Shown in pieces: positions 1 through 56,655 of a stretch of 56,655 bases of DNA. The notes beneath the pieces are model-generated. The model ran no database searches. It saw only the letters and a list, made by a program, of their open reading frames with translations, and had not been told where the DNA came from. Every line of letters begins with the position of its first letter. Position 1 is the first letter of the stretch. The position numbers and the translations under genes were made by a program. The stretch comes from Akkermansia muciniphila (GTDB taxonomy: Bacteria; Verrucomicrobiota; Verrucomicrobiia; Verrucomicrobiales; Akkermansiaceae). The stretch lies in assembly GCA_945873305.1 (NCBI GenBank), contig CAMCCX010000005.1:1-56655 (forward strand). The letters run 5' to 3'.

Positions 1-213
1 ATCCGCATCGCCGCGCTGCTGCGGGAGAAGTCCTATCAGTCCAAAATGCTGCTCCAGGTGCATGACGAACTCGTCTTCGACCTCGCGCTCGACGAACGGG
101 AAGAACTCGTCCCGCAAATCCTCACCGCCATGAAAACCGCGCTGCCGCTGCCTCACGGCGTGCCCGTCGAGGTCAGCTCCGGCACCGGGCCTAACTGGCT
201 CGCGGCGCATTGA
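1..213 (+). CDS. polA: DNA polymerase I, C-terminal end (partial)
   Basis: The window opens inside a reading frame that runs 70 codons to a TGA. It contains LLQVHDELVFD, which is motif C of family A DNA polymerases; its acidic residues bind catalytic metal in the palm domain. The ending PVEVSSGTGPNWLAAH matches the usual polA C-terminus. The protein fills gaps in repair and removes RNA primers during lagging-strand synthesis. Only the last part of the polymerase domain is present, so the exonuclease domains cannot be judged. It converges on lptB with 6 nt between the stop codons. Confidence 0.93.
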   Translation: MRIAALLREKSYQSKMLLQVHDELVFDLALDEREELVPQILTAMKTALPLPHGVPVEVSSGTGPNWLAAH

Positions 214-219
214 GCCGCG

Positions 220-984
220 TCACATCCTGAAATCCTCGCCCAGGTAATGCTTGCGGGCGATGGGGTCGTTGACGAGCTCGTCGGACGCGCCTTCGAGGAT
301 GACGCGGCCGTCGTGGATGAGGAAGGCGCGGTCGGTGATGCTGAGGGTTTCGCGCACCGAGTGGTCGGTGATGAGAATGGCGAGCCCGTCGCGGTCGCGC
401 AGCTCGCGGACGATGCGCTGGATGTCCTCCACGGCGATGGGGTCGATGCCGGCGAAGGGCTCGTCGAGCATCAGCAGCGTCGGGTCCGAGCACAGCGAGC
501 GGGCGATGGCGAGGCGGCGTTTCTCCCCGCCGGATAGAGTGATGGCGAGCGACTTGACGAGCTTGCTGATGCCGAAGCGCTCCAACAAATCATGGGCGCG
601 TTCATGGCGCTCGGCGCGGTTGAGATTCGGCCGGGTTTCGAGAATGGCGAGCAGGTTGTCCAGCACCGAGAGTTTGCGGAAAACCGACTCCTCCTGCGGC
701 AGATAGCCGAGCCCGAGGCGGGCGCGGCGGTGCATCGGCATGTGCGACATGTCGTGGCCGTTGAAGCAAACCGAACCGGCGTCCGCGGGGATCAGGCCGG
801 CGATCATGTAGAACGAGGTGGTCTTGCCCGCCCCGTTAGGACCGAGCAGTCCGACGATTTCCCGGGGCTGGACGGTGATGGAAACCCCGTCCACCACGGC
901 GCGGCCGTTGTAAGTTTTACGAAGTCCGTTAGCGAAGAGGACGGCGGATTCCGTGTGGGAGCAGGTGGAGCCGGGATGGTGCAT
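220..984 (-). CDS. lptB: LPS export ABC transporter ATP-binding protein LptB
   Basis: Cytoplasmic ATPase that powers LPS extraction from the inner membrane with LptF and LptG. From the chosen ATG the protein has 254 residues, with Walker A GPNGAGKTT at 48-56, signature LSGGEKRR, Walker B LLMLDEPFAGIDP and switch histidine in ITDHSVRETL; the last two are LptB-like. The frame is open further upstream to an ATG at 1089, but that would add 35 residues with no family counterpart and overlap lptC/A. No Shine-Dalgarno is visible at either start. It is the last gene of the leftward DUF1844-kdsA-lptC/A-lptB group. No lptF or lptG lies in the window. Confidence 0.92.
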   Translation of the reverse strand: MHHPGSTCSHTESAVLFANGLRKTYNGRAVVDGVSITVQPREIVGLLGPNGAGKTTSFYMIAGLIPADAGSVCFNGHDMSHMPMHRRARLGLGYLPQEESVFRKLSVLDNLLAILETRPNLNRAERHERAHDLLERFGISKLVKSLAITLSGGEKRRLAIARSLCSDPTLLMLDEPFAGIDPIAVEDIQRIVRELRDRDGLAILITDHSVRETLSITDRAFLIHDGRVILEGASDELVNDPIARKHYLGEDFRM

Positions 985-1033
985 CGGTGGGATAGTGGCG
1001 GAATTGGGCTTGGCGGTCACGGATGGGAAACGC

Positions 1034-2326
1034 CTACTTTTTTTTGGATTCCAGACTTCCGCCCATGTCCCAAATTCCTTCAGTGACAAAGCTGCCGGTT
1101 TTAGGCGATATCCGGATGGTGAGGTTCGGCTCTCTCGCCCGCATGAAGGTCGTGCCCTGGGTGTACCACGGGTAACCGCCGCTGAGGATGATCTGGTCGG
1201 CTGTGACGTTGTAGGTGAAAATGGCGCCGCTGGCGTGGATGGGCTCCTTGCCGGGAGCCGGTTTCTGTTCGATCAGCACGGCGCCCGTGGCGACGATGCG
1301 CTCGACCTCGCCGAAGCCCGCGCCGGGGCTGCCTTCCGCGGCGGTGGATTTCGACGCGTCCTTCGAGTCCTCTTTCGAGTCGTCTTTTGCGGCTTTGGCC
1401 GGCTTTTTCTCGAAGAAAATCTTCAGTTCGTTAGCTCCGGAAAGATTGAAGCGCGGATCTTTGACGGTGACGTTTTTGAGGTAAACCATGACGCCCTCGT
1501 CCGCATCGTAATACATGCCGCCCTCGCAGTGGATCAAAGTGTCGTTAGGTCCGCTCTGGATTTCGAGCGGTTTCGCGGGAGCCGGCACGGGGTCGGAATT
1601 GGCGGCGGGCAGATCGGCTTGAGCGAGGAAGGTGGAGACGTCCTTGGAGACGGTGGCGGCCGCCGCCGCATCGGTTTGCAGATTCTGGCGGGCGAGGGTT
1701 TGGGCGGCGCTGGCGGCTTCAGCTTTGGACGCGGCGTCCGCCTGGATGGCGGCGGCTTCAGCAGCGGTTAGCGGCTTGGGCGGCGCGGCGACTAGCGACT
1801 GGGAGAGAAGCGAGACGCCGAGAAGAGCGGTGGCGCGAAGCGGTGATTTGGGAGCGTGCATGGTCGTCTCGGTGGGAGGAGCTTGGAGGTGGGTGGTGAC
1901 GGGGCCGAGCATAAAACCCTTTCCCTCCGCCAGTGAGTAATAAAGACCGCTGCCGCGGGTGCTCAGCCGGTCGGAATGCATGTGAACGGGATCGCGGGTG
2001 GTGAGCAGGCCTTTTTGCTGGTTGAAGACCATCTTGGCGAAATCGACGCGCCCGCGCTGGGTTTGATCGGAGTTGTAAAACAAGACGGCAACTGTGTCAC
2101 CGGCGATTTCCCCGGCACCGACGATGGTCATCGCGTTGGCTTTCACGACGCTGAGCAAGCGGCGGTTTTCATCGTAGCGCGGCAGAATCACGCTCTTGAG
2201 CTCGCTGCCGTCGGGAAGCAGCCCGAAGGCGGGAATTTCCTTCACCGGCGGCGGAGTCGCGGGCACCTCTCCCGCCAAGGTGGCGGCGGGCACGACAAGC
2301 GCGAGAGCTGTGAGAATACGGCGCAA
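1034..2326 (-). CDS. LptC-like / LptA (OstA) fusion protein, periplasmic
   Basis: 430 residues. The N-terminus is a signal peptide (MRRILTALALVVPAATLAG). Residues about 40-150 resemble LptC in topology and in the motif region RLSTRGSGLYYSLAEGKG. At Met156 a second signal-like stretch begins (MHAPKSPLRATALLGVSLL, then AAPPKP), followed by an Ala-rich linker and an OstA/LptA-like beta-jellyroll region with GGMYYDADEGVMVYLKNV and HASGAIFTYNVTADQIILSGG. Gene position before lptB and after kdsA parallels the enterobacterial lptC-lptA-lptB order. It could be one fused bridge protein or two proteins made from two starts in one frame. The LptA part is the firmer assignment; the LptC part rests on position and general pattern. 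Confidence 0.72.
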   Translation of the reverse strand: MRRILTALALVVPAATLAGEVPATPPPVKEIPAFGLLPDGSELKSVILPRYDENRRLLSVVKANAMTIVGAGEIAGDTVAVLFYNSDQTQRGRVDFAKMVFNQQKGLLTTRDPVHMHSDRLSTRGSGLYYSLAEGKGFMLGPVTTHLQAPPTETTMHAPKSPLRATALLGVSLLSQSLVAAPPKPLTAAEAAAIQADAASKAEAASAAQTLARQNLQTDAAAAATVSKDVSTFLAQADLPAANSDPVPAPAKPLEIQSGPNDTLIHCEGGMYYDADEGVMVYLKNVTVKDPRFNLSGANELKIFFEKKPAKAAKDDSKEDSKDASKSTAAEGSPGAGFGEVERIVATGAVLIEQKPAPGKEPIHASGAIFTYNVTADQIILSGGYPWYTQGTTFMRAREPNLTIRISPKTGSFVTEGIWDMGGSLESKKK

Positions 2327-2354
2327 GAACGGGGTCGATTGGGTTTGGACTCGC

Positions 2355-3173
2355 TCAGTGCGAGGCGTGGTGAATCGCGATCAGTTTGACCAGCAGGTCC
2401 TCGATGAATTCGAGCGGGATTTGGTTAGGCCCGTCCGACACGGCGTTGGCGGGGTCCGAGTGGACTTCCATGAAAAGGCCGTCGAGGCCGGTGGCGACCG
2501 CGGCGCGGGCGAGGACCGGAGCGAGTTCGCCATCGCCGCCGGTGGCGCCGCCGAGTCCGCCGGGGCGCTGGACGGAGTGGGTGGCGTCGAAAATAACAGG
2601 CAGGCCTTCCTTGCGCATCCAGTAGAGCGAGCGCATGTCCACGACGAGGTTGTTATAACCGAAAGTGGTGCCGCGCTCGGTGATGAGGAAGCGCTCGCAG
2701 CCGAACGCGCGCATTTTCCCGGCGATGTTGACGGTGTCGAGCGGGGCGAGGAACTGGCCTTTTTTGACGTTCACGGCGCGGCCGGTTTTGGCGGCGGCTT
2801 CGAGCAAGTCGGTCTGGCGGCAGAGGAAGGCGGGGATTTGCAGCAGATCGACGTGCTCGGCGGCGATGGCGGCCTGCTCGGCGGTGTGGATGTCGGTGGT
2901 GACGGGGACGCCGAGCTCCTTGCCGATTTCACCGAGGATGCGGCAGCCTTCCTTGACGCCGGGGCCGCGGAAGGCGTCCACCGAGGTACGGTTCGCCTTG
3001 TCGAAGGAGGCCTTGAAAATGAAATGGATGCCGGTGCGGTCGGCGATTTCCTTGAGCGAGCGGGCCATTTCCCAGGCGAACGCCTCAGATTCGAGAGAGC
3101 ACGGGCCGAGGATGAAAAACGGAACCGGTCCGCCGACGGGGACCTTGCCGATGTTGAAGGGGTCGAAATTCAT
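2355..3173 (-). CDS. kdsA: 3-deoxy-D-manno-octulosonate 8-phosphate synthase
   Basis: KdsA condenses phosphoenolpyruvate with D-arabinose 5-phosphate to give Kdo-8-phosphate, the inner-core sugar precursor of LPS. The 272-residue length is typical. Family signatures are GPCSLES near residue 25, FKASFDKANRTS, TDIHTAEQ, QIPAFLCRQTDLL, VKKGQFLAP, ERGTTFGYNNLVVDMR and FDATHSVQ. The DAHP-synthase-like TIM barrel is complete. It starts 14 nt after the DUF1844 gene and ends 28 nt before lptC/A, so co-transcription is likely. This links Kdo supply to LPS export and shows the host is a diderm. Confidence 0.96.
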   Translation of the reverse strand: MNFDPFNIGKVPVGGPVPFFILGPCSLESEAFAWEMARSLKEIADRTGIHFIFKASFDKANRTSVDAFRGPGVKEGCRILGEIGKELGVPVTTDIHTAEQAAIAAEHVDLLQIPAFLCRQTDLLEAAAKTGRAVNVKKGQFLAPLDTVNIAGKMRAFGCERFLITERGTTFGYNNLVVDMRSLYWMRKEGLPVIFDATHSVQRPGGLGGATGGDGELAPVLARAAVATGLDGLFMEVHSDPANAVSDGPNQIPLEFIEDLLVKLIAIHHASH

Positions 3174-3187
3174 GGAAGTTGGAGCGG

Positions 3188-3460
3188 TTAAGAATCGGTG
3201 GAAGCCAGGGCGGTTTGGAACAGCGGGCGGAGGTTATCGAGCGCGGTGGTGAGGAGCTTCTGCTCGGAAGCTGTGAGATTTCCGTTGGTTTTGGAAGCGA
3301 GCATTTCCAGTGAATCAATCACGGATTTGGCGGCGCGCAGGTTGATTTGTTTCTCCCCGCTGTGGGGATTCGGAATTTGGCCGAGAAACAGCCCGGCGTT
3401 CTGGGCTTGGAGGATGATGAATTCGTTGAACCGGGGATCGGCTTCAGGCGCGGCGGGCAT
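3188..3460 (-). CDS. DUF1844 family small protein
   Basis: 90 residues from the ATG giving MPAAPEADPRFNEFI. The core FNEFIILQAQNAGLFLGQI followed by a helical stretch (AAKSVIDSLEMLASKTNGNLTA, SEQKLLTTALDNLRPLF) is the DUF1844 pattern: small, cytoplasmic and of unknown role. The frame extends upstream another 70 codons, but that part is Arg/Pro-rich and lacks family similarity, so the internal start is preferred. It is the first gene of the leftward operon with kdsA and the lpt genes, a recurrent kind of position for this family, but no function follows from that alone. Confidence 0.8.
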   Translation of the reverse strand: MPAAPEADPRFNEFIILQAQNAGLFLGQIPNPHSGEKQINLRAAKSVIDSLEMLASKTNGNLTASEQKLLTTALDNLRPLFQTALASTDS

Positions 3461-3693
3461 GGCGGGAGCGTCCGGGCTATGCGTAAAATATACAAGGGGG
3501 AAGACTCGGATCGGGGCGGTTTCAGTCCGCCGGGGGGCCGTTTCAGGGGTGATTCGCACGACGAATCGCGAGCGGCCAACCGCCGTCGGCGGTTCGTCTT
3601 TTGCCTTGCAGGGCCGGGCACGGCGGCTAATCTCGCGGCTCAATGGCATGCGTTTCATGCCACCGCCCAAACAAAAACCACCTCATTGAAATC
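3461..3693. other. Divergent intergenic region between DUF1844 gene and small lipoprotein
   Basis: No gene is supported here. For the leftward operon an AT-rich box reading TATATT/TATTTT lies about 30 nt before the DUF1844 ATG and may be a -10 element. A short inverted repeat AACCGCC-gtc-GGCGGTT sits at 3578-3594 without a following T-run. Function of both is uncertain. Confidence 0.4.
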
Positions 3694-3798
3694 ATGAAAC
3701 TCGCCTTTCTCGCCGCTGCCGCCGCGCTCTTCGCCGCCTCCTGCTGCCCAAGCACTCCCGCTCCCAGCCAGCCGGCATACGTGGCTCCGTCCAAGTGA
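3694..3798 (+). CDS. Small lipoprotein, 34 residues, SCC type
   Basis: Short frame from ATG to TGA. It has Lys at position 2, a hydrophobic Ala/Leu/Phe h-region and a lipobox ending LFAASC, followed at once by a second Cys, then a Pro/Ser-rich tail ending VAPSK. If signal peptidase II cuts before the first Cys, the mature part is only about 17 residues. No known family is recognised. It is followed 62 nt later by a similar protein with the same AASCC junction and an SK C-terminus, which argues that both are real. No Shine-Dalgarno precedes the ATG. Confidence 0.6.
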   Translation: MKLAFLAAAAALFAASCCPSTPAPSQPAYVAPSK

Positions 3799-3860
3799 TT
3801 TCCCTCTCCGGCGTTTTCATCGCTGGAAAACCCTTCTTAAAATATCCTGATTTCATTCCC

Positions 3861-4019
3861 ATGATCCGCATTCTCTCCACACTCGTCGCTTCGGTTTTCG
3901 CACTCTTGGCCGCATCCTGCTGCTGCACCGGTGAGCAAAAAGCACCCGGCCTGCGCGCGCTGCCCCAGTTCCAGGAAATCCAATCGGCTCCTGCTCCTGA
4001 AGTGCATTACTCCAAGTAA
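3861..4019 (+). CDS. Small lipoprotein, 52 residues, SCCC type
   Basis: The frame is open from an ATG at 3795, but MIRILSTLVASVFALLAAS at 3861 is a compact lipoprotein signal with a positive N-region, so this start is chosen. The lipobox LAASC is followed by two more cysteines (CCCTGEQK). The mature tail of about 33 residues is Pro/Ala-rich and ends HYSK. It looks like a paralogue of the preceding 34-residue lipoprotein. No catalytic or binding motif is visible other than the Cys run, which may hold metal or form disulphides (inference). A strong terminator follows at 4059. Confidence 0.65.
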   Translation: MIRILSTLVASVFALLAASCCCTGEQKAPGLRALPQFQEIQSAPAPEVHYSK

Positions 4020-4058
4020 TTCACGCTTTCCGGCATCGTTCATTCCACCCAATCAAGT

Positions 4059-4089
4059 GTCCCCCCGGCCTCCGGCGGGACTCTTTTTT
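4059..4089 (+). terminator. Rho-independent terminator after small lipoproteins
   Basis: GTCCC...GGGAC outer stem (4059-4063 with 4077-4081) encloses an inner CCGG-cct-CCGG stem, followed directly by a run of six T. It ends the rightward lipoprotein unit. Confidence 0.75.
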
Positions 4090-4138
4090 GTGAAAAAGTT
4101 CTTATTCCAAGCGAAAAACTGTCATCTGCTAGCGTCTC

Positions 4139-4360
4139 ATGAAACACAGTCCCTCCCCTGACGAACATTCCAAGTTCAACGGGAACTTGCGTCATTACCA
4201 CCGCTCTAGTGCCCAGCGGCAAAGAACCTGGGATGAATGGGTCGAAGGCCCTTCCTCCAAAGTCCGGACTCCCAGAAATTGGTTGAAAATCATCGGGATC
4301 ACCGTCGGCGTGCTCGCTCTTGCGGGAATCATCGCCGGCTTGGTCATCGAGCTCGGTTGA
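4139..4360 (+). CDS. Small single-pass membrane protein, 73 residues
   Basis: The N-terminal 45 residues are polar and rich in His, Ser and Arg, with no signal peptide. Residues about 49-71 form one strong transmembrane helix (WLKIIGITVGVLALAGIIAG). The protein is probably C-tail anchored in the inner membrane with the N-terminus inside. No family recognised. It lies 104 nt before leuC on the same strand, after a terminator, so it may share a promoter with leuC, though nothing links the functions. Codon use and the well-formed helix support a real gene. Confidence 0.6.
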   Translation: MKHSPSPDEHSKFNGNLRHYHRSSAQRQRTWDEWVEGPSSKVRTPRNWLKIIGITVGVLALAGIIAGLVIELG

Positions 4361-4463
4361 GGTCTCCGGTTTCTTTCCACCGGATTTGCATGCGGCTTTG
4401 ACATTCTGAAACTCCATGGGCAGTTTTCCCGCCCGCCGCGAACCACGGCGGACCACTTACACC

Positions 4464-5888
<1,425 letters not shown>

Positions 5889-5889
5889 T

Positions 5890-5918
5890 TTCAGCATCTC
5901 AGTTTTTCAGCATTTCAG
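5890..5918 (+). repeat. Four-unit TTCAG element, 8-nt period, before leuD
   Basis: TTCAG-like units start at 5890, 5898 (CTCAG), 5906 and 5914, exactly 8 nt apart. Exactly 13 nt separate the last unit from the leuD ATG, with CTACC in between. The same design, with the same period and spacing, occurs before gspF at 45769-45797. It fills most of the leuC-leuD spacer. Confidence 0.8.
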
Positions 5919-5931
5919 AATCTACCTTACC

Positions 5932-6531
5932 ATGGCACTCGACCCCGTTCCTTCCGTCACCGGCCGCGCTGTTTTCATCCCCGGCGCCGACATCGATACC
6001 GACCGCATCATCCCGGCTCGTTTCATGAAATGCGTCACCTTTGACGGTCTCGGTGAATTCGCGTTTTACGACGTCCGCTTCGACGAGCACGGCGTGAAAA
6101 CCCAGCACCCGCTCAACGACCCGCGTTTCGCCAAGGCGTCCATCCTCGTCGCCGGCGTGAACTTCGGCTGCGGTTCATCCCGCGAGCACGCCCCGCAATC
6201 GCTGCGCAAATACGGCTTCAACGGCGTCATCGCCGAGTCGTTCGCGGAAATCTTCTACGGCAACTCCACCACGCTCGCCATGCCCTGCGTGATGGCCAGC
6301 CCGGCCGACATCGTCGCCATCCGCGACGCCGTGGAAGCCGATCCGGAGACGGAAGTCACCATCGACGTGCAAGTGCTCCGCGTCCGCACCTCCTGCGGCC
6401 TCGACATCCCGGTGACCATGCCCGACTCCGCCCGCGAAGCCCTGCTTTCCGGCCGCTGGGACCCGATCCAGGAACTGCTCGACAACGACAGCGCCATCGA
6501 CGCGAAAGCGGTCGAGCTGCACTACGTCTGA
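5932..6531 (+). CDS. leuD: 3-isopropylmalate dehydratase small subunit
   Basis: 199 residues, normal for LeuD, the swivel-domain partner of LeuC. It shows the family's FIPGADIDTDRIIPARF near the N-terminus, VAGVNFGCGSSREHAPQSL and the nearby IAESFAEIFYGNS. The cell needs the LeuCD heterodimer for leucine synthesis; no other leu gene is in this window. The start is fixed by MALDPVPSVTGRAVF with no better upstream choice. It is co-directional with leuC and probably translated from the same message through the TTCAG-containing spacer, as no Shine-Dalgarno is present. Confidence 0.97.
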   Translation: MALDPVPSVTGRAVFIPGADIDTDRIIPARFMKCVTFDGLGEFAFYDVRFDEHGVKTQHPLNDPRFAKASILVAGVNFGCGSSREHAPQSLRKYGFNGVIAESFAEIFYGNSTTLAMPCVMASPADIVAIRDAVEADPETEVTIDVQVLRVRTSCGLDIPVTMPDSAREALLSGRWDPIQELLDNDSAIDAKAVELHYV

Positions 6532-6538
6532 CGGCAAC

Positions 6539-8985
6539 TCATGGCCGGGTAACTTGAATCCGGATGAAACACGTGCTGCCGGAACTCAACGGGAGTTTCG
6601 CTTCGCGGGTTTCTAACGTGCCGACCGTCGAAACCACGGTATCCGTAAATCCGGCCGGCGCGCCGTCTTGACCGGGAGCCTTCCAGTTTCCAAGCACGGG
6701 GCAGGTTTGCGGGGTGAATGTGAGACTCGTTAGAGTGACATCCCTCTGATAACGCACGACGAAGTGAGTCGCGGTCAAGGAGTTCACCGGCATCCGCGGC
6801 GTCGGCTCGTTGCCCACCACCGGCGAGGTCCCGAAGGCATATTCGATGAGATTGCTCCTGCCGTCCCGGTCCGCGTCACCGCCGGGATTTGAAATCGTCC
6901 CCGCGGGCAAACCGTTGGCGGATTCGAGAATCAAGGCCCAGCTGGTGTAAGGATCGTTCACGGTGACGAGCGCCGCATTCGAGTCCGCCGTACCCGCGGC
7001 GTTGGTGGCGCGGACCCAATAGCTTTTACTGGCGGTGAGGGCCGGCGTGGTGAATGACGCCGAAACCGCTCCCGCCACCGGGCTGGTCGTGACGCCCGAA
7101 ACTCCCGCATACCACTGGAAAGCGGGTGAAGTCCCGGAAGCCGCTGCTGTGAGAGTGGCGGTTGCGCCGCTGTTGATGGTAACCGGGGCGGGTTGCGTGG
7201 TGATGACCGGAGGCGTGACCGCGGCCGCAGTCACGGTTTTCATGCTGCCGTAGCCGAACCAACGGCAGCCCACATTCGGACGGATGCGCAGGTTGTAGCT
7301 GGTGCCTGCAATCAGACTGGTGCCGGCGGTGGTGCTGTTCAGCGTGAATGACGTGGCGTTTCCCGGCAGGGCGGTGGTGGTCGGTGTCGCCAGTTGGGTG
7401 GCATTGGTCACGGTGACGTCATCGATGAAAAATCCATAATCTGAATCAACCCCTTGATAAACGACTCCTCCGTTACGTTTCATGATGAAACGCAGATTAA
7501 CGATCTGTCCCGCGTATGCCGCGAGGCTCACGTTCCTGCTGATCCAATTGGCGTCCCATTCTGTGCTGTATCCGGTGACGCTGACTCCGTTCCGGCTGGT
7601 GATGTTGGACCAGGTGGAGCCGCCATTCGTGGAGATCTGAGTTTCCAGAGTCGTCGTGGTGGCGCTCCAGCGGGCGCGGTCATAATACTGCAGCTGGCTT
7701 GACGCGCCTGGGATGATGTTACGGGTGATGGCGAAGGATTGATCAGCCGAAACCCCGGCTGGATAGGTGAGCTGGAAGGCCTTTGAACCCATGCGTTTGA
7801 GCCCCGTCTGGCGGAGGCTGTAGCCTGCGGAAATCGATGCCGTGATTTGGGGTGTCGGCGAGTCTTCCGCGCCTTCGGTCCACGCCGCCGCGCTGGTGGA
7901 TGTGACTTCGAGCTGATAGGAATCCGCCTGTTCGATGCTGTTGAAAGCGTAATCCTGACTCGTGGTTGGCGGAGTGGCGGTGCCGGTGATGGTCACCGCG
8001 TCTCCCAGAATGTTGGGATTGAAGAGCGTCGTCGTGTAAGTCTTGCTCGTCGGGATTCCGCTGCCGCTGATGCCGGTGACAGTGACCACGTAAGGCAGGT
8101 CAGTGGTGACCGAGCCGGGCAGCCCGCTGGGTTGCCAAACGATGGTGTTGTCGCCATAACCGTTGTCGGTTCTCGAAATCACGGACAGCGGCACGTTGTT
8201 GCCATTTTGGGTCATCGTGACCGTCGCGCTGCCGAAGCCGGCGCCCGGATAGGACAAGGACCACCTCGCCGGGACGAGCGAATCCGGTACGTAACCCTCG
8301 TTCGGCCATGCGACGAATCTGGGTGTCGGCGCGGCTTTGAAATTACCAATCACCCAAATCGTATTGGCGGAATTGTAGGAGCCATTGGCTGGAATATCCC
8401 CGGTGCCCATTTCTTGGGCTTGGCTATAGAGAAGCCAGCGACGGTGGCCAACGATCACGTTATTGCCGCCATCATCGCGCACATAGGCATTCACCGATCC
8501 GGGGCCATAGGTCCCCAAGGCGATGTTTGAATTGCCGGCCGCCTCATAGCCGTCCGCCGTGTAATACGTCCATTGGTGGGCGGGGTGTGGCTCAGCGCGT
8601 TATTCGCCGACATGATCAGGGCGGCCTTCTGGCATTTGGCGGACTTGGTCGCATTGAACACGATATCCGCAGGCTGCCCGACCATGGCGCGGTAAAAATT
8701 GATCCGCCGCCGGACATCGTCCTTGAAGGTGGCGGTGGTGGTGCCAGCGGAGCCGGTTGCAACGTTGCCGGTCCAGCCCATGTTCGCGGCGTAGTTCTCC
8801 GAAGCTTGGTAAACACAGTTATAGAACGACAGCACATCCCGGCGGCTTGCCGTATTGACGGAAAACCCGTCCACAGCGGCAGGACTTCCGGTTCCCGGCT
8901 GCCACGCCCGGACACTCTGAGCACCTACAAAAACGAGCAGGAAGCTCGCGAGCGCAAAAAATCGACGGCTGGAACGGGCGCGCAT
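6539..8985 (-). pseudogene. Secreted CAP/SCP-domain protein with Ig-like region, one frameshift
   Basis: The two frames 8985-8491 and 8518-6539 form one protein of about 815 residues. The first has a signal peptide (FFALASFLLVFVGAQSVRAW) and the start of a CAP/SCP domain up to NALSHTPPTN. The second resumes with GTYGPGSVNAYVRDDGGNNVIVGHRRWLLY, where GHRRWLL is a CAP core motif. Adding one base near 8570-8576 restores NWTYYTADGYEAAGNSNIALGTYG. After the CAP domain come beta-sandwich and Ig-like segments and an acidic GDADRDGRSNLIEYAFGTSP module common in verrucomicrobial secreted proteins. A true mutation and a sequencing error are both possible. It is convergent with leuD, 7 nt away. Confidence 0.8.
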
Positions 8986-9038
8986 GGTGGTTTTTTGAAA
9001 TACCCCCTCCGTTTAGGCTGATTTTTTTAAAAGTCAAC

Positions 9039-9087
9039 TCAGGGAGATAGTTTAGATGACTTATTCATCTAAACTTTTACTCCCTGA
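9039..9087 (-). terminator. Long two-part hairpin downstream of ompA-like gene
   Basis: TCAGGGAG pairs with CTCCCTGA (8 bp) and, after a small internal loop, AGTTTAGATG pairs with CATCTAAACT (10 bp) around a 7-nt loop. It lies 17 nt past the stop of the leftward ompA-like gene and before the CAP gene. Only a short T-run follows in that direction, so termination or RNA protection are both possible. Confidence 0.6.
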
Positions 9088-9104
9088 CGACAACCCGCAC
9101 GAAT

Positions 9105-10346
9105 TCACTCGACCGGCAGCGCGCGCGGGATGGCGCGGGGGACTTCCGGCAACGGCTGGAATTCCTCGACGGGATTCGCCCGCAACGGCGGCGGCGCGGG
9201 CACTTCTTCCACGGGCAGCGCGCGCTTCGGTTTCACGAGAATCGCCTTGGGCGCCGGGGCCGGAGTCTCCTCGATGACGGCGGCTTTCTGCGGAACGACT
9301 TTCATCTGGTCCTTGGTTGGCGGGGTGTTCCGCATCCGGATTTCCACCCGGCGGTTGGCGGATTGCTCCTCGGTGGTGCCGGTGATGGTGATCGGTTCGT
9401 AACGCCCGAAACCGCGGGTGATGATCTTGGACGGGTCCATCCGCAGGGAGGTGACGAGGTAGTTTTTGACCGCCTCGGCGCGCTTGATCGAGAGGTTGAG
9501 GTTGAATTCGTCGCCGCCGACGAGGTCGGTGTGGCCCTCGATCCAGCAGAAAAGGCCGGGGTTCCGGTCCATCAGCAGGCCGAGTTTCATCAGACCGACT
9601 TTGGCGCTCTCGCGGAGCTCGGAGCTGTTGAATTCGAAAAGCAGGTCGCTAGGCAGCATGGTTTTCTTGCTGAGCAGGATGTTCGCGGGAAGATCGAGCA
9701 GGCTGTCGAGCGAGATCACGCCGTCGAGAGTGCCGTTCTCGACTTTGCCGTTGGCGCCTCGCTTGATGAGATCATCGGTGAATTTCCCGATCTCATGGTC
9801 GTCCGCGAGGACGGCTCCGGGGTCCACGGTCATCTGGCCGATTTCCGCAGGCTTGATGTTGACCGGCTCCCGGCCGAGTTCGGGGAGATCGGCGTCCACT
9901 TCCAGGCCGGCGGAAATTTCCAGCGCGGCGGCCTCGGGATTTCCCTCCTTGGCCGGGTTTTTCATCTGCAGCGCATACTCGGCCTCGACGATTGCGGGCT
10001 TGATGTCGATTTCCTGGTCCTTCGGCAAAATGTCCAGCAACTCGACCTCGTCGAGCAAGGCCGCGCTGTCCTTGGGCGGCTGGATGACCTCTTCCGGCGG
10101 CAGCGATTTTTCCAACTCCATCGGCCGCACTTGCATCTGGCTGACATCGATCGGGCGGGTGCTGAGTTCGCGGGCTTGCTCGAATTTGAAGGCGATCTTC
10201 ATTTCATCGAGCGCGAAGAAAACGACGACGTGAAGAAGGATGGACACCAACATCGCCACCGCCGCCCACCAGCCCAGACGATCCGGGCCGGGCAAGCGAT
10301 AAGCTCTCCCGCCGCGCGATGCACTCCATGTATAGGCGTTTGCCAC
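9105..10346 (-). CDS. OmpA-family peptidoglycan-binding protein with N-terminal membrane anchor
   Basis: 413 residues. A single transmembrane helix at about 27-45 (GWWAAVAMLVSILLHVVVFF) resembles the N-terminus of TonB-type proteins. A long acidic, Pro-containing region follows. An OmpA C-terminal domain lies around 235-345 with FEFNSSELRE, IEGHTDLVGGDEFNLNLS, RAEAVKNYLV and SANRRVEIRMR, the residues that contact diaminopimelate. The last 60 residues are Pro-rich with repeats of the ALPVE type. It probably tethers inner membrane to peptidoglycan rather than forming a barrel, since no outer-membrane domain is seen. A strong hairpin follows its stop. Confidence 0.85.
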   Translation of the reverse strand: MANAYTWSASRGGRAYRLPGPDRLGWWAAVAMLVSILLHVVVFFALDEMKIAFKFEQARELSTRPIDVSQMQVRPMELEKSLPPEEVIQPPKDSAALLDEVELLDILPKDQEIDIKPAIVEAEYALQMKNPAKEGNPEAAALEISAGLEVDADLPELGREPVNIKPAEIGQMTVDPGAVLADDHEIGKFTDDLIKRGANGKVENGTLDGVISLDSLLDLPANILLSKKTMLPSDLLFEFNSSELRESAKVGLMKLGLLMDRNPGLFCWIEGHTDLVGGDEFNLNLSIKRAEAVKNYLVTSLRMDPSKIITRGFGRYEPITITGTTEEQSANRRVEIRMRNTPPTKDQMKVVPQKAAVIEETPAPAPKAILVKPKRALPVEEVPAPPPLRANPVEEFQPLPEVPRAIPRALPVE

Positions 10347-10407
10347 GGCGGGACTATACCCGGATCGAAAGGGCTGGCAATCACCAGAAAGCCTGTTTAT
10401 TTTTGGT

Positions 10408-10424
10408 TTGGCACCTTGTGTGCT
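10408..10424 (+). promoter_or_regulatory. Sigma-54-like -24/-12 promoter
   Basis: TTGGCAC-CTTGTG-TGCT matches the sigma-54 consensus TTGGCAC(N)5TTGC at the GG (10410-10411) and GC (10422-10423) pairs with the required 10-nt gap. The expected start near 10435 would give a short leader to the ATG at 10451. No enhancer site was identified. Confidence 0.45.
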
Positions 10425-10450
10425 GTTTTTACAAACGACCTCCCCAATTT

Positions 10451-10759
10451 ATGGCTGCCAAGAAAACTGCGAAAACGACGCCCGAATCCGCTCCGAAAAA
10501 AGCCGAAGCGACTCCCAAGCCAGCGGCGAAAAAAGCCGCCAAAAAGGCCGCTGTCAAAAAGGCCGCTCCGGCCCCCGCCGCGGTGAAGCCCGCCGCCGCG
10601 AAGAAGACTCCCGCCAAAAAAGCCGCCGCGAAGCCCTCGCTCGACGCCGTCGCCCGCGCCGCTTATCTCAACTACCGCAACCGCGTGGAAAACGGCCTGC
10701 CCGGCGATTCCCACGGCGACTGGCTGGAAGCCGAGCGCCAACACACCGAGCGGGGCTGA
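10451..10759 (+). CDS. Lys/Ala-rich histone H1-like protein with C-terminal DUF2934
   Basis: 102 residues from MAAKKTAK; an in-frame ATG further upstream at 10319 would add an unlike stretch. Residues 2-62 are a low-complexity mix of AAKK, APKK and PAAKK motifs resembling eukaryotic H1 tails and bacterial AlgP/HC1-type DNA-binding proteins. Residues about 65-98 (AVARAAYLNYRNRVENGLPG, then HGDWLEAERQ) match DUF2934, a short helical module often found next to such tails. The protein probably binds DNA as a nucleoid component (inference). A sigma-54-like promoter sits 27 nt before the start. It is divergent from the ompA-like gene. Confidence 0.75.
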   Translation: MAAKKTAKTTPESAPKKAEATPKPAAKKAAKKAAVKKAAPAPAAVKPAAAKKTPAKKAAAKPSLDAVARAAYLNYRNRVENGLPGDSHGDWLEAERQHTERG

Positions 10760-10823
10760 TCGCCGGTTTTTTCCATCTCTTCCGGCTTGGACAAGCGGGG
10801 AAAACGCGATCACAGTCGGCCGC

Positions 10824-12152
10824 GTGAACCCCTCCTGCTCATCTCTCGGCATCGGCCTGGCCGGCTTCGGAACCGTCGGTTCCGGCGTCTGGAACACTCT
10901 TCAGCGCAACGGCGAACTCATCACCGGCCGCACCGGCGGAGGCGTGGCCCTGCACATCGCCAAAATCCTCGTCCGCGACCTCGCGAAAGTCCGCGCAACC
11001 ACCGGAGAAGTGGCCTCGGAGATGTTCACCACCGACTGGCGCGCCCTCGTCGCGGACCCGGCCGTGGACATCGTCGTCGAGCTCATCGGCGGCACGACCG
11101 ACGCGTTTGAAATCGTCGCCGCCGCCCTGCGCGCCAAAAAACCAGTGGTCACGGGCAACAAAGCCCTCCTCGCCGAGCGCGGAGTCGAGCTGTTCGCCAT
11201 TTCCCGGGAAATGGACACGCCGATCCACTTCGAAGCAGCCGTCGCCGGCGGCATTCCGATCATCCGCACCGTGCAGGACTCGTTCATCGGCAACCGCATC
11301 CATTCGTTTTCCGGAATCATCAACGGCACTTCAAACTACATCCTCGGCCGCATGACCGATGCCGGGCTCACCTTCGAAGCCGCGCTCGGCGAGGCCCAGG
11401 CGCTTGGCTACGCCGAGGCCGATCCGGCGCTCGACGTCAACGGCTGGGACGCCGCCCACAAGGCGATTCTCCTCGCCACCCTGGCCTACGGATTCCCGAT
11501 CAATCCCGCATCGATCCACGTCTCAGGCATCGAGCAAGTCCGCCCGGCCGACATCAATTTCGCCAAAAACCTCGGCTACGTCGTCAAGCTGCTCGCAGTC
11601 ATCCGGGAGCACGCCGACGGCTCCGTCGAGCTCCGCATCCAGCCGTCTTTCCTCGCCCAAACCAACATCCTCGCCTCCGTCCACGGCGTCTTCAACGCCG
11701 TCGCCGTGCATGGCGACGCCGCCGGCGAGTCGCTTTTCTACGGTCGCGGCGCTGGCCAGGATCCCACCGCTTCTTCAGTCGTGGCGGATCTCGTGGAAGC
11801 GGCGCGCTCGCTGAAGCAGGTTTCCGGCCACCGCGGTTTCCTGCCCTATCGCGAAAGCGGCCGGATTCTGCCAGTCGGGGAAACTTCCACTGCGTATTAC
11901 GTCCGTTTCGACGTCACCGACCGCCCCGGCGTGGTCGCGGAAATCGCGCGCGTTCTGGCGGACCACCGCATCGGCATTTCCGGCACCCATTCACCCGTCA
12001 ATCCTGCCAATCCGGACGCCGCCTTCGTGGACATGGTTTTCCTGCTTCACACCTGCCCGTTCGGGAAACTTCAAGCCGCGCTCACTGAAATCGAGGCGCT
12101 CGACTGCATCAACAGCACGCCGGTCGTCTTCCGCATCGAGAATCTCGGCTGA
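10824..12152 (+). CDS. hom: Homoserine dehydrogenase
   Basis: NAD(P)H-dependent reduction of aspartate semialdehyde to homoserine, the branch point to threonine and methionine. It has 442 residues from a GTG start. The Rossmann motif GLAGFGTVGSGVWNTL is near the N-terminus. The catalytic region contains VVTGNKALLAERG, FEAAVAGGIPIIRTVQDS, INGTSNYIL and LGYAEADPALDVNGWDAAHK. An ACT domain at about 355-435 (VRFDVTDRPGVVAEIARVL) suggests feedback control by an amino acid, commonly threonine. There is no aspartokinase fusion. It is convergent with the DUF1287 gene, 16 nt apart. Confidence 0.96.
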   Translation: MNPSCSSLGIGLAGFGTVGSGVWNTLQRNGELITGRTGGGVALHIAKILVRDLAKVRATTGEVASEMFTTDWRALVADPAVDIVVELIGGTTDAFEIVAAALRAKKPVVTGNKALLAERGVELFAISREMDTPIHFEAAVAGGIPIIRTVQDSFIGNRIHSFSGIINGTSNYILGRMTDAGLTFEAALGEAQALGYAEADPALDVNGWDAAHKAILLATLAYGFPINPASIHVSGIEQVRPADINFAKNLGYVVKLLAVIREHADGSVELRIQPSFLAQTNILASVHGVFNAVAVHGDAAGESLFYGRGAGQDPTASSVVADLVEAARSLKQVSGHRGFLPYRESGRILPVGETSTAYYVRFDVTDRPGVVAEIARVLADHRIGISGTHSPVNPANPDAAFVDMVFLLHTCPFGKLQAALTEIEALDCINSTPVVFRIENLG

Positions 12153-12168
12153 TCCCGGCCGGGAAATT

Positions 12169-12924
12169 TCACTGCGCCCCGTCAGCCGGAAAGCGGAAAT
12201 GGCGCTGGATGCTGTAGTCGAAAAGGATGTTCTCCCATTTCACGCCGGCACCGATGTTGTGGACGACCCACATTTCATTCGCACGGTCGCCAGGCCCCGG
12301 AACGATGATCCCGATGTGCGGCTCCGCGTTGCCGAGCGACCAAACGACGATGTCTCCCGGAAGATAGTCGGCCGCATTTCGCGACGGAGTCAGGGTTTGT
12401 CCCTTGTGCTCGAAAAAGCGCTGGAGGTTCGGAATCCGGCGATGGTCGATGTTCGCATCGGGAGCCGCCGCATTCCAAAGCTGCGGATAGGTGCGGAAAT
12501 TCTCGGCCATGTCCTCATGCACCAACACTTGCAAATCCGTGCCCATCGCGCGGTAGCAGCGGACCAGCACATCCGCGGCGACGCCTTTATTTGCTGGCAC
12601 GTCACCGTTAGGATAGGCTATTTTGTAATAGGACGGGTCGAAGGTGACAACATCCCCGGAATGGGAAAGCGCGGCGGCGGCGAGGCCGTCGCCGAAGCTC
12701 TTGGAACTCTCCAGCGAGGAAATCAACAGGGCCGCCTGATCCATCGATGCGCCCACCTGGGCCGCCTTGAGAAAGGGAATCAACGGTCGGCCAAACCAGA
12801 AGCCCATGCCCAAGGCGATCGCGATGATCACCCAGCCGCCGAAGAAGTTGCGGCGCTTCGGCTTTTGAGGGCGCGGGCCAATATACTCAATGGTGCTGTA
12901 AAATCCGGATTTCGAACGGGCCAT
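12169..12924 (-). CDS. DUF1287 family membrane-anchored protein
   Basis: 251 residues from MARSKSGFYS. One transmembrane helix at about 28-47 (WVIIAIALGMGFWFG) places the rest outside. The DUF1287 core includes YYKIAYPNGDVPANKGVAADVLVRCYRAMG, given here only as landmarks at residues 110-140, LQVLVHEDMAENF, and the later DIVVWSLGNAEPHIGIIV and VHNIGAG. DUF1287 is related to cysteine peptidase-like NlpC/CHAP folds, but no clear catalytic Cys is seen at the expected place (DVLVRCYRAMG has one candidate). The upstream extension in the same frame is not family-like. The gene is divergent from the CBM9-like gene. Confidence 0.78.
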   Translation of the reverse strand: MARSKSGFYSTIEYIGPRPQKPKRRNFFGGWVIIAIALGMGFWFGRPLIPFLKAAQVGASMDQAALLISSLESSKSFGDGLAAAALSHSGDVVTFDPSYYKIAYPNGDVPANKGVAADVLVRCYRAMGTDLQVLVHEDMAENFRTYPQLWNAAAPDANIDHRRIPNLQRFFEHKGQTLTPSRNAADYLPGDIVVWSLGNAEPHIGIIVPGPGDRANEMWVVHNIGAGVKWENILFDYSIQRHFRFPADGAQ

Positions 12925-13063
12925 GAATAAATTTGTTAAGGGGCTTGAATCAAATGCCCGGCCAAAAAGCCACCAAATTTCCGTTTTTTTTTGCGATGCC
13001 GGAAATCGGAACTCATTTCGTGCCTCGACATCAAATCCCGGCCGCGCCCAGATTCCCGGCGTG

Positions 13064-13666
13064 ATGGTTTTTCGCAGCGCCCGGCCCTTGGTTTGGGGCG
13101 AATTGGATGTGCCCTTGTTCGGCTTGGAAAAAGATCTGCACGGCACCCCTCTGCAGGTTGCCGCGGCTTTTTCCATCGTCACCGACGAGCGGTATTTGTG
13201 GTTCATCGCCAATCACCGACAGCCCGCGCTCCTCCACCCGAAAGCCCGGCCCGGCGCTTTCCAAGCGCAACTCTGGCGCTACGACGTCGCCGAGCTGTTT
13301 CTCGCCGACCCGGTCAGCGGACGCTACTTCGAGTTCAACCTCGCGCCTAACGGAGCTTGGTGGACCTGTGAGTTCACCGCCCCGCGGGTGCGGGCGGAAG
13401 AGGTGGAAATCGCGATGCCCGAGGTCGCGACATTCTCCGAAATGTCCGCCGACGGCTCCTGGCTCGCCGCCATGGCCATCCCTCTCGACCTGCTGCGCGC
13501 ACGGCTGGATTTCGGGCCGGAGACGCGGCTCAACGTGGCGATGATCCTCGAGTCCCCGGATCAAAAGTTCGTCAGCGCCAACGATCTGGGAGCCGGCGAG
13601 CCGGATTTCCATCAGCCGCAGCGGTTCTCGAAAATCCAGTTCGCGCCCTTGCCGGCTTCAGCCTGA
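13064..13666 (+). CDS. CBM9/DOMON-like protein
   Basis: 200 residues from MVFRSARPLVWGELDV. Motifs such as LWRYDVAELFLADP and GRYFEFNLAPNGAWW fit the CBM9-like/DOMON-like beta-sandwich fold seen in many proteins that bind sugars or haem. No signal peptide is visible, so it may act in the cytoplasm. The frame is open upstream to 12923, but the added 47 residues overlap the divergent DUF1287 start and look non-coding. It lies 62 nt before the plsC-like gene and may share its transcript. Ligand and role are unknown. Confidence 0.65.
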   Translation: MVFRSARPLVWGELDVPLFGLEKDLHGTPLQVAAAFSIVTDERYLWFIANHRQPALLHPKARPGAFQAQLWRYDVAELFLADPVSGRYFEFNLAPNGAWWTCEFTAPRVRAEEVEIAMPEVATFSEMSADGSWLAAMAIPLDLLRARLDFGPETRLNVAMILESPDQKFVSANDLGAGEPDFHQPQRFSKIQFAPLPASA

Positions 13667-13693
13667 CGGATGGCGAGCCGGTGGAATTCCGGT

Positions 13694-13720
13694 TTGACAT
13701 CGCCTTCATTGGTGTAGCAT
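13694..13720 (+). promoter_or_regulatory. Sigma-70-like promoter, probably leaderless, for plsC-like gene
   Basis: Consensus -35 TTGACA at 13694-13699, 15-nt spacer, -10-like TAGCAT at 13715-13720, then only 8 nt to the ATG. Transcription would start at or next to the start codon. The short spacer lowers confidence. Confidence 0.4.
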
Positions 13721-13728
13721 CCGCCGCA

Positions 13729-15018
13729 ATGAGCGCTTCCATCATCCGCCGCTTGTCGGGCGATTTCATCCGCCTGACCGGAGGCGCTCTGATCCGCTGG
13801 ATCTATCGGGTCCAAGTGGTCCATCCCGAGCGCCTCCCGGCGACGGGCGGGGCGCTGTTACTGCCTAACCACATCACCTTCGCGGACGGCTTTTTCATCG
13901 CCGCCGCCTGCCGCAAGCCGGTCCGCTTCGTGATGGACGAGGCCTACGTGGCCAGGCGCTCGGTGCGCCTTTTCACCAGCATTTTCCAAACGGTGACGAT
14001 CCGGGTGAACCAACCGCGCGAGGCCATCCGCATCACCATCGAGGCGCTGCAAAGCGGCGATCTCGTCTGCCTGTTTCCCGAGGGACAACTCACCCGCACC
14101 GGCACGCTCAACGAACTCAAGCGCGGCTGCGAACTCATCGCGAGAAAGGCCGGCCATCCGCTCATCCCGCTGTGGTGCGACGGCGCGTGGGGATCGGTTT
14201 TTTCTTACGAGCGCGGCAGGTTTTTCGGCAAGCGGCCTTACCTGAAACGGCCCGGAATCATCGTGGCGCTGGGGCATCAAATCAGCCCGGATGAGGTGGA
14301 TCTGGAAATCGTCCGGCAGGAAATGTTAGCCGCGTCCGCGGAGGCGGTTTCCAAACGCTTCGAGTCGCCCCGCTGGGGCGCGCGGCTGCCCCGGGGAAAT
14401 GGCGACGCGCTCAAAAAGCTTCGCAAGGCCGGCGAAGCCGCGATCCGCCGGGCGTGGGTCAACGGCCACCAGATCAGCCAGGTCAGCACCCTGCAATGGC
14501 GGCAACCGTTTTCGATTTTGAAGGACGACCCGGTGCCCTCGAGCCTGCCCGGCTTGCGGCTGGCGTTTCCCGAAATGGTCCGTGCGGAAGTCAAAACCCA
14601 CGACTTCGTTCCTGGCGAACAATCCGCCACCTGGGTCGGCGGAGACCGCCTGCGACAGGTGCTCGGCCACACCCAGCTATCAGCCGCGATTGTGTTTTAC
14701 GACTTCGGCGAGCACGCTTTGGACCCGGTCTATCGGGCAGGGCTGCTGCACTGCCCCTGCCTCGCCGTCGGTGGAATGGTCATCGCGATGTCGATGCCCG
14801 ATCCAACGAAACCGTGGGCGGATAGCGAGCCCCAGCCGGGCCACAAACCCGGCACGTGGGGCAAGCTCCTGCCAGGCTGGTGTCTTCTCCCATCCGAAAG
14901 CGGCGGCTTGCGGGCGCACGGCCCCGCGGCTCCGGAAAACGGACTCGAGCTACCGGCGGGATCCTTCCTCGACGCGGAAGGTTTCCTCACGCGGCCCGCT
15001 CCGAAAAACCGTCGTTAA
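13729..15018 (+). CDS. PlsC-type acyltransferase with unusual C-terminal half
   Basis: 429 residues from MSASIIRRL. Residues 25-190 form a PlsC/LPLAT domain: acyltransferase motif NHITFAD (His48, Asp53), FPEGQLTRTG as the phosphate-binding motif and HPLIPLWCDG. It probably acylates lysophospholipid or glycerol 3-phosphate at the inner membrane. The second half has no intact ligase motif, but VIAMSMPDP...HKPGTWGKLLPGW and GSFLDAEGFLTRP are reminiscent of the C-terminal part of AMP-forming acyl-ACP synthetases that occur fused to PlsC in Aas. This could be a degenerate relic of such a fusion. It ends 2 nt from the convergent M16 gene. Confidence 0.8.
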   Translation: MSASIIRRLSGDFIRLTGGALIRWIYRVQVVHPERLPATGGALLLPNHITFADGFFIAAACRKPVRFVMDEAYVARRSVRLFTSIFQTVTIRVNQPREAIRITIEALQSGDLVCLFPEGQLTRTGTLNELKRGCELIARKAGHPLIPLWCDGAWGSVFSYERGRFFGKRPYLKRPGIIVALGHQISPDEVDLEIVRQEMLAASAEAVSKRFESPRWGARLPRGNGDALKKLRKAGEAAIRRAWVNGHQISQVSTLQWRQPFSILKDDPVPSSLPGLRLAFPEMVRAEVKTHDFVPGEQSATWVGGDRLRQVLGHTQLSAAIVFYDFGEHALDPVYRAGLLHCPCLAVGGMVIAMSMPDPTKPWADSEPQPGHKPGTWGKLLPGWCLLPSESGGLRAHGPAAPENGLELPAGSFLDAEGFLTRPAPKNRR

Positions 15019-15020
15019 GC

Positions 15021-17528
15021 CTACTCTGGCAGGACGGTGACAATGGTCGGCGCGACCGAGAAAACGCGGGCGGCGGTTTCGCGGACTTGGGCGGAAGTTA
15101 GAGCGTTGTAGGCCGCGGGCAGGCGCCGGTATTCGTCGGCGGGGTGGCCGAACAACAGGTCGAGCGCGACGTGGCGGGCGATGGCGGACGGCGATTGCTG
15201 TTGGATGGCGAGACCGCTGAGAACGGTGGAACGGACGCGATCAAACGCTTCGTCCGGGATGCCCTGGCTGGCGATTTTTTCGATTTCGATGAGAATTTCC
15301 CGCCGCGCGAGCTCGACCTGCGCGGGCGAGGTGGCGACGTAGAAGGTGAAGAGCCCGGCGTCGTAGCCGAGAAACTGGGTGGCTCCGACCTGATAGGCGA
15401 GGCCGAGTTCCTCGCGGATGCGGGTGAACAGCGGACCCGCCATGTCGCTGGCGTATTCCTGGATCATCGCCAGCGCGTGGCGGTCCGCGCCGCTGACGGT
15501 GGTGCCGGGGAAGCCGATGGTTAGGACAGCCTGCTTCTTCGGCAGGTGGCGGATGAGGTGCGCGCCCGGGGCGGACTGGCTGGCCGGTGCCGACCAGCGC
15601 TCGCCTTGCGGAAGCGCGGAAAATTTCCCGGCGATGAGTTCAAGCGTCGCCGCCGGATCGAAATCCCCGGCGATGGCGAGCGTGACGTTGGACGCGTTGA
15701 AATGGCGTGAGTGGTGGGCGCTGAGCGCGAGGCGGTCCAGCGCGGTGAGGCTTTCCATCGAGCCGAGCGAATCGAGGCCGTAGCCGACACCGCCGAACGC
15801 CGCCTCGCGCAGGGCGCGAAATCCGGTGTGCAGCGGGTCTTGCAGGGCTTCTTCCAAGGCGGCGAGCTGGCTGGCTTTTTCCCGGCCGATCGCGTCATCC
15901 GGAAGCGAAGGCGAAAGGATGACCTCGGCGAAAACATCGGCGATGGTCGCGAGATCCGGCGCGAGTCCGGCGGCTTGGACAAGCAGCGCGTTGTTGCCGG
16001 CCGTCGCGCCGATCGACGCGCCGAGTGACTCCAAGGTGACGGCGATTTCCTGGGCAGTGCGGGTGAGCGTGCCTTTGGAAAGCGTCGAGGCGAGCAGCTG
16101 GTTGAGGCCGTTGGTTTCCGGGGTTTCGGACGGAAGCCCGCCGCGCACGGCGACTTGAAAATGGACGAGTGGGACGCGGTGGTCCGGGATGAGCGCGAGG
16201 GTGAGACCGTTGTCCAAAACGTGGGCCTGGAGTGCCTCGCGGACGCGGGCGGTTTTTGCGGTGCGGGCCGGGGCAGGGGCGTCTAGCGGATCGAGGATGG
16301 TGAGGCTGAGGCGGCTTTCCGTGAGCGTGGCGGCGGCGCGGCGGATGTCGGCCGCGGTGACCGCCTGGATGGCGGCGAGGTAGCGGCGGGTGAAATCGAG
16401 GTCGCGGGCTTCATGCCAGTTTGAAGCGAGGTCCGACGCGCGGCCGGAGGCGGTGGTCAGGCTGCGGAACTGGCTGGCGGCGATCTGGCGTTTCGCCTTG
16501 GCGAGATCGTCGTCCAGCTCGGCGGCGCCGATGGCGGCGACTTCGGATAGAATCGCCTCGATCAGGGCGTCGCGCTTGGCGGGCTCGGCATCGGCGGAAG
16601 CGCCTAGCAGTCCTTCGCGGCCGGGGCCGGTCCACGAGAACGCGGAAATTTCCAGCGCCAGCTCTCGCTCCTCGCGCAGGCTGCGGTGAAGGCGCGACGA
16701 GCGGCCGCGGCCGAGGATGGTGGCAAGCACGTCGAACGCGGGCGCGTCCGGATGGTCGAGCGCGGGGGCCTTCCACGAGAGGGAAATCCGGCTGGTGGGG
16801 ACGGCGAAGGTTTCGCGCGCGCGGCGCGGCCCGATCTGCGGCGCGTCACGGGCGACGAGCGGATCGCGACCGCCACCGGGAAGGCAGCCGGCGGTGAGCT
16901 CGGCGGCCATTTTCCTCGCCTCTTCCGGATCGAAATCCCCGGAAATCACCGCGAAGCAACGATCCGGCGTGTAACGGGCGCGGTGGTATTCGGTGAGGTC
17001 CTGATGACGGATGGCATCGAACAAATGACGGTGGCCGATGACCGGATGGCGGCGCGGATCGTGGGCGAAGACCGTGGAGAATAACAGGCGCGAGGCGGCG
17101 TTGTCCGGATCATCGAGGCCCATGTCGATTTCCCGGCGGATGACGTCCTTTTCCTTCTCAAACTCGGATTCCGGCAGGATGGGGAAGAAGACGAGATTGG
17201 TCAGGGTTTTGAGGAAAACAGGCAGCGAGGCGGCCGGCCCGTCGATGTAATAGACGGTGCGGTCGAAGCTGGTGTAGGCGTTCCAATGTCCGCCGGCGGC
17301 CTGCACGGTGTCTGCCAGAGTGTCGGCGTCGAAGTCGCGGGTGCCTTTGAAAACCATGTGCTCGAGGAAATGGGAGATCCCGCCGCCGAGGTGGGCGTCC
17401 TCGTGCATGCTGCCGGTGGCCACCCAGATTTGGGCGCTAACAACCGGCGCGGCGGGGTCCGGATCCAGGATCAGGGTGAGGCCGTTGGGAAGCGTCTCGA
17501 CGGTGGCGGCGGTAGCGGGGTATTCCAT
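15021..17528 (-). CDS. M16 family zinc metalloprotease (pitrilysin/processing-peptidase type)
   Basis: 835 residues from MEYPATAATVETLPNGL; the frame is open 27 codons further but those are not family-like. The inverted zinc motif HFLEH is at 53-57, and the downstream helix REIDMGLDDP supplies the distal Glu. The first M16 half plus M16_C runs to about residue 410. A second homologous half starting LDNGLTLALIPDHRVPLVHF has no HxxEH and is the inactive lid half. No signal peptide is predicted, so cytoplasmic peptide degradation is likely. It is divergent from the small membrane protein at 17576. Confidence 0.92.
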   Translation of the reverse strand: MEYPATAATVETLPNGLTLILDPDPAAPVVSAQIWVATGSMHEDAHLGGGISHFLEHMVFKGTRDFDADTLADTVQAAGGHWNAYTSFDRTVYYIDGPAASLPVFLKTLTNLVFFPILPESEFEKEKDVIRREIDMGLDDPDNAASRLLFSTVFAHDPRRHPVIGHRHLFDAIRHQDLTEYHRARYTPDRCFAVISGDFDPEEARKMAAELTAGCLPGGGRDPLVARDAPQIGPRRARETFAVPTSRISLSWKAPALDHPDAPAFDVLATILGRGRSSRLHRSLREERELALEISAFSWTGPGREGLLGASADAEPAKRDALIEAILSEVAAIGAAELDDDLAKAKRQIAASQFRSLTTASGRASDLASNWHEARDLDFTRRYLAAIQAVTAADIRRAAATLTESRLSLTILDPLDAPAPARTAKTARVREALQAHVLDNGLTLALIPDHRVPLVHFQVAVRGGLPSETPETNGLNQLLASTLSKGTLTRTAQEIAVTLESLGASIGATAGNNALLVQAAGLAPDLATIADVFAEVILSPSLPDDAIGREKASQLAALEEALQDPLHTGFRALREAAFGGVGYGLDSLGSMESLTALDRLALSAHHSRHFNASNVTLAIAGDFDPAATLELIAGKFSALPQGERWSAPASQSAPGAHLIRHLPKKQAVLTIGFPGTTVSGADRHALAMIQEYASDMAGPLFTRIREELGLAYQVGATQFLGYDAGLFTFYVATSPAQVELARREILIEIEKIASQGIPDEAFDRVRSTVLSGLAIQQQSPSAIARHVALDLLFGHPADEYRRLPAAYNALTSAQVRETAARVFSVAPTIVTVLPE

Positions 17529-17575
17529 GAAGTTCTGGCTTGGATGAAGGGGTGAATGACGTATAAGCGTCACCA

Positions 17576-18037
17576 ATGCAACGGTGGATCGTGATGGGTG
17601 TGGTGGCAATGATGTTGATGCTCGGCGGCGGTGTGTTTGCCTACTCGACTTACAAACAGAACCGCCCGCATCCGATGTGGGTTCCGCTGCCGCTCAATCC
17701 CGCATTGCCCGGCGAGAAGAGGCAGGAAATCCTCAAGGAACTGACGGCGAAACTCAAAGACGAGGCGCTTTTGCTCCAAGTGAGCAAGGACCTGGAATTG
17801 CCGCGGAAGTTGCACCTACGCTCCGATGAGGAAGCCGCCCGCGAGGTCTCGAAGCGCCTTTTCGTGAGACTCGGCGACGTCGTCACGCCGATGGGCGGCA
17901 CCGCTCCGTCGCTCAACGTCGGGGTTTCCGGGAAAGCCAAGGACGCAGGGATTTCCGGAGAAATCGCCATGCGCCTGATGCAGGATGTTTGGAAAATCCT
18001 CGGCATCAAACCGCCGCCGAGGAAGGACACATTTTAG
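17576..18037 (+). CDS. Membrane-anchored protein of unknown function, 153 residues
   Basis: An N-terminal hydrophobic anchor or uncleaved signal (MQRWIVMGVVAMMLMLGGGV) is followed by a charged helical region (residues 45-100, rich in Lys and Glu) and a short segment with VGVSGKAKDAGISGEIAMRLM. It ends in KPPPRKDTF. No family recognised. The topology suggests an inner-membrane protein with a periplasmic domain. Its last 4 nt overlap the stop of the convergent nitroreductase gene. Codon use looks normal for the window. Confidence 0.6.
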   Translation: MQRWIVMGVVAMMLMLGGGVFAYSTYKQNRPHPMWVPLPLNPALPGEKRQEILKELTAKLKDEALLLQVSKDLELPRKLHLRSDEEAAREVSKRLFVRLGDVVTPMGGTAPSLNVGVSGKAKDAGISGEIAMRLMQDVWKILGIKPPPRKDTF

Positions 18038-18678
18038 AGATGGCTGATGACCCGTGAGCGGTCAAAGCGGGCCTTCGGCATCTCCGCATACTTGTCGTCC
18101 GCCGCGCGGTAGCCCAGGGCGCAGGCCACGACGGTCGCGTAGCCGCTGCCTTCGAGGCCGAGCACGTGATCGTAGCCCGTCGCGCTGATGCCTTCCATCG
18201 GGCAGGCGTCGATTCCTAGCAGCGCAGCGGACGTCATCAACTGGCCGAGGGCGATGTAAGCCTGGCGGATGTTCCAGGCGTGGCGCGCCTCATGGCTCAT
18301 CGCCTGGGCGAAGCCGCGGATCATGCCGTCGAGCGGCGCGACCGCTTCCGGGGTACTGCCTTGCACTTCGCACATCCGCTTCATCCACGCGTCGATGTCG
18401 GTGGAATCCAAGTCCGTGCGCGCCGTCAGGACGACGTAGTGCGACGCCTCGGTGACCTGCGGCTGCTTCCACGATTCCGGTGATAGATTCGCGCGGACGC
18501 CGGGGTCCTGGATGACGATGAATTTCCACGGCTGGAGACCGAAGGAAGACGGCGTGAGGACGAGCGATTCCTCGATGGCATCCCAAGTCGCGGCGGGAAT
18601 CTTGCGGGCCGCGTCGAATTTCTTGGTGGCGTAGCGCCAGCGGAGCGAGGCGAGAAGTTGGTCAGGTGAAACGGTCAT
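18034..18678 (-). CDS. Nitroreductase-family NAD(P)H-dependent oxidoreductase
   Basis: 214 residues from MTVSPDQLL, chosen because the earlier ATG at 18702 would overlap lptD. Typical FMN-binding pattern: RWRYATKKFD near the N-terminus, SSFGLQPWKFIVI, WNIRQAYIALGQLMTSAALLGIDACPMEG and GYATVVACALGYRAADD. The family (NfsB-like) uses FMN and NAD(P)H to reduce nitro groups, quinones or flavins in the cytoplasm; the natural substrate cannot be read from sequence. It starts 7 nt after the lptD stop, so it is probably transcribed with lptD, though nothing suggests a shared function. Confidence 0.88.
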   Translation of the reverse strand: MTVSPDQLLASLRWRYATKKFDAARKIPAATWDAIEESLVLTPSSFGLQPWKFIVIQDPGVRANLSPESWKQPQVTEASHYVVLTARTDLDSTDIDAWMKRMCEVQGSTPEAVAPLDGMIRGFAQAMSHEARHAWNIRQAYIALGQLMTSAALLGIDACPMEGISATGYDHVLGLEGSGYATVVACALGYRAADDKYAEMPKARFDRSRVISHL

Positions 18679-18685
18679 TGCGGCG

Positions 18686-21154
18686 CTACTCTTGCCCATC
18701 AATTCCGAAAGGCAAGGCGACGGACGAAAATCCCTTTAAAGCCAGGCTGAAAACAAAGCCGTATTCGGTTTGAATTCGGTTATCCACCACCGTCACGCCG
18801 AGCCCGGCGACCCAGCTTCCCAAGTCACGGTTGAGGGTGTATTGCTGATAGGTGAGAGTCCCGTCGTCCAGCTCGTAGAGATGATTCGTGCCAAGGCCCC
18901 AGCGGGAGTTGAGGGAGGTGTAAGATTCCAGCGTCACCTGGTTGGAATCAGTTAGCATGGGGTGCGAGTTCAGCTGCCGATAGCCAAGGGAAAACTTGAA
19001 AATCGGCGAGGGCATGAAGCGCAGGCTGGAGCTGAATTCATTGAATCCCGACCCCCCGACGACGATCGGAAACTGGGTGGTCACGTTGACGCCCATCCAC
19101 GGCACCGGCTGCCAGGTGAGATCGTTGTAGAGGTTGGAGAAATCCCGCTGCTCCTCGGGATCGTTGATGAACCCGTCGATGTAAGTGTCCAAAAACAGCC
19201 ACTCGAAGGCCTGGTTGTCGCGCTTGGTTAGGAGCCGGTTGCGCGCGCCCATGCGGACCACATTCCAGCTCTGCATGTCGTCAATCGCCGAGAATCGCAC
19301 TGGATCCAGAGGCCGCGGGCGGGTGGTCGGGGTGAGCCGGTCCACGTTGGGGTTGTTGAGGTCGAAATCATCCGTGGAAACGAGCGACCATGCGGCATAC
19401 GGCTGGAGGACGTGCTTGAGGCCGTTCAGCCCGAGCCGGCTGTTCTGATAGTCTCCCAGCTCCTTGGAGAATTTCACCGAGGTTTCCGCGCCCAGGTGGA
19501 AGGTCGTCCGGTCCAAGTCGTCGAGCTCCCAGTTCGCCGCGGCGTAACGCGTGTAACCCAGGCCGGCCTGGGGAGTGACGTTCAGGAAATTCCCGAAAGT
19601 CATCGGCATCGAGAGTTCCTGATAGGTGTTGAAGCGGGCGTAGCTCGAGTCGATCAACTGGGCGCGGATGTCGTCCCGTCCCGGATCGCCGACTGGCAGG
19701 GCGAGGAGTTTTTCCGCGAGCTGCCGCTCGTAGCCGCTGAGCTGGCTGAGCAGCGCCTGGGCCGCGGGATCGCCGGCGGTCAGTTCCATCAACGGATTGA
19801 CGATGGTGCCGCTGGTCACGTCAGCCGCCTTCTCGCCGACGTAGCCGAGCGAGGTCTTGCCCTCGTGCAGCAGCGGCAGCCCGAAACGCGGCGCCCGCAC
19901 CTGGTCGAAGGAAATCTCCGGCAGACGGCTGTCCGCCCGATAGAAATCATTGAGCTGATAGCGCGTGAACAGCGAGAGCAACGAGTTTTCGTCCCGCCGG
20001 TAAAGTCCGAGCGTGTTGTCCGGCGCGTAGTCGGTCCGGTATTGATAGAGGTCGAAGTCCTCGAGGTAATATTGGTCGCTCAGGAGCGAAATGTTGGAGT
20101 CGATCCGCCAATCCGCGTCATCGGGCAGATCCAGTTCGTGGCGATACTTCAACTCGACGCTGTAGCGGTCGCTGCTCACCTCGCCGCGCGGCAGTCCGGT
20201 GGTGCTGGTTTCAGGCGCCACGTCGTTGAGATAGTAGAAACTCAGCCCGCTGATTTCCTCTTGGTCCGGCACCCGGATGTCGACCAGATCGACACCCGCC
20301 GCCACACCGCGTTTGCCGCGGAGGTCGAGATGCCAGCGGGAAAGCAGCCAGGCGTCCTCGTTTTCCCCGGTTTTCTCATTGTACTTTCCGCCCAGCATCA
20401 TGCCGTAAGTGTTGAGCAGGAAAGGTCCCCAGCTGGAGCGCGAGCCCGGGACGAAATGGTAGCCGAGCTCGGCGTTGAGCGGCTGGCTCAGATAGGGCAG
20501 CCAGAAGACCGGCAGGTCGCCCGCGTACAGCCGCAGGTTTTTGAGAACGATTTTGTCCTCCGGATAGATCGTGATTTTCTTGGCGCGCACCCAGAAACCC
20601 GGGTCCTCCGCGTCGTCCGTGGTGATCCCCGCATCCTCGCCCACGTACACCTTCTTGCCGTCCCGGTCCTCGGCGGTGAATTTCCCCGCTTCCAACAGAA
20701 TCGGGTCCAGCCCGGCCCGCAGCCCGCTGGTGTCCATGAATTTCTTCTCGTAATAATACACCGCCCGGTCGCCCCGCTGGAGGATGCTTCCTTGATAGAT
20801 CTTGACGTTGCCTAGCAGCGTCGCGGACTTGGCCTTGAGGTCCACCACCGCGCTGTCCGCGAAGGCCTCCATCCCGTTATCGCCGGTGATCTTGATTCCC
20901 GGGCCTTTGTAAACCAATCCGGCGTCCTTGGATCCCTCGATGGGCCCGCCGCCGTAGTTGCTGATTTGCAGGTTCTCCGGCATCACGAACGCATCCGCTC
21001 CCGGCGCGCCAAACGGGATTTCCGGCTCGGGCACCGGCGTGATCAAGTCCACCGCCGGAGCGCTGAAAGCCCCCTCCGGAAGGACTTGCTGCTCTTGAGC
21101 GCAAAGCGGCACCAACAACAGCGGGGAAATGAGCCATGCGCCAAGTTTCAGCAT
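18686..21154 (-). CDS. lptD: LPS-assembly outer membrane protein LptD
   Basis: 822 residues. The signal peptide is MLKLGAWLISPLLLVPLCAQ. An OstA/LptA-like N-terminal jellyroll lies at about 70-230 (GIKITGDNGMEAFADSAVVD, ATLLGNVKIYQGSI, ITIYPEDKIVLKNLRLYAGD). The hallmark PVFWLPYLSQPLN precedes the C-terminal beta-barrel, which has many aromatic-ended strands. With LptE it inserts LPS into the outer surface. The other lpt genes are about 17 kb away at 0.2-2.3 kb. No lptE is seen here. The conserved cysteines of enterobacterial LptD are absent from the parts read, so disulphide control may differ. Confidence 0.9.
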   Translation of the reverse strand: MLKLGAWLISPLLLVPLCAQEQQVLPEGAFSAPAVDLITPVPEPEIPFGAPGADAFVMPENLQISNYGGGPIEGSKDAGLVYKGPGIKITGDNGMEAFADSAVVDLKAKSATLLGNVKIYQGSILQRGDRAVYYYEKKFMDTSGLRAGLDPILLEAGKFTAEDRDGKKVYVGEDAGITTDDAEDPGFWVRAKKITIYPEDKIVLKNLRLYAGDLPVFWLPYLSQPLNAELGYHFVPGSRSSWGPFLLNTYGMMLGGKYNEKTGENEDAWLLSRWHLDLRGKRGVAAGVDLVDIRVPDQEEISGLSFYYLNDVAPETSTTGLPRGEVSSDRYSVELKYRHELDLPDDADWRIDSNISLLSDQYYLEDFDLYQYRTDYAPDNTLGLYRRDENSLLSLFTRYQLNDFYRADSRLPEISFDQVRAPRFGLPLLHEGKTSLGYVGEKAADVTSGTIVNPLMELTAGDPAAQALLSQLSGYERQLAEKLLALPVGDPGRDDIRAQLIDSSYARFNTYQELSMPMTFGNFLNVTPQAGLGYTRYAAANWELDDLDRTTFHLGAETSVKFSKELGDYQNSRLGLNGLKHVLQPYAAWSLVSTDDFDLNNPNVDRLTPTTRPRPLDPVRFSAIDDMQSWNVVRMGARNRLLTKRDNQAFEWLFLDTYIDGFINDPEEQRDFSNLYNDLTWQPVPWMGVNVTTQFPIVVGGSGFNEFSSSLRFMPSPIFKFSLGYRQLNSHPMLTDSNQVTLESYTSLNSRWGLGTNHLYELDDGTLTYQQYTLNRDLGSWVAGLGVTVVDNRIQTEYGFVFSLALKGFSSVALPFGIDGQE

Positions 21155-21261
21155 CGGCGTGATAAGAGAACTCCCGGCCCGTGAAGTAAAGGGCGAAAGC
21201 CCGCCCGCGCGATGCCATAAAATCCCCTTTCGCCACTTGGATTTCGCGGCAATATTCGGCC

Positions 21262-22155
21262 ATGCAAGCCATCCAACGTGCCGCCATCATCGGAGTAACC
21301 GGATTCGTCGGCCACGGCCTGCCCGCCCTGCTCGCGGAAAAAGGCGTCGCCACCACCGGCGTCAGCCGCTCGGGGAAGGGCGCGGTTCCCGGCATCGACC
21401 GCTGGCAAACTCCGGAAGCCCTCGATTTTTCCGGCCACCAAGCCGTCATCAACCTGGCCGGCGAACCCATCGACCGGCGATGGAACGAGAAAAACCGCCG
21501 CCTGTTCCGCGAGAGCCGCGTCGGCCTGACCAGCCGCATCGTCGCCGCCATCGCCAAGCTCCCCGCCGACGAGCGCCCCCAAGTCCTCATCAATGCCTCC
21601 GCCGTCGGCATCTACGGCGACCGCGGCGATGAAATCCTCACCGAAACCTCCCGCCGCGGCACCGGCTATCTCGCGGATCTTTGCCACGACTGGGAGCACG
21701 CCGCGCAGGACGCCGAGTCGCTCGGCGTGCGCGTCATCCGCCTGCGCACCGGCATCGTCCTCGGGCAAAACGGCGCGGCCTTTGAGAAACTCCTCTCCGT
21801 TTTCAAACTCGGCATCGGCGGCCGGCTCGGCTCCGGCGAGCAATGGATGCCCTGGATCCACCTTGCCGACCACCGCGCCGCCATCGTCCACGCCCTCCTC
21901 TCGGAAACCCTCGCCGGCCCGCTCAACCTCACCGCGCCCCACCCCGAGCGAAACGGCGATTTCACCCGCAAGCTCGCCGCCGCCTTGCACCGCCCCGCCA
22001 TTCTCCCGTCGCCCGCCTTCGCCCTCAGACTCGTGCTCGGCGAGTTCGCCAGCGTCCTGCTCGCCAGCCAGCGCGCCCTGCCCGCCGCCCTCGAAAGCGA
22101 CGGTTTCCAATTCCGCTTTCCCACTCTGGAACTGGCGCTGGCCGATCTCATCTGA
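21262..22155 (+). CDS. TIGR01777 family NAD-dependent epimerase-like protein
   Basis: 297 residues. The N-terminal Rossmann motif is GVTGFVG (residues 11-17). VINLAGEPIDRRWNEKNRRL, LINASAVGIYGDRGDE, GYLADLCHDWE and VRLRTGIVLG-like segments define the TIGR01777 (YfcH-like) branch of extended SDRs. The C-terminal DUF1731-like part ends PAALESDGFQFRFPTLELAL. The substrate of this family is not established; some homologues are linked to cell division in cyanobacteria. It is divergent from lptD across about 107 nt and convergent with the YceI remnant. Confidence 0.9.
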   Translation: MQAIQRAAIIGVTGFVGHGLPALLAEKGVATTGVSRSGKGAVPGIDRWQTPEALDFSGHQAVINLAGEPIDRRWNEKNRRLFRESRVGLTSRIVAAIAKLPADERPQVLINASAVGIYGDRGDEILTETSRRGTGYLADLCHDWEHAAQDAESLGVRVIRLRTGIVLGQNGAAFEKLLSVFKLGIGGRLGSGEQWMPWIHLADHRAAIVHALLSETLAGPLNLTAPHPERNGDFTRKLAAALHRPAILPSPAFALRLVLGEFASVLLASQRALPAALESDGFQFRFPTLELALADLI

Positions 22156-22164
22156 CTGCCGAAA

Positions 22165-22395
22165 TCACCCCTGCTTCACCGTGTGGAGCTTGAGATGAAG
22201 CTGGATCAAATCATTGACCGCGTGCTTGCCCGGGAAGGCGAAAAACTTCCCCGAGCCGCAGCGACTGCCGAAAAGCGTCCGATCCAGCGAAAGGTGCGCT
22301 TGCGCCGTGATGTGTTCCGCATCCGCCGCCGCGATCACGGCGGTGAACGACAGCTCCCGCGTCACCCCGCGCTGCGTCAGGCGGAGGGGTTGCGC
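22165..22395 (-). pseudogene. C-terminal remnant of a YceI-like lipid-binding protein
   Basis: About 76 codons that match only the end of the YceI lipocalin-like fold: LTQRGVTRELSFTAVI, LSLDRTLFGS, GSGKFFAFPGKHAVNDLIQL. An in-frame TGA lies just upstream at 22396-22398 and no signal peptide or first half of the domain (normally about 110 further residues) is present. The only usable start would be a GTG at 22365, inside the domain. It is read as a truncated, inactive copy. It follows the M14 peptidase gene on the same strand. Confidence 0.65.
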
Positions 22396-22495
22396 TCACC
22401 CGCGTTTGCAGGCCGGTGAGACGTTATTGCGGCGCGGTGCGGGGGGCTTGCAGAGCCGTGCGCGGGAGTTGCAGGGCGGGGATGCGGGAAGCGGA

Positions 22496-23272
22496 TCAGC
22501 CGGTGGGAAAGCTCTGAGATGCCGGAGCAGTCCGCAGCCGGGACGCCGCGCAGGCGGCTCTCACGGCGGCCATGTGGGCGGCCACGCGCTGGGCGAGGGC
22601 GGCGTGGCTGGGGGTCTCGAAGGTGAAGGAGATGGGGCAGCCCATTTTCGCCAGATAGATCGCTTCCGGCCAGCCTTCCGGCAGGTCGGGCTCGGCGGCG
22701 TGATAGATCCAGCCGGCCGCGCGCGGGAGGTGGCCGTCGATTTCCGGTCCGGTTTCCGGCGGGAACCACGGGCTAACGGCTTCCAGGATCAGCCGCGCGC
22801 GCTCGGGGTCGTCGTCTCCCAGATTGATCTCATAAAAGTAGAAGCCCGTGCTTTCCCAATCCTCGTGCAGGGAAATGAACAGGTCCGGTGCGGGCCGCGC
22901 GTCGAGCCAGAGCGCGTGGGCGACGACTTCCAAGGTGGCGCGCTGCCAGTAGTCGCGGTTGAGGTCCACGCCGCCGGCGTTCTCGCGGGTGACGGCGGCG
23001 AGGCCGGAGGGATTGAGCGCGGGGCAGAGCGACCAATGGACCGCCGGGGTGAAAAACCCCTCGCGCATCAGTTCCAACAGCGCGAGCGGACCGGCCGGTT
23101 CGTCGCCGTGAATCCCGGCGGATAGATAGACGCGCGGCCCGCCGCCGGGGCGCTCCCACGCCACTAACGGCCCGCTCTCCAGATCCGCCAGCAGCGTCGG
23201 CGTGAAGCCCGCCGCTGCCGCCGCCTCGCGGAACGCGGCCTGATAGTGCGCCCAATCGAACCTCTCGCTCAT
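22496..23272 (-). CDS. M14-family zinc carboxypeptidase / succinylglutamate desuccinylase-like
   Basis: 258 residues. Zinc-site motifs are visible in order: GIHGDEPAG (HxxE), ENAGGVDLNRDYW, then LHEDWESTGFYFYE (zinc His) and FTFETPS (catalytic Glu). This is the pattern of M14 peptidases of the small succinylglutamate desuccinylase/aspartoacylase-like group. There is no signal peptide, so it may act on peptidoglycan peptides or acyl-amino acids inside the cell (inference). It ends the leftward run rseP, TPR protein, pseudokinase-FGE protein, M14. Ser/Ala-rich C-terminal residues look dispensable. Confidence 0.85.
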   Translation of the reverse strand: MSERFDWAHYQAAFREAAAAAGFTPTLLADLESGPLVAWERPGGGPRVYLSAGIHGDEPAGPLALLELMREGFFTPAVHWSLCPALNPSGLAAVTRENAGGVDLNRDYWQRATLEVVAHALWLDARPAPDLFISLHEDWESTGFYFYEINLGDDDPERARLILEAVSPWFPPETGPEIDGHLPRAAGWIYHAAEPDLPEGWPEAIYLAKMGCPISFTFETPSHAALAQRVAAHMAAVRAACAASRLRTAPASQSFPTG

Positions 23273-23297
23273 CGCCGGAAAGATGCTGGCAGGAATC

Positions 23298-23375
23298 TCA
23301 TTTGAAAAGCCCGGTGAAGAACGACTGCATCGCCGCCTGGACGCCGGCGAGGAGGAGGGGTTTTGGAAATTTCAT
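23298..23375 (-). CDS. Possible 25-residue hydrophobic peptide
   Basis: ATG to TGA frame between the pseudokinase-FGE gene and the M14 gene, both on this strand. The start MKFPKPLLLAGVQAAMQ and the end SFFTGLFK give a short amphipathic or membrane-seeking helix with basic ends. No family is known and there is no clear ribosome site. It may be chance. It is listed because it fills an otherwise empty spacer in the operon and has a sensible composition. Confidence 0.3.
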   Translation of the reverse strand: MKFPKPLLLAGVQAAMQSFFTGLFK

Positions 23376-23425
23376 GGCTGACGAACAAAGCCTTGGAATC
23401 CGGTGCGGTCAAACCGGGAAATGAC

Positions 23426-24919
23426 TCACTCCGGGTCGAAGACGACGCGGAATCCGAGGTCGGGCCGGCGCAGCGACCGGTCCGCGGTCCACTCGCGGGA
23501 GAGCGCGTTGCTGCCGGGTTTCAGATAGGAACCGCCGATGACGACCCAGAGTTTTTCGCCGAGCGGGTTGGCTGGGTTGATCGCGGGCTTGGCGGTCCAT
23601 TCGCTCACCGAGCCGGCCATGCCGAGAAGTCCGGCGGGGGTGCGGTCGGAAGTCTGCGCGGTGACGGGCGCCCACCCGCCGGGCGGGACCGCGGCGGGCG
23701 TTTTCACCTCCAGATGGAGCGCGGCGAACCATTCTTCCTGCGTCGGCAGGCGGGCTTTTTTCCACTCGGCATACGCGGCGGCGTCCCACCAATCCACTCC
23801 GGTGACCGGGCAATCGAGCGTGACCGGTTGGTTCCGCCAGACTCCGTTAGCCTTGGCGGCGGCGAGCTGGGCGGGCCAGTCGGCCGGCTCGTGGGAGGTT
23901 TTTCCGGCCGCTTGGCCGGCGGGATCGAAGGTGCGCTCGCGGCCGTCCTTGGCCAGGATGGCGAGGATTTCGAGAAACCCGGCGTATTCGCCGATGGTGA
24001 TTTCGTGAGCGGAAATGCGGAAGCCGCGGTGGCTCTCCGCGCTGCCATCCGGCGTGGGATAATCGCCTGCGACGACGTTGACGGCATCCGGCAAACTGAC
24101 GCGGGGCGGCGCTGACGGGGCCGGCGGCCTCATCCGGCTGGCAAGAACGACGATGCCGAGGCCCACCACGGCGGTGGCCACGGCGATCAGCACCACGGGC
24201 TGCTTTTTTCTGGCAGAAATACCGGCGCGGGTGGCTGTCAGTGACGAGGTGGCATCAGCGAGCTGGTGCTCGATCTGCATGCAGAAATCGCGAACTTGAT
24301 CCCAAGCGAGCGGGGCATCGATGCCCTCGCCGCGCATCCAGGCGCAGACGGTGAGCATGCGGGTGGCGCCGGGTTGTTCGGCGGCGATGAGCGGGACGAG
24401 GGCGCTTCCGAGATGGACGATGTCACGCACCGATTGCTCCGGCGCGCGCGGTCCGGCGATGGCGAGGTTTTCCAGACGGACGACGCCGTGCTCGTCCTGC
24501 CGCACCGCTTCGAGGCCTAACGGAGAGGTCGCCTGCCCCAGCGTCTCATGCTGGAGGTGGGCCTCCGAAACACGGCGTAACAGATAGGCGAGGCGGGCGG
24601 GGGCCAAGCGCTGCTTGGTCGCTTCCCGCATGGCGAGGGTGACGCCGGGCAGGAGTTCGTGGGCGTAATAACAGGGCCCGGGTCCGGCGACGGCTTCGTA
24701 AACGGAGCCTATCAGCGGGTGGTCCACCGCGGCCTTGGCGCGGATGTTTGCCAGGAACGCTTCCTTTTGGCCGGACTGGTCGGCCCGCAGCTCATCGACC
24801 AGGACGAGGCGGGAAACCGAAGTCTGTTCGGCGAGCCAAGTCGTGGAGACGGTGTTTTCCGCGACGAGTTCCTTGAGTCGGTATTCACCTAGCAGGCGTT
24901 CTTCGGGAGCGGGGTTCAT
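23426..24919 (-). CDS. Pseudokinase-transmembrane-FGE/sulfatase-modifying-factor-like fusion
   Basis: 497 residues. The N-terminal 250 are a protein-kinase-like fold starting LLGEYRLKELVAENTVSTTWLAEQ, with PGPCYYAHELLPGVTL as the hinge region. No catalytic HRD or DFG motif is seen; the region LEAVRQDEHGVVRLENLAI replaces them, so it is probably a pseudokinase. A helix at about 250-268 (VVLIAVATAVVGLGIVVLA) crosses the membrane. The C-terminal half is an FGE/SUMF1-type domain: FRISAHEITIGEYAGFLE, PVTGVDWWDAAAYAEWKKARLPTQEEWFAA, and GSYLKPGSNALSREWTADRS. The paired active-site cysteines of true FGE are not visible. It starts 18 nt after the TPR gene, so it is likely co-transcribed. Confidence 0.82.
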   Translation of the reverse strand: MNPAPEERLLGEYRLKELVAENTVSTTWLAEQTSVSRLVLVDELRADQSGQKEAFLANIRAKAAVDHPLIGSVYEAVAGPGPCYYAHELLPGVTLAMREATKQRLAPARLAYLLRRVSEAHLQHETLGQATSPLGLEAVRQDEHGVVRLENLAIAGPRAPEQSVRDIVHLGSALVPLIAAEQPGATRMLTVCAWMRGEGIDAPLAWDQVRDFCMQIEHQLADATSSLTATRAGISARKKQPVVLIAVATAVVGLGIVVLASRMRPPAPSAPPRVSLPDAVNVVAGDYPTPDGSAESHRGFRISAHEITIGEYAGFLEILAILAKDGRERTFDPAGQAAGKTSHEPADWPAQLAAAKANGVWRNQPVTLDCPVTGVDWWDAAAYAEWKKARLPTQEEWFAALHLEVKTPAAVPPGGWAPVTAQTSDRTPAGLLGMAGSVSEWTAKPAINPANPLGEKLWVVIGGSYLKPGSNALSREWTADRSLRRPDLGFRVVFDPE

Positions 24920-24937
24920 CAGGGGTTTTTGGAGAAA

Positions 24938-26035
24938 TCACTTGATCGGGAGAGGCGGCAGCAGCGGCAGGTTCGGGTCGAAGCCCGGTGGCAGCGAGTC
25001 CTGGAATTCCGGCAGCAGCGGATCTCCGGAAGCCGCGGCGGGCGAGCGCGGGAGCTTGGCCGCGAGGTCGCGCGGCCAGGCCTGGACGTCGAGAATCTCT
25101 CCTTTATAAAGCAGCGAGACGACTTGGCCGTAGTAGCTGCGGCCGCCGAACAGATGCTCGGTCTGGCCGTCCTGCGGCGGAATCGCGTAGGTCATCCGCA
25201 GGCTTTCCTCGTCGCCGACCCAGTCGAAGGGCAGGGTGACCCATTGCTCGGTCACCCAGGATTTGTCCTCGAGCTGGACGATCTCGCCTTTGGAGGTACG
25301 GTTGAAAAAGGTGACGGAAACCGCGATTTCCGCGACGTCGATTTCCTGGCCGGGAGCCTTCTGAACGGGGATCGTTAGAACCACCCGTTCACCGGCTTCG
25401 TTTTTCGTGTCTTTGAAAATCCGGACCCGGTTCAGCGAGAGTTTGCCGAGCATCGCGTCCGGCTGCTCGAAGCCGTCGCGGAGTTTGCCGGCGGCGAGCG
25501 CGTAGAGCGAACCGGCTCCCGAGACGCCCATTTGGAAGACTTTCTCGAAGTGCGAGGCGGCGGTGTCGAACACGCCCATCTGCTCGTGGACGAGGCCGAG
25601 TTCGTAATGCACGCTCGGGTCGTCCGGGGATTGGGAAAGCGCTTCTTCGAGTTTCACGATGGCGAGCCCCATGTCGCCGGCGACCCGCGCCTGGCGGGCT
25701 TCACGCACCATCCGCTCCGACCGCGGATCGCCGACTTGTGGCACGGTGACGGGCGTCGGCGGTGGCAGCGAGGCGACCGGCGGCTCTAACGGCGGATGGG
25801 AGACGACGGGCGACGACCGGCTTTGCTCGGCCACCGCGGCGGGAACCCGCACGGCGACGAGCTTGGGCACTTCCTTGATCACGGTGCGGACTTCGCGGGA
25901 TTCCTCGAATTTTGTCGCCAGCGCGAGGCCCGCCACTAACAATTGCGAGAACGCCATCAGCGCCAGCGCCCAGCAGCAAATCGCGAAAACCGGCGGGCGT
26001 CCCGCAAGCGGCGAGTTGGGCTTCTCGGATACCAT
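24938..26035 (-). CDS. Membrane-anchored TPR protein
   Basis: 365 residues from MVSEKPNSPLAG; an ATG at 26089 is also in frame but adds an unlike leader. One transmembrane helix at about 15-37 (VFAICCWALALMAFSQLLVAG). After a Pro-rich linker, residues about 125-200 carry TPR helices (GDMGLAIVKLEEALSQSPDD, VHYELGLVHEQMGVFDTAAS). The C-terminal 180 residues form an uncharacterised beta-rich domain with QAWPRDLAAKL near the end. It sits between rseP and the pseudokinase-FGE gene in one leftward run and may act as its scaffold (inference from position). Confidence 0.72.
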   Translation of the reverse strand: MVSEKPNSPLAGRPPVFAICCWALALMAFSQLLVAGLALATKFEESREVRTVIKEVPKLVAVRVPAAVAEQSRSSPVVSHPPLEPPVASLPPPTPVTVPQVGDPRSERMVREARQARVAGDMGLAIVKLEEALSQSPDDPSVHYELGLVHEQMGVFDTAASHFEKVFQMGVSGAGSLYALAAGKLRDGFEQPDAMLGKLSLNRVRIFKDTKNEAGERVVLTIPVQKAPGQEIDVAEIAVSVTFFNRTSKGEIVQLEDKSWVTEQWVTLPFDWVGDEESLRMTYAIPPQDGQTEHLFGGRSYYGQVVSLLYKGEILDVQAWPRDLAAKLPRSPAAASGDPLLPEFQDSLPPGFDPNLPLLPPLPIK

Positions 26036-26105
26036 GCGCGGGAAGATGCTGTGCACGCATGCCCTTGTCAATCCGCCGGGCGGAAGCAACGGGCGTCGAG
26101 CCGGC

Positions 26106-27518
26106 TTATGGGAAAACGATCTCTTCGTTCTTCTCCTTGGCGCGGCCGAAGCTGTCGCCGATGTCCTTGCTGGTCACGAAAAGCATCAGCGAAATGAGAG
26201 CGAGGGCACAGAGCGTCTGGAGAATTTCCAGCGGCTTGGCCTTGACCGGGCGACCGAAGATTTTCTCCAAAACGGCGAGCGTGATGTGGCCGCCGTCGAG
26301 CACGGGGAAGGGCATCATGTTGAGGACCGCGAGGTTGACGTTGAAGAGCACCATGAAGGCGAGGATACGCCGCCAGCCGTCGTCCATTTGGAGGAGTTGG
26401 TATTGCAGTTTCGCGATTCCGACCGGCCCGCTGAGGTGTCCGACGCCGATGCTGGAATCCGAAGCCATGACGCTGGTGATCGTGGTCCACATCATTTTCA
26501 AACTGTCGGTGACCTGGCGAATCGGGCCGGGATGGACGATCCGGGTGTCCACTTCACCGCCGGCGCCCCACTGGATGCCGACCATGGGATCAAAGCCGCT
26601 GGGCTTGAGCGGGCGTTCCGGGGTGACTTCCACGTCGCGGGTTCCACCGGCAGCGGTTTGGAGGCCGAGCCGGACGGTTTTCCATTTCTGATCGCGGAGA
26701 TATTGGGAAAACTGTTGGAGGCTGTAGAGCTTGAAGCCGTCCACCGAGAGGATTTTGTCGCCCGCGGTGATGCCCGCGTCGGCGGCCGGGCTGTTCGGGC
26801 TGACCTTGCCGACGATGGCATTTCCGGCCGGCATGATCCCGACTTGGCGAAGGCCGCCGCGCTGGAACCACTGGGTTTTCTCGGTTTCAAATCCCGAGCG
26901 CAGCGTGATGGGTTCGGAAGCCCCCTCGCGCTCGACGGTGTAGCTGATTTCCTTGCCGCGGCTGAGCACGATGTTTTCCGTGACCGAATCGAGGGATCCG
27001 GCAAAGCCAGTGACTTTGACGCCGTTGATGGCGATGATTTTATCGCCGATGAGAAGGCCCGCTTTCTGGGCGGGGCTGTCCGGGATCAAAAAGCCGACCT
27101 GAGTGGTGGCGATGAAATCGGCGGGTTTGCCGATTTGCCAAACGAACACGGCGGAAACCAAGGCGAGCAGCATGGAAAACAACGGCCCGGCGAAGGCGAC
27201 GATGATTTTGTCGAGCGGCGTGATGGGCGGCAGCGGCTTGTCGTCCTTGCTGCCGCCTTCGAGCGCTTCCATCGGCGCCATTTGCGGCAGTGCGACGAAG
27301 CCACCGGCCGGAATCCAGCCGAGCCCGTATTGCACGCCGTTGATTTCCTTTTTCCAAATCGGCGTGCCGAACCAGATCTGGAAACGGTCGATCCGCAAGC
27401 CGCGCCACTTGGCGGCCAGGAAATGGCCGAGCTCGTGGACGAAAATGATGAGGTTGAAACTCATCACCACGGCGAAGATGAGCAAAATCACTTGGAGGAC
27501 GGAGGGAATAGTGGACAT
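26106..27518 (-). CDS. rseP: Site-2 protease RseP (M50 zinc metalloprotease)
   Basis: 470 residues from MSTIPSVLQ. The zinc motif HELGH is at 28-32 in the first transmembrane helix; LNMMPFPVLDGGHI, the second metal/active-site motif, is in the C-terminal membrane part. Two PDZ-like regions lie between (GFLIPDSPAQKAGLLIGDKI and NSPAADAGITAGDKILSVDG). RseP cleaves membrane-bound anti-sigma factors and signal-peptide remnants in the inner membrane. The usual neighbours dxr and bamA are not next to it; a TPR protein gene follows. A 13-bp tandem repeat lies upstream. Confidence 0.94.
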   Translation of the reverse strand: MSTIPSVLQVILLIFAVVMSFNLIIFVHELGHFLAAKWRGLRIDRFQIWFGTPIWKKEINGVQYGLGWIPAGGFVALPQMAPMEALEGGSKDDKPLPPITPLDKIIVAFAGPLFSMLLALVSAVFVWQIGKPADFIATTQVGFLIPDSPAQKAGLLIGDKIIAINGVKVTGFAGSLDSVTENIVLSRGKEISYTVEREGASEPITLRSGFETEKTQWFQRGGLRQVGIMPAGNAIVGKVSPNSPAADAGITAGDKILSVDGFKLYSLQQFSQYLRDQKWKTVRLGLQTAAGGTRDVEVTPERPLKPSGFDPMVGIQWGAGGEVDTRIVHPGPIRQVTDSLKMMWTTITSVMASDSSIGVGHLSGPVGIAKLQYQLLQMDDGWRRILAFMVLFNVNLAVLNMMPFPVLDGGHITLAVLEKIFGRPVKAKPLEILQTLCALALISLMLFVTSKDIGDSFGRAKEKNEEIVFP

Positions 27519-27840
27519 GAGTAACAAAAGAACTTCGGAAAGCTAGCGAAGCCGAACCTTCCGGCAAGTTCATTAAATTTTGATAAAAACTTCTCCGCGA
27601 GCGTTTGGCCACGACGTTTGGCCACGAACTTCCTCCGGTCTCAAATTCGATAGGATGATGACCTCTGTTTGGAAATCCATCCGGCCAGAATGCCATGTCC
27701 CTTCAATATCGATCGGATTCCCCGCTTCCTGCAAATTTCAAACCCAACGCCTCGATGAACCCGAACCGCCAGAAGTTTCCACCACGCCCCAAGACCCGCA
27801 AGTCGCCCCGCCGTCGCCGGACAACCCTAACATCCGCCAC
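27519..27840. other. 322-nt intergenic region upstream of rseP with 13-bp tandem repeat
   Basis: No gene is supported. CGTTTGGCCACGA occurs twice head to tail at 27602-27614 and 27615-27627. Between it and rseP, AT-rich sequence could hold a leftward promoter. The rest, up to the stop of the 158-residue protein gene, shows nothing recognisable. Confidence 0.5.
27602..27627. repeat. Perfect 13-bp tandem repeat
   Basis: Two adjacent copies of CGTTTGGCCACGA, each containing the palindrome TGGCCA, about 85 nt upstream of the rseP start. They could be a paired operator or a simple duplication. Confidence 0.7.
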
Positions 27841-28317
27841 TCAACGAAGGCCGACGGGAGGGTCGAGGATTTCACGCATGACAAAGGCACGGCGCACTTC
27901 CGCGGGATTCCGCAGGCGCGCGCGGACGCTGGACGGAACTTGCACCGAGGATTTTGCAACGCCTTTGGCGGCGACACGGGCGCGGGTCGCCGCGGCGCCG
28001 CCGGTGGTGGTCGCTTTGGTCTCGCGAATCTGCCGCAGCCGCTCGGCAAGATCCTGCTGGTGCTTGAGGGCTCGGGCGGTTTCTGAGGCCGCTTCCATTT
28101 CATATCCCGCCTGCCGCAAGGGCGGCGGTACGGATGGCATCGGCCGCCGCTGCGGCTCGCCGTACTCTTCATCCGGCGCGAAGACATCCTCGGGATTGTA
28201 AGTTTCCTCACGCTCCCGGGCTGCCTTGGCCTTGGATTCGAGCAAGCTCTTCACCAACGAGCCCACGCCTAGCAGGACGAGGACGACGATTTGGAGGTTG
28301 TCAAAAATCCAGTTCAT
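27841..28317 (-). CDS. Single-pass membrane protein with conserved C-terminal motif, 158 residues
   Basis: The N-terminus is one transmembrane helix (IFDNLQIVVLVLLGVGSLVK). A charged, Pro-containing middle part follows with a coiled-coil-like stretch (SETARALKHQQDLAERLRQI). The C-terminus ARLRNPAEVRRAFVMREILD, ending in PPVGLR, looks like a conserved short motif seen at the ends of small membrane proteins in Planctomycetes and Verrucomicrobia, from memory rather than a search. Function unknown. It follows floA by 9 nt on the same strand and probably belongs to the NfeD-NfeD-flotillin operon. Confidence 0.65.
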   Translation of the reverse strand: MNWIFDNLQIVVLVLLGVGSLVKSLLESKAKAAREREETYNPEDVFAPDEEYGEPQRRPMPSVPPPLRQAGYEMEAASETARALKHQQDLAERLRQIRETKATTTGGAAATRARVAAKGVAKSSVQVPSSVRARLRNPAEVRRAFVMREILDPPVGLR

Positions 28318-28326
28318 GGCGGTGAA

Positions 28327-29322
28327 TCAGGCGCCTTCGGGTTTTGAGATGTTCGTGCGCATCTGGGTGTCGGCTTTGACGTTTTCCATTTTGTAATAAT
28401 CCATCACGCCAAGACGGCCGCTGCGAAACGCCTCGGCGATGGCGAGCGGCACCTGGGCCTCCGCCTCGACGACCTTGGCTTTCATTTCCGCGACGCGGGC
28501 GACCATTTCCTGCTCGAGCGCGACGGCGGCGGCGCGGCGGATTTCCGCCTGGGCTTGGGCCATGTTTTTGTTCGCCTCGGCTTGCGCTTCCTGGAGCTGG
28601 GCGCCGACGTTTTCGCCGACATCCACGTCCGCGATGTCGATGGAGAGGATTTCGAACGCAGTGCCCACATCGAGGCCGCGGTGCAGGACGACTTTGGAAA
28701 TCGAGTCCGGGGATTCGAGCACGGTCTTGTAAGATTCCGCGGAACCGATGGTGGTGACGATGCCCTCGCCGACGCGGGCGATGATGGTTTCCTCCTTCGC
28801 GCCGCCGACGAAGCGGTCGAGATTGGTGCGGACGGTGACGCGGGCGCGGACTTTCACCTGGATGCCGTCCTTGGCCACGCCGTCGATGGTGGTCCGGCCG
28901 GACGCGGGATTGGGGCAATCGATGACTTTCGGATCGACCGAAGTGCGGACGGCTTCGACGACGCTTTTTCCCGAACCCTTGGTCGCGAGATCAATCGCGC
29001 AAGTGCGGTTCCAATCCAACGCGATGCCGGCTTTCTGCGCGGCGATGAGCGCCTGGATGGACGGGATCACGTTTCCTCCGGCGAGGAAGTGGGCTTCGAT
29101 GTCGTTGATCGGAATCTCGATGCCGGCCTTCTTCGCGGTGATCCGCGCATCGACCACCATCCCGTATGGAACCTGGCGGAGTCGCATGGCGACGAGCTCG
29201 GTGAATCCAACATAAGCGCCCGCAAGCCAGGCGCGCAGCCAGACGCTGAAAAAGGAAAGAACGATGCCGACGAGCAGAATTCCTGCGATGGCGATGATGA
29301 CGAGGATGATGGTGGGGAGCAT
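28327..29322 (-). CDS. floA: Flotillin-like protein FloA
   Basis: 331 residues, matching the YqfA/FloA family length. An N-terminal membrane hairpin ([22 protein letters not shown]) is followed by the family's [20 protein letters not shown], a PHB/SPFH region with [20 protein letters not shown] and [20 protein letters not shown], then an Ala/Glu-rich coiled coil ([20 protein letters not shown]). FloA oligomerises in membrane microdomains and affects membrane fluidity and secretion in Bacillus. Here it follows two NfeD-type genes by 11 nt, the classic arrangement. Confidence 0.95.
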
Positions 29323-29333
29323 GGTGGTAGTGT

Positions 29334-29810
29334 TCAGTTAGTTTTAGTGAGAGCGACGATGAGACGGAAATTATCCGCGCCGATGATTTCGAGCGCGGAA
29401 CCTGCGGGCACTTGGCCGGACTGGCAGAAAGCTTCGTAGCGACGGCCGTCAACACGGATATAGCCGCTGGGTGAGAGCATGGTGAGCGCTTCGGCGGATT
29501 TCCCGACGAGCTCAAGCGCTTCCTTGCCGAAGGCGGCGCTCACCGCGGTGATTTCATGGGTGAGGAAGGCGCGTTTGCCTAACTTGGTCTTCGGCAGAAT
29601 GCGGAATTCCAGAAAGATCGCGAGGCCGCCGATCACCAAGGCCGCGATGAAAGCGAGGATTCCGCCAGCGGTGCCGTATTCCAAGAATGCCATCACGCAG
29701 CCGCCGAACATGGTCAGCGCTCCCATCGAGCCGAGAATTCCGCCGGGCACGATCACCTCCACGGCAATGAGCAAAATCCCGATGACAAACAGCAGAATGA
29801 TCAACGTCAT
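29334..29810 (-). CDS. NfeD-family membrane protein
   Basis: 158 residues. The first half has three or four transmembrane helices ([61 protein letters not shown]). The C-terminal part is an OB-fold like NfeD domain with [21 protein letters not shown] and [14 protein letters not shown]. It lacks the protease domain. It overlaps the upstream NfeD protease gene by 4 nt (ATGA), so the two are translationally coupled, and precedes floA. NfeD proteins partner with flotillins or stomatins. Confidence 0.88.
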
Positions 29811-31228
29811 GACAAAACCTCCACGATCAGGCCGAATTCCGCAAGCCCGGTGACCACCACCGGCGTGCCCGCCTCGGCGAAACCCATCCCCAACCGCGCC
29901 TCGTAGCGCCTGCCATCCACGTCCACCTGCCCGCTAGGAAACAACGCGGTGGCCGCAATACCGGTCTTGCCGAGCAGATCCGCGGCACTCGCCCCGCCAT
30001 TTCCGATCAACGGGCGCGCCGGCGCCGGCACGCCAGCCACTGCGGCATCCAAGACCATTCTGTTCCACAATCCACCTTTGGGAAGAAACTTTAACAGGAC
30101 GATGAACAACAACACCGCCAAAGCCACGCCGGACAATACGTTGACCAGCGGCATCACGAACACGCCGCCCGAAGTCGGAATCGGCTCCCTTGGCCAGAGA
30201 TCGGTCATCGCCCAAACCAATGAGCCTAACATCAACGCGGCTCCTGACACGGCAAGCAGCATCACGCCCGGGAAGAAGAACAACTCCGCGGCGAGGAGTC
30301 CCAATCCAAGCAGGAAAAACACCACTGGCTCATGTCCTGACAGCCCGGCGATGAACTGCCCGAAGAAGACCAGACCCAGCAGGGTGATCCCGGAAATCCC
30401 GAACACCCCGAATCCCGGAGTTTTGAATTCGATGAACAGGCAAACCAGTCCAAGCCCCAGCAGCAGCGGAGTGATTCGGGTGAGATATTGCGCCACTCTC
30501 TCCGACCAAGTGACTTCGAGATTTTTAACGGAATAATTTCCAGCCCCGTGGAGCCGGTCCAACAAGACTCCGAGATTTTCCGCGATTCCGGCGCCGAGCA
30601 GCGGTTGCGGCGGATCGCCGTAAGTCTTCACCGCTTCCTGTGCGGTTAGGGAAAGCAATTCGCCTTTCTGTTTGATCACTTCGTCCCCGATTTTCAGTTC
30701 GGACTCCATGTCGATCATCGCCGAAATGACTTCCCCGCGATGGCCTTTGCCTTCCGACATCGAGCGGACCCTGGCCTTGAGGTAGCTGACGATTTTCCCG
30801 CGCATGGTGGCTTCGATTTCCATTCCGGTGGCCAGCACGGGAGCGGCCGCGCCGATGATCCCATCCGGCGCGAAATAGATTTCATCGGTTCCCGCGGAAA
30901 TGAGCGCGCCTGCGGAAATCGCTTCACGGTTGATGTAAGTCACCGTTTTTCCCGGGAATTTTCCGAGCGCCTTGAGCATCTCGAAGGTGACTTCAAGCGA
31001 GCCGCCGGGCGTTTCCATGTCGAGAACGATGGTGTCCACCTTGTCCTCGATGGCTTCCTTCAAGCCGCGGCGAAGGATGTAGAGCTCGGGCTTTGCGATT
31101 TGCCCGCGGATCGGAATGACAACGACTTTGGCGGAAGTGGCCTTGAAAACAGGCTGATCAGCGGACGATAGTCCGGTCGACAGAAGCCCGAGCGCTCCGA
31201 TGACTATACTGAAGAATCCACGTCTCAC
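29807..31228 (-). CDS. NfeD1-type membrane serine protease (ClpP-class domain plus NfeD)
   Basis: 473 residues from the GTG giving (V)RRGFFSIVIGALGLLS, a signal peptide; an ATG at 31300 is also in frame but adds 24 codons with AT-rich, non-coding-like usage. A ClpP/crotonase-like protease domain runs from VVVIPIRGQIAKPELYILRR through IVLDMETPGGSLEVT and INREAISAGALISAGTDEIY, where the Ser of ISAGAL is the expected nucleophile, and IGAAAPVLATG. Four to six transmembrane helices follow, then a C-terminal NfeD OB-fold ([20 protein letters not shown]). The group is thought to cleave membrane-associated stomatin-like partners; here floA is downstream. Confidence 0.9.
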   Translation of the reverse strand: MRRGFFSIVIGALGLLSTGLSSADQPVFKATSAKVVVIPIRGQIAKPELYILRRGLKEAIEDKVDTIVLDMETPGGSLEVTFEMLKALGKFPGKTVTYINREAISAGALISAGTDEIYFAPDGIIGAAAPVLATGMEIEATMRGKIVSYLKARVRSMSEGKGHRGEVISAMIDMESELKIGDEVIKQKGELLSLTAQEAVKTYGDPPQPLLGAGIAENLGVLLDRLHGAGNYSVKNLEVTWSERVAQYLTRITPLLLGLGLVCLFIEFKTPGFGVFGISGITLLGLVFFGQFIAGLSGHEPVVFFLLGLGLLAAELFFFPGVMLLAVSGAALMLGSLVWAMTDLWPREPIPTSGGVFVMPLVNVLSGVALAVLLFIVLLKFLPKGGLWNRMVLDAAVAGVPAPARPLIGNGGASAADLLGKTGIAATALFPSGQVDVDGRRYEARLGMGFAEAGTPVVVTGLAEFGLIVEVLS

Positions 31229-31374
31229 CCCTAAATTTATGCCGGGATGCCGGCGCGCATGCAAGCTCGCCGTTATTGGAAGATGGGGTAAAATTTCCAT
31301 TCCATCGGACTAATCCACCAATGCCCCGGATAGCCGGGGACAACGGTGGATCAGTCCGACCCGGGATTTCGAGA

Positions 31375-31659
31375 TCAAGCCGGCTTGTTAGCTCCGGCGT
31401 TGCGGATCTGTTCGAAGGTGCCTTCGATGAGTTGCTTGCCTTGCTCGCCGATGTTGTGATAGATGGTGGACATCGTCTGGATCGTGCTGGCGGCGGGACC
31501 GGCGAAGGTGAACTCGCAATTGGTGACTTCGCATTGATTGAGGGCGAAGGGGCCGTAGCCGAGGACGACAAAGCGGCAGTTGGTGAATTCGCAGCCTTCG
31601 TATTCGTGGAAATCGAGGACCACTTCTTCGTTGGCGAATTTGTTCTTGGTGATTTTCAT
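31375..31659 (-). CDS. Pentapeptide-repeat-like small protein, 94 residues
   Basis: The N-terminal half has spaced Phe/Cys elements typical of a short right-handed beta-helix: CEFTNCRFVVLG and CEVTNCEFTFAG. The C-terminal half is helical (TIYHNIGEQGKQLIEGTFEQ). There is no signal peptide. Such short proteins of unknown role appear in many Verrucomicrobia, from general memory. It stands alone between the NfeD operon and the SDR gene. The repeated FTNC/VTNC units support a real protein. Confidence 0.6.
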   Translation of the reverse strand: MKITKNKFANEEVVLDFHEYEGCEFTNCRFVVLGYGPFALNQCEVTNCEFTFAGPAASTIQTMSTIYHNIGEQGKQLIEGTFEQIRNAGANKPA

Positions 31660-31775
31660 CTGGTTTTTCAGGGGTTGTGTTTGGGGTTTTCGGGTTCATG
31701 GAATTCCAAGAACGAACGAGCGCGGAGATTCAAGACGTTGGCCGTGATTTGTCTAATCCTTTGAATTTTATTCAA

Positions 31776-32420
31776 TCACGGAATCCGGCTGTCGAGTTGG
31801 AAAACCTGGCCGGAGGTGTGAGGGAGATCCTCGTGGAGGTGACGGATGAATTTGGCAACCGCTGCGGTGGTGTTGAAGCGGCCCAAAACGTGGTCTGCGA
31901 GAATTTCGGTTTTCCGCGGGTCGGACACGGTTTGGGTCATTCGCGTTTCCATGAATCCCGGTAGAATGGCGTTAAACCGGATATTCGACGGCCCATGTCT
32001 GGCGGCCAGACCGGCGACCAACCCGAGCAAGGCCGCTTTCGACGCGGCATAAGCGGCTTGGCCGGCCGCCGGATGAAGCGCGGAATAACTGGAAATGAAA
32101 ACGACGTGACCATGTCCCTGCCGGATCATCCCTGGCAGAGCCGCGGCCGCGCAATCAGCCGCTCCTTGGTAGTTCACCGCGAAAACATCATCCCATTGAT
32201 TTTCCTCCATCCGCATCAAAGGAACATCGCACGTGATTCCCGCGTTACAAACCAGCAAGTCAACTGGCCGTGTGTCGAAATAGTTTCGGATCGCATCGGG
32301 GTTGGTCACATCCAGTTCGCTGTGACCCGGTGCCTGGACATTCCAATCGGGATCGGAAAATGCCGCTGCAACCGTTTGTCCCAAACCACCGCGTCCTCCT
32401 GTGATCAGCAAATATTCCAC
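31776..32420 (-). CDS. Short-chain dehydrogenase/reductase (FabG-like)
   Basis: 214 residues, slightly short for the family. Cofactor motif TGGRGGLGQ (TGxxxGxG) is near the N-terminus, followed by LLVCNAGI (NAG), VVFISSYSALH with catalytic Ser, and YAASKAALLGLVAG (YxxxK). PGFMETRMTQ is the usual loop after the active site. It is closest in look to 3-oxoacyl-ACP reductases acting on fatty or polyketide acyl chains, but the substrate is open. It is flanked by AT-richer DNA and has no operon partner, so it may be an acquired gene. Confidence 0.88.
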   Translation of the reverse strand: MEYLLITGGRGGLGQTVAAAFSDPDWNVQAPGHSELDVTNPDAIRNYFDTRPVDLLVCNAGITCDVPLMRMEENQWDDVFAVNYQGAADCAAAALPGMIRQGHGHVVFISSYSALHPAAGQAAYAASKAALLGLVAGLAARHGPSNIRFNAILPGFMETRMTQTVSDPRKTEILADHVLGRFNTTAAVAKFIRHLHEDLPHTSGQVFQLDSRIP

Positions 32421-32840
32421 GTGCCAGGATACTGTGCCGGTTCAACGGATTCAGGCAAGCGCGGCTATTTCCAAGAACCCGGGAAAAGCCTGGGAATAAC
32501 ATCGGAACGAGTGGGCGAAACGATCTTCGATTTCAAAAAGCAAGGGATCATGCCGATGTCATGCAGCTTCGTGCCCAACTTGTTCTCGCCGTGGAACCCG
32601 CATGGTTAAGCTGGGGAACAGCCTGTTTACGGGTTTGTTCACACTATGAAGAAGAAGATCTTATAAGGTCAAAAATGAAGAAATCATCAACAAGAGAAGG
32701 GAGCGAGTGATCTCAATAAAGTGATGCCAAAGAAGCCTTGCGAAGGAACGACTCTTAACGAAAGAAGCCTCCCTGCGCTTTGCTGGGAGGCTTCGAACGA
32801 CAGGATGGGTGTCGGAGTCCGTGCAAGGCACTCCGGTCGC
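32421..32840. other. 420-nt intergenic region, AT-richer
   Basis: No reading frame here looks coding. Base composition is visibly more AT-rich than the genes around it. The only clear structure is the hairpin at 32764-32794, downstream of pdhC. The remainder probably holds the promoter of the leftward SDR gene or remnants of lost DNA. Confidence 0.5.
32764..32794 (-). terminator. Terminator hairpin downstream of pdhC
   Basis: GAAGCCTCCC (32764-32773) pairs perfectly with GGGAGGCTTC (32785-32794) across an 11-nt loop. Read leftward it is followed by a TTTCGTT stretch. It lies about 47 nt past the pdhC stop. Confidence 0.7.
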
Positions 32841-34142
32841 TCAGAGCAGCATCAGGGCGGGTTGTTCGATGAGCTTCTTGACCTCGGATAGAAACTGGGC
32901 GGCGACCGCGCCGTCAACGACGCGGTGATCGCAGGAGAGTCCCAGATTCATGCGGAGGCCGGGGACGATCTGGCCGTTTTTGACGACGGGTTTCTCGATG
33001 GCGGCACCGACGGACAGGATGGCGGCTTGCGGTGGGTTGACGATCGCGTCGAAGGATTCGATGCCCCATGCGCCGAGATTGGAAACGGTGATGGTGCCGC
33101 CGTCGAATTCATCCGGCTTGAGTTTCTTGTCCTTGGCGCGGACGGCGAAGTCTTTGACGGCGCGGGAAATGGCGAGAAGTGATTTGGATTCCGCCTGTTT
33201 GATGACTGGTGTGACGAGGCCGTCCTCGACCGCGATGGCGACGGACAGGCCGACGTGTTTGTATTTCACGATGTGATCTCCGGCGAACGAAGCGTTGACG
33301 GCGGGCACGGTTTCGGTGGCGTTGATGACGGCTTTGAGAATGAAGTCATTGACGGAATATTTGTTGCCGTGGGTTTTCTCGGCCTGTGCATTCACTTGCG
33401 CTCGGAGCGCCATGAGCGGCGCGGCGTCCACCTCGACGTGCAGATAGAAATGAGGGATGGTGGTCTTGGAAGTAAGGAGTCGCGAAGCGATGATCTTGCG
33501 CATCGAGCTGAGCTGGATGATTTCGTCTTCTTCCTTGGCTTTGGGAACAATGGCCTGGGATGCGGGAGCCGCGACTGGTGCGGGTGCGGCGGCTTTGGAT
33601 TTGATAGACGCTGAGAGCGCTGCCGCGGCGGACGCTTCGGATGAGGGAAGAGCGGCGGATTTAACAGGTGAAGCGGCGGCGGCCTGGATGTCTTCTTTGA
33701 CGATGCGACCGGCCGGGCCTGAGCCGGTGATGGTGGAAAGGTTTACTCCAAGCTCGGCAGCGACTTTTCGAGCAAGTGGCGATGCCTTGACGCGGTCTCC
33801 GCTAGCGGGAAGCGACGGGGCGTGAGCGGCAGGCGTCGATGCGGGAATCGCGACGGCGGGAGTGGCAAGGGCAGCTTGCGGAGCCGGTGTGTGGATGGCT
33901 TCAGAATCTCCGTTGAGGACGGCGAGAATTCCACCGATCGGAGCTTTTTCTCCCTCTTGGATCAGGATCTCAGTGATGACGCCGTCATCGAAAGCCTCCA
34001 TTTCCATGGTCGCTTTGTCGGTTTCGATTTCAGCGAGGATGTCACCAATTTCGACGGAGTCGCCGACTTGTTTGTGCCACTTGATGAGGGTGCCCTCGGT
34101 CATGGTATCCGAGAGTTTTGGCATTTCGATGTTCACAGACAT
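32841..34142 (-). CDS. pdhC: Pyruvate dehydrogenase E2, dihydrolipoamide acetyltransferase
   Basis: 433 residues. One lipoyl domain at 1-80 with lipoyl lysine Lys43 in ETDKATMEME, an Ala/Pro-rich linker, an E3/E1-binding domain around 115-150 (ASPLARKVAAELGVNL), a second linker, then the acyltransferase domain ending with LGLSCDHRVVDGAVAAQFL, whose HRxxDG is catalytic. It transfers acetyl from lipoate to CoA in the PDH complex. A single lipoyl domain is typical of Gram-positive and alphaproteobacterial type complexes. It is separated from pdhB by the two lipoprotein genes and a terminator. No E3 gene lies in the window. Confidence 0.94.
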   Translation of the reverse strand: MSVNIEMPKLSDTMTEGTLIKWHKQVGDSVEIGDILAEIETDKATMEMEAFDDGVITEILIQEGEKAPIGGILAVLNGDSEAIHTPAPQAALATPAVAIPASTPAAHAPSLPASGDRVKASPLARKVAAELGVNLSTITGSGPAGRIVKEDIQAAAASPVKSAALPSSEASAAAALSASIKSKAAAPAPVAAPASQAIVPKAKEEDEIIQLSSMRKIIASRLLTSKTTIPHFYLHVEVDAAPLMALRAQVNAQAEKTHGNKYSVNDFILKAVINATETVPAVNASFAGDHIVKYKHVGLSVAIAVEDGLVTPVIKQAESKSLLAISRAVKDFAVRAKDKKLKPDEFDGGTITVSNLGAWGIESFDAIVNPPQAAILSVGAAIEKPVVKNGQIVPGLRMNLGLSCDHRVVDGAVAAQFLSEVKKLIEQPALMLL

Positions 34143-34204
34143 GATATTGATAGGTGGTGGAGTCGGGGTGAGAATGAGAAAATGTCAGGGCATTTCCAGT
34201 CTTT

Positions 34205-34250
34205 TTACGGAAACAAAAAGCGCGGGGAGTTTTGAACTCCTCCGCGCTTT
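34205..34250 (-). terminator. Strong terminator after the small lipoprotein gene
   Basis: AAAGCGCGG pairs with CCGCGCTTT and, past a one-base bulge, GGAGTT pairs with AACTCC around a short loop. Read leftward the stem is followed by CTTTTTGTTT. It separates the lipoprotein unit from pdhC. Confidence 0.8.
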
Positions 34251-34272
34251 GAAAGACAATCAAATTACCTGG

Positions 34273-34701
34273 TCAAGGTTTGACGGCGACCGGGCCGAGT
34301 GGCAGCGGCTTCATGGTTGGAATGAGGCCGAGGTTCGGGCTGCCGACGGAGCCTTGGACGCTGGCCATCCGCATGGTGGATTCCGAAGTGGTGCCGCAGC
34401 AGTCCTTTTTCGGGCAGTAGAAACGGGCGCATTGTCCGCAAGGGATACGGACTTTTTTGGTGACGGTTTTATAACGGGGAACACGTTCCTCGATGGTTTG
34501 GACTGATCCGCCAAGTCCGCTTTTCGCGTCACCGGGTGTCACTACTTGTTTGGTGACGATGTCGTAGCCGCAGGTTTTCACTTGGCGGGTCTCAGTGCGA
34601 TAGCCGGCGTTTTGGCTGCTGCCAGTGCCGAACATCGAGCAGCAGGAGGAGAAGCCGAGGGAAACGGCGGCGAGGGAAACGAGTAGGAGCAGGTTTTTCA
34701 T
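34273..34701 (-). CDS. Cys-rich lipoprotein, SCC type, 142 residues
   Basis: Start chosen at MKNLLLLVSLAAVSLGFSSC, a lipoprotein signal; the frame is open 16 codons more. The lipidated Cys is followed by a second Cys (SCCSMFG). The mature domain has paired basic/Val motifs (RQVKTCGYDIVTKQVV, RYKTVTKKVRIPCGQC) and a Cys cluster PCGQCARFYCPKKDCCG that could bind metal. It ends in a Pro-rich tail. No family recognised. It follows a 24-residue SCCC lipoprotein by 32 nt and ends at its own terminator, so it is a unit placed between pdhB and pdhC. Confidence 0.7.
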   Translation of the reverse strand: MKNLLLLVSLAAVSLGFSSCCSMFGTGSSQNAGYRTETRQVKTCGYDIVTKQVVTPGDAKSGLGGSVQTIEERVPRYKTVTKKVRIPCGQCARFYCPKKDCCGTTSESTMRMASVQGSVGSPNLGLIPTMKPLPLGPVAVKP

Positions 34702-34733
34702 GATGACTGATGGATTGAGGAAATTAGGGAAAT

Positions 34734-34808
34734 TTACAGACAGCAGCACGAGGTCAGGCTGAGAGCCAGGACGGCGGCGGTGATGATGATGGTAAAACGG
34801 GTGAACAT
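34734..34808 (-). CDS. 24-residue micro-lipoprotein ending in CCCL
   Basis: ATG to TAA frame of 24 codons. Arg at position 4, then a hydrophobic stretch (FTIIITAAVLALSLTS) leading to the lipobox SLTSC. Everything after the first Cys is only CCL, so the mature lipopeptide would be four residues, CCCL. It has a candidate promoter 7 nt upstream and is followed by the 142-residue SCC lipoprotein. The perfect signal-lipobox layout and the same SCC feature as three other small proteins in the window support it despite its size. A control (leader) peptide role is an alternative. Confidence 0.5.
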   Translation of the reverse strand: MFTRFTIIITAAVLALSLTSCCCL

Positions 34809-34815
34809 ATCGGTT

Positions 34816-34843
34816 ATGCTAGAATTGAGAGTGGGCTTGGCAA
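34816..34843 (-). promoter_or_regulatory. Sigma-70-like promoter before micro-lipoprotein
   Basis: On the minus strand TTGCCA (34843-34838), 16-nt spacer, TAGCAT (34821-34816), then 7 nt to the ATG. It has the same -10 hexamer as the promoter before the plsC-like gene. The transcript would be leaderless or nearly so. Confidence 0.4.
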
Positions 34844-34894
34844 TCAAAAAGACCGGCAGGAGCTGATGATGTTTTGAATTTGGATTTCCAGGGA

Positions 34895-35881
34895 TCAGGC
34901 CAAGGTCAGGACTTTGTCCACGATTCTTTGAGGATTCGGAAGTTGTTCATGCTCAATGTGTGGCGAATAAATCGCTGGGGCATCGATCGAGCAGACCCGC
35001 TTGATGGGAGCGTCGAGATAATCGAAGGCGTGTTCCTGGATTAGCATGGCGACCATTGCCGAAACTCCGCCGAAGGGTTTGGACTCATCAACAAGAACGA
35101 CGCGGTTGGTTTTCATCACCGATTTGAGAATTGCGTCCTGGTCGAGCGGGCGGATCGAGCGGAGATCGAGGACCTCGGCGTTGATGCCGTGTTCGCTTTG
35201 GAGGATTTCGGCGGCGGCCAGGGAGTGAATGACAGAACGACCGTGGGCGATGAGTGAGACATCGGAGCCCTCGCGTTTGATGTCGGCGAGACCGAGCGGG
35301 ATGACGAAATCTCCATCAGCCGGATCAGGAACCTCGCCGGTGGTTCCGTAGAGCAGGGTGTTTTCCATGACATAGACCGGATCGTTGTCACGGATGGCGG
35401 CTTTGATCAGGCCCTTGACGTCGGCCGGGGTGGCGGGGGCGCAGACTTTCAATCCTGGGAATGCGGCGAACAATCCTTCCGGGATGTGCGAATGGGTTGC
35501 GCCGACACCGGTGCCGCCGTTGGCAGGACCGCGGACGACGATCGGGCAATTGCACAAGCCGCCGGACATGTAGCGGACGCAGGCGGCGTTGCTGACGAGT
35601 TGGTCGAAAGCGACGGAATGGAAGGACCAGAACATGAGTTCCATCACCGGCCGAACGCCGAGCATCGAGGCGCCGATGCCCATGCCGATGAAGCCTGCTT
35701 CGGAGATCGGGGTATCGACGACGCGCTTGTCGCCCCATTTTTTCCAAAGGCCTTCGGTGACTTTGTAGGCGCCGTTGTATTGGGCGACTTCCTCGCCCAT
35801 CAGGACGACGTTGGGATCGCGGGCGAGTTCCTCATCGAGGCCTTCACGGAGGGCTTCACGGTAGGTGAGAATGCGGGACAT
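34895..35881 (-). CDS. pdhB: Pyruvate dehydrogenase E1 component, beta subunit
   Basis: 328 residues, typical. Family motifs: REALREGLDEELARDPNVVLMGEEVAQYNGAY is the start (residues 8-40), RVVDTPISEAGFIGMGIGAS, GTGVGATHSHIPEGLFAAFPGLKV, and SLIAHGRSV with the C-terminal transketolase half ending in VCSIDAPAIYSPHIE. With the alpha subunit it decarboxylates pyruvate using thiamine diphosphate. It starts 47 nt after pdhA on the same strand. Downstream comes the micro-lipoprotein unit and only then pdhC. Confidence 0.96.
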   Translation of the reverse strand: MSRILTYREALREGLDEELARDPNVVLMGEEVAQYNGAYKVTEGLWKKWGDKRVVDTPISEAGFIGMGIGASMLGVRPVMELMFWSFHSVAFDQLVSNAACVRYMSGGLCNCPIVVRGPANGGTGVGATHSHIPEGLFAAFPGLKVCAPATPADVKGLIKAAIRDNDPVYVMENTLLYGTTGEVPDPADGDFVIPLGLADIKREGSDVSLIAHGRSVIHSLAAAEILQSEHGINAEVLDLRSIRPLDQDAILKSVMKTNRVVLVDESKPFGGVSAMVAMLIQEHAFDYLDAPIKRVCSIDAPAIYSPHIEHEQLPNPQRIVDKVLTLA

Positions 35882-35928
35882 GGAAAATTGCGGAATGTAG
35901 ATTGGTGAAAATGAATGATCAATGAGCC

Positions 35929-37005
35929 TCAGTCATTGAAGAAGTGGCGGCCGATTTGGGACGCCGGCGTGTTGTGGTCGGTTTCCCAGTAAACATCGGT
36001 GCTGATGTCCGCGATGGTCGGGGCGGGGGATTCTTCGGCGAATTTCACGGAAGCGGCGGCCTCGTCGGCAGCGGCTTTGTTGATGGCGGTGGCGCTTTCC
36101 TCGGTCAAAACGCCTTCTTCGATGAGACGGCGGCGGAAGACGGCGATGGGATCGTGGTTCTGTTTGTAGTTCTCGATCTCCTCGGGCGTCCGATATTTCT
36201 TGTGGTTCGCGTCCGCGATGCTGTGGCCGTAGTAGCGGTAGGTGTCGATTTCCAGGACCGTCGGCTTGTGCTGTTTGCGGGCGCGTTCCATGGCGATGTG
36301 GGTTTTGGCGCGGACTTCGTAGATATCCGATCCGTCGATCACGTCCCATTCGATGGCGTAGGCTTCGGCACGCTGGGCGAGGCAGCCGCTGTAGGCGGAG
36401 GAGCGTTTTTGGGAGGTTCCCATCGAGTAGCCGTTGTTTTCGATGACGTAAACGACGGGGATTCCGAACAGGGCGGCGATGTTCAGCGATTCATGGAAAG
36501 CGCCTTGGTTGACCGCGCCGTCGCCGAGGTAGCAAAGGCAGCAGCCCTCCTTGCCGAGGTATTTCAGGCCGTAGGCGAGGCCGAGGCCGAGGGGAGTCTG
36601 GCCGGCGACAATTCCGTGGCCGCCCCAGAAATTCTTGTCCGGAGCGAAGAAATGCATCGAACCGCCTTTGCCTTTCGAGCAGCCGGTTTGCTTGCCGTAC
36701 ATCTCCGCCATGCATTCGTTCATGCCCATGCCGACGGCGAGCGCGTGACCGTGGTCGCGGTAGGCGGTGATGAAATGGTCGTCCGCCCCACCGAGGGAAA
36801 TCGTCCCGACGGCGACTGCTTCCTGGCCGATGTAGAGATGGAGGAAACCGCCGATTTTTCCGGCTTGGTAGTATTTCAGGCCTGCCTGTTCGAATCTGCG
36901 GATCCGAACCATTTGCGAGAAGAGCTCGATTTTCCGCTCGGTCGTGAGCGCTTGGTTGATGGGCGAATTGGCGAAATCGAGTTTGGTGGAACTGGCGCTG
37001 GTCAT
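35929..37005 (-). CDS. pdhA: Pyruvate dehydrogenase E1 component, alpha subunit
   Basis: 358 residues from MTSASSTKLDFAN; the frame continues 34 codons upstream into the neighbour gene and is not family-like. The thiamine diphosphate motif GDGAVNQGAFHESLNIAALF (GDGxx to NN) is complete, followed by VVYVIENNGYSMGTS. Other landmarks: YYQAGKIGGFLHLYIGQEAV, TAYRDHGHALAVG and TYRYYGHSIADANHKKYRTPEE, the phosphorylation-loop region in eukaryotic homologues. It heads the pdhA-pdhB pair and follows the small membrane protein gene by 34 nt. Confidence 0.95.
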   Translation of the reverse strand: MTSASSTKLDFANSPINQALTTERKIELFSQMVRIRRFEQAGLKYYQAGKIGGFLHLYIGQEAVAVGTISLGGADDHFITAYRDHGHALAVGMGMNECMAEMYGKQTGCSKGKGGSMHFFAPDKNFWGGHGIVAGQTPLGLGLAYGLKYLGKEGCCLCYLGDGAVNQGAFHESLNIAALFGIPVVYVIENNGYSMGTSQKRSSAYSGCLAQRAEAYAIEWDVIDGSDIYEVRAKTHIAMERARKQHKPTVLEIDTYRYYGHSIADANHKKYRTPEEIENYKQNHDPIAVFRRRLIEEGVLTEESATAINKAAADEAAASVKFAEESPAPTIADISTDVYWETDHNTPASQIGRHFFND

Positions 37006-37039
37006 GGTGGCGTTGAGAAATGGGAAACAGGCTGATCGC

Positions 37040-37603
37040 TTACTTGGTGGCAAGAACGTCGTGCACCGGAAGGGAGAATTTTGGAAGCCGGACTTGGGCG
37101 ATTGCAAAGATGGCGGTGAAAAGCACGTTAGCCGCAGTCAGATTCCGAAGGAAAACCCAGGAGGGGATTTGGCTGCCGAGCGGGCCGGCCCAGACGGATT
37201 GGTAGAGGCCTTCGAGGTTCTTGGCGTAGAGCGGATCGGTGATCCAAGCGGCACCACAAGTGATGAGGTGGAAGGTGAGGGCTGAGGCGGTGGAACCGAG
37301 AAGGAGGGTGGGTAGGTTGCGGTTGGCGAGGGCCTTGCCGATGAAGAAAATGGCGAGCAGGGCGAGGCTGGTGCTCACGAAATCCAGCGGGTTGGCGGTG
37401 TGGCCGACGCCGAGGGGGAAAGTCACCGCCCAGACGCCGAGCGGAATGGCAAATCCGCGCCAGCCGGGGGCGAGCAGGGCACCGCAGAAAAACAACGCGG
37501 CGAGAGGTTGAAAATTCGGTTGGGACTCGGGAAGCACGCTTCCCAATACACGAAACGCGATGATGAGTCCGACGATGAAGCAGAGTGGGAGATAGCGGTG
37601 CAT
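37040..37603 (-). CDS. Multi-pass membrane protein (DUF6580-like)
   Basis: 187 residues from MHRYLPLCFIVGLIIAF. Five or six hydrophobic helices, with conserved-looking NFQPLAALFFCGALL and the C-terminal TAANVLFTAIFAIAQVRL. The FxPxxAxxLFxGA pattern near the N-terminus is what I associate with DUF6580 membrane proteins, possibly related to ECF-type substrate-binding components (from memory). The extended frame to 37696 is unlike. It lies 34 nt upstream of pdhA on the same strand and may be co-transcribed; a vitamin (thiamine?) link to PDH is only a guess from position. Confidence 0.65.
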   Translation of the reverse strand: MHRYLPLCFIVGLIIAFRVLGSVLPESQPNFQPLAALFFCGALLAPGWRGFAIPLGVWAVTFPLGVGHTANPLDFVSTSLALLAIFFIGKALANRNLPTLLLGSTASALTFHLITCGAAWITDPLYAKNLEGLYQSVWAGPLGSQIPSWVFLRNLTAANVLFTAIFAIAQVRLPKFSLPVHDVLATK

Positions 37604-37709
37604 GACGGTCGAAGAATTGTGGATTTTTCGGAGCGCGGCTAGATCAAAATCTTGGTTTCGATGAGGTTTTTTCATTCCCGGGCGGCTGAGTGCCACATAG
37701 GTTTTCGAG

Positions 37710-38102
37710 ATGGATTGGGATAAATTGGTGGAAGCGGCGTGGCGCGCCCGTGAGTCGGCCTACGCGCCGTATTCGAAATTCCCGGTGGGAGCCGCCCTGC
37801 TCGCCGTGGACGGGAGGATTTTCTCAGGCTGCAACGTTGAGAATCTCTCCTACGGACTCACCAACTGCGCCGAGCGCGTCGCCATCGGCGCGGCGGTGGC
37901 TGTCGGAGTCCGGCAATTTTTGGCCGTGGCGGTGGTGGCGGATACCGCCGTTCCAATTGCGCCTTGCGGTGCCTGCCGTCAGGTTCTGGCGGAATTTGGG
38001 GTGCCGCTGGTCATCCTCGCAAACCGGAGCGAACGGGTGGAGTTTCTCTTGGAGGAGCTCCTGCCGCGCGCTTCCGCAGGAATTCTCGACCGTCCGGAGT
38101 GA
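37710..38102 (+). CDS. cdd: Cytidine deaminase
   Basis: 130 residues, the size of the homotetrameric class. Zinc ligands are Cys53 (TNCAER), Cys86 and Cys89 (PCGACRQ); Glu55 is the proton shuttle. Substrate-binding SGCNVENLSYGLT and YAPYSKFPVGAAL are complete. It converts cytidine and deoxycytidine to uridine forms in pyrimidine salvage. It is followed by a parS palindrome 3 nt beyond its stop, then the mnmG promoter. Confidence 0.96.
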   Translation: MDWDKLVEAAWRARESAYAPYSKFPVGAALLAVDGRIFSGCNVENLSYGLTNCAERVAIGAAVAVGVRQFLAVAVVADTAVPIAPCGACRQVLAEFGVPLVILANRSERVEFLLEELLPRASAGILDRPE

Positions 38103-38105
38103 AAT

Positions 38106-38121
38106 TGTTCCACGTGGAACG
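38106..38121. promoter_or_regulatory. parS site between cdd and mnmG (15/16 match)
   Basis: TGTTCCACGTGGAACG contains the 14-bp perfect palindrome GTTCCACGTGGAAC (38107-38120), the core of the bacterial parS site bound by ParB. Only the last base departs from the symmetric 16-mer. A full copy lies 822 bp downstream inside mnmG. Confidence 0.85.
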
Positions 38122-38136
38122 CTGTTGTTTCCGAGC

Positions 38137-38164
38137 TTGAGCCTCGGCAGGGAAGCCCTATGTT
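38137..38164 (+). promoter_or_regulatory. Sigma-70-like promoter before mnmG
   Basis: TTGAGC at 38137-38142, 16-nt spacer, TATGTT at 38159-38164, 12 nt before the ATG. The leader would be about 5 nt. It is next to the parS site. Confidence 0.4.
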
Positions 38165-38176
38165 GCGCGTCCTGCG

Positions 38177-40048
38177 ATGTTTCGATACCCCAAGTGCTAC
38201 GATGTGATTGTGATTGGTGCCGGCCATGCCGGTGTCGAAGCGGCGATGGCCGCCGCCCGACTGGGCGCGGAAGTGGCCGTGCTCACCCAGAATCTGGACA
38301 CCATCGGCCAGATGTCCTGCAACCCGGCGATCGGCGGGCTGGCGAAGGGTCACATGGTTCGTGAGATCGACGCGCTCGGTGGAATCATGGGATTGAACAC
38401 CGACGCCACCGGCATTCAGTGGCGGATGTTGAATGCCTCGAAAGGCCCCTCCGTCCGCGCGCCCCGCGCCCAATGCGACAAGAAGGCTTACCAATTCCGG
38501 ATGAAGCGCGAGCTCGAGGCGATGCCTGGCGTGGAGATCCACCAAGGCAACGTGGCGGACCTGCTGGTGGAAAATGACCGGATCACCGGAGTAGCGACTT
38601 CGCTGGGCATGCAAATTTCGGGCAAATCCGTCATTCTCAGCGCCGGAACCTTCATGGGCGGGCTGATGCATGTCGGCCTGAAAAATGAAAAGGGCGGCCG
38701 GATGGGGGACGCGACCTCCAATGTCTCCGAGGCCCTTAAGCGTCTTGGCTTTGAAGTCGAGCGCTTCAAGACCGGCACCCCGTGCCGTCTCAACGGCCGT
38801 TCCATTGACTTTTCCCGCTGCGAACGCCAGGAAGGCGACACGCCCGTGCCTAAGTTCAGTTTCATGGCGGACACCTTGCACAAGCGCAAAGACGACATTT
38901 TCACTCTCAATCCATGGGGAGACCCGCTGTTCCACGTGGAACAAATGCCGTGCTGGATCACTTACACCAACCCCACCACCCACGCGGTGATCGCCGCGAA
39001 TCTCCATCAGTCGCCGATGTATTGCGGGGTGATCGAGGGCGTGGGTCCGCGCTATTGCCCGTCGATCGAGGACAAAGTCGTGCGCTTCGCCGAAAAGGAG
39101 CGCCACCAGGTGTTTCTCGAACCGGAAGGCCGTCACACGCTGGAATACTACATGAACGGCGTTTCCACCTCGCTGCCTTACGACGTGCAGTTGGAATTCC
39201 TTCGTTCCATCGTGGGCTTGGAGAAATGCGAAATTCTCCGCCCCGGTTATGCGGTCGAGTATGATTATTGCCCGCCCACGCAGCTGCGCCCGACTTTGGA
39301 AACGAAGCGGGTCGAGGGTCTTTATTTCGCCGGCCAGATCAACGGCACGTCCGGTTACGAGGAAGCGGCAGGGCAGGGGCTCATCGCCGGAGCGAACGCC
39401 GCGCTCAAAGCGCTTGGAAAACCCGAGTTCATTCTTGGCCGCGACGAAGCGTATCTCGGCGTGATGGTGGATGATCTGGTCACGCGCGGCTGCACCGAGC
39501 CTTACCGGATGTTCACCAGCCGGGCGGAATATCGTCTGTTGCTGCGTCAGGACAACGCCGACATCCGGCTCACCCCGAAGGCGGCCGCGGTCGGCCTCGC
39601 GAGCGGAGAAAGAGTCCGCCGGGTTCAGGATAAACTCGTTGGGCTCGAGAAAGCGGAGTCGTTCATGCGCCAAGCGGTGCATGAAGGCGTGAAGCTCGAT
39701 CAATGGTTCCGCCGCAGCGAGAATTCATGGGAAGCCCTGCCCGAATCGTTGCTCGTGGAGTTCCAGACGGACCTTTGGCCGTTGATCGAGACCAATTTCA
39801 AATACGAAGGTCACCTCGGCCGTCAGCAAACCCAGATTGACCGGATGTCACGGCAGGAAGGGAAGCGCCTGCCTGAGGATCTCGATTATTCGACGATCCA
39901 TGGCTTGAAAAAGGAAGCTCAAGTTCGGTTCACCGAGATCCGCCCCGCCACGCTCGGACAGGCCGGTCGCATTCCCGGGATCACGCCTGCGGATTTGGCG
40001 ATGCTGCTTGTCTGGCTCGAAAAAATCGGCCGGGAAGAAGCGCCGTAA
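38177..40048 (+). CDS. mnmG: tRNA uridine-5-carboxymethylaminomethyl modification enzyme MnmG
   Basis: 623 residues, typical for GidA/MnmG. The FAD-binding motif is [20 protein letters not shown] near residue 12, followed by the hallmark [27 protein letters not shown]-like [24 protein letters not shown] and, C-terminal, [19 protein letters not shown] and [17 protein letters not shown]. With MnmE it modifies U34 of certain tRNAs. A perfect parS 16-mer lies in its coding sequence and reads LFHVEQ in translation. No mnmE, rsmG or parAB is in the window. The frame ends in a TAA that is part of a small palindrome. Confidence 0.97.
38928..38943. promoter_or_regulatory. Perfect 16-bp parS site inside mnmG
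   Basis: TGTTCCACGTGGAACA is fully palindromic and matches the parS consensus TGTTNCACGTGNAACA. It lies in the codons for LFHVEQ of MnmG. Together with the near-copy before the gene it suggests a ParB loading region. Confidence 0.9.
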
Positions 40049-40070
40049 CTGATTGAAAACGCATTAGTTA
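40046..40070. terminator. Weak bidirectional hairpin between mnmG and L,D-transpeptidase
   Basis: TAACTGAT pairs with ATTAGTTA (one mismatch) across 9 nt. The arms contain the two convergent TAA stops. The stem is AT-rich, so termination would be weak; an A-run/T-run lies outside on each side. Confidence 0.35.
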
Positions 40071-40784
40071 AAATTGATAGCGTCCTTTGCGCACGGTGAC
40101 ATCCGGCGGGATTTGGTTTTTCTCGAAGTGGTCGTAGCCCTCGGCGAGGTTTTGCCAGAAGGCGTGGTTCGGGTTTCCCGCGGTTTCTTCCAAGCGCGCC
40201 GAGGTCATGCGAAAGGGGAAAAGATGGACGCGGAAATAGGCCTGGCCGCCTTGGTGGGCGGCGGCGCAGAGCGTGTAGATTTCCTCTATTTTCGCGTCGG
40301 TCATGGCGAGGCAGCCGATGGAAACGTTGTTGCCATGGACCATGATCGCGCTGCCGGTGCGCTGGTGGGCGCGGTCGAATTCGTTCGGATAGCCGATGTT
40401 GAACGCGAGGTGATAGCGGCTGGTGGGATTCATCGCGGCCGGTGGGACGTGATAGAAACCCTCCGGCACCTGGCCGTCGCCTTCCACGAGTTTCGGGCCG
40501 GCGACGCCGGACGCGGCGGCGATCGGATAGATGCGGAACAGCTCGAATTTTCCGCTCGCGCGGTTGCGGACGAATAATTCGAGCTGCTTCTCCTCCTTGA
40601 ATGCGCGGATGAAAACGGGATCGCCGAAGTGCAGGCCGGCGGCGGTTAGGTCGCGCTCCAGGTCGGCGCGCACGTTGGCGGCAGCGGCCGTGGCGCGGGC
40701 GTCGCCGAGCGCGGATTTCTCCCGGTCCTGGCAGGATGCGAGCGAGGCGATGCCGAGCAGGCAGGTGACGACGATAGGTTTCAC
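40068..40784 (-). CDS. YafK-like L,D-transpeptidase lipoprotein
   Basis: 238 residues. A lipoprotein signal with lipobox SLASC (MKPIVVTCLLGIASLASCQD). The YkuD catalytic region is present: IGYPNEFDRAHQR, IMVHGNNVSIGCLAMTD, with His of VHG and catalytic Cys of IGCLAM. FVRNRASGKFELFRIYPIA precedes it. The YafK/DpaA subgroup in enteric bacteria cuts the link between murein and Braun's lipoprotein rather than making it; the substrate here is not known. It is convergent with mnmG and divergent from pxpBC by 62 nt. Confidence 0.88.
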   Translation of the reverse strand: MKPIVVTCLLGIASLASCQDREKSALGDARATAAAANVRADLERDLTAAGLHFGDPVFIRAFKEEKQLELFVRNRASGKFELFRIYPIAAASGVAGPKLVEGDGQVPEGFYHVPPAAMNPTSRYHLAFNIGYPNEFDRAHQRTGSAIMVHGNNVSIGCLAMTDAKIEEIYTLCAAAHQGGQAYFRVHLFPFRMTSARLEETAGNPNHAFWQNLAEGYDHFEKNQIPPDVTVRKGRYQF

Positions 40785-40846
40785 GGTGCGAAGCTCGTTG
40801 ATTCACCGAGATTGGCAAGTCTTTGGAAACGTGCGAGGGTGCGGCC

Positions 40847-42430
40847 ATGACGCTCAAAGCTCTCGGTGATTCCGCATGGCTGGTGGAGTTTCCCGGTGTT
40901 TCCGGCGAGGCGGCGCTGGCGCGGGTGATGGGTTTGGTGGCGGCTTTGCAGAACGACCGGCCGGCCGGGGTGCTGGACGTGGTGCCTTCGTTCGCTTCGG
41001 TGGCGGTGCATTTCGACGAGGTGGACGGGTTGGAGATTTTGGATTGGATCGGTTCGGTTGAAATAACAGATCGATCGATCGCCGGTGAGGAGCATGAAAT
41101 CCCGGTCTGTTATGGCGGCGGGTACGGGCCGGATTTGGAAGAGCTTGCGGAGCGGACTGGCTTGGCGGTGGCGGAGGTGATCGCGCGGCACAGCGGGGCG
41201 GCTTACACGGTGGCGGCGGTGGGGTTCTCGCCGGGATTTCCCTATCTGCTCGGCTTGCCGGAATGCCTGAACGTGCCGCGGCGGGAAACCCCGCGGCTGG
41301 CGGTGCCCGCGGGATCGGTTGCGGTGGCGGGCGGGCAGGCGGGGATCTATCCGTTCGCTTCGCCCGGCGGCTGGCATGTACTGGGGCGGACGGGCGTGGG
41401 CTTGTTCGATCCGCAGGCGGCGCGGCCGGCTTTGTTGCGGGCCGGCGACCGGGTGCGCTTCGTGCCGGTGGAGGCGCTTGAGGAGGTGGCGGAAATTCCG
41501 TCCACGGATGAAATAACAGGTGAGTGCTGGATCGAGGTGATCGAGCCGGGCGCGATGACGACGGTGCAGGATTTGGGGCGGCCGGGTCACGAATCGTCCG
41601 GCGTTTCTCCCGGTGGGGCGGTGGACCGGCACGTCTTGCGGGTGGCGAATCTGATGGTGGGAAACGAGGAGGGCGCGGCGGCGTTGGAAATCTGCATGAG
41701 CGGGCCGGTCTTGAAATTCCACGCGGAAACGACGGTGGCGTGGGTCGGCGCGACGGGGAAATCCCGGCGCGTGGCGGCGGGCGAGACGGTGGATTTCTCG
41801 AAACTAACGGGCGGAGTCCGCGCCTGCCTCGCGGTGGCCGGCGGAGTGCGGGTGCCGGAGGTGCTGGGAAGCGCGGCGACGGATTTGCGGGCGGGATTCG
41901 GGGGATTTCACGGCCGTGCGCTGAGGGCGGGGGACCGGTTGATTTTCGGCGAGGCGGGAGAGGTCCCGCGCTGCGGCGACTGGCATGTCGGGCGGTCAGA
42001 TAGAATTTCGGAGATCGAACTCCGGTTTCTGCCAGGCGTGCAGCAACATTGGTTTCCGGAGGCGGCTCGGCGGCGGTTTCGCTCGGAAATCTACCAGCTC
42101 ACGCCGCGGTCGGACCGGATGGGCGCGCGTCTGGCAGGTGCGGAACTGGAACTCGCCGAGCCCCGCGATATGGTTTCTCAGCCGGTGGCGTGCGGCTCGG
42201 TGCAGGTGCCGCCGGATGGGCAGCCTATCATTTTGCTCGCGGAGCGGCAGACCATCGGCGGCTATCCGCAGATCGGCCATGTGATTTCCGTGGACTTGCC
42301 GAAGCTGGCGCGGGCGTGGCCGGGGGCTGCCGTGAGATTTCGGGAGGTGACTTGGGATGAGGCGCGGGAACTGCTGAGGCGGGAGGAGCGGGATTTCGCG
42401 AGCTTGCGGACGGGACTGAAACTGTTGTAA
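40847..42430 (+). CDS. 5-oxoprolinase subunits PxpB-PxpC fused (KipI-KipA)
   Basis: 527 residues from MTLKALGDSAW. Residues 1-220 are KipI/PxpB-like (VPSFASVAVHFDEVDGLEIL, TVAAVGFSPGFPYLLGLPE, VPAGSVAVAGGQAGIYPFAS, GGWHVLGRTGV). Residues about 225-527 are KipA/PxpC-like (IEPGAMTTVQDLGRPGHESS, GVSPGGAVDRHVLRVANLMV, LAVAGGVRVPEVLGSAATDL, ILLAERQTIGGYPQIGHVIS). With PxpA it opens 5-oxo-L-proline to glutamate using ATP, repairing a common metabolic by-product. The two subunits are separate in E. coli and Bacillus but fused in urea amidolyase-related families. pxpA starts 8 nt later. Confidence 0.92.
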   Translation: MTLKALGDSAWLVEFPGVSGEAALARVMGLVAALQNDRPAGVLDVVPSFASVAVHFDEVDGLEILDWIGSVEITDRSIAGEEHEIPVCYGGGYGPDLEELAERTGLAVAEVIARHSGAAYTVAAVGFSPGFPYLLGLPECLNVPRRETPRLAVPAGSVAVAGGQAGIYPFASPGGWHVLGRTGVGLFDPQAARPALLRAGDRVRFVPVEALEEVAEIPSTDEITGECWIEVIEPGAMTTVQDLGRPGHESSGVSPGGAVDRHVLRVANLMVGNEEGAAALEICMSGPVLKFHAETTVAWVGATGKSRRVAAGETVDFSKLTGGVRACLAVAGGVRVPEVLGSAATDLRAGFGGFHGRALRAGDRLIFGEAGEVPRCGDWHVGRSDRISEIELRFLPGVQQHWFPEAARRRFRSEIYQLTPRSDRMGARLAGAELELAEPRDMVSQPVACGSVQVPPDGQPIILLAERQTIGGYPQIGHVISVDLPKLARAWPGAAVRFREVTWDEARELLRREERDFASLRTGLKLL

Positions 42431-42438
42431 TAACGGCA

Positions 42439-43152
42439 ATGCGATTCATCGATCTGAATGCCGATCTCGGCGAGGGCGGGAGCGCGGACGAGGTGATTCT
42501 CGGCCTGGTGAGTTCCGCGAACGTCGCTTGTGGCGGGCATGCAGGAGACGATCTAACGATGAAGCGGGCGGTGGAATTGGCGATGGCGGCAGGCGTGGCG
42601 ATCGGCGCGCATCCGGGCTACGAGGACCGCGAGCATTTCGGCCGGCGGGCTTTGGTGCTGCCGCTGGATGAAGTCACCAGTCTGGTGCGGCGGCAGGTCG
42701 GGAAACTTTCCGCGTTAGCCGCGGAGGCGGGGACCCGGCTCAATCACGTGAAGCCGCATGGCTCGCTCTACAATCAGGCGGACCGCGATGCGGCGCTGGC
42801 AGCGGCGGTGGTGGAAGGGATTGTTAGCGTTTCGCCGGAGCTCACTCTTTACGCGCCGCCGGCGGGCCAACTCGCTGCCGCCGGCCGGGCGGCGGGGCTG
42901 GCGGTCTGCGCGGAAGGGTTCGCGGACCGCCGCTATCTGGAAAACGGCTCGCTGATGCCGCGGGCCGAGCCGGGCGCGGTGATCGCCAACGTGGACGACG
43001 CGGTGGCCCAGGCGATGGCGATTGTGGCGAACGGCAAGGTCGATTCCCTCTGCGTCCACGGCGACGGGCCGACGGCGGTGGCGATCCTCCAAGCCTTGCG
43101 CGCCGCGCTGGAAACGGGCGGGCTAACAATTCGCAGCCAGCCGCGGGATTGA
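42439..43152 (+). CDS. pxpA: 5-oxoprolinase subunit PxpA (LamB/YcsF family)
   Basis: 237 residues, normal length. The family motifs are DLNADLGEGGSADE at the N-terminus, SSANVACGGHAGDDLTM, VAIGAHPGYEDREHFGRR, LNHVKPHGSLYNQADRD and AEGFADRRYLENGSLMPR. It provides the deacetylase-like barrel of the ATP-dependent 5-oxoprolinase. It starts 8 nt after pxpBC, so the operon encodes the full enzyme in two polypeptides. Its last 30 nt overlap the end of the convergent OppF-like gene, an unusually long convergent overlap. Confidence 0.95.
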   Translation: MRFIDLNADLGEGGSADEVILGLVSSANVACGGHAGDDLTMKRAVELAMAAGVAIGAHPGYEDREHFGRRALVLPLDEVTSLVRRQVGKLSALAAEAGTRLNHVKPHGSLYNQADRDAALAAAVVEGIVSVSPELTLYAPPAGQLAAAGRAAGLAVCAEGFADRRYLENGSLMPRAEPGAVIANVDDAVAQAMAIVANGKVDSLCVHGDGPTAVAILQALRAALETGGLTIRSQPRD

Positions 43153-43923
43153 GGCGAGCAGGCGCTTGGTGTAGTCGGCCTGCGGTTCGTGGAAAACTTT
43201 TCCCGCCGGGCCGGACTCGACGATTTTTCCCTGATACATCACGGCGATGCGGTCGGCGATGTAGTGGACGACGCCGAGGTCGTGGGAGATGAAAATCATC
43301 GTCAGTCCGAGGTCTTTCTGGAGCGAGGTGATGAGGTTGAGGATTTGCGACTGGATGGAAACGTCGAGCGCCGAGACCGGCTCGTCGGCGATGATGAGCT
43401 TGGGTTCCGGGGCGAGCGCGCGGGCGATGGCGATGCGTTGCCGCTGGCCGCCGGAGAATTCGTGCGGGTATTTGCGCATGACTTTCGCGTCGAGGCCGAC
43501 GGTGGCCATGAGCGTTTCCACGCGGTGGAAGAGGGCGTCGCCTTTGAGCTTCGGGTGGCGCTGGCGGACGGCTTCGGCGAGGGTGGAGAAGATCGTCATC
43601 CGCGGATTGAGCGAGGCGTAGGGATCTTGGAAAACCATTTGGAAATCCAGCCGCCGTTTGCGGACTTCCGCGTGGGAGAGCGCGGAAAGGTCCTCGCCGT
43701 CGAGAACCACCGAGCCGGAAGTCGCGGGGATCAGCTGCATGATCGTGCGCGAAAACGTCGATTTCCCGCAGCCGGACTCGCCGACCAAGCCGAGGATTTC
43801 GCCTTTTTCGAGACTCAGGCTGACTCCGTTCACGGCGCGGACGATGTGCTTGGCGGGCGAAAAAACCGAGCCGGTCCGCTGGCTGAAATGGGTGTGGAGG
43901 TTTTTGATTTCCAAGTACGACAC
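43123..43923 (-). CDS. OppF/DppF-like peptide ABC transporter ATPase
   Basis: 266 residues from a GTG giving (V)SYLEIKNLHTHFSQ; a much longer open frame upstream is antisense to gspE and ignored. Walker A GESGCGKSTF, Q-loop QMVFQDPYASLNPRMTI, signature FSGGQRQRIAIARAL, Walker B LIIADEPVSALDVS and the switch histidine ISHDLGVVHYIADR are complete. DPYASLNPR is a hallmark of the oligopeptide/dipeptide importer ATPases. No permease or binding-protein gene is adjacent within the window, so its partners must lie elsewhere. It lacks the usual OppF C-terminal Cys-rich extension beyond residue 260. Confidence 0.88.
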   Translation of the reverse strand: MSYLEIKNLHTHFSQRTGSVFSPAKHIVRAVNGVSLSLEKGEILGLVGESGCGKSTFSRTIMQLIPATSGSVVLDGEDLSALSHAEVRKRRLDFQMVFQDPYASLNPRMTIFSTLAEAVRQRHPKLKGDALFHRVETLMATVGLDAKVMRKYPHEFSGGQRQRIAIARALAPEPKLIIADEPVSALDVSIQSQILNLITSLQKDLGLTMIFISHDLGVVHYIADRIAVMYQGKIVESGPAGKVFHEPQADYTKRLLASIPRLAANC

Positions 43924-44049
43924 GGCCGGAACGATGCAGGAAAGAGCCCGAACCGCACGCGAAATCCCGCTCCGTCGCAGGCTATTTGTGCAATTTCGAG
44001 AGACAAGGTTGCGGCCGGGCGGCTTTTGAGCGACAAGAAGTCGCCACTC

Positions 44050-45762
44050 ATGACCCAGCTTTTGATCGATCCTGCCCGTCGCACCGGTTGCGAGGACATT
44101 CCCGCGCTTACCGAAGTTCTCCGAGGCGCGGCCCAACGCCAACGCTCGCCCATCGATGACGTGCTCGACGCCGGCGTGGTCGATGAGGAGCGCTACATGC
44201 GCGAGCTCGCCCACGACCTCGGCATCGAGTGGCTCGACAGCATTCCGTTGGCGGAAGTACCGCTGCCATTGCGCGAGGCATGCGGTCCGCGGCTGGCGTT
44301 GCGTCATCGCTTGCTGCCCGTCGCGATCACCGGCGATGGCGACCACAAGCGGCTGAAACTCTGCACGTTCGATCCCTTCAACCTGATCGCCCGCCAAGCC
44401 GCCGCGCAGGAACTCGCGCTGCCCATCGACTGGTGCATGGCCTCCCGCAAGCGGCTTTATGAAGCACTGCGTCGCCTTTACGGAGTTGGCGCGGACACGT
44501 TCGAGCAGATCCTCGAAGGCCGCGATTTCGACTACGACCATCTCGACGCCGGCGAGGACGAGGCGAACGTCATCGACCAGGACGACGACGAGGAGGCTTC
44601 CGTCGTCAAGTTCGTCAACCAGATCATCCGCGAAGCGCTCGACCAGCGCGCGACCGACATCCACGTCGAGCCGCTCAGCACCAACCTCCGCATCCGCTAC
44701 CGGATTGACGGCCGTCTGATCGAGATCGCCGTGCCGGAAAACATCAAGGCGCTGCAAAGCTCGGTCATCGCCCGTTTGAAAATCATGGCCCGCCTCGACA
44801 TCGCCGAGCGCCGCGTGCCGCAGGACGGCCGGATCAACCTCCAGTTCGAAGGCGCGACCATCGACGTCCGCGTCGCTACCGTGCCGACCGTCGAGGGCGA
44901 AAGCGTTTCCCTGCGTCTCCTCAACCAGGAGAAATTCAACATCGCCAAGCTCGGCATGGAGCCGTTCGTGCTCAAGAAAATCGAGTCGCTGCTCCACCTG
45001 CCCAACGGCATCATCCTCATCACCGGCCCGACCGGATCGGGTAAATCCACCAGCCTTTACTCGTTCCTCACCGAGGTGAACCACCCCGAGCGGCGCATCG
45101 TCACCGTCGAGGACCCGGTGGAAAACAAGCTCACCGGCGTCATGCAGATCGCCGTGAAAAATGAGATCGGCCTGACTTTCGCCACTGCCCTGCGCTCCAT
45201 TCTCCGGGCCGACCCGAACATCGTCATGATCGGGGAAATCCGGGACCTTGAGACTGCGGAAATCGCCATCCGCGCCTCGCTCACCGGTCACTTGGTGTTC
45301 TCCACCCTCCACACCAACGACGCCATGGGCGGGATCAGCCGGCTCATCGACATGGGCGTGGAACCGTTTCTCGTCTCAGCCGCCGTGCGGGCCTTCCTCG
45401 CCCAGCGCCTCGTCCGGAAACTTTGCCCGCATTGCAAGACGCCGCGCGACGTTTCGGAACAGGACAAACGCGACCTCGGCATCCCGCTGCACATTCCCGG
45501 CCAGGTCTATTCGCCGAAAGGTTGCGACCGTTGCCGCATGACTGGCTTCTCCGGCCGGCTCGCGATTTACGAAATCATCCTGCTCACCCAGCCGATGCAG
45601 GAACTCGTCGCCCACCGCGCCCAAGCCGTCGAGCTCCGCGCCCAAGCCGTGCGCGACGGCTACATCCCGATGCGCGAATACGGCTGGCACAAGGTCATGA
45701 AAGGCGAGACCACCATCGAGGAAGTCATCTCCGTCACCTCCTCCGACATCGGCGGGGATTGA
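44050..45762 (+). CDS. GspE/PilB-type secretion ATPase
   Basis: 570 residues from MTQLLIDPARRTG; the frame is open far upstream but that part is antisense to the OppF-like gene. An N-terminal GspE_N/MshEN region (ELAHDLGIEWLDSIPLAEVP) is followed by the ATPase core: Walker A GPTGSGKST at about 326-334, Asp box VTVEDPVENKLTG, Walker B IVMIGEIRDLETAEIA and His box LVFSTLHTND. Two CxxC pairs (CPHC at about 459, CDRC) form the zinc site. It powers type IV pilus or type II secretion assembly. gspF follows after a TTCAG-containing spacer. Confidence 0.93.
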   Translation: MTQLLIDPARRTGCEDIPALTEVLRGAAQRQRSPIDDVLDAGVVDEERYMRELAHDLGIEWLDSIPLAEVPLPLREACGPRLALRHRLLPVAITGDGDHKRLKLCTFDPFNLIARQAAAQELALPIDWCMASRKRLYEALRRLYGVGADTFEQILEGRDFDYDHLDAGEDEANVIDQDDDEEASVVKFVNQIIREALDQRATDIHVEPLSTNLRIRYRIDGRLIEIAVPENIKALQSSVIARLKIMARLDIAERRVPQDGRINLQFEGATIDVRVATVPTVEGESVSLRLLNQEKFNIAKLGMEPFVLKKIESLLHLPNGIILITGPTGSGKSTSLYSFLTEVNHPERRIVTVEDPVENKLTGVMQIAVKNEIGLTFATALRSILRADPNIVMIGEIRDLETAEIAIRASLTGHLVFSTLHTNDAMGGISRLIDMGVEPFLVSAAVRAFLAQRLVRKLCPHCKTPRDVSEQDKRDLGIPLHIPGQVYSPKGCDRCRMTGFSGRLAIYEIILLTQPMQELVAHRAQAVELRAQAVRDGYIPMREYGWHKVMKGETTIEEVISVTSSDIGGD

Positions 45763-45768
45763 TCCAAT

Positions 45769-45797
45769 TTCAGCTTTTCAGCTTTTCAGCATTTCAG
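45769..45797 (+). repeat. Four-unit TTCAG element, 8-nt period, before gspF
   Basis: TTCAG at 45769, 45777, 45785 and 45793, exactly 8 nt apart. 13 nt separate the last unit from the gspF ATG, with CTACC in between. It is the same design as the element before leuD (5890-5918), though the flanking genes are unrelated. Confidence 0.85.
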
Positions 45798-45810
45798 TTT
45801 CTACCCGCAG

Positions 45811-47091
45811 ATGCCTATCTTCGCCTACAAAGCCCTCGCCTCCAACGGCTCCGTCACCACTGGCGAACTCGACGCGGTGGACCGCCCGGAAGCCCTGCGC
45901 GTTCTCGATAGAAAAGGCCTCCAGCCGGTTAATCTCCGGGAAACCGCCGCCGCCGCCAAAAAGCCCAGCGGAAGCGCCAAGGCGAAAAACGCGGAACCCG
46001 ACCGCGCCAAGGCCAAGTCCGACGCCAAAGAGGACGTGATCCCCGAAGGCCCGATCAAGCTCAAGCGCCAGGAAGTCGTGCTCTTCACCGAGGAGCTATC
46101 CGACATGCTCAGCGCCGGCCTCCAGTTAGAGCCGGCCCTCAAGTCGATGGAAAACCGCCAGGAGCTCGGCAACCTCAAGGCGGTCTCCTTCAAGATCCGC
46201 CAGATCGTGCGCGACGGCGTGAATTTCTCCGTCGCCCTGAAAAAAGTCAGTCCCAGCTTCGGCCCGCTGTATTGCTCGCTCGCCGCCGCCGGCGAGGCGT
46301 CCGGCGCGCTCGACGACATTCTCAAACGCCAGGCCCATTACCTGAAAACCCTCGCCGAGCTCCAGGCCCGCCTCATCCTCGCGATGATCTATCCGGCGTT
46401 CCTGATTCTGGCAGGCATCGGGGTTTCCATCATTTTCATCACCGTCCTCATCCCGCAGCTCACCGCGCTCATCCAGACCAGCGGCGGGAAAATGCCGCTT
46501 GGCGCGGCCATCCTCATCGGCGCGTCCGCCTTCATCAAGCAGTGGTGGATCGTCATGCTTCTCACCATCATCGCCTCGCTCATTTTCTTCAAGGCCTGGA
46601 AAGACAACGATGCTAACAAACCTGCCTGGGACCGGATGAAACTCCGCCTTCCGCTCGTCGGTCCGGTCATCACCAGCCGCTTCTACGTCCAGTTCCTCGA
46701 AACCATGGCGAACCTCGTCGGCAACGGCCTGCCGCTGCTCCGCGCCCTCGAACTCTCCCGCGACGCCACCCAGAACCGCGGCCTCCGCGGCGAGCTGGAC
46801 AAGGTCATCGCCCAAGTCGGCGATGGCCGCTCGTTTTCCAAAGCGCTCATCCGCAACGGAGCATTCCCGCCGCTGCTCATCGACATGATTTCCGTCGGCG
46901 AGCAAACCGGCAAAATCGACCTCTCCCTGCGCCGCGCCGCCGAGCGCTACGACAAGGAGCTCGACAAGAGCCTGCAACGGATCATGGCGCTCGTCATGCC
47001 CACGGTGCTCATCATCATGGCCGGCCTCATCGGCACCATGGCCTATCTGATGATCACCGCGATCTTCCAGACCATCTCGAATCTGCACTGA
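45811..47091 (+). CDS. GspF/PilC-type inner-membrane platform protein
   Basis: 426 residues. The N-terminus MPIFAYKALASNGSVTTGELDA is the usual T2SSF start; an extra charged insert with many Lys/Ala (about 50-80) follows. Two T2SSF domains: the first with LFTEELSDMLSAGLQLEPAL and GEASGALDDILKRQAHYL, the second with FLETMANLVGNGLPLLRALE and MISVGEQTGKIDLSLRRAAE. Three transmembrane helices are present. It anchors the GspE-type ATPase and drives (pseudo)pilus assembly. It is 48 nt after gspE. Pilin and secretin genes are not in the window. Confidence 0.93.
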   Translation: MPIFAYKALASNGSVTTGELDAVDRPEALRVLDRKGLQPVNLRETAAAAKKPSGSAKAKNAEPDRAKAKSDAKEDVIPEGPIKLKRQEVVLFTEELSDMLSAGLQLEPALKSMENRQELGNLKAVSFKIRQIVRDGVNFSVALKKVSPSFGPLYCSLAAAGEASGALDDILKRQAHYLKTLAELQARLILAMIYPAFLILAGIGVSIIFITVLIPQLTALIQTSGGKMPLGAAILIGASAFIKQWWIVMLLTIIASLIFFKAWKDNDANKPAWDRMKLRLPLVGPVITSRFYVQFLETMANLVGNGLPLLRALELSRDATQNRGLRGELDKVIAQVGDGRSFSKALIRNGAFPPLLIDMISVGEQTGKIDLSLRRAAERYDKELDKSLQRIMALVMPTVLIIMAGLIGTMAYLMITAIFQTISNLH

Positions 47092-47130
47092 CAAGCAGTC
47101 CGTGCCTCCAGTCCGCCCTTGCGGATTCTA

Positions 47131-47850
47131 TCAAAATCCGAAGCGCTGGCGGAAGGCGATCGACTGGCGCCTGGAAAACTCGATCGACCCGTGGCCGTCG
47201 AGTTCGGCCACGAAATGGCCGGCTCCCGTGCGCCGGCGGATTTCTTTCAAGCAGAGCAACTGGACGACCCGGTAGCGGTTCACCCGCACGAATTGGCTCT
47301 CGTTGAGCAGCTCCTCGATTTCCTTCAAGCTGCGGGGGATGGGGATCGGTTCGCGGTTTTTCAGATGGAGGAGGGCGTTCTTGCCCTCGGATTCCACCAT
47401 CACGATTTCATCCTGACGCAGCGGCCAGCAGCTGCTTTGGTCGCCCAGCATGATGAGCGGGTCTGCGGGATCGCGGCCGCCGAGTTTGCGAATGCGCGTC
47501 AAGGCTCTTGCCAAGCGGCTCTGCTCGACGGGCTTTAACAGATAGTCCACTGCATCTCCGTCAAAGGCGTCCACGGCATATCTCTTATGCGCGGTGACGA
47601 CCACCACGGGGATGCCCATCGCCCGGATTTCTGGCAGCAAGGCCATGCCGCTGCCCCCCGGCATTTCCAGGTCGAGGAAGACGCCGTCCACCCGCTGCCG
47701 CATCAGCAGCTCGCGGGCCTGGCGGACATTCGCCGCCTCGATGCCGACAAACGACGGTAACAGCTCGCTGATCTGGCGGCACAGGACGGTGCGGGCGAGG
47801 TCCTGGTCATCGACGATGAGAAATGTGAGGAACTGGTTTTTGCGATTCAT
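47131..47850 (-). CDS. LytTR-type response regulator
   Basis: 239 residues. A receiver domain at 8-125 has acidic pocket IVDDQD, phosphoacceptor Asp in VDGVFLDLEMPGGSGM, VVVTAHKRYAVDAF and the conserved Lys in DYLLKPVEQ. A LytTR DNA-binding domain follows at about 145-235 (EIVMVESEGKNALLHLKN, RSLKEIEELLNESQFVRVNR, GHFVAELDGHGSIEFSRRQS). It is coupled by a 4-nt ATGA overlap to the sensor kinase gene. Targets are unknown; the 441-nt region upstream of the kinase could hold its binding sites, but no LytTR repeat pair is obvious. Confidence 0.92.
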   Translation of the reverse strand: MNRKNQFLTFLIVDDQDLARTVLCRQISELLPSFVGIEAANVRQARELLMRQRVDGVFLDLEMPGGSGMALLPEIRAMGIPVVVVTAHKRYAVDAFDGDAVDYLLKPVEQSRLARALTRIRKLGGRDPADPLIMLGDQSSCWPLRQDEIVMVESEGKNALLHLKNREPIPIPRSLKEIEELLNESQFVRVNRYRVVQLLCLKEIRRRTGAGHFVAELDGHGSIEFSRRQSIAFRQRFGF

Positions 47851-49349
47851 AGCTGGTAGGTGGGGGAAAGGGGTAGATCGACGTCGGCGGAAACGGTTTT
47901 CTCGTCCATTTGTGACAAGGAGAATTTCGCCCTGCCGCCGAAGAGCATTTCCAGCCGCTGCAGCGCGTCCTGGGTGCCGTTGCCGCGGGTGGCATTTCCA
48001 TCGAGCGTTCCCGAGTTGCGGATGGAGATGTGAACCTGGTCACGAGTGGCCCGGGCGCTGATCGTGATCATCCCGCCAAGCTCCAAACTGCCGATCCCGT
48101 GGGTGATCGCGTTTTCCACCAGATTGAACAACAGCATCGGCGGAACAAGGGTTTCCAGCAACTGATCCGGCACATGGATGTGCGTTTGCAAGCGGTCGTG
48201 ATAGCGCAGACGGGCCAGCCGGAGCAGCACCTCGATTCGTTCGAGCTCTTCGCCGAGATTGATCAAGCTAACCCCCGAGGTCCGCAGGCTGCGCCGCAAA
48301 AGGCTGGCTAACGAAGTGATGGCCTGGTCCGCCTTCGCGGGATCGGCATACACCAGGGCGCGGATGACGTTGAGCGTGTTGAAGAGAAAATGAGGGCTTA
48401 AGTTCGCCTGCAGGTTGTGGAGCTTCGCCTCCTGATAGCCGCGGGCCATCGTGATGGCCTCCGCTTTCCGGAGGCCGGACGATTCGACGGCAACCAGATA
48501 GATGACGGCGACCATCACGATGTTATAAACGCCGAGTTCCGCGAAATCCATCCCGGTCGCATCAATCGCAAACGGGCCCATTCCGGCGTAGGCCAGCGCG
48601 GTCACCGACACGCACCAAAGCGCCGCCAGCAGAGACGCGGGTGCCGGCGAGAGCTGGAAAGCGGCGATCACCAGCAGCGGCAATGGCAGCAGAGCCGCGG
48701 AACCGGCTGCGAGAAATCCGTTGGAAAACCCTTGAAAGGCCAGGCCCGCCGCCGCCAGCGCCGCGATTCCGGCCAGCGCTCCGTTCCGCTCGTGCTTGAG
48801 TTTTGCCAGGCTGAAATCGCGCCGCAGCAGATGAAGCGTTAGGCCGCCGAATGCGACGAGCCCCTGCGCGTGGGAAAGCGCGATGAGAAGCGCCGCGCTT
48901 CCGGATGAATCCGCGGCGATCCCGCCAGAGAAAGTTAGAACAGCCGTCGCGAGCAGAGCGCCAGGCACCGCGCAGAGCATCGCGACCGCGAGACAGCGCC
49001 AGCCGGCCGTCATCCGGCGATTTCGATAGCCCGCGACGCTCGCCAGCCAGCCCTCCGCCGCGAAGATCGCCGCCAACCCGAAGGTCGCCCACATTTGCCT
49101 GTCGGGAGCGGTGAGCCACCCGAGCGCCAGATGGCCGCTGACCACCGCCGACGCCGCCCGCCATCCATAACAGACGAAAAACGCCATTGAAACCCCGGCG
49201 GTGATCCAGAGCGGGCTGACCGTCCGTCCGCCCGCCTGAAGACCGCCGGATGCCAGAAATCCCGACAGCCCGGTCCCCACGGCGACAAGAAGCCACTGGG
49301 AAAGGGTGAATGGCGATTTCAATGAGTCAGGCTCGGTCGTTGGTCCCAT
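47847..49349 (-). CDS. LytS-like sensor histidine kinase with MASE1-like membrane domain
   Basis: 500 residues from MGPTTEPDSLKSP; the frame continues 53 codons upstream but those are AT-rich and not family-like. Residues about 15-290 hold 8 or so transmembrane helices resembling a MASE1 sensor (LWITAGVSMAFFVCYGWRAA). A His_kinase domain has phospho-acceptor His in LQANLSPHFLFNTLNVIRAL, and a HATPase_c region has NLVENAITHGIGSLELGG. The N-terminal signal is unknown. It pairs with the downstream LytTR regulator. Confidence 0.88.
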   Translation of the reverse strand: MGPTTEPDSLKSPFTLSQWLLVAVGTGLSGFLASGGLQAGGRTVSPLWITAGVSMAFFVCYGWRAASAVVSGHLALGWLTAPDRQMWATFGLAAIFAAEGWLASVAGYRNRRMTAGWRCLAVAMLCAVPGALLATAVLTFSGGIAADSSGSAALLIALSHAQGLVAFGGLTLHLLRRDFSLAKLKHERNGALAGIAALAAAGLAFQGFSNGFLAAGSAALLPLPLLVIAAFQLSPAPASLLAALWCVSVTALAYAGMGPFAIDATGMDFAELGVYNIVMVAVIYLVAVESSGLRKAEAITMARGYQEAKLHNLQANLSPHFLFNTLNVIRALVYADPAKADQAITSLASLLRRSLRTSGVSLINLGEELERIEVLLRLARLRYHDRLQTHIHVPDQLLETLVPPMLLFNLVENAITHGIGSLELGGMITISARATRDQVHISIRNSGTLDGNATRGNGTQDALQRLEMLFGGRAKFSLSQMDEKTVSADVDLPLSPTYQL

Positions 49350-49790
49350 ACTGCGTGGGAGGAGCTTAACCAGATGGTGTGATAGATGTCGAAGGATGAA
49401 TTTGAAAAGACTAACAAAGTAGCATGAACCACTTAATGCGCCATGGCGACCATTTAATTGATTATTTAACCGACTAAGAACCGAATGGCGTACTTCCGAA
49501 GGTTTCAACCTTCAATATTTTCTGTGGAAGCAACATTTCAGCAGACTTGCCAATCAACATTGGCTGCTGGAATTACGGCTGAGGCGAGGCCGCACGGTGC
49601 CACGAAGCTGCCGCTCAGCGGGGAATCTGACCGCTGGGGATTCCCTGATTGCATTGGGGATCCGCTTTGGCTCAGGTTCATACTCCGCCAAATCTCCGCG
49701 ACTCGCCCCGAAAACCAGCCGCTGTAACAGATTCAGTGACGAAGAACATCTTTCCCCGCTCCCAGCCTTACCTCATAGCAAATTCCGGAC
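49350..49790. other. 441-nt divergent intergenic region
   Basis: No convincing gene. The kinase-proximal 200 nt is AT-rich and probably carries its leftward promoter. A small inverted repeat GAAGGTT-tc-AACCTTC sits at 49498-49513. The other half is GC-richer without recognisable structure. Confidence 0.5.
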
Positions 49791-50189
49791 ATGCACTGCC
49801 TCCCTAATCAAACCGTCGTGAAGCGCTTCCGAGCGACAGCATTTCTGATCATATTGAAATGGCTGCTCGTCCCGGGGTCGCTCGCGCTGTTTGCTTATGC
49901 GCTGCTGCTCAGCCGGCGGGATTTGGGGAACCTCTCAATCGGCCTGTTCGGATTCGCGGGCTTCGTCTCTATCAGCCATCTGATGATGGGTGCGCGCGCC
50001 CGCTGCCCGCTGTGCTTGGTATCGTCGTTCTCCCACATCCAGGTGTCCAAAAGCACGAGAGCGAAGCACTTCCTGGGCAGCTATCGCCTCTTCGTCGCCC
50101 TCGGCGTGATCTTCAAAAGGTGCTTTCACTGCCCTTATTGCGGGAAGGATGTCGCCATCAAGACTCACCGCAGGAACAACCGCGATTAG
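49791..50189 (+). CDS. Two-helix membrane protein with zinc-ribbon cysteines, 132 residues
   Basis: Two transmembrane helices at about 17-37 and 48-66 (FLIILKWLLVPGSLALFAYA; SIGLFGFAGFVSISHLMMG). After them, CPLC at 72-75 and CPYC near 117-120 (KRCFHCPYCGK) form a split zinc ribbon. The rest is basic. No function known; such proteins are widespread as hypothetical membrane proteins in Verrucomicrobia, from memory. It is divergent from the sensor kinase and precedes the RHH/LuxR-like regulator by 59 nt, perhaps in one transcript. Confidence 0.65.
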   Translation: MHCLPNQTVVKRFRATAFLIILKWLLVPGSLALFAYALLLSRRDLGNLSIGLFGFAGFVSISHLMMGARARCPLCLVSSFSHIQVSKSTRAKHFLGSYRLFVALGVIFKRCFHCPYCGKDVAIKTHRRNNRD

Positions 50190-50248
50190 TTAGCCAGGCA
50201 GTGGTCGGATCCAATTCTCAAAGCCATTTCCCCCTACGTTTATCCCCC

Positions 50249-50653
50249 ATGATCCGTCCGAAAATAACAGAAGCCGACGGCGATTTCGAGGTCCGTCTTC
50301 AGGCCGATATTTTCCTAAAGCTGGAAACACTCGCCTGCTCGTGGGGAATCTCCATCCATGAAGCGATCCGGCAACTCATCGATGCGGGCACCCGCCATCT
50401 CGAACAGCAAGACGCGCAACTCCAGACACTTTCCCCGAAACAAACGGAAGTGCTGAAGTGCCTGAAAGCGGGGCTCAGCGTGAAGGAGATCGCGAGCCAA
50501 TTGGGCGTGAAAGAGGAGACCGTCCGCACCCACATCCATCGCGTGCGCGGCATCCTCGATTGCTCCGATCTCCTGTCCCTGCGTTTCAGTGGCGTGAATG
50601 GCGACACACCCGCTCAACGCAATCATCGTGCTCCGAAGTTTCCGCCATCTTGA
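50249..50653 (+). CDS. Small regulator: RHH-like N-terminus plus LuxR-type HTH
   Basis: 134 residues from MIRPKITEADGDFEV; the long frame upstream is a shadow of the zinc-ribbon gene. Residues about 10-50 (FEVRLQADIFLKLETLACSW, ISIHEAIRQLIDAG) look like a ribbon-helix-helix fold. Residues about 62-118 are a clear LuxR/GerE HTH: LSPKQTEVLKCLKAGLSVKE, IASQLGVKEETVRTHIHRV. There is no receiver domain. The combination of two DNA-binding modules in one small protein is uncommon. Possible targets are the neighbouring genes. Confidence 0.75.
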   Translation: MIRPKITEADGDFEVRLQADIFLKLETLACSWGISIHEAIRQLIDAGTRHLEQQDAQLQTLSPKQTEVLKCLKAGLSVKEIASQLGVKEETVRTHIHRVRGILDCSDLLSLRFSGVNGDTPAQRNHRAPKFPPS

Positions 50654-50744
50654 ATAACAGGTGAGAGCCGCGGGTTGATTAGGCATGGATTCCTTGGCTT
50701 GGAACCTGCTACTCAGGGCTTCTCTCTAATTTAGCCAACACGCC

Positions 50745-51020
50745 ATGAGTCTATTTCCCCAAGACCCTGCAACCGAGCCAAGCGCTTCCTTTGCTAGACA
50801 AGATGTCGCAGGTATCGATCCGTCGCTTGTGCGCTGGATCGCGGGAGTTCGTTATCCCGGCGGCACGGAAATCTGGTGCGCGGAGCGTGCGGGCGAGGCG
50901 GCTTGGACCACGGATCGCAAACTCGCCACGACTTTTCCGTCCGCACCGAATGCGGCCATGGCGGCTCACTTGCTTGCCGACGATGGCGCCGTGGCGTTCT
51001 GGACGAGTGCCGAGGGTTGA
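50745..51020 (+). CDS. Hypothetical protein, 91 residues
   Basis: Soluble, no signal peptide or membrane segment. Residues 25-60 (DPSLVRWIAGVRYPGGTEIW) and a later Ala-rich helix (SAPNAAMAAHLLADDG) are the only regular parts. No family recognised. It is 42 nt upstream of the ferredoxin gene on the same strand, so the two could form an operon. Several overlapping frames are open here, but this one has an ATG, a suitable codon pattern and the better spacing to its neighbour. Confidence 0.45.
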   Translation: MSLFPQDPATEPSASFARQDVAGIDPSLVRWIAGVRYPGGTEIWCAERAGEAAWTTDRKLATTFPSAPNAAMAAHLLADDGAVAFWTSAEG

Positions 51021-51062
51021 GCGGAACTTGCAATTTCCGGGGCGCAAAACAAAGTCCTGCGA

Positions 51063-51416
51063 GTGAACGACCTCCGCGCCTGCGCCGCCGCCCTTGGCAT
51101 CGAAAAAACCGAGCGCCACCTCTTCCTTTGCGCGGATCAAACCGAGCCGAAGTGCTGCGCCAAGGAAGCCGGGCTGGAATCTTGGGAATACCTCAAGCGG
51201 CGGCTCAAGGAGCTCGGGCTCACGCCGAGGATTTTCCGGACCAAGGCGAACTGCCTGCGCGTCTGCATCCGCGGGCCGGTCGCCGTGGTCTATCCGGAGG
51301 GCGTTTGGTATCACTCGTGCACGCCGGAGGTGCTGGAGCGCATCATCCAGCAACATCTAATCGGCGGGGAAATCGTCGCGGAGTTTGCGTTCGCGGAGAA
51401 CCCGCTCAACGGCTGA
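51063..51416 (+). CDS. Thioredoxin-like [2Fe-2S] ferredoxin
   Basis: 117 residues from a GTG start ([18 protein letters not shown]). The thioredoxin-like ferredoxin pattern [20 protein letters not shown] supplies the first cysteines, and [20 protein letters not shown] the later pair; [20 protein letters not shown] completes the fold. These proteins carry one [2Fe-2S] cluster and transfer electrons in the cytoplasm; the partner is unknown. Its last 11 nt overlap the end of a decayed Gfo/Idh gene on the other strand. Confidence 0.85.
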
Positions 51417-52641
51417 GGCGCCAGGCTTCCATCAGCGTGCGGTATTTCACGAGCGTGTTAGGCACTTCCCACGCGGGGACTTTCTCGCCCTGGACGTAGC
51501 CGAGGAAGAGCTCCGTGACTTTTCCGAAATGCGCTTCGTGGCCGAGTTTGTATGGCTCGGGCACGACCATTTCCCAGCGCGCGCCGTTTTCCCTAACCGC
51601 GAGGCCGGGCCAGCGCGCGGCGAGTTTTCCAACAGCGGCTGCCAGCGCGCCGCGCCAGGCTTCGTCCGCCCGCGCCGGCGGGGGCCTCGAACGCCCACTT
51701 CACCGAGACCTTGGCGTGCACGCCGCGCAGGGTGTAGGTGGATTCTCCGTTCGCCGGAGTTTGTAAAACGCCGCCGGCATCGATGAGCGGTTTCAGATAG
51801 TCCGGCCATCCGTCGAGCTTGGTGGTCTTGGTGAATTGCGCGAGGGTGACCGGCGTTTTCCAGTTTCTGGCAGATAACACCTTCAGGTCGGCGGGCGCGA
51901 TGACTTGGTCCGGGAAACACTCCCACTGCACCAGATCGGCTAGATGGGTGGTGACGTCCACGATGGCCTCGCCCTGCTGCGCGGGGTCGAAAAACCACGG
52001 CGGCCGTTGGAGCGGGAGGCCGTTCACGAGCTTGGAAAAATGGTGCACGCTTTCCTTCGTCACGGCGGGATTTTCCGGGGTGCCCTTGTCGAGCTCGCCG
52101 AAGACCTCGGGAAACCGGGAGAGCTCTTTTTGCAGCGTGGTGGTGATCTCGTGGCGCTCGGTCATGATGTCCAACAGCACGAGTTTTTTCTCGCCGGCCA
52201 CGCGGTAGGCTTCCTCGATGAGCGCGAAGTCCGCGGGCGTGATGGCTATCGGTTTGTCGGCGAGCACGTTGAGGCCGGCCTTGACGCATTCGAGGATGTA
52301 GCGGGATTTTTTCGCGTTGTTGCCGGAGATGACCACCACGTTGCCGGGGCGCTCGCGCAGCATTTGCCCGAGGAAATCCGGGCCGCTGTGGACTTTTCCT
52401 GCCAGCGGGCGGGCTTGTCGGCGCGGGTGTTGAAGCCGTCGATCAGCGCGAGATGGCGGTCGAGTTCCGGGCCGGACGGGGCATAGACATGGACCACGGG
52501 ATCGACGCCATCGAGCATGGTTTTCTGGACCAGCGCGGCGTGGAAATGGCCGGGATCGAGGGTGATCAGCTTGACCGGGGCGGCACAGACTGCGGCGGCC
52601 GCGAGGACGGCGGTGATCAGGGTGAGGACTCTGGTTTTCAT
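51406..52641 (-). pseudogene. Exported Gfo/Idh/MocA oxidoreductase, two frameshifts
   Basis: Three frames join into one protein of about 411 residues. Signal peptide MKTRVLTLITAVLAAAAVCA, then LDPGHFHAALVQKTMLDGVD and a dinucleotide-fold region to ARWQEK. One base is missing near 52391-52396; restoring it gives VHSGPDFLGQMLRERPGNVV. The frame holds through ADKPIAITP, LLDIMTERHE and VDVTTHLADLVQWECFPDQV to AFEAPAGAG. One extra base near 51670-51680 breaks it again; removing it gives DEAWRGALAAAVGKL down to [12 protein letters not shown]. The changes cancel in length (1,236 nt = 3 x 412). Intact relatives act on sugars or sugar acids in the periplasm. It is divergent from the DUF6807 gene. Confidence 0.82.
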
Positions 52642-52704
52642 GATGGAGTGGGTTGGAAGGGATTCCTGGCGAAAAGATTCACGGCGGGGCGGCGTAATGC
52701 AAGG

Positions 52705-53644
52705 ATGACGACAAGCATACGAAGGCACGGGTGGATGGCGGTGGTTCTATCAAGCACGGTTCTGGCGGCGGAGCCGGACGGGAGGATCGAGGCGAAGCTG
52801 GGAGAGCACGGGCTGCTTGCCTGGCAGGCCAAGCCGCTGGCGAATCCAACAGGCGGCGCGAAATTCGCGGGCAGCGCCCTTTTTGAATCCGCTGCGCACT
52901 CCGGCCGGATTTGAGTGGACGACCATCCAACCCGCCGACCACTTGCACCACTTCGGGCTGTGGTGGCCGTGGAAATACATCGAGGTCGAGGGCGCGAAAT
53001 ACAACTGCTGGGAAATCCAGGAAGGCCAGGGCGCGCACGTGGCGAGGACGGCGAAAACCCTCTCTAGCGGACCCGACGGCGGTGCGTGGGAATTCCTCAA
53101 TGAGACGCTCATCAAGAAGCCCGGTGCCGCACCTGTGGCGGTGATTCAAGAGACGGCGCAGGTCGCGGTGAAGGTGGAGGACGACGCGCAGGTGCTCGAC
53201 ATTTCCCTCCGCCAGAAAGCCACCGGAAGCGCCGTGACCATCGTCAACTACCGCTACAGCGGCTTCTCGTGGCGCGGTCCGGCCTCGTGGAACAAGGATA
53301 ACAGCACCATGACGACGAGCGGCGGCAAGGGCCGCGACGATGCGAACGGCACGCCCGCGCGCTGGGAGCTCGTCAGCGGCTCCGCCGCTAACGGCACGGC
53401 CTCGGTGCTGATGATGAGCGCCGCCGCGGATCTGGCAAAGACCCCCGAGCTCGTGCGCGTCTGGGATTCCAAAAGCCACAGCGGCACGCCGTTTGTGAAT
53501 TTCAACCCGGTGATGGAAACCGCCCTGCCGCTCGACGACGCGCACCCGGCCGTCTCCAACAGAAGATACCGGGTCATCGCCGCGGACCACACGCTGGACG
53601 CCGCGGCCGCCGAAGCGGCGTGGCGCAAGTGGATGCGGAAATGA
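52705..53644 (+). pseudogene. DUF6807 (PmoA-like) protein, one frameshift
   Basis: A signal-like N-terminus (MTTSIRRHGWMAVVLSSTVL) leads to GLLAWQAKPLANPTGGAKF, then an extra base in the CCCTTTTTG run at 52877-52885 shifts the frame. Removing it continues AFLNPLRTPAGFEWTTIQPAD into HLHHFGLWWPWKYIEVEG, the metal-like His cluster typical of DUF6807/PmoA. The rest is intact to AEAAWRKWMRK. Total length 940 nt fits one inserted base. The family is found beside Gfo/Idh oxidoreductases in sugar-utilisation loci, as here. Loss of reading frame after about 58 residues should inactivate it. Confidence 0.82.
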
Positions 53645-53655
53645 GCGGGATTCCC

Positions 53656-54579
53656 TCACTTTTTCATGTGATCGATGCCACAGGGCGCGCGCTGCGGGCG
53701 TGAGCGCATGGCGTTGGCGGCGGCGTCGCCGGTGATGCAGGCGCTCGTCGAGCGGTGGCCGATCTCGGCGGAGGTCACCGCCGGCTTGCGCGTCTGGATG
53801 CTGGTGATCCAGTCGAGATGGTGGTCGCCGTTAGGGCTTTCGTGCAGCCGCACGTCCTTCGCGCCGAGCGGGGTGGCGAGGATGTCCGGGTTGCTCGCGA
53901 CCAGGGATTTCGAGGCGCTGCCGGTGGGATTGGGGTCCGAGGAAGTCATGCGCTCGGCGCCGCGGGTCACGAAGATCCAGCCGTCGCTGCCCTCGAAGCG
54001 GATGCCGTTAGGCAGCTTGTCCTCGATGAGCACGGTCACGCTGTTGGCATACTTCGCCTCGATGTGATAGGGGCCGTGGACGTTCCAGAGTCCGGATTTG
54101 GGGAACTCCGCGCGGCCCTCGGCGATGGTCATGGAAAGCGGCTTCTGCACGTAAATGTCCTTGCCCGCCAGCGCCGCGGCGATGACCGGCTCGGCGTGCC
54201 AATGGTCCGGCGTGCTCACGGCCACCGCGTTGATGTCCGGATGCTGCAAGGCCTCGCGGTAGTCGCCGTAGGTCGCCACCGTTAGGGAAACCTTGTTGTT
54301 CCGGTAGTGGCCCTCGACCAGCTCCTTCGCGTCCGCCACGCGGAGCGAGTCCAGATCGCAAACGGCGACCATGCGGGCGGCGTTCTGGCGGAGGATGCCG
54401 GGCATGTCCATCGAGCGGCCGATGCGGCCGCAGCCGATTTGCAGGACGTTGATTTACTTGCTGGGCGCGTCCGCGCCGAGGACGCGGGCGGGAATGATGG
54501 TCGGAAAGCCGATGGCGGCGCCGGCGAGGCCGGAAACGCGGAGGAAATCAAGGCGGGACGAGGTTGGGGTGGGATTCAT
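53656..54579 (-). pseudogene. Signal-bearing Gfo/Idh/MocA oxidoreductase with nonsense codon and internal deletions
   Basis: Frame from ATG at 54579 has a Tat/Sec-like leader (SSRLDFLRVSGLAGAAIGFP) ending ADAPSK, then TAA as codon 42 (54456-54454), then INVLQIGCGRIGRSMDMPGI, the cofactor fold, still in frame. VAVSTPDHWHAEPVIAAALA and VQKPLSMTIAEGRA follow, but next comes EFPKSGLWNVHGPYH, a motif that in intact homologues lies over 100 residues later; the junction is near 54109. Near 53730 a second jump joins SACITGDAAANAM, skipping about 30 residues. Thus at least three lesions. It cannot encode a working enzyme. It is convergent with the DUF6807 pseudogene. Confidence 0.82.
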
Positions 54580-54763
54580 GGAGTTTGGAGTTCTGGGGCA
54601 GAAGAAATGCAGGCCGCAGGTCCGGCATTTCCTTCTGCATGGCTGGATTACGGGGCCGCAGTGCCGGTTTGGTCAACCGCCGGTTCTTTCCCGCAAACGC
54701 GGGATGGGCTTGTGAATGCAACCCGGGATTGCTTCCGGCGGGCATCGGGCTCAAGACTCGCGC

Positions 54764-55762
54764 GTGGATCCGGCTCTTGAAACCTTGATGCTCGCCTTCT
54801 CGGCGGAGGACGCGCTGGCCATTCCGCAGCGCGCGTTGTTCATCGGCGCGCAGCCGCATCCGGCGCTGCGGGCGTGGCCGGAGGTGGTCGGTTGGCAGCC
54901 GCTCAGGCCGCTGGCGGCGGCCTGGGAGAAGGCGGGGTTCGCGCGGACGGAGGATCTGCCAGAGGGAAAATTTCCGCTGGTGATGGTGCTGCCCGGCAAG
55001 TCGAAGGACGAGGCGCTGGCGTGGTTCGCGCAGGCGAAGGACCGGCTGGAACCCGGCGGCCGCCTGCTGGTGGCGATGCCGAACACCGCCGGCGCGGGGC
55101 GGTTTGAAAAGGAACTTTCCAAGGCCGCGGGCAACATCGTCTCGATCCAAAAGCACAAGTGCCGCGCGTTCCACGCGCTGTTGGATGAGGCGGACGAGGC
55201 GGTTTTCAGCGGCTGGCGGGCGCTTGGTGAGTTGCGGGAAATTTCCGGCTTCAGCGTGCAGGCCGGGATTTTCAGCAGCGATCACATCGATCCTGGCTCG
55301 CAGCTTCTCGCCGACCATTTGCCCGCCCACTTGCACGGCAACGTCGCGGACCTCGGCGCGGGCTGGGGCTTTCTATCTGACGCGATGCTCAAGCGCTGCC
55401 CGAACATCGAGCGGCTGGATTTGTTCGAGGCGGACGCCCGCGCCCTCTGCTGCGCCCGGATGAACCTCGCCTGCCACGAGCGCGAAATCACCTATCACTG
55501 GCACGACGTCACCACCGGCCTGCCGGAAATTTACGACGCCATCGTGATGAATCCGCCGTTCCACACCGGCCAGGCGACGGACGTGGATCTCGGCCGGGCG
55601 TTTCTGAAGGTGGCGGCGGGCTCGCTCAAACGCGGCGGGAAATTGCTGCTCGTCGCCAACCGCCAACTGCCCTACGAAGCCGCCCTCGAAGCCAGCGGCC
55701 TCGCCTGGCGGAAAATCACCGAGGACAAAATTTACAAACTCCTCGCCGCCGAAAAACGCTAA
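54764..55762 (+). CDS. RsmC-like class I SAM-dependent methyltransferase
   Basis: 332 residues from a GTG giving (V)DPALETLMLAFSAEDA; an ATG at 54788 (MLAFSAED) is a possible start, and another at 54716 is in frame. An N-terminal degenerate methyltransferase-like domain (about 1-170) resembles RsmC's first half. The C-terminal domain has SAM motif VADLGAGWGFLSDAML and the N6/N2-guanine type active-site motif DAIVMNPPFHTG. RsmC methylates G1207 of 16S rRNA. It is followed 12 nt later by a pseudouridine synthase gene, both RNA-modification functions. Confidence 0.85.
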   Translation: MDPALETLMLAFSAEDALAIPQRALFIGAQPHPALRAWPEVVGWQPLRPLAAAWEKAGFARTEDLPEGKFPLVMVLPGKSKDEALAWFAQAKDRLEPGGRLLVAMPNTAGAGRFEKELSKAAGNIVSIQKHKCRAFHALLDEADEAVFSGWRALGELREISGFSVQAGIFSSDHIDPGSQLLADHLPAHLHGNVADLGAGWGFLSDAMLKRCPNIERLDLFEADARALCCARMNLACHEREITYHWHDVTTGLPEIYDAIVMNPPFHTGQATDVDLGRAFLKVAAGSLKRGGKLLLVANRQLPYEAALEASGLAWRKITEDKIYKLLAAEKR

Positions 55763-55774
55763 CCATCCCTTTCC

Positions 55775-56476
55775 ATGAAACTCGTCAAACTCCTCGCCAA
55801 TCTCGGCTACGGCTCCCGCAAGGAAGTCCAGCGCCTCATCCGCTCCGGCGCGGTCACCGATGCCGAGGGCAACGTGCTCGGCGAAAACGACGTGCCGCCG
55901 CACGACCAGATTTTATTCCGCGGCGAGCCGCTCGATCCCCCCTTCCCGCTCGTCATCATGCTTAACAAACCGGACGGCTACACGTGCAGCAGCGAGGATC
56001 CCGGCAGCACGATTTACGATCTGCTGCCGCCGCGATTCGCTCAGCGCAACCCCGGCCTCAACCCCATCGGCCGGCTCGACAAGGACACCACCGGCCTGCT
56101 GCTGATGACCGACGACGGGAAATTGCTGCACAAAATCATCCATCCGAAATCGGAGTGCCTCAAAGTCTATCACGCCGAGCTCGACCGTCCGTTGGAAGGC
56201 CACGAGGGCGAGTTGTTCGGCTCCGGCACGCTGGTGCTCAACAACGAGAACCGCCCGCTGCTGCCCGCCAAACTCGAAGTGCTCGGCGAAAAGGAGGCCC
56301 TCGTCACGCTGCACGAAGGCCGCTATCACCAGGTGCGGCGGATGTTCGCGGCGGCGGGAAACCACGTGCTCGGGCTCAAGCGGATTTCCATCGGCGGCCT
56401 GAAATTGCCGGACGATCTCGAAGAAGGCGACTGGCGCGAACTCACCGCGGACGAGCTGCGGGCGGTGTTTGCATGA
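55775..56476 (+). CDS. RsuA/RluE-family pseudouridine synthase
   Basis: 233 residues. An N-terminal S4 RNA-binding domain (MKLVKLLANLGYGSRKEVQR) is followed by a pseudouridine synthase domain with catalytic Asp in GRLDKDTTGLLLMTDDG. VIMLNKPDGYTCSS and GRYHQVRRMFAAAGNHVLGL are further family motifs. The sequence is most like RsuA, which makes pseudouridine 516 in 16S rRNA, but RluE/RluF cannot be excluded. No Shine-Dalgarno precedes the ATG; the message probably runs on from the rsmC-like gene. Confidence 0.92.
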   Translation: MKLVKLLANLGYGSRKEVQRLIRSGAVTDAEGNVLGENDVPPHDQILFRGEPLDPPFPLVIMLNKPDGYTCSSEDPGSTIYDLLPPRFAQRNPGLNPIGRLDKDTTGLLLMTDDGKLLHKIIHPKSECLKVYHAELDRPLEGHEGELFGSGTLVLNNENRPLLPAKLEVLGEKEALVTLHEGRYHQVRRMFAAAGNHVLGLKRISIGGLKLPDDLEEGDWRELTADELRAVFA

Positions 56477-56655
56477 GCCGTGCGTATTGCGCCAATGATA
56501 AATGACACCGAAGGGGCTGAGTCGTTGGGCCAGGATTCATGACACCCGGCGCTTGGTTTGGGTTTGGTTCTGCGGGGTGGTTTTGACCAGGTTTTCCGCT
56601 GGTGCGGACGGAGTGGAGGCGCAGGGCGCGGCAGCGACCGAAGCCGTAACGCAGT
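56477..56655. other. Right end of window, no gene called
   Basis: 179 nt after the pseudouridine synthase stop. No frame with family similarity was found on either strand. The sequence may contain the end of a gene that lies beyond the window. Confidence 0.4.

Follow-up and report, generated by a model that had tools for sequence, protein, structure and literature searches.

A 24-residue open reading frame in Akkermansia muciniphila, made up of a lipoprotein signal and lipobox with almost nothing behind them, is by the conservation of its sequence a protein-coding gene and not a chance frame. We lean, with modest confidence, towards the lipidated Cys-Cys-Cys-hydrophobic peptide that is predicted to remain after processing as the functional product of this gene. 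What would be new here is a lipoprotein predicted to keep only four or five residues once mature (six in one locus).

The window, which is the whole stretch of 56,655 nucleotides that was analysed, carries the frame on its minus strand at 34808–34734, with the ATG at 34808 and the stop codon ending at 34734. Read from the sequence, the peptide is MFTRFTIIITAAVLALSLTSCCCL; its lipobox is L-T-S-C, and the lipobox cysteine is followed by CCL and nothing more. The first-pass annotation had described a bare lipoprotein signal and lipobox with only CCL after it, furnished with promoter-like boxes of its own and standing ahead of a larger SCC lipoprotein, and each of these points was borne out: the boxes read TTGCCA-16-TAGCAT, and the SCC lipoprotein begins with an ATG at 34701, 32 nt past the small frame. 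The features of the locus are as follows.

34895–35881, minus strand: upstream neighbour, an E1-beta-type subunit with transketolase domains (domain scan)
34816–34843, minus strand: promoter, with −35 TTGCCA (34843–34838), a 16-nt spacer and −10 TAGCAT (34821–34816) (consensus match)
34734–34808, minus strand: small lipoprotein gene, 24 codons plus stop, predicted mature product Cys-Cys-Cys-Leu
34273–34701, minus strand: SCC lipoprotein gene, 142 aa, Cys-rich, its product predicted to begin with CC once mature; it comes second in the unit
34217–34250, minus strand: hairpin with a U-run behind it, which probably terminates the two-gene unit (z −4.27 for the fold of 34185–34275)
32841–34142, minus strand: downstream neighbour, an E2 acyltransferase with a lipoyl domain (domain scan)

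The lipobox region of the SCC lipoprotein reads SSCCSMFG. An E1 component is encoded at 35929–37107, near the dehydrogenase E1-beta-type and E2 genes that flank the small gene. The terminator scan listed nothing at the 34217–34250 hairpin, despite its fold score. For both the small protein and the SCC lipoprotein, Pfam gave no match and NCBIfam no match near cut-off, and curated family models cope poorly with a protein of 24 residues. The AlphaFold model of the SCC lipoprotein is poor (mean pLDDT 60), and an Rfam search over 34000–35100 returned nothing credible, its single match lying far under its gathering score. Elsewhere in the window, on the plus strand at 3694–3798 and 3861–4019, two further small lipoproteins of 34 aa and 52 aa stand in tandem, with a frame recognised by eye as leuC-like downstream of them; the 34-aa protein ends in AASCCPSTPAPSQPAYVAPSK, and the 52-aa protein has AASCCCTGEQKA after its signal. 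A similar tandem is found at locus L096, and locus L095 holds a 58-aa SCCC protein.

The bare pattern of CCC, a hydrophobic residue and a stop is not enriched in the organism’s own genome, where it has 12 matches against 12 for the reversed pattern, and the case for a gene therefore rests on conservation. The frames read for four of these 12 matches are the small frame itself, L040, L041 and L048. A search of the same pattern at the level of the family was discarded as noise, with matches in 252 of 260 genomes.

The small frame was read in 67 of the 73 genomes of its own genus (g1) and in 16 of the 18 genomes of a second Akkermansiaceae genus (g22); the SCC lipoprotein was likewise matched in 67 of 73 and 16 of 18. 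In all 81 g1 and g22 loci able to show both, the small frame lies 10–95 nt upstream of the SCC gene. These 81 are the 83 SCC-matched genomes minus G159 and G029, and have the SCC gene and its upstream DNA on one contig; the G159 contig starts 25 nt upstream of the SCC gene, and in G029 the locus is split over two contigs, with the small frame at the end of one. G031, which has no SCC match, carries the small frame close to the end of a contig, with the opening codons of an SCC-like gene after it. The first-pass annotation had named conservation of the frame and of its Cys run in relatives as a check, and both are kept in every one of the 81 loci with the same gene order; loss of the frame was not found among them. 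Profile searches returned neither an SCC match nor a small frame in G008, G162, G180, G189 and G191 (g1) or in G153 and G155 (g22), and if these seven genomes are true losses, the pair is dispensable. The SCC protein matches in two pieces in G019 and G029, and the G019 version is 105 aa long, with its middle part missing.

The surroundings of the pair are conserved to different degrees. The E2 gene lies downstream in 49 of the 49 loci with at least 900 nt there, and the E1-beta gene lies upstream in 61 of 83. Twenty-two of the 83 loci, including L083, L085 and L098, have no E1-beta gene upstream despite at least 350 nt being present, so that the upstream neighbour of the small frame is not constant. 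When 288 genomes taken from the order, with the family among them, were searched with a profile, matches at E ≤0.003 came up in 61 genomes; beyond g1, g22, g29 and g31, the matches listed lay in open frames of at least 53 aa, G373 and G396 (53 aa) included. Among the known carriers, at least five (G030, G166, G170, G174 and G190) escaped this search, so that it is no measure of absence elsewhere.

Both the tail and the signal of the peptide are constrained. Counts of tails, codons and promoters come from 82 tabulated loci, with G169 left out, while the presence and gap counts include it. The tails are CCCLF in 47 loci (48 once G169 is added), CCCM in 20, CCCL in 8, CCCMF in 5, CCCF in 1 and CCCLFS in 1. 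Ser at −1, Cys at +1 and the CCC run are present in 82 of 82 loci; position +4 is L, M or F and position +5 is F or a stop, with one locus adding S. Across the loci, the invariant Ser-Cys-Cys-Cys is written with both Cys codons and all four TCN codons. Substitutions fall at codon positions 1, 2 and 3 in proportions of 28, 16 and 56% (53 pairs, which are not independent). On a tree of the partner proteins, built from 79 of the 82 rows with few columns and many unresolved forks, the count of changes is at least 10 for the +4 residue and at least nine for the final F, and CCC shows none.

No acidic residue occurs among the 1521 signal residues. Read in its two alternative frames, this DNA gives 0.7% and 5.4% acidic residues; since one of these frames is nearly free of them too, the measure is weak when taken alone. 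Hydrophobic residues make up 68% of the signal and 39% and 36% of the alternative frames. A Lys, Arg or His stands within the first six residues in 78 of 82 loci in the initial table; of the remaining four, three acquire one if translation begins at an upstream ATG, and G177 has none. The Cys codons are mostly TGC (221 of 246), and five further window genes share this preference (25 of 26), so that the choice of Cys codon says nothing. A background for the +2 residue of lipoproteins was unusable as biased, since 24 of the 32 proteins have Cys at +2 and many belong to the SCC family.

The promoter is conserved along with the frame. Seven nucleotides separate the −10 TAGCAT from the ATG of the small gene, and in all but one of the 82 loci (81) the −35 TTG precedes the ATG by 34–41 nt; at the set distance from this TTG, the −10 box has its T, A and T in 69, 63 and 68 of 81 loci. 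Transcription generally starts about 7 nt past a −10 box, which together with the conserved geometry would leave a leader of roughly 0–7 nt. We infer that the RNA of the small gene starts at or near the A of ATG 34808 and is leaderless or nearly so. A Shine-Dalgarno-like motif is found within 20 nt of the frame’s own ATG in 7 of 82 loci. Akkermansia muciniphila is reported to have 10% leaderless starts (PMC4782308), so that a leaderless small gene is not odd for the family. At one locus (L126, in G149), a repeated 8-base unit in the small-gene promoter lengthens the spacer between the −35 and −10 boxes.

The source genome has matches to Lsp, Lgt (2 matches) and Lnt. We propose a minimal preprolipoprotein gene, translated from RNA that would start at or near the start codon, whose 20-residue hydrophobic signal would target the product to the membrane. 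There, Lgt would put diacylglycerol on the first Cys, Lsp would cut off the signal and Lnt could add a third acyl chain, leaving a lipidated Cys-Cys-Cys-Leu or, in relatives, CCC followed by L, M or F and often by a further F. Going by its sequence, the frame is presumably co-transcribed with the SCC gene, translated and processed, and the lipopeptide would work at the envelope in trans, either jointly with its SCC lipoprotein neighbour or next to it. As to mechanism, we favour a role for its two free thiols, which would sit by the lipid head: they might offer the membrane surface a thiol or a ligand for soft metals, or they might form a disulfide with the CC head of the SCC protein. A role of this kind is suggested by the composition of the peptide and is less likely than not. 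The first-pass annotation had proposed a lipidated tetrapeptide, perhaps a membrane-active lipopeptide or a metal or redox-active membrane tag, and, as another option, a leader peptide. Conservation lends good support to the processing that the former implies, through the signal features, the invariant SCCC, the restricted tail and the presence of Lgt, Lsp and Lnt. The leader-peptide option has lost ground owing to the constraint on the signal, the lack of RNA structure and a second, unrelated locus.

This second locus lies in a third genus, g29, where a 23-aa peptide of like design, ending in SCCC plus L, W or F, is found in 13 of 27 genomes (all 13 were read). Its gene lies 125–767 nt upstream of glnB, with the start of a nitroreductase gene recognised between them in five of the 13, and a GntR/FCD regulator precedes it in four of the six loci displayed (families were scanned in one locus). 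Five loci from g29 (L221, L223, L226, L227 and L228) hold a conserved lipoprotein of 38–39 aa, MKKLITTLALGFIVLGLASCCSTETALSVIPEGPVVIEK and variants. The g29 peptide has no acidic residue in 299, and changes at its three codon positions number 102, 58 and 190 (24 pairs). The genes after it encode a nitroreductase or are glnB, and none encodes a lipoprotein; at the glnB loci of 24 other genomes (19 loci), no small CCC frame is present in any. That one design has been kept at two unrelated loci, each with next genes of its own, speaks for a product that acts independently. It is a serious prospect, if one that stops somewhat short of probable, that these peptides form a class of gene-encoded, minimal thiol lipopeptides of the form Cys-Cys-Cys-hydrophobic(-Phe), made from leaderless genes by the ordinary lipoprotein pathway at two unrelated Akkermansiaceae loci, and serving in trans by offering the membrane surface a thiol or a ligand for metals, or by pairing through a disulfide with larger lipoproteins.

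The SCC lipoprotein itself is more widely distributed, being matched in 13 of the 16 genera of the family, with about 100–120 residues beyond its start. At the twelve loci from other genera, the SCC gene is not preceded by a small CCC lipoprotein frame. Ten of these twelve SCC genes lie behind the same promoter geometry, with a TTG 38–41 nt from the ATG (one also at 44), and the E1-beta gene is upstream in eight of the twelve. Among the six g31 SCC proteins read, the start is CCCLF in four, CCCLL in one and CCCMF in one. The simplest history would be that, in the line leading to g1 and g22, a copy of the SCC gene start arose at its promoter and was trimmed down to a signal and CCC(L/M)F. Since the A1 profile picks up the SCC lipoprotein signal as well, likeness between the signals is weak evidence of descent.

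The alternative that survives best, though we regard it as unlikely, is that the small gene is a leaderless polycysteine regulatory frame, in which a shortage of Cys slows ribosomes at the three Cys codons and alters translation of the next gene, the peptide itself being inert. In mycobacteria, short leaderless frames with contiguous Cys codons are reported to control the genes that follow them (Canestrari et al., 2020, as described in PMC9031893 and PMC9094748). As these sources describe them, such frames resemble the small frame in being short and leaderless, with contiguous Cys codons and another gene downstream, and differ from it in the constrained lipoprotein signal, the hydrophobic tail residue, the lack of a fold signal and the non-cysteine next genes that it shows. 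The promoter geometry, through the RNA start deduced from it, agrees with a (near-)leaderless start; the three contiguous Cys codons stand at the very end of the frame, with the next gene 10–95 nt off; and invariant Cys codons by the stop, together with a leaderless start, would be expected of an attenuator too. Against this reading, the signal is itself strongly constrained, being free of acidic residues, basic at its N-terminus and 68% hydrophobic, and the residue past CCC is limited to bulky hydrophobics. Stalling in an attenuator of the polycysteine family could act through an RNA structure or through the arrangement of the initiation site. Shuffled sequences fold as well as the frame and the next-gene start do (mean z 0.08 and 0.17, in 80 of the 82 tabulated loci), a Shine-Dalgarno-like motif lies within 20 nt of the SCC ATG in 0 of 79, and the gaps of 10–95 nt fall in all three relative frames. 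We thus found no RNA structure or initiation-site arrangement for stalling, a result that covers structural forms of coupling only. The next genes, moreover, encode an SCC lipoprotein or a nitroreductase or are glnB, and none is a gene of cysteine metabolism.

We consider it improbable that the frame acts in cis as a secretion leader, drawing ribosomes to the membrane or monitoring lipoprotein export and so setting expression of the SCC gene. Two lipoprotein genes in one apparent unit would suit such a leader, as would the match between its promoter geometry and that before the lone SCC gene in most of the other-genus loci. The g29 design, however, precedes genes for proteins without lipoprotein signals, targeting needs no invariant CCC and hydrophobic tail, and the gap varies in length, with relative frames 0, 1 and 2 in 25, 33 and 23 loci. 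In enterococcal pheromones, the released signal peptide is the product, and a bare signal peptide would suffice if the same held here and the CCC stub were a leftover. The hydrophobic part does differ among species, but what is invariant is the stub with the preceding Ser and not the rest of the signal, and the source organism, like its phylum, has an outer membrane; there is very little chance that the released signal peptide is the product. Scarcely credible and disfavoured is a decaying, functionless partial duplicate of the SCC lipoprotein N-terminus. In its favour, most mature SCC proteins start with CCSMF, and four of the six read from g31 with CCCLF, which is close to CCC(L/M)F, and the small frame occupies the place where the SCC gene of other genera begins. 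Against it, the frame is kept across two genera with a purifying codon pattern and an invariant tail, and it is intact at every one of the 81 loci that have both the SCC gene and its upstream DNA.

The small gene has much in common with lipoproteins of the Lgt/Lsp/Lnt pathway, sharing the N-terminal basic residues, the hydrophobic core, the lipobox ending in Ser-Cys and the presence of the enzymes in the genome. It departs from known lipoproteins in having only Cys-Cys and one or two hydrophobic residues past the lipobox Cys; known small lipoproteins, such as entericidin and Lpp, keep tens of residues in their mature form. The partner SCC lipoprotein, for which no named family was found, resembles the small frame in its signal and CCSMF start and differs in its roughly 100–120 extra residues. 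DAG-RiPPs, as described in a preprint, are gene-encoded peptides made into lipopeptides by the lipoprotein pathway, with an enzyme-modified C-terminal motif and a maturation enzyme (PMC12636315). The small frame shares with them, as they are described there, the route from gene-encoded peptide to lipopeptide, whereas its three scanned neighbours in the window include no maturation enzymes and its tail is of four or five residues. An abundant 139-aa lipoprotein has been described in Methylacidiphilum (PMC10260701) and is something different. Literature searches among open-licence papers found no such peptide; they covered small lipoproteins and the shortest ones, signal peptides that stand alone, leaderless frames in Verrucomicrobia, the genera Luteolibacter and Haloferula, and lipoprotein pheromones.

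A product of four to five residues is below the size at which genes usually get annotated. If the lipidated Cys-Cys-Cys-hydrophobic peptide exists, the lipoprotein pathway would yield a peptide of four to five residues as a functional end product, and, if this is true, the lower size limit of functional bacterial lipoproteins would become testable in cultured species.
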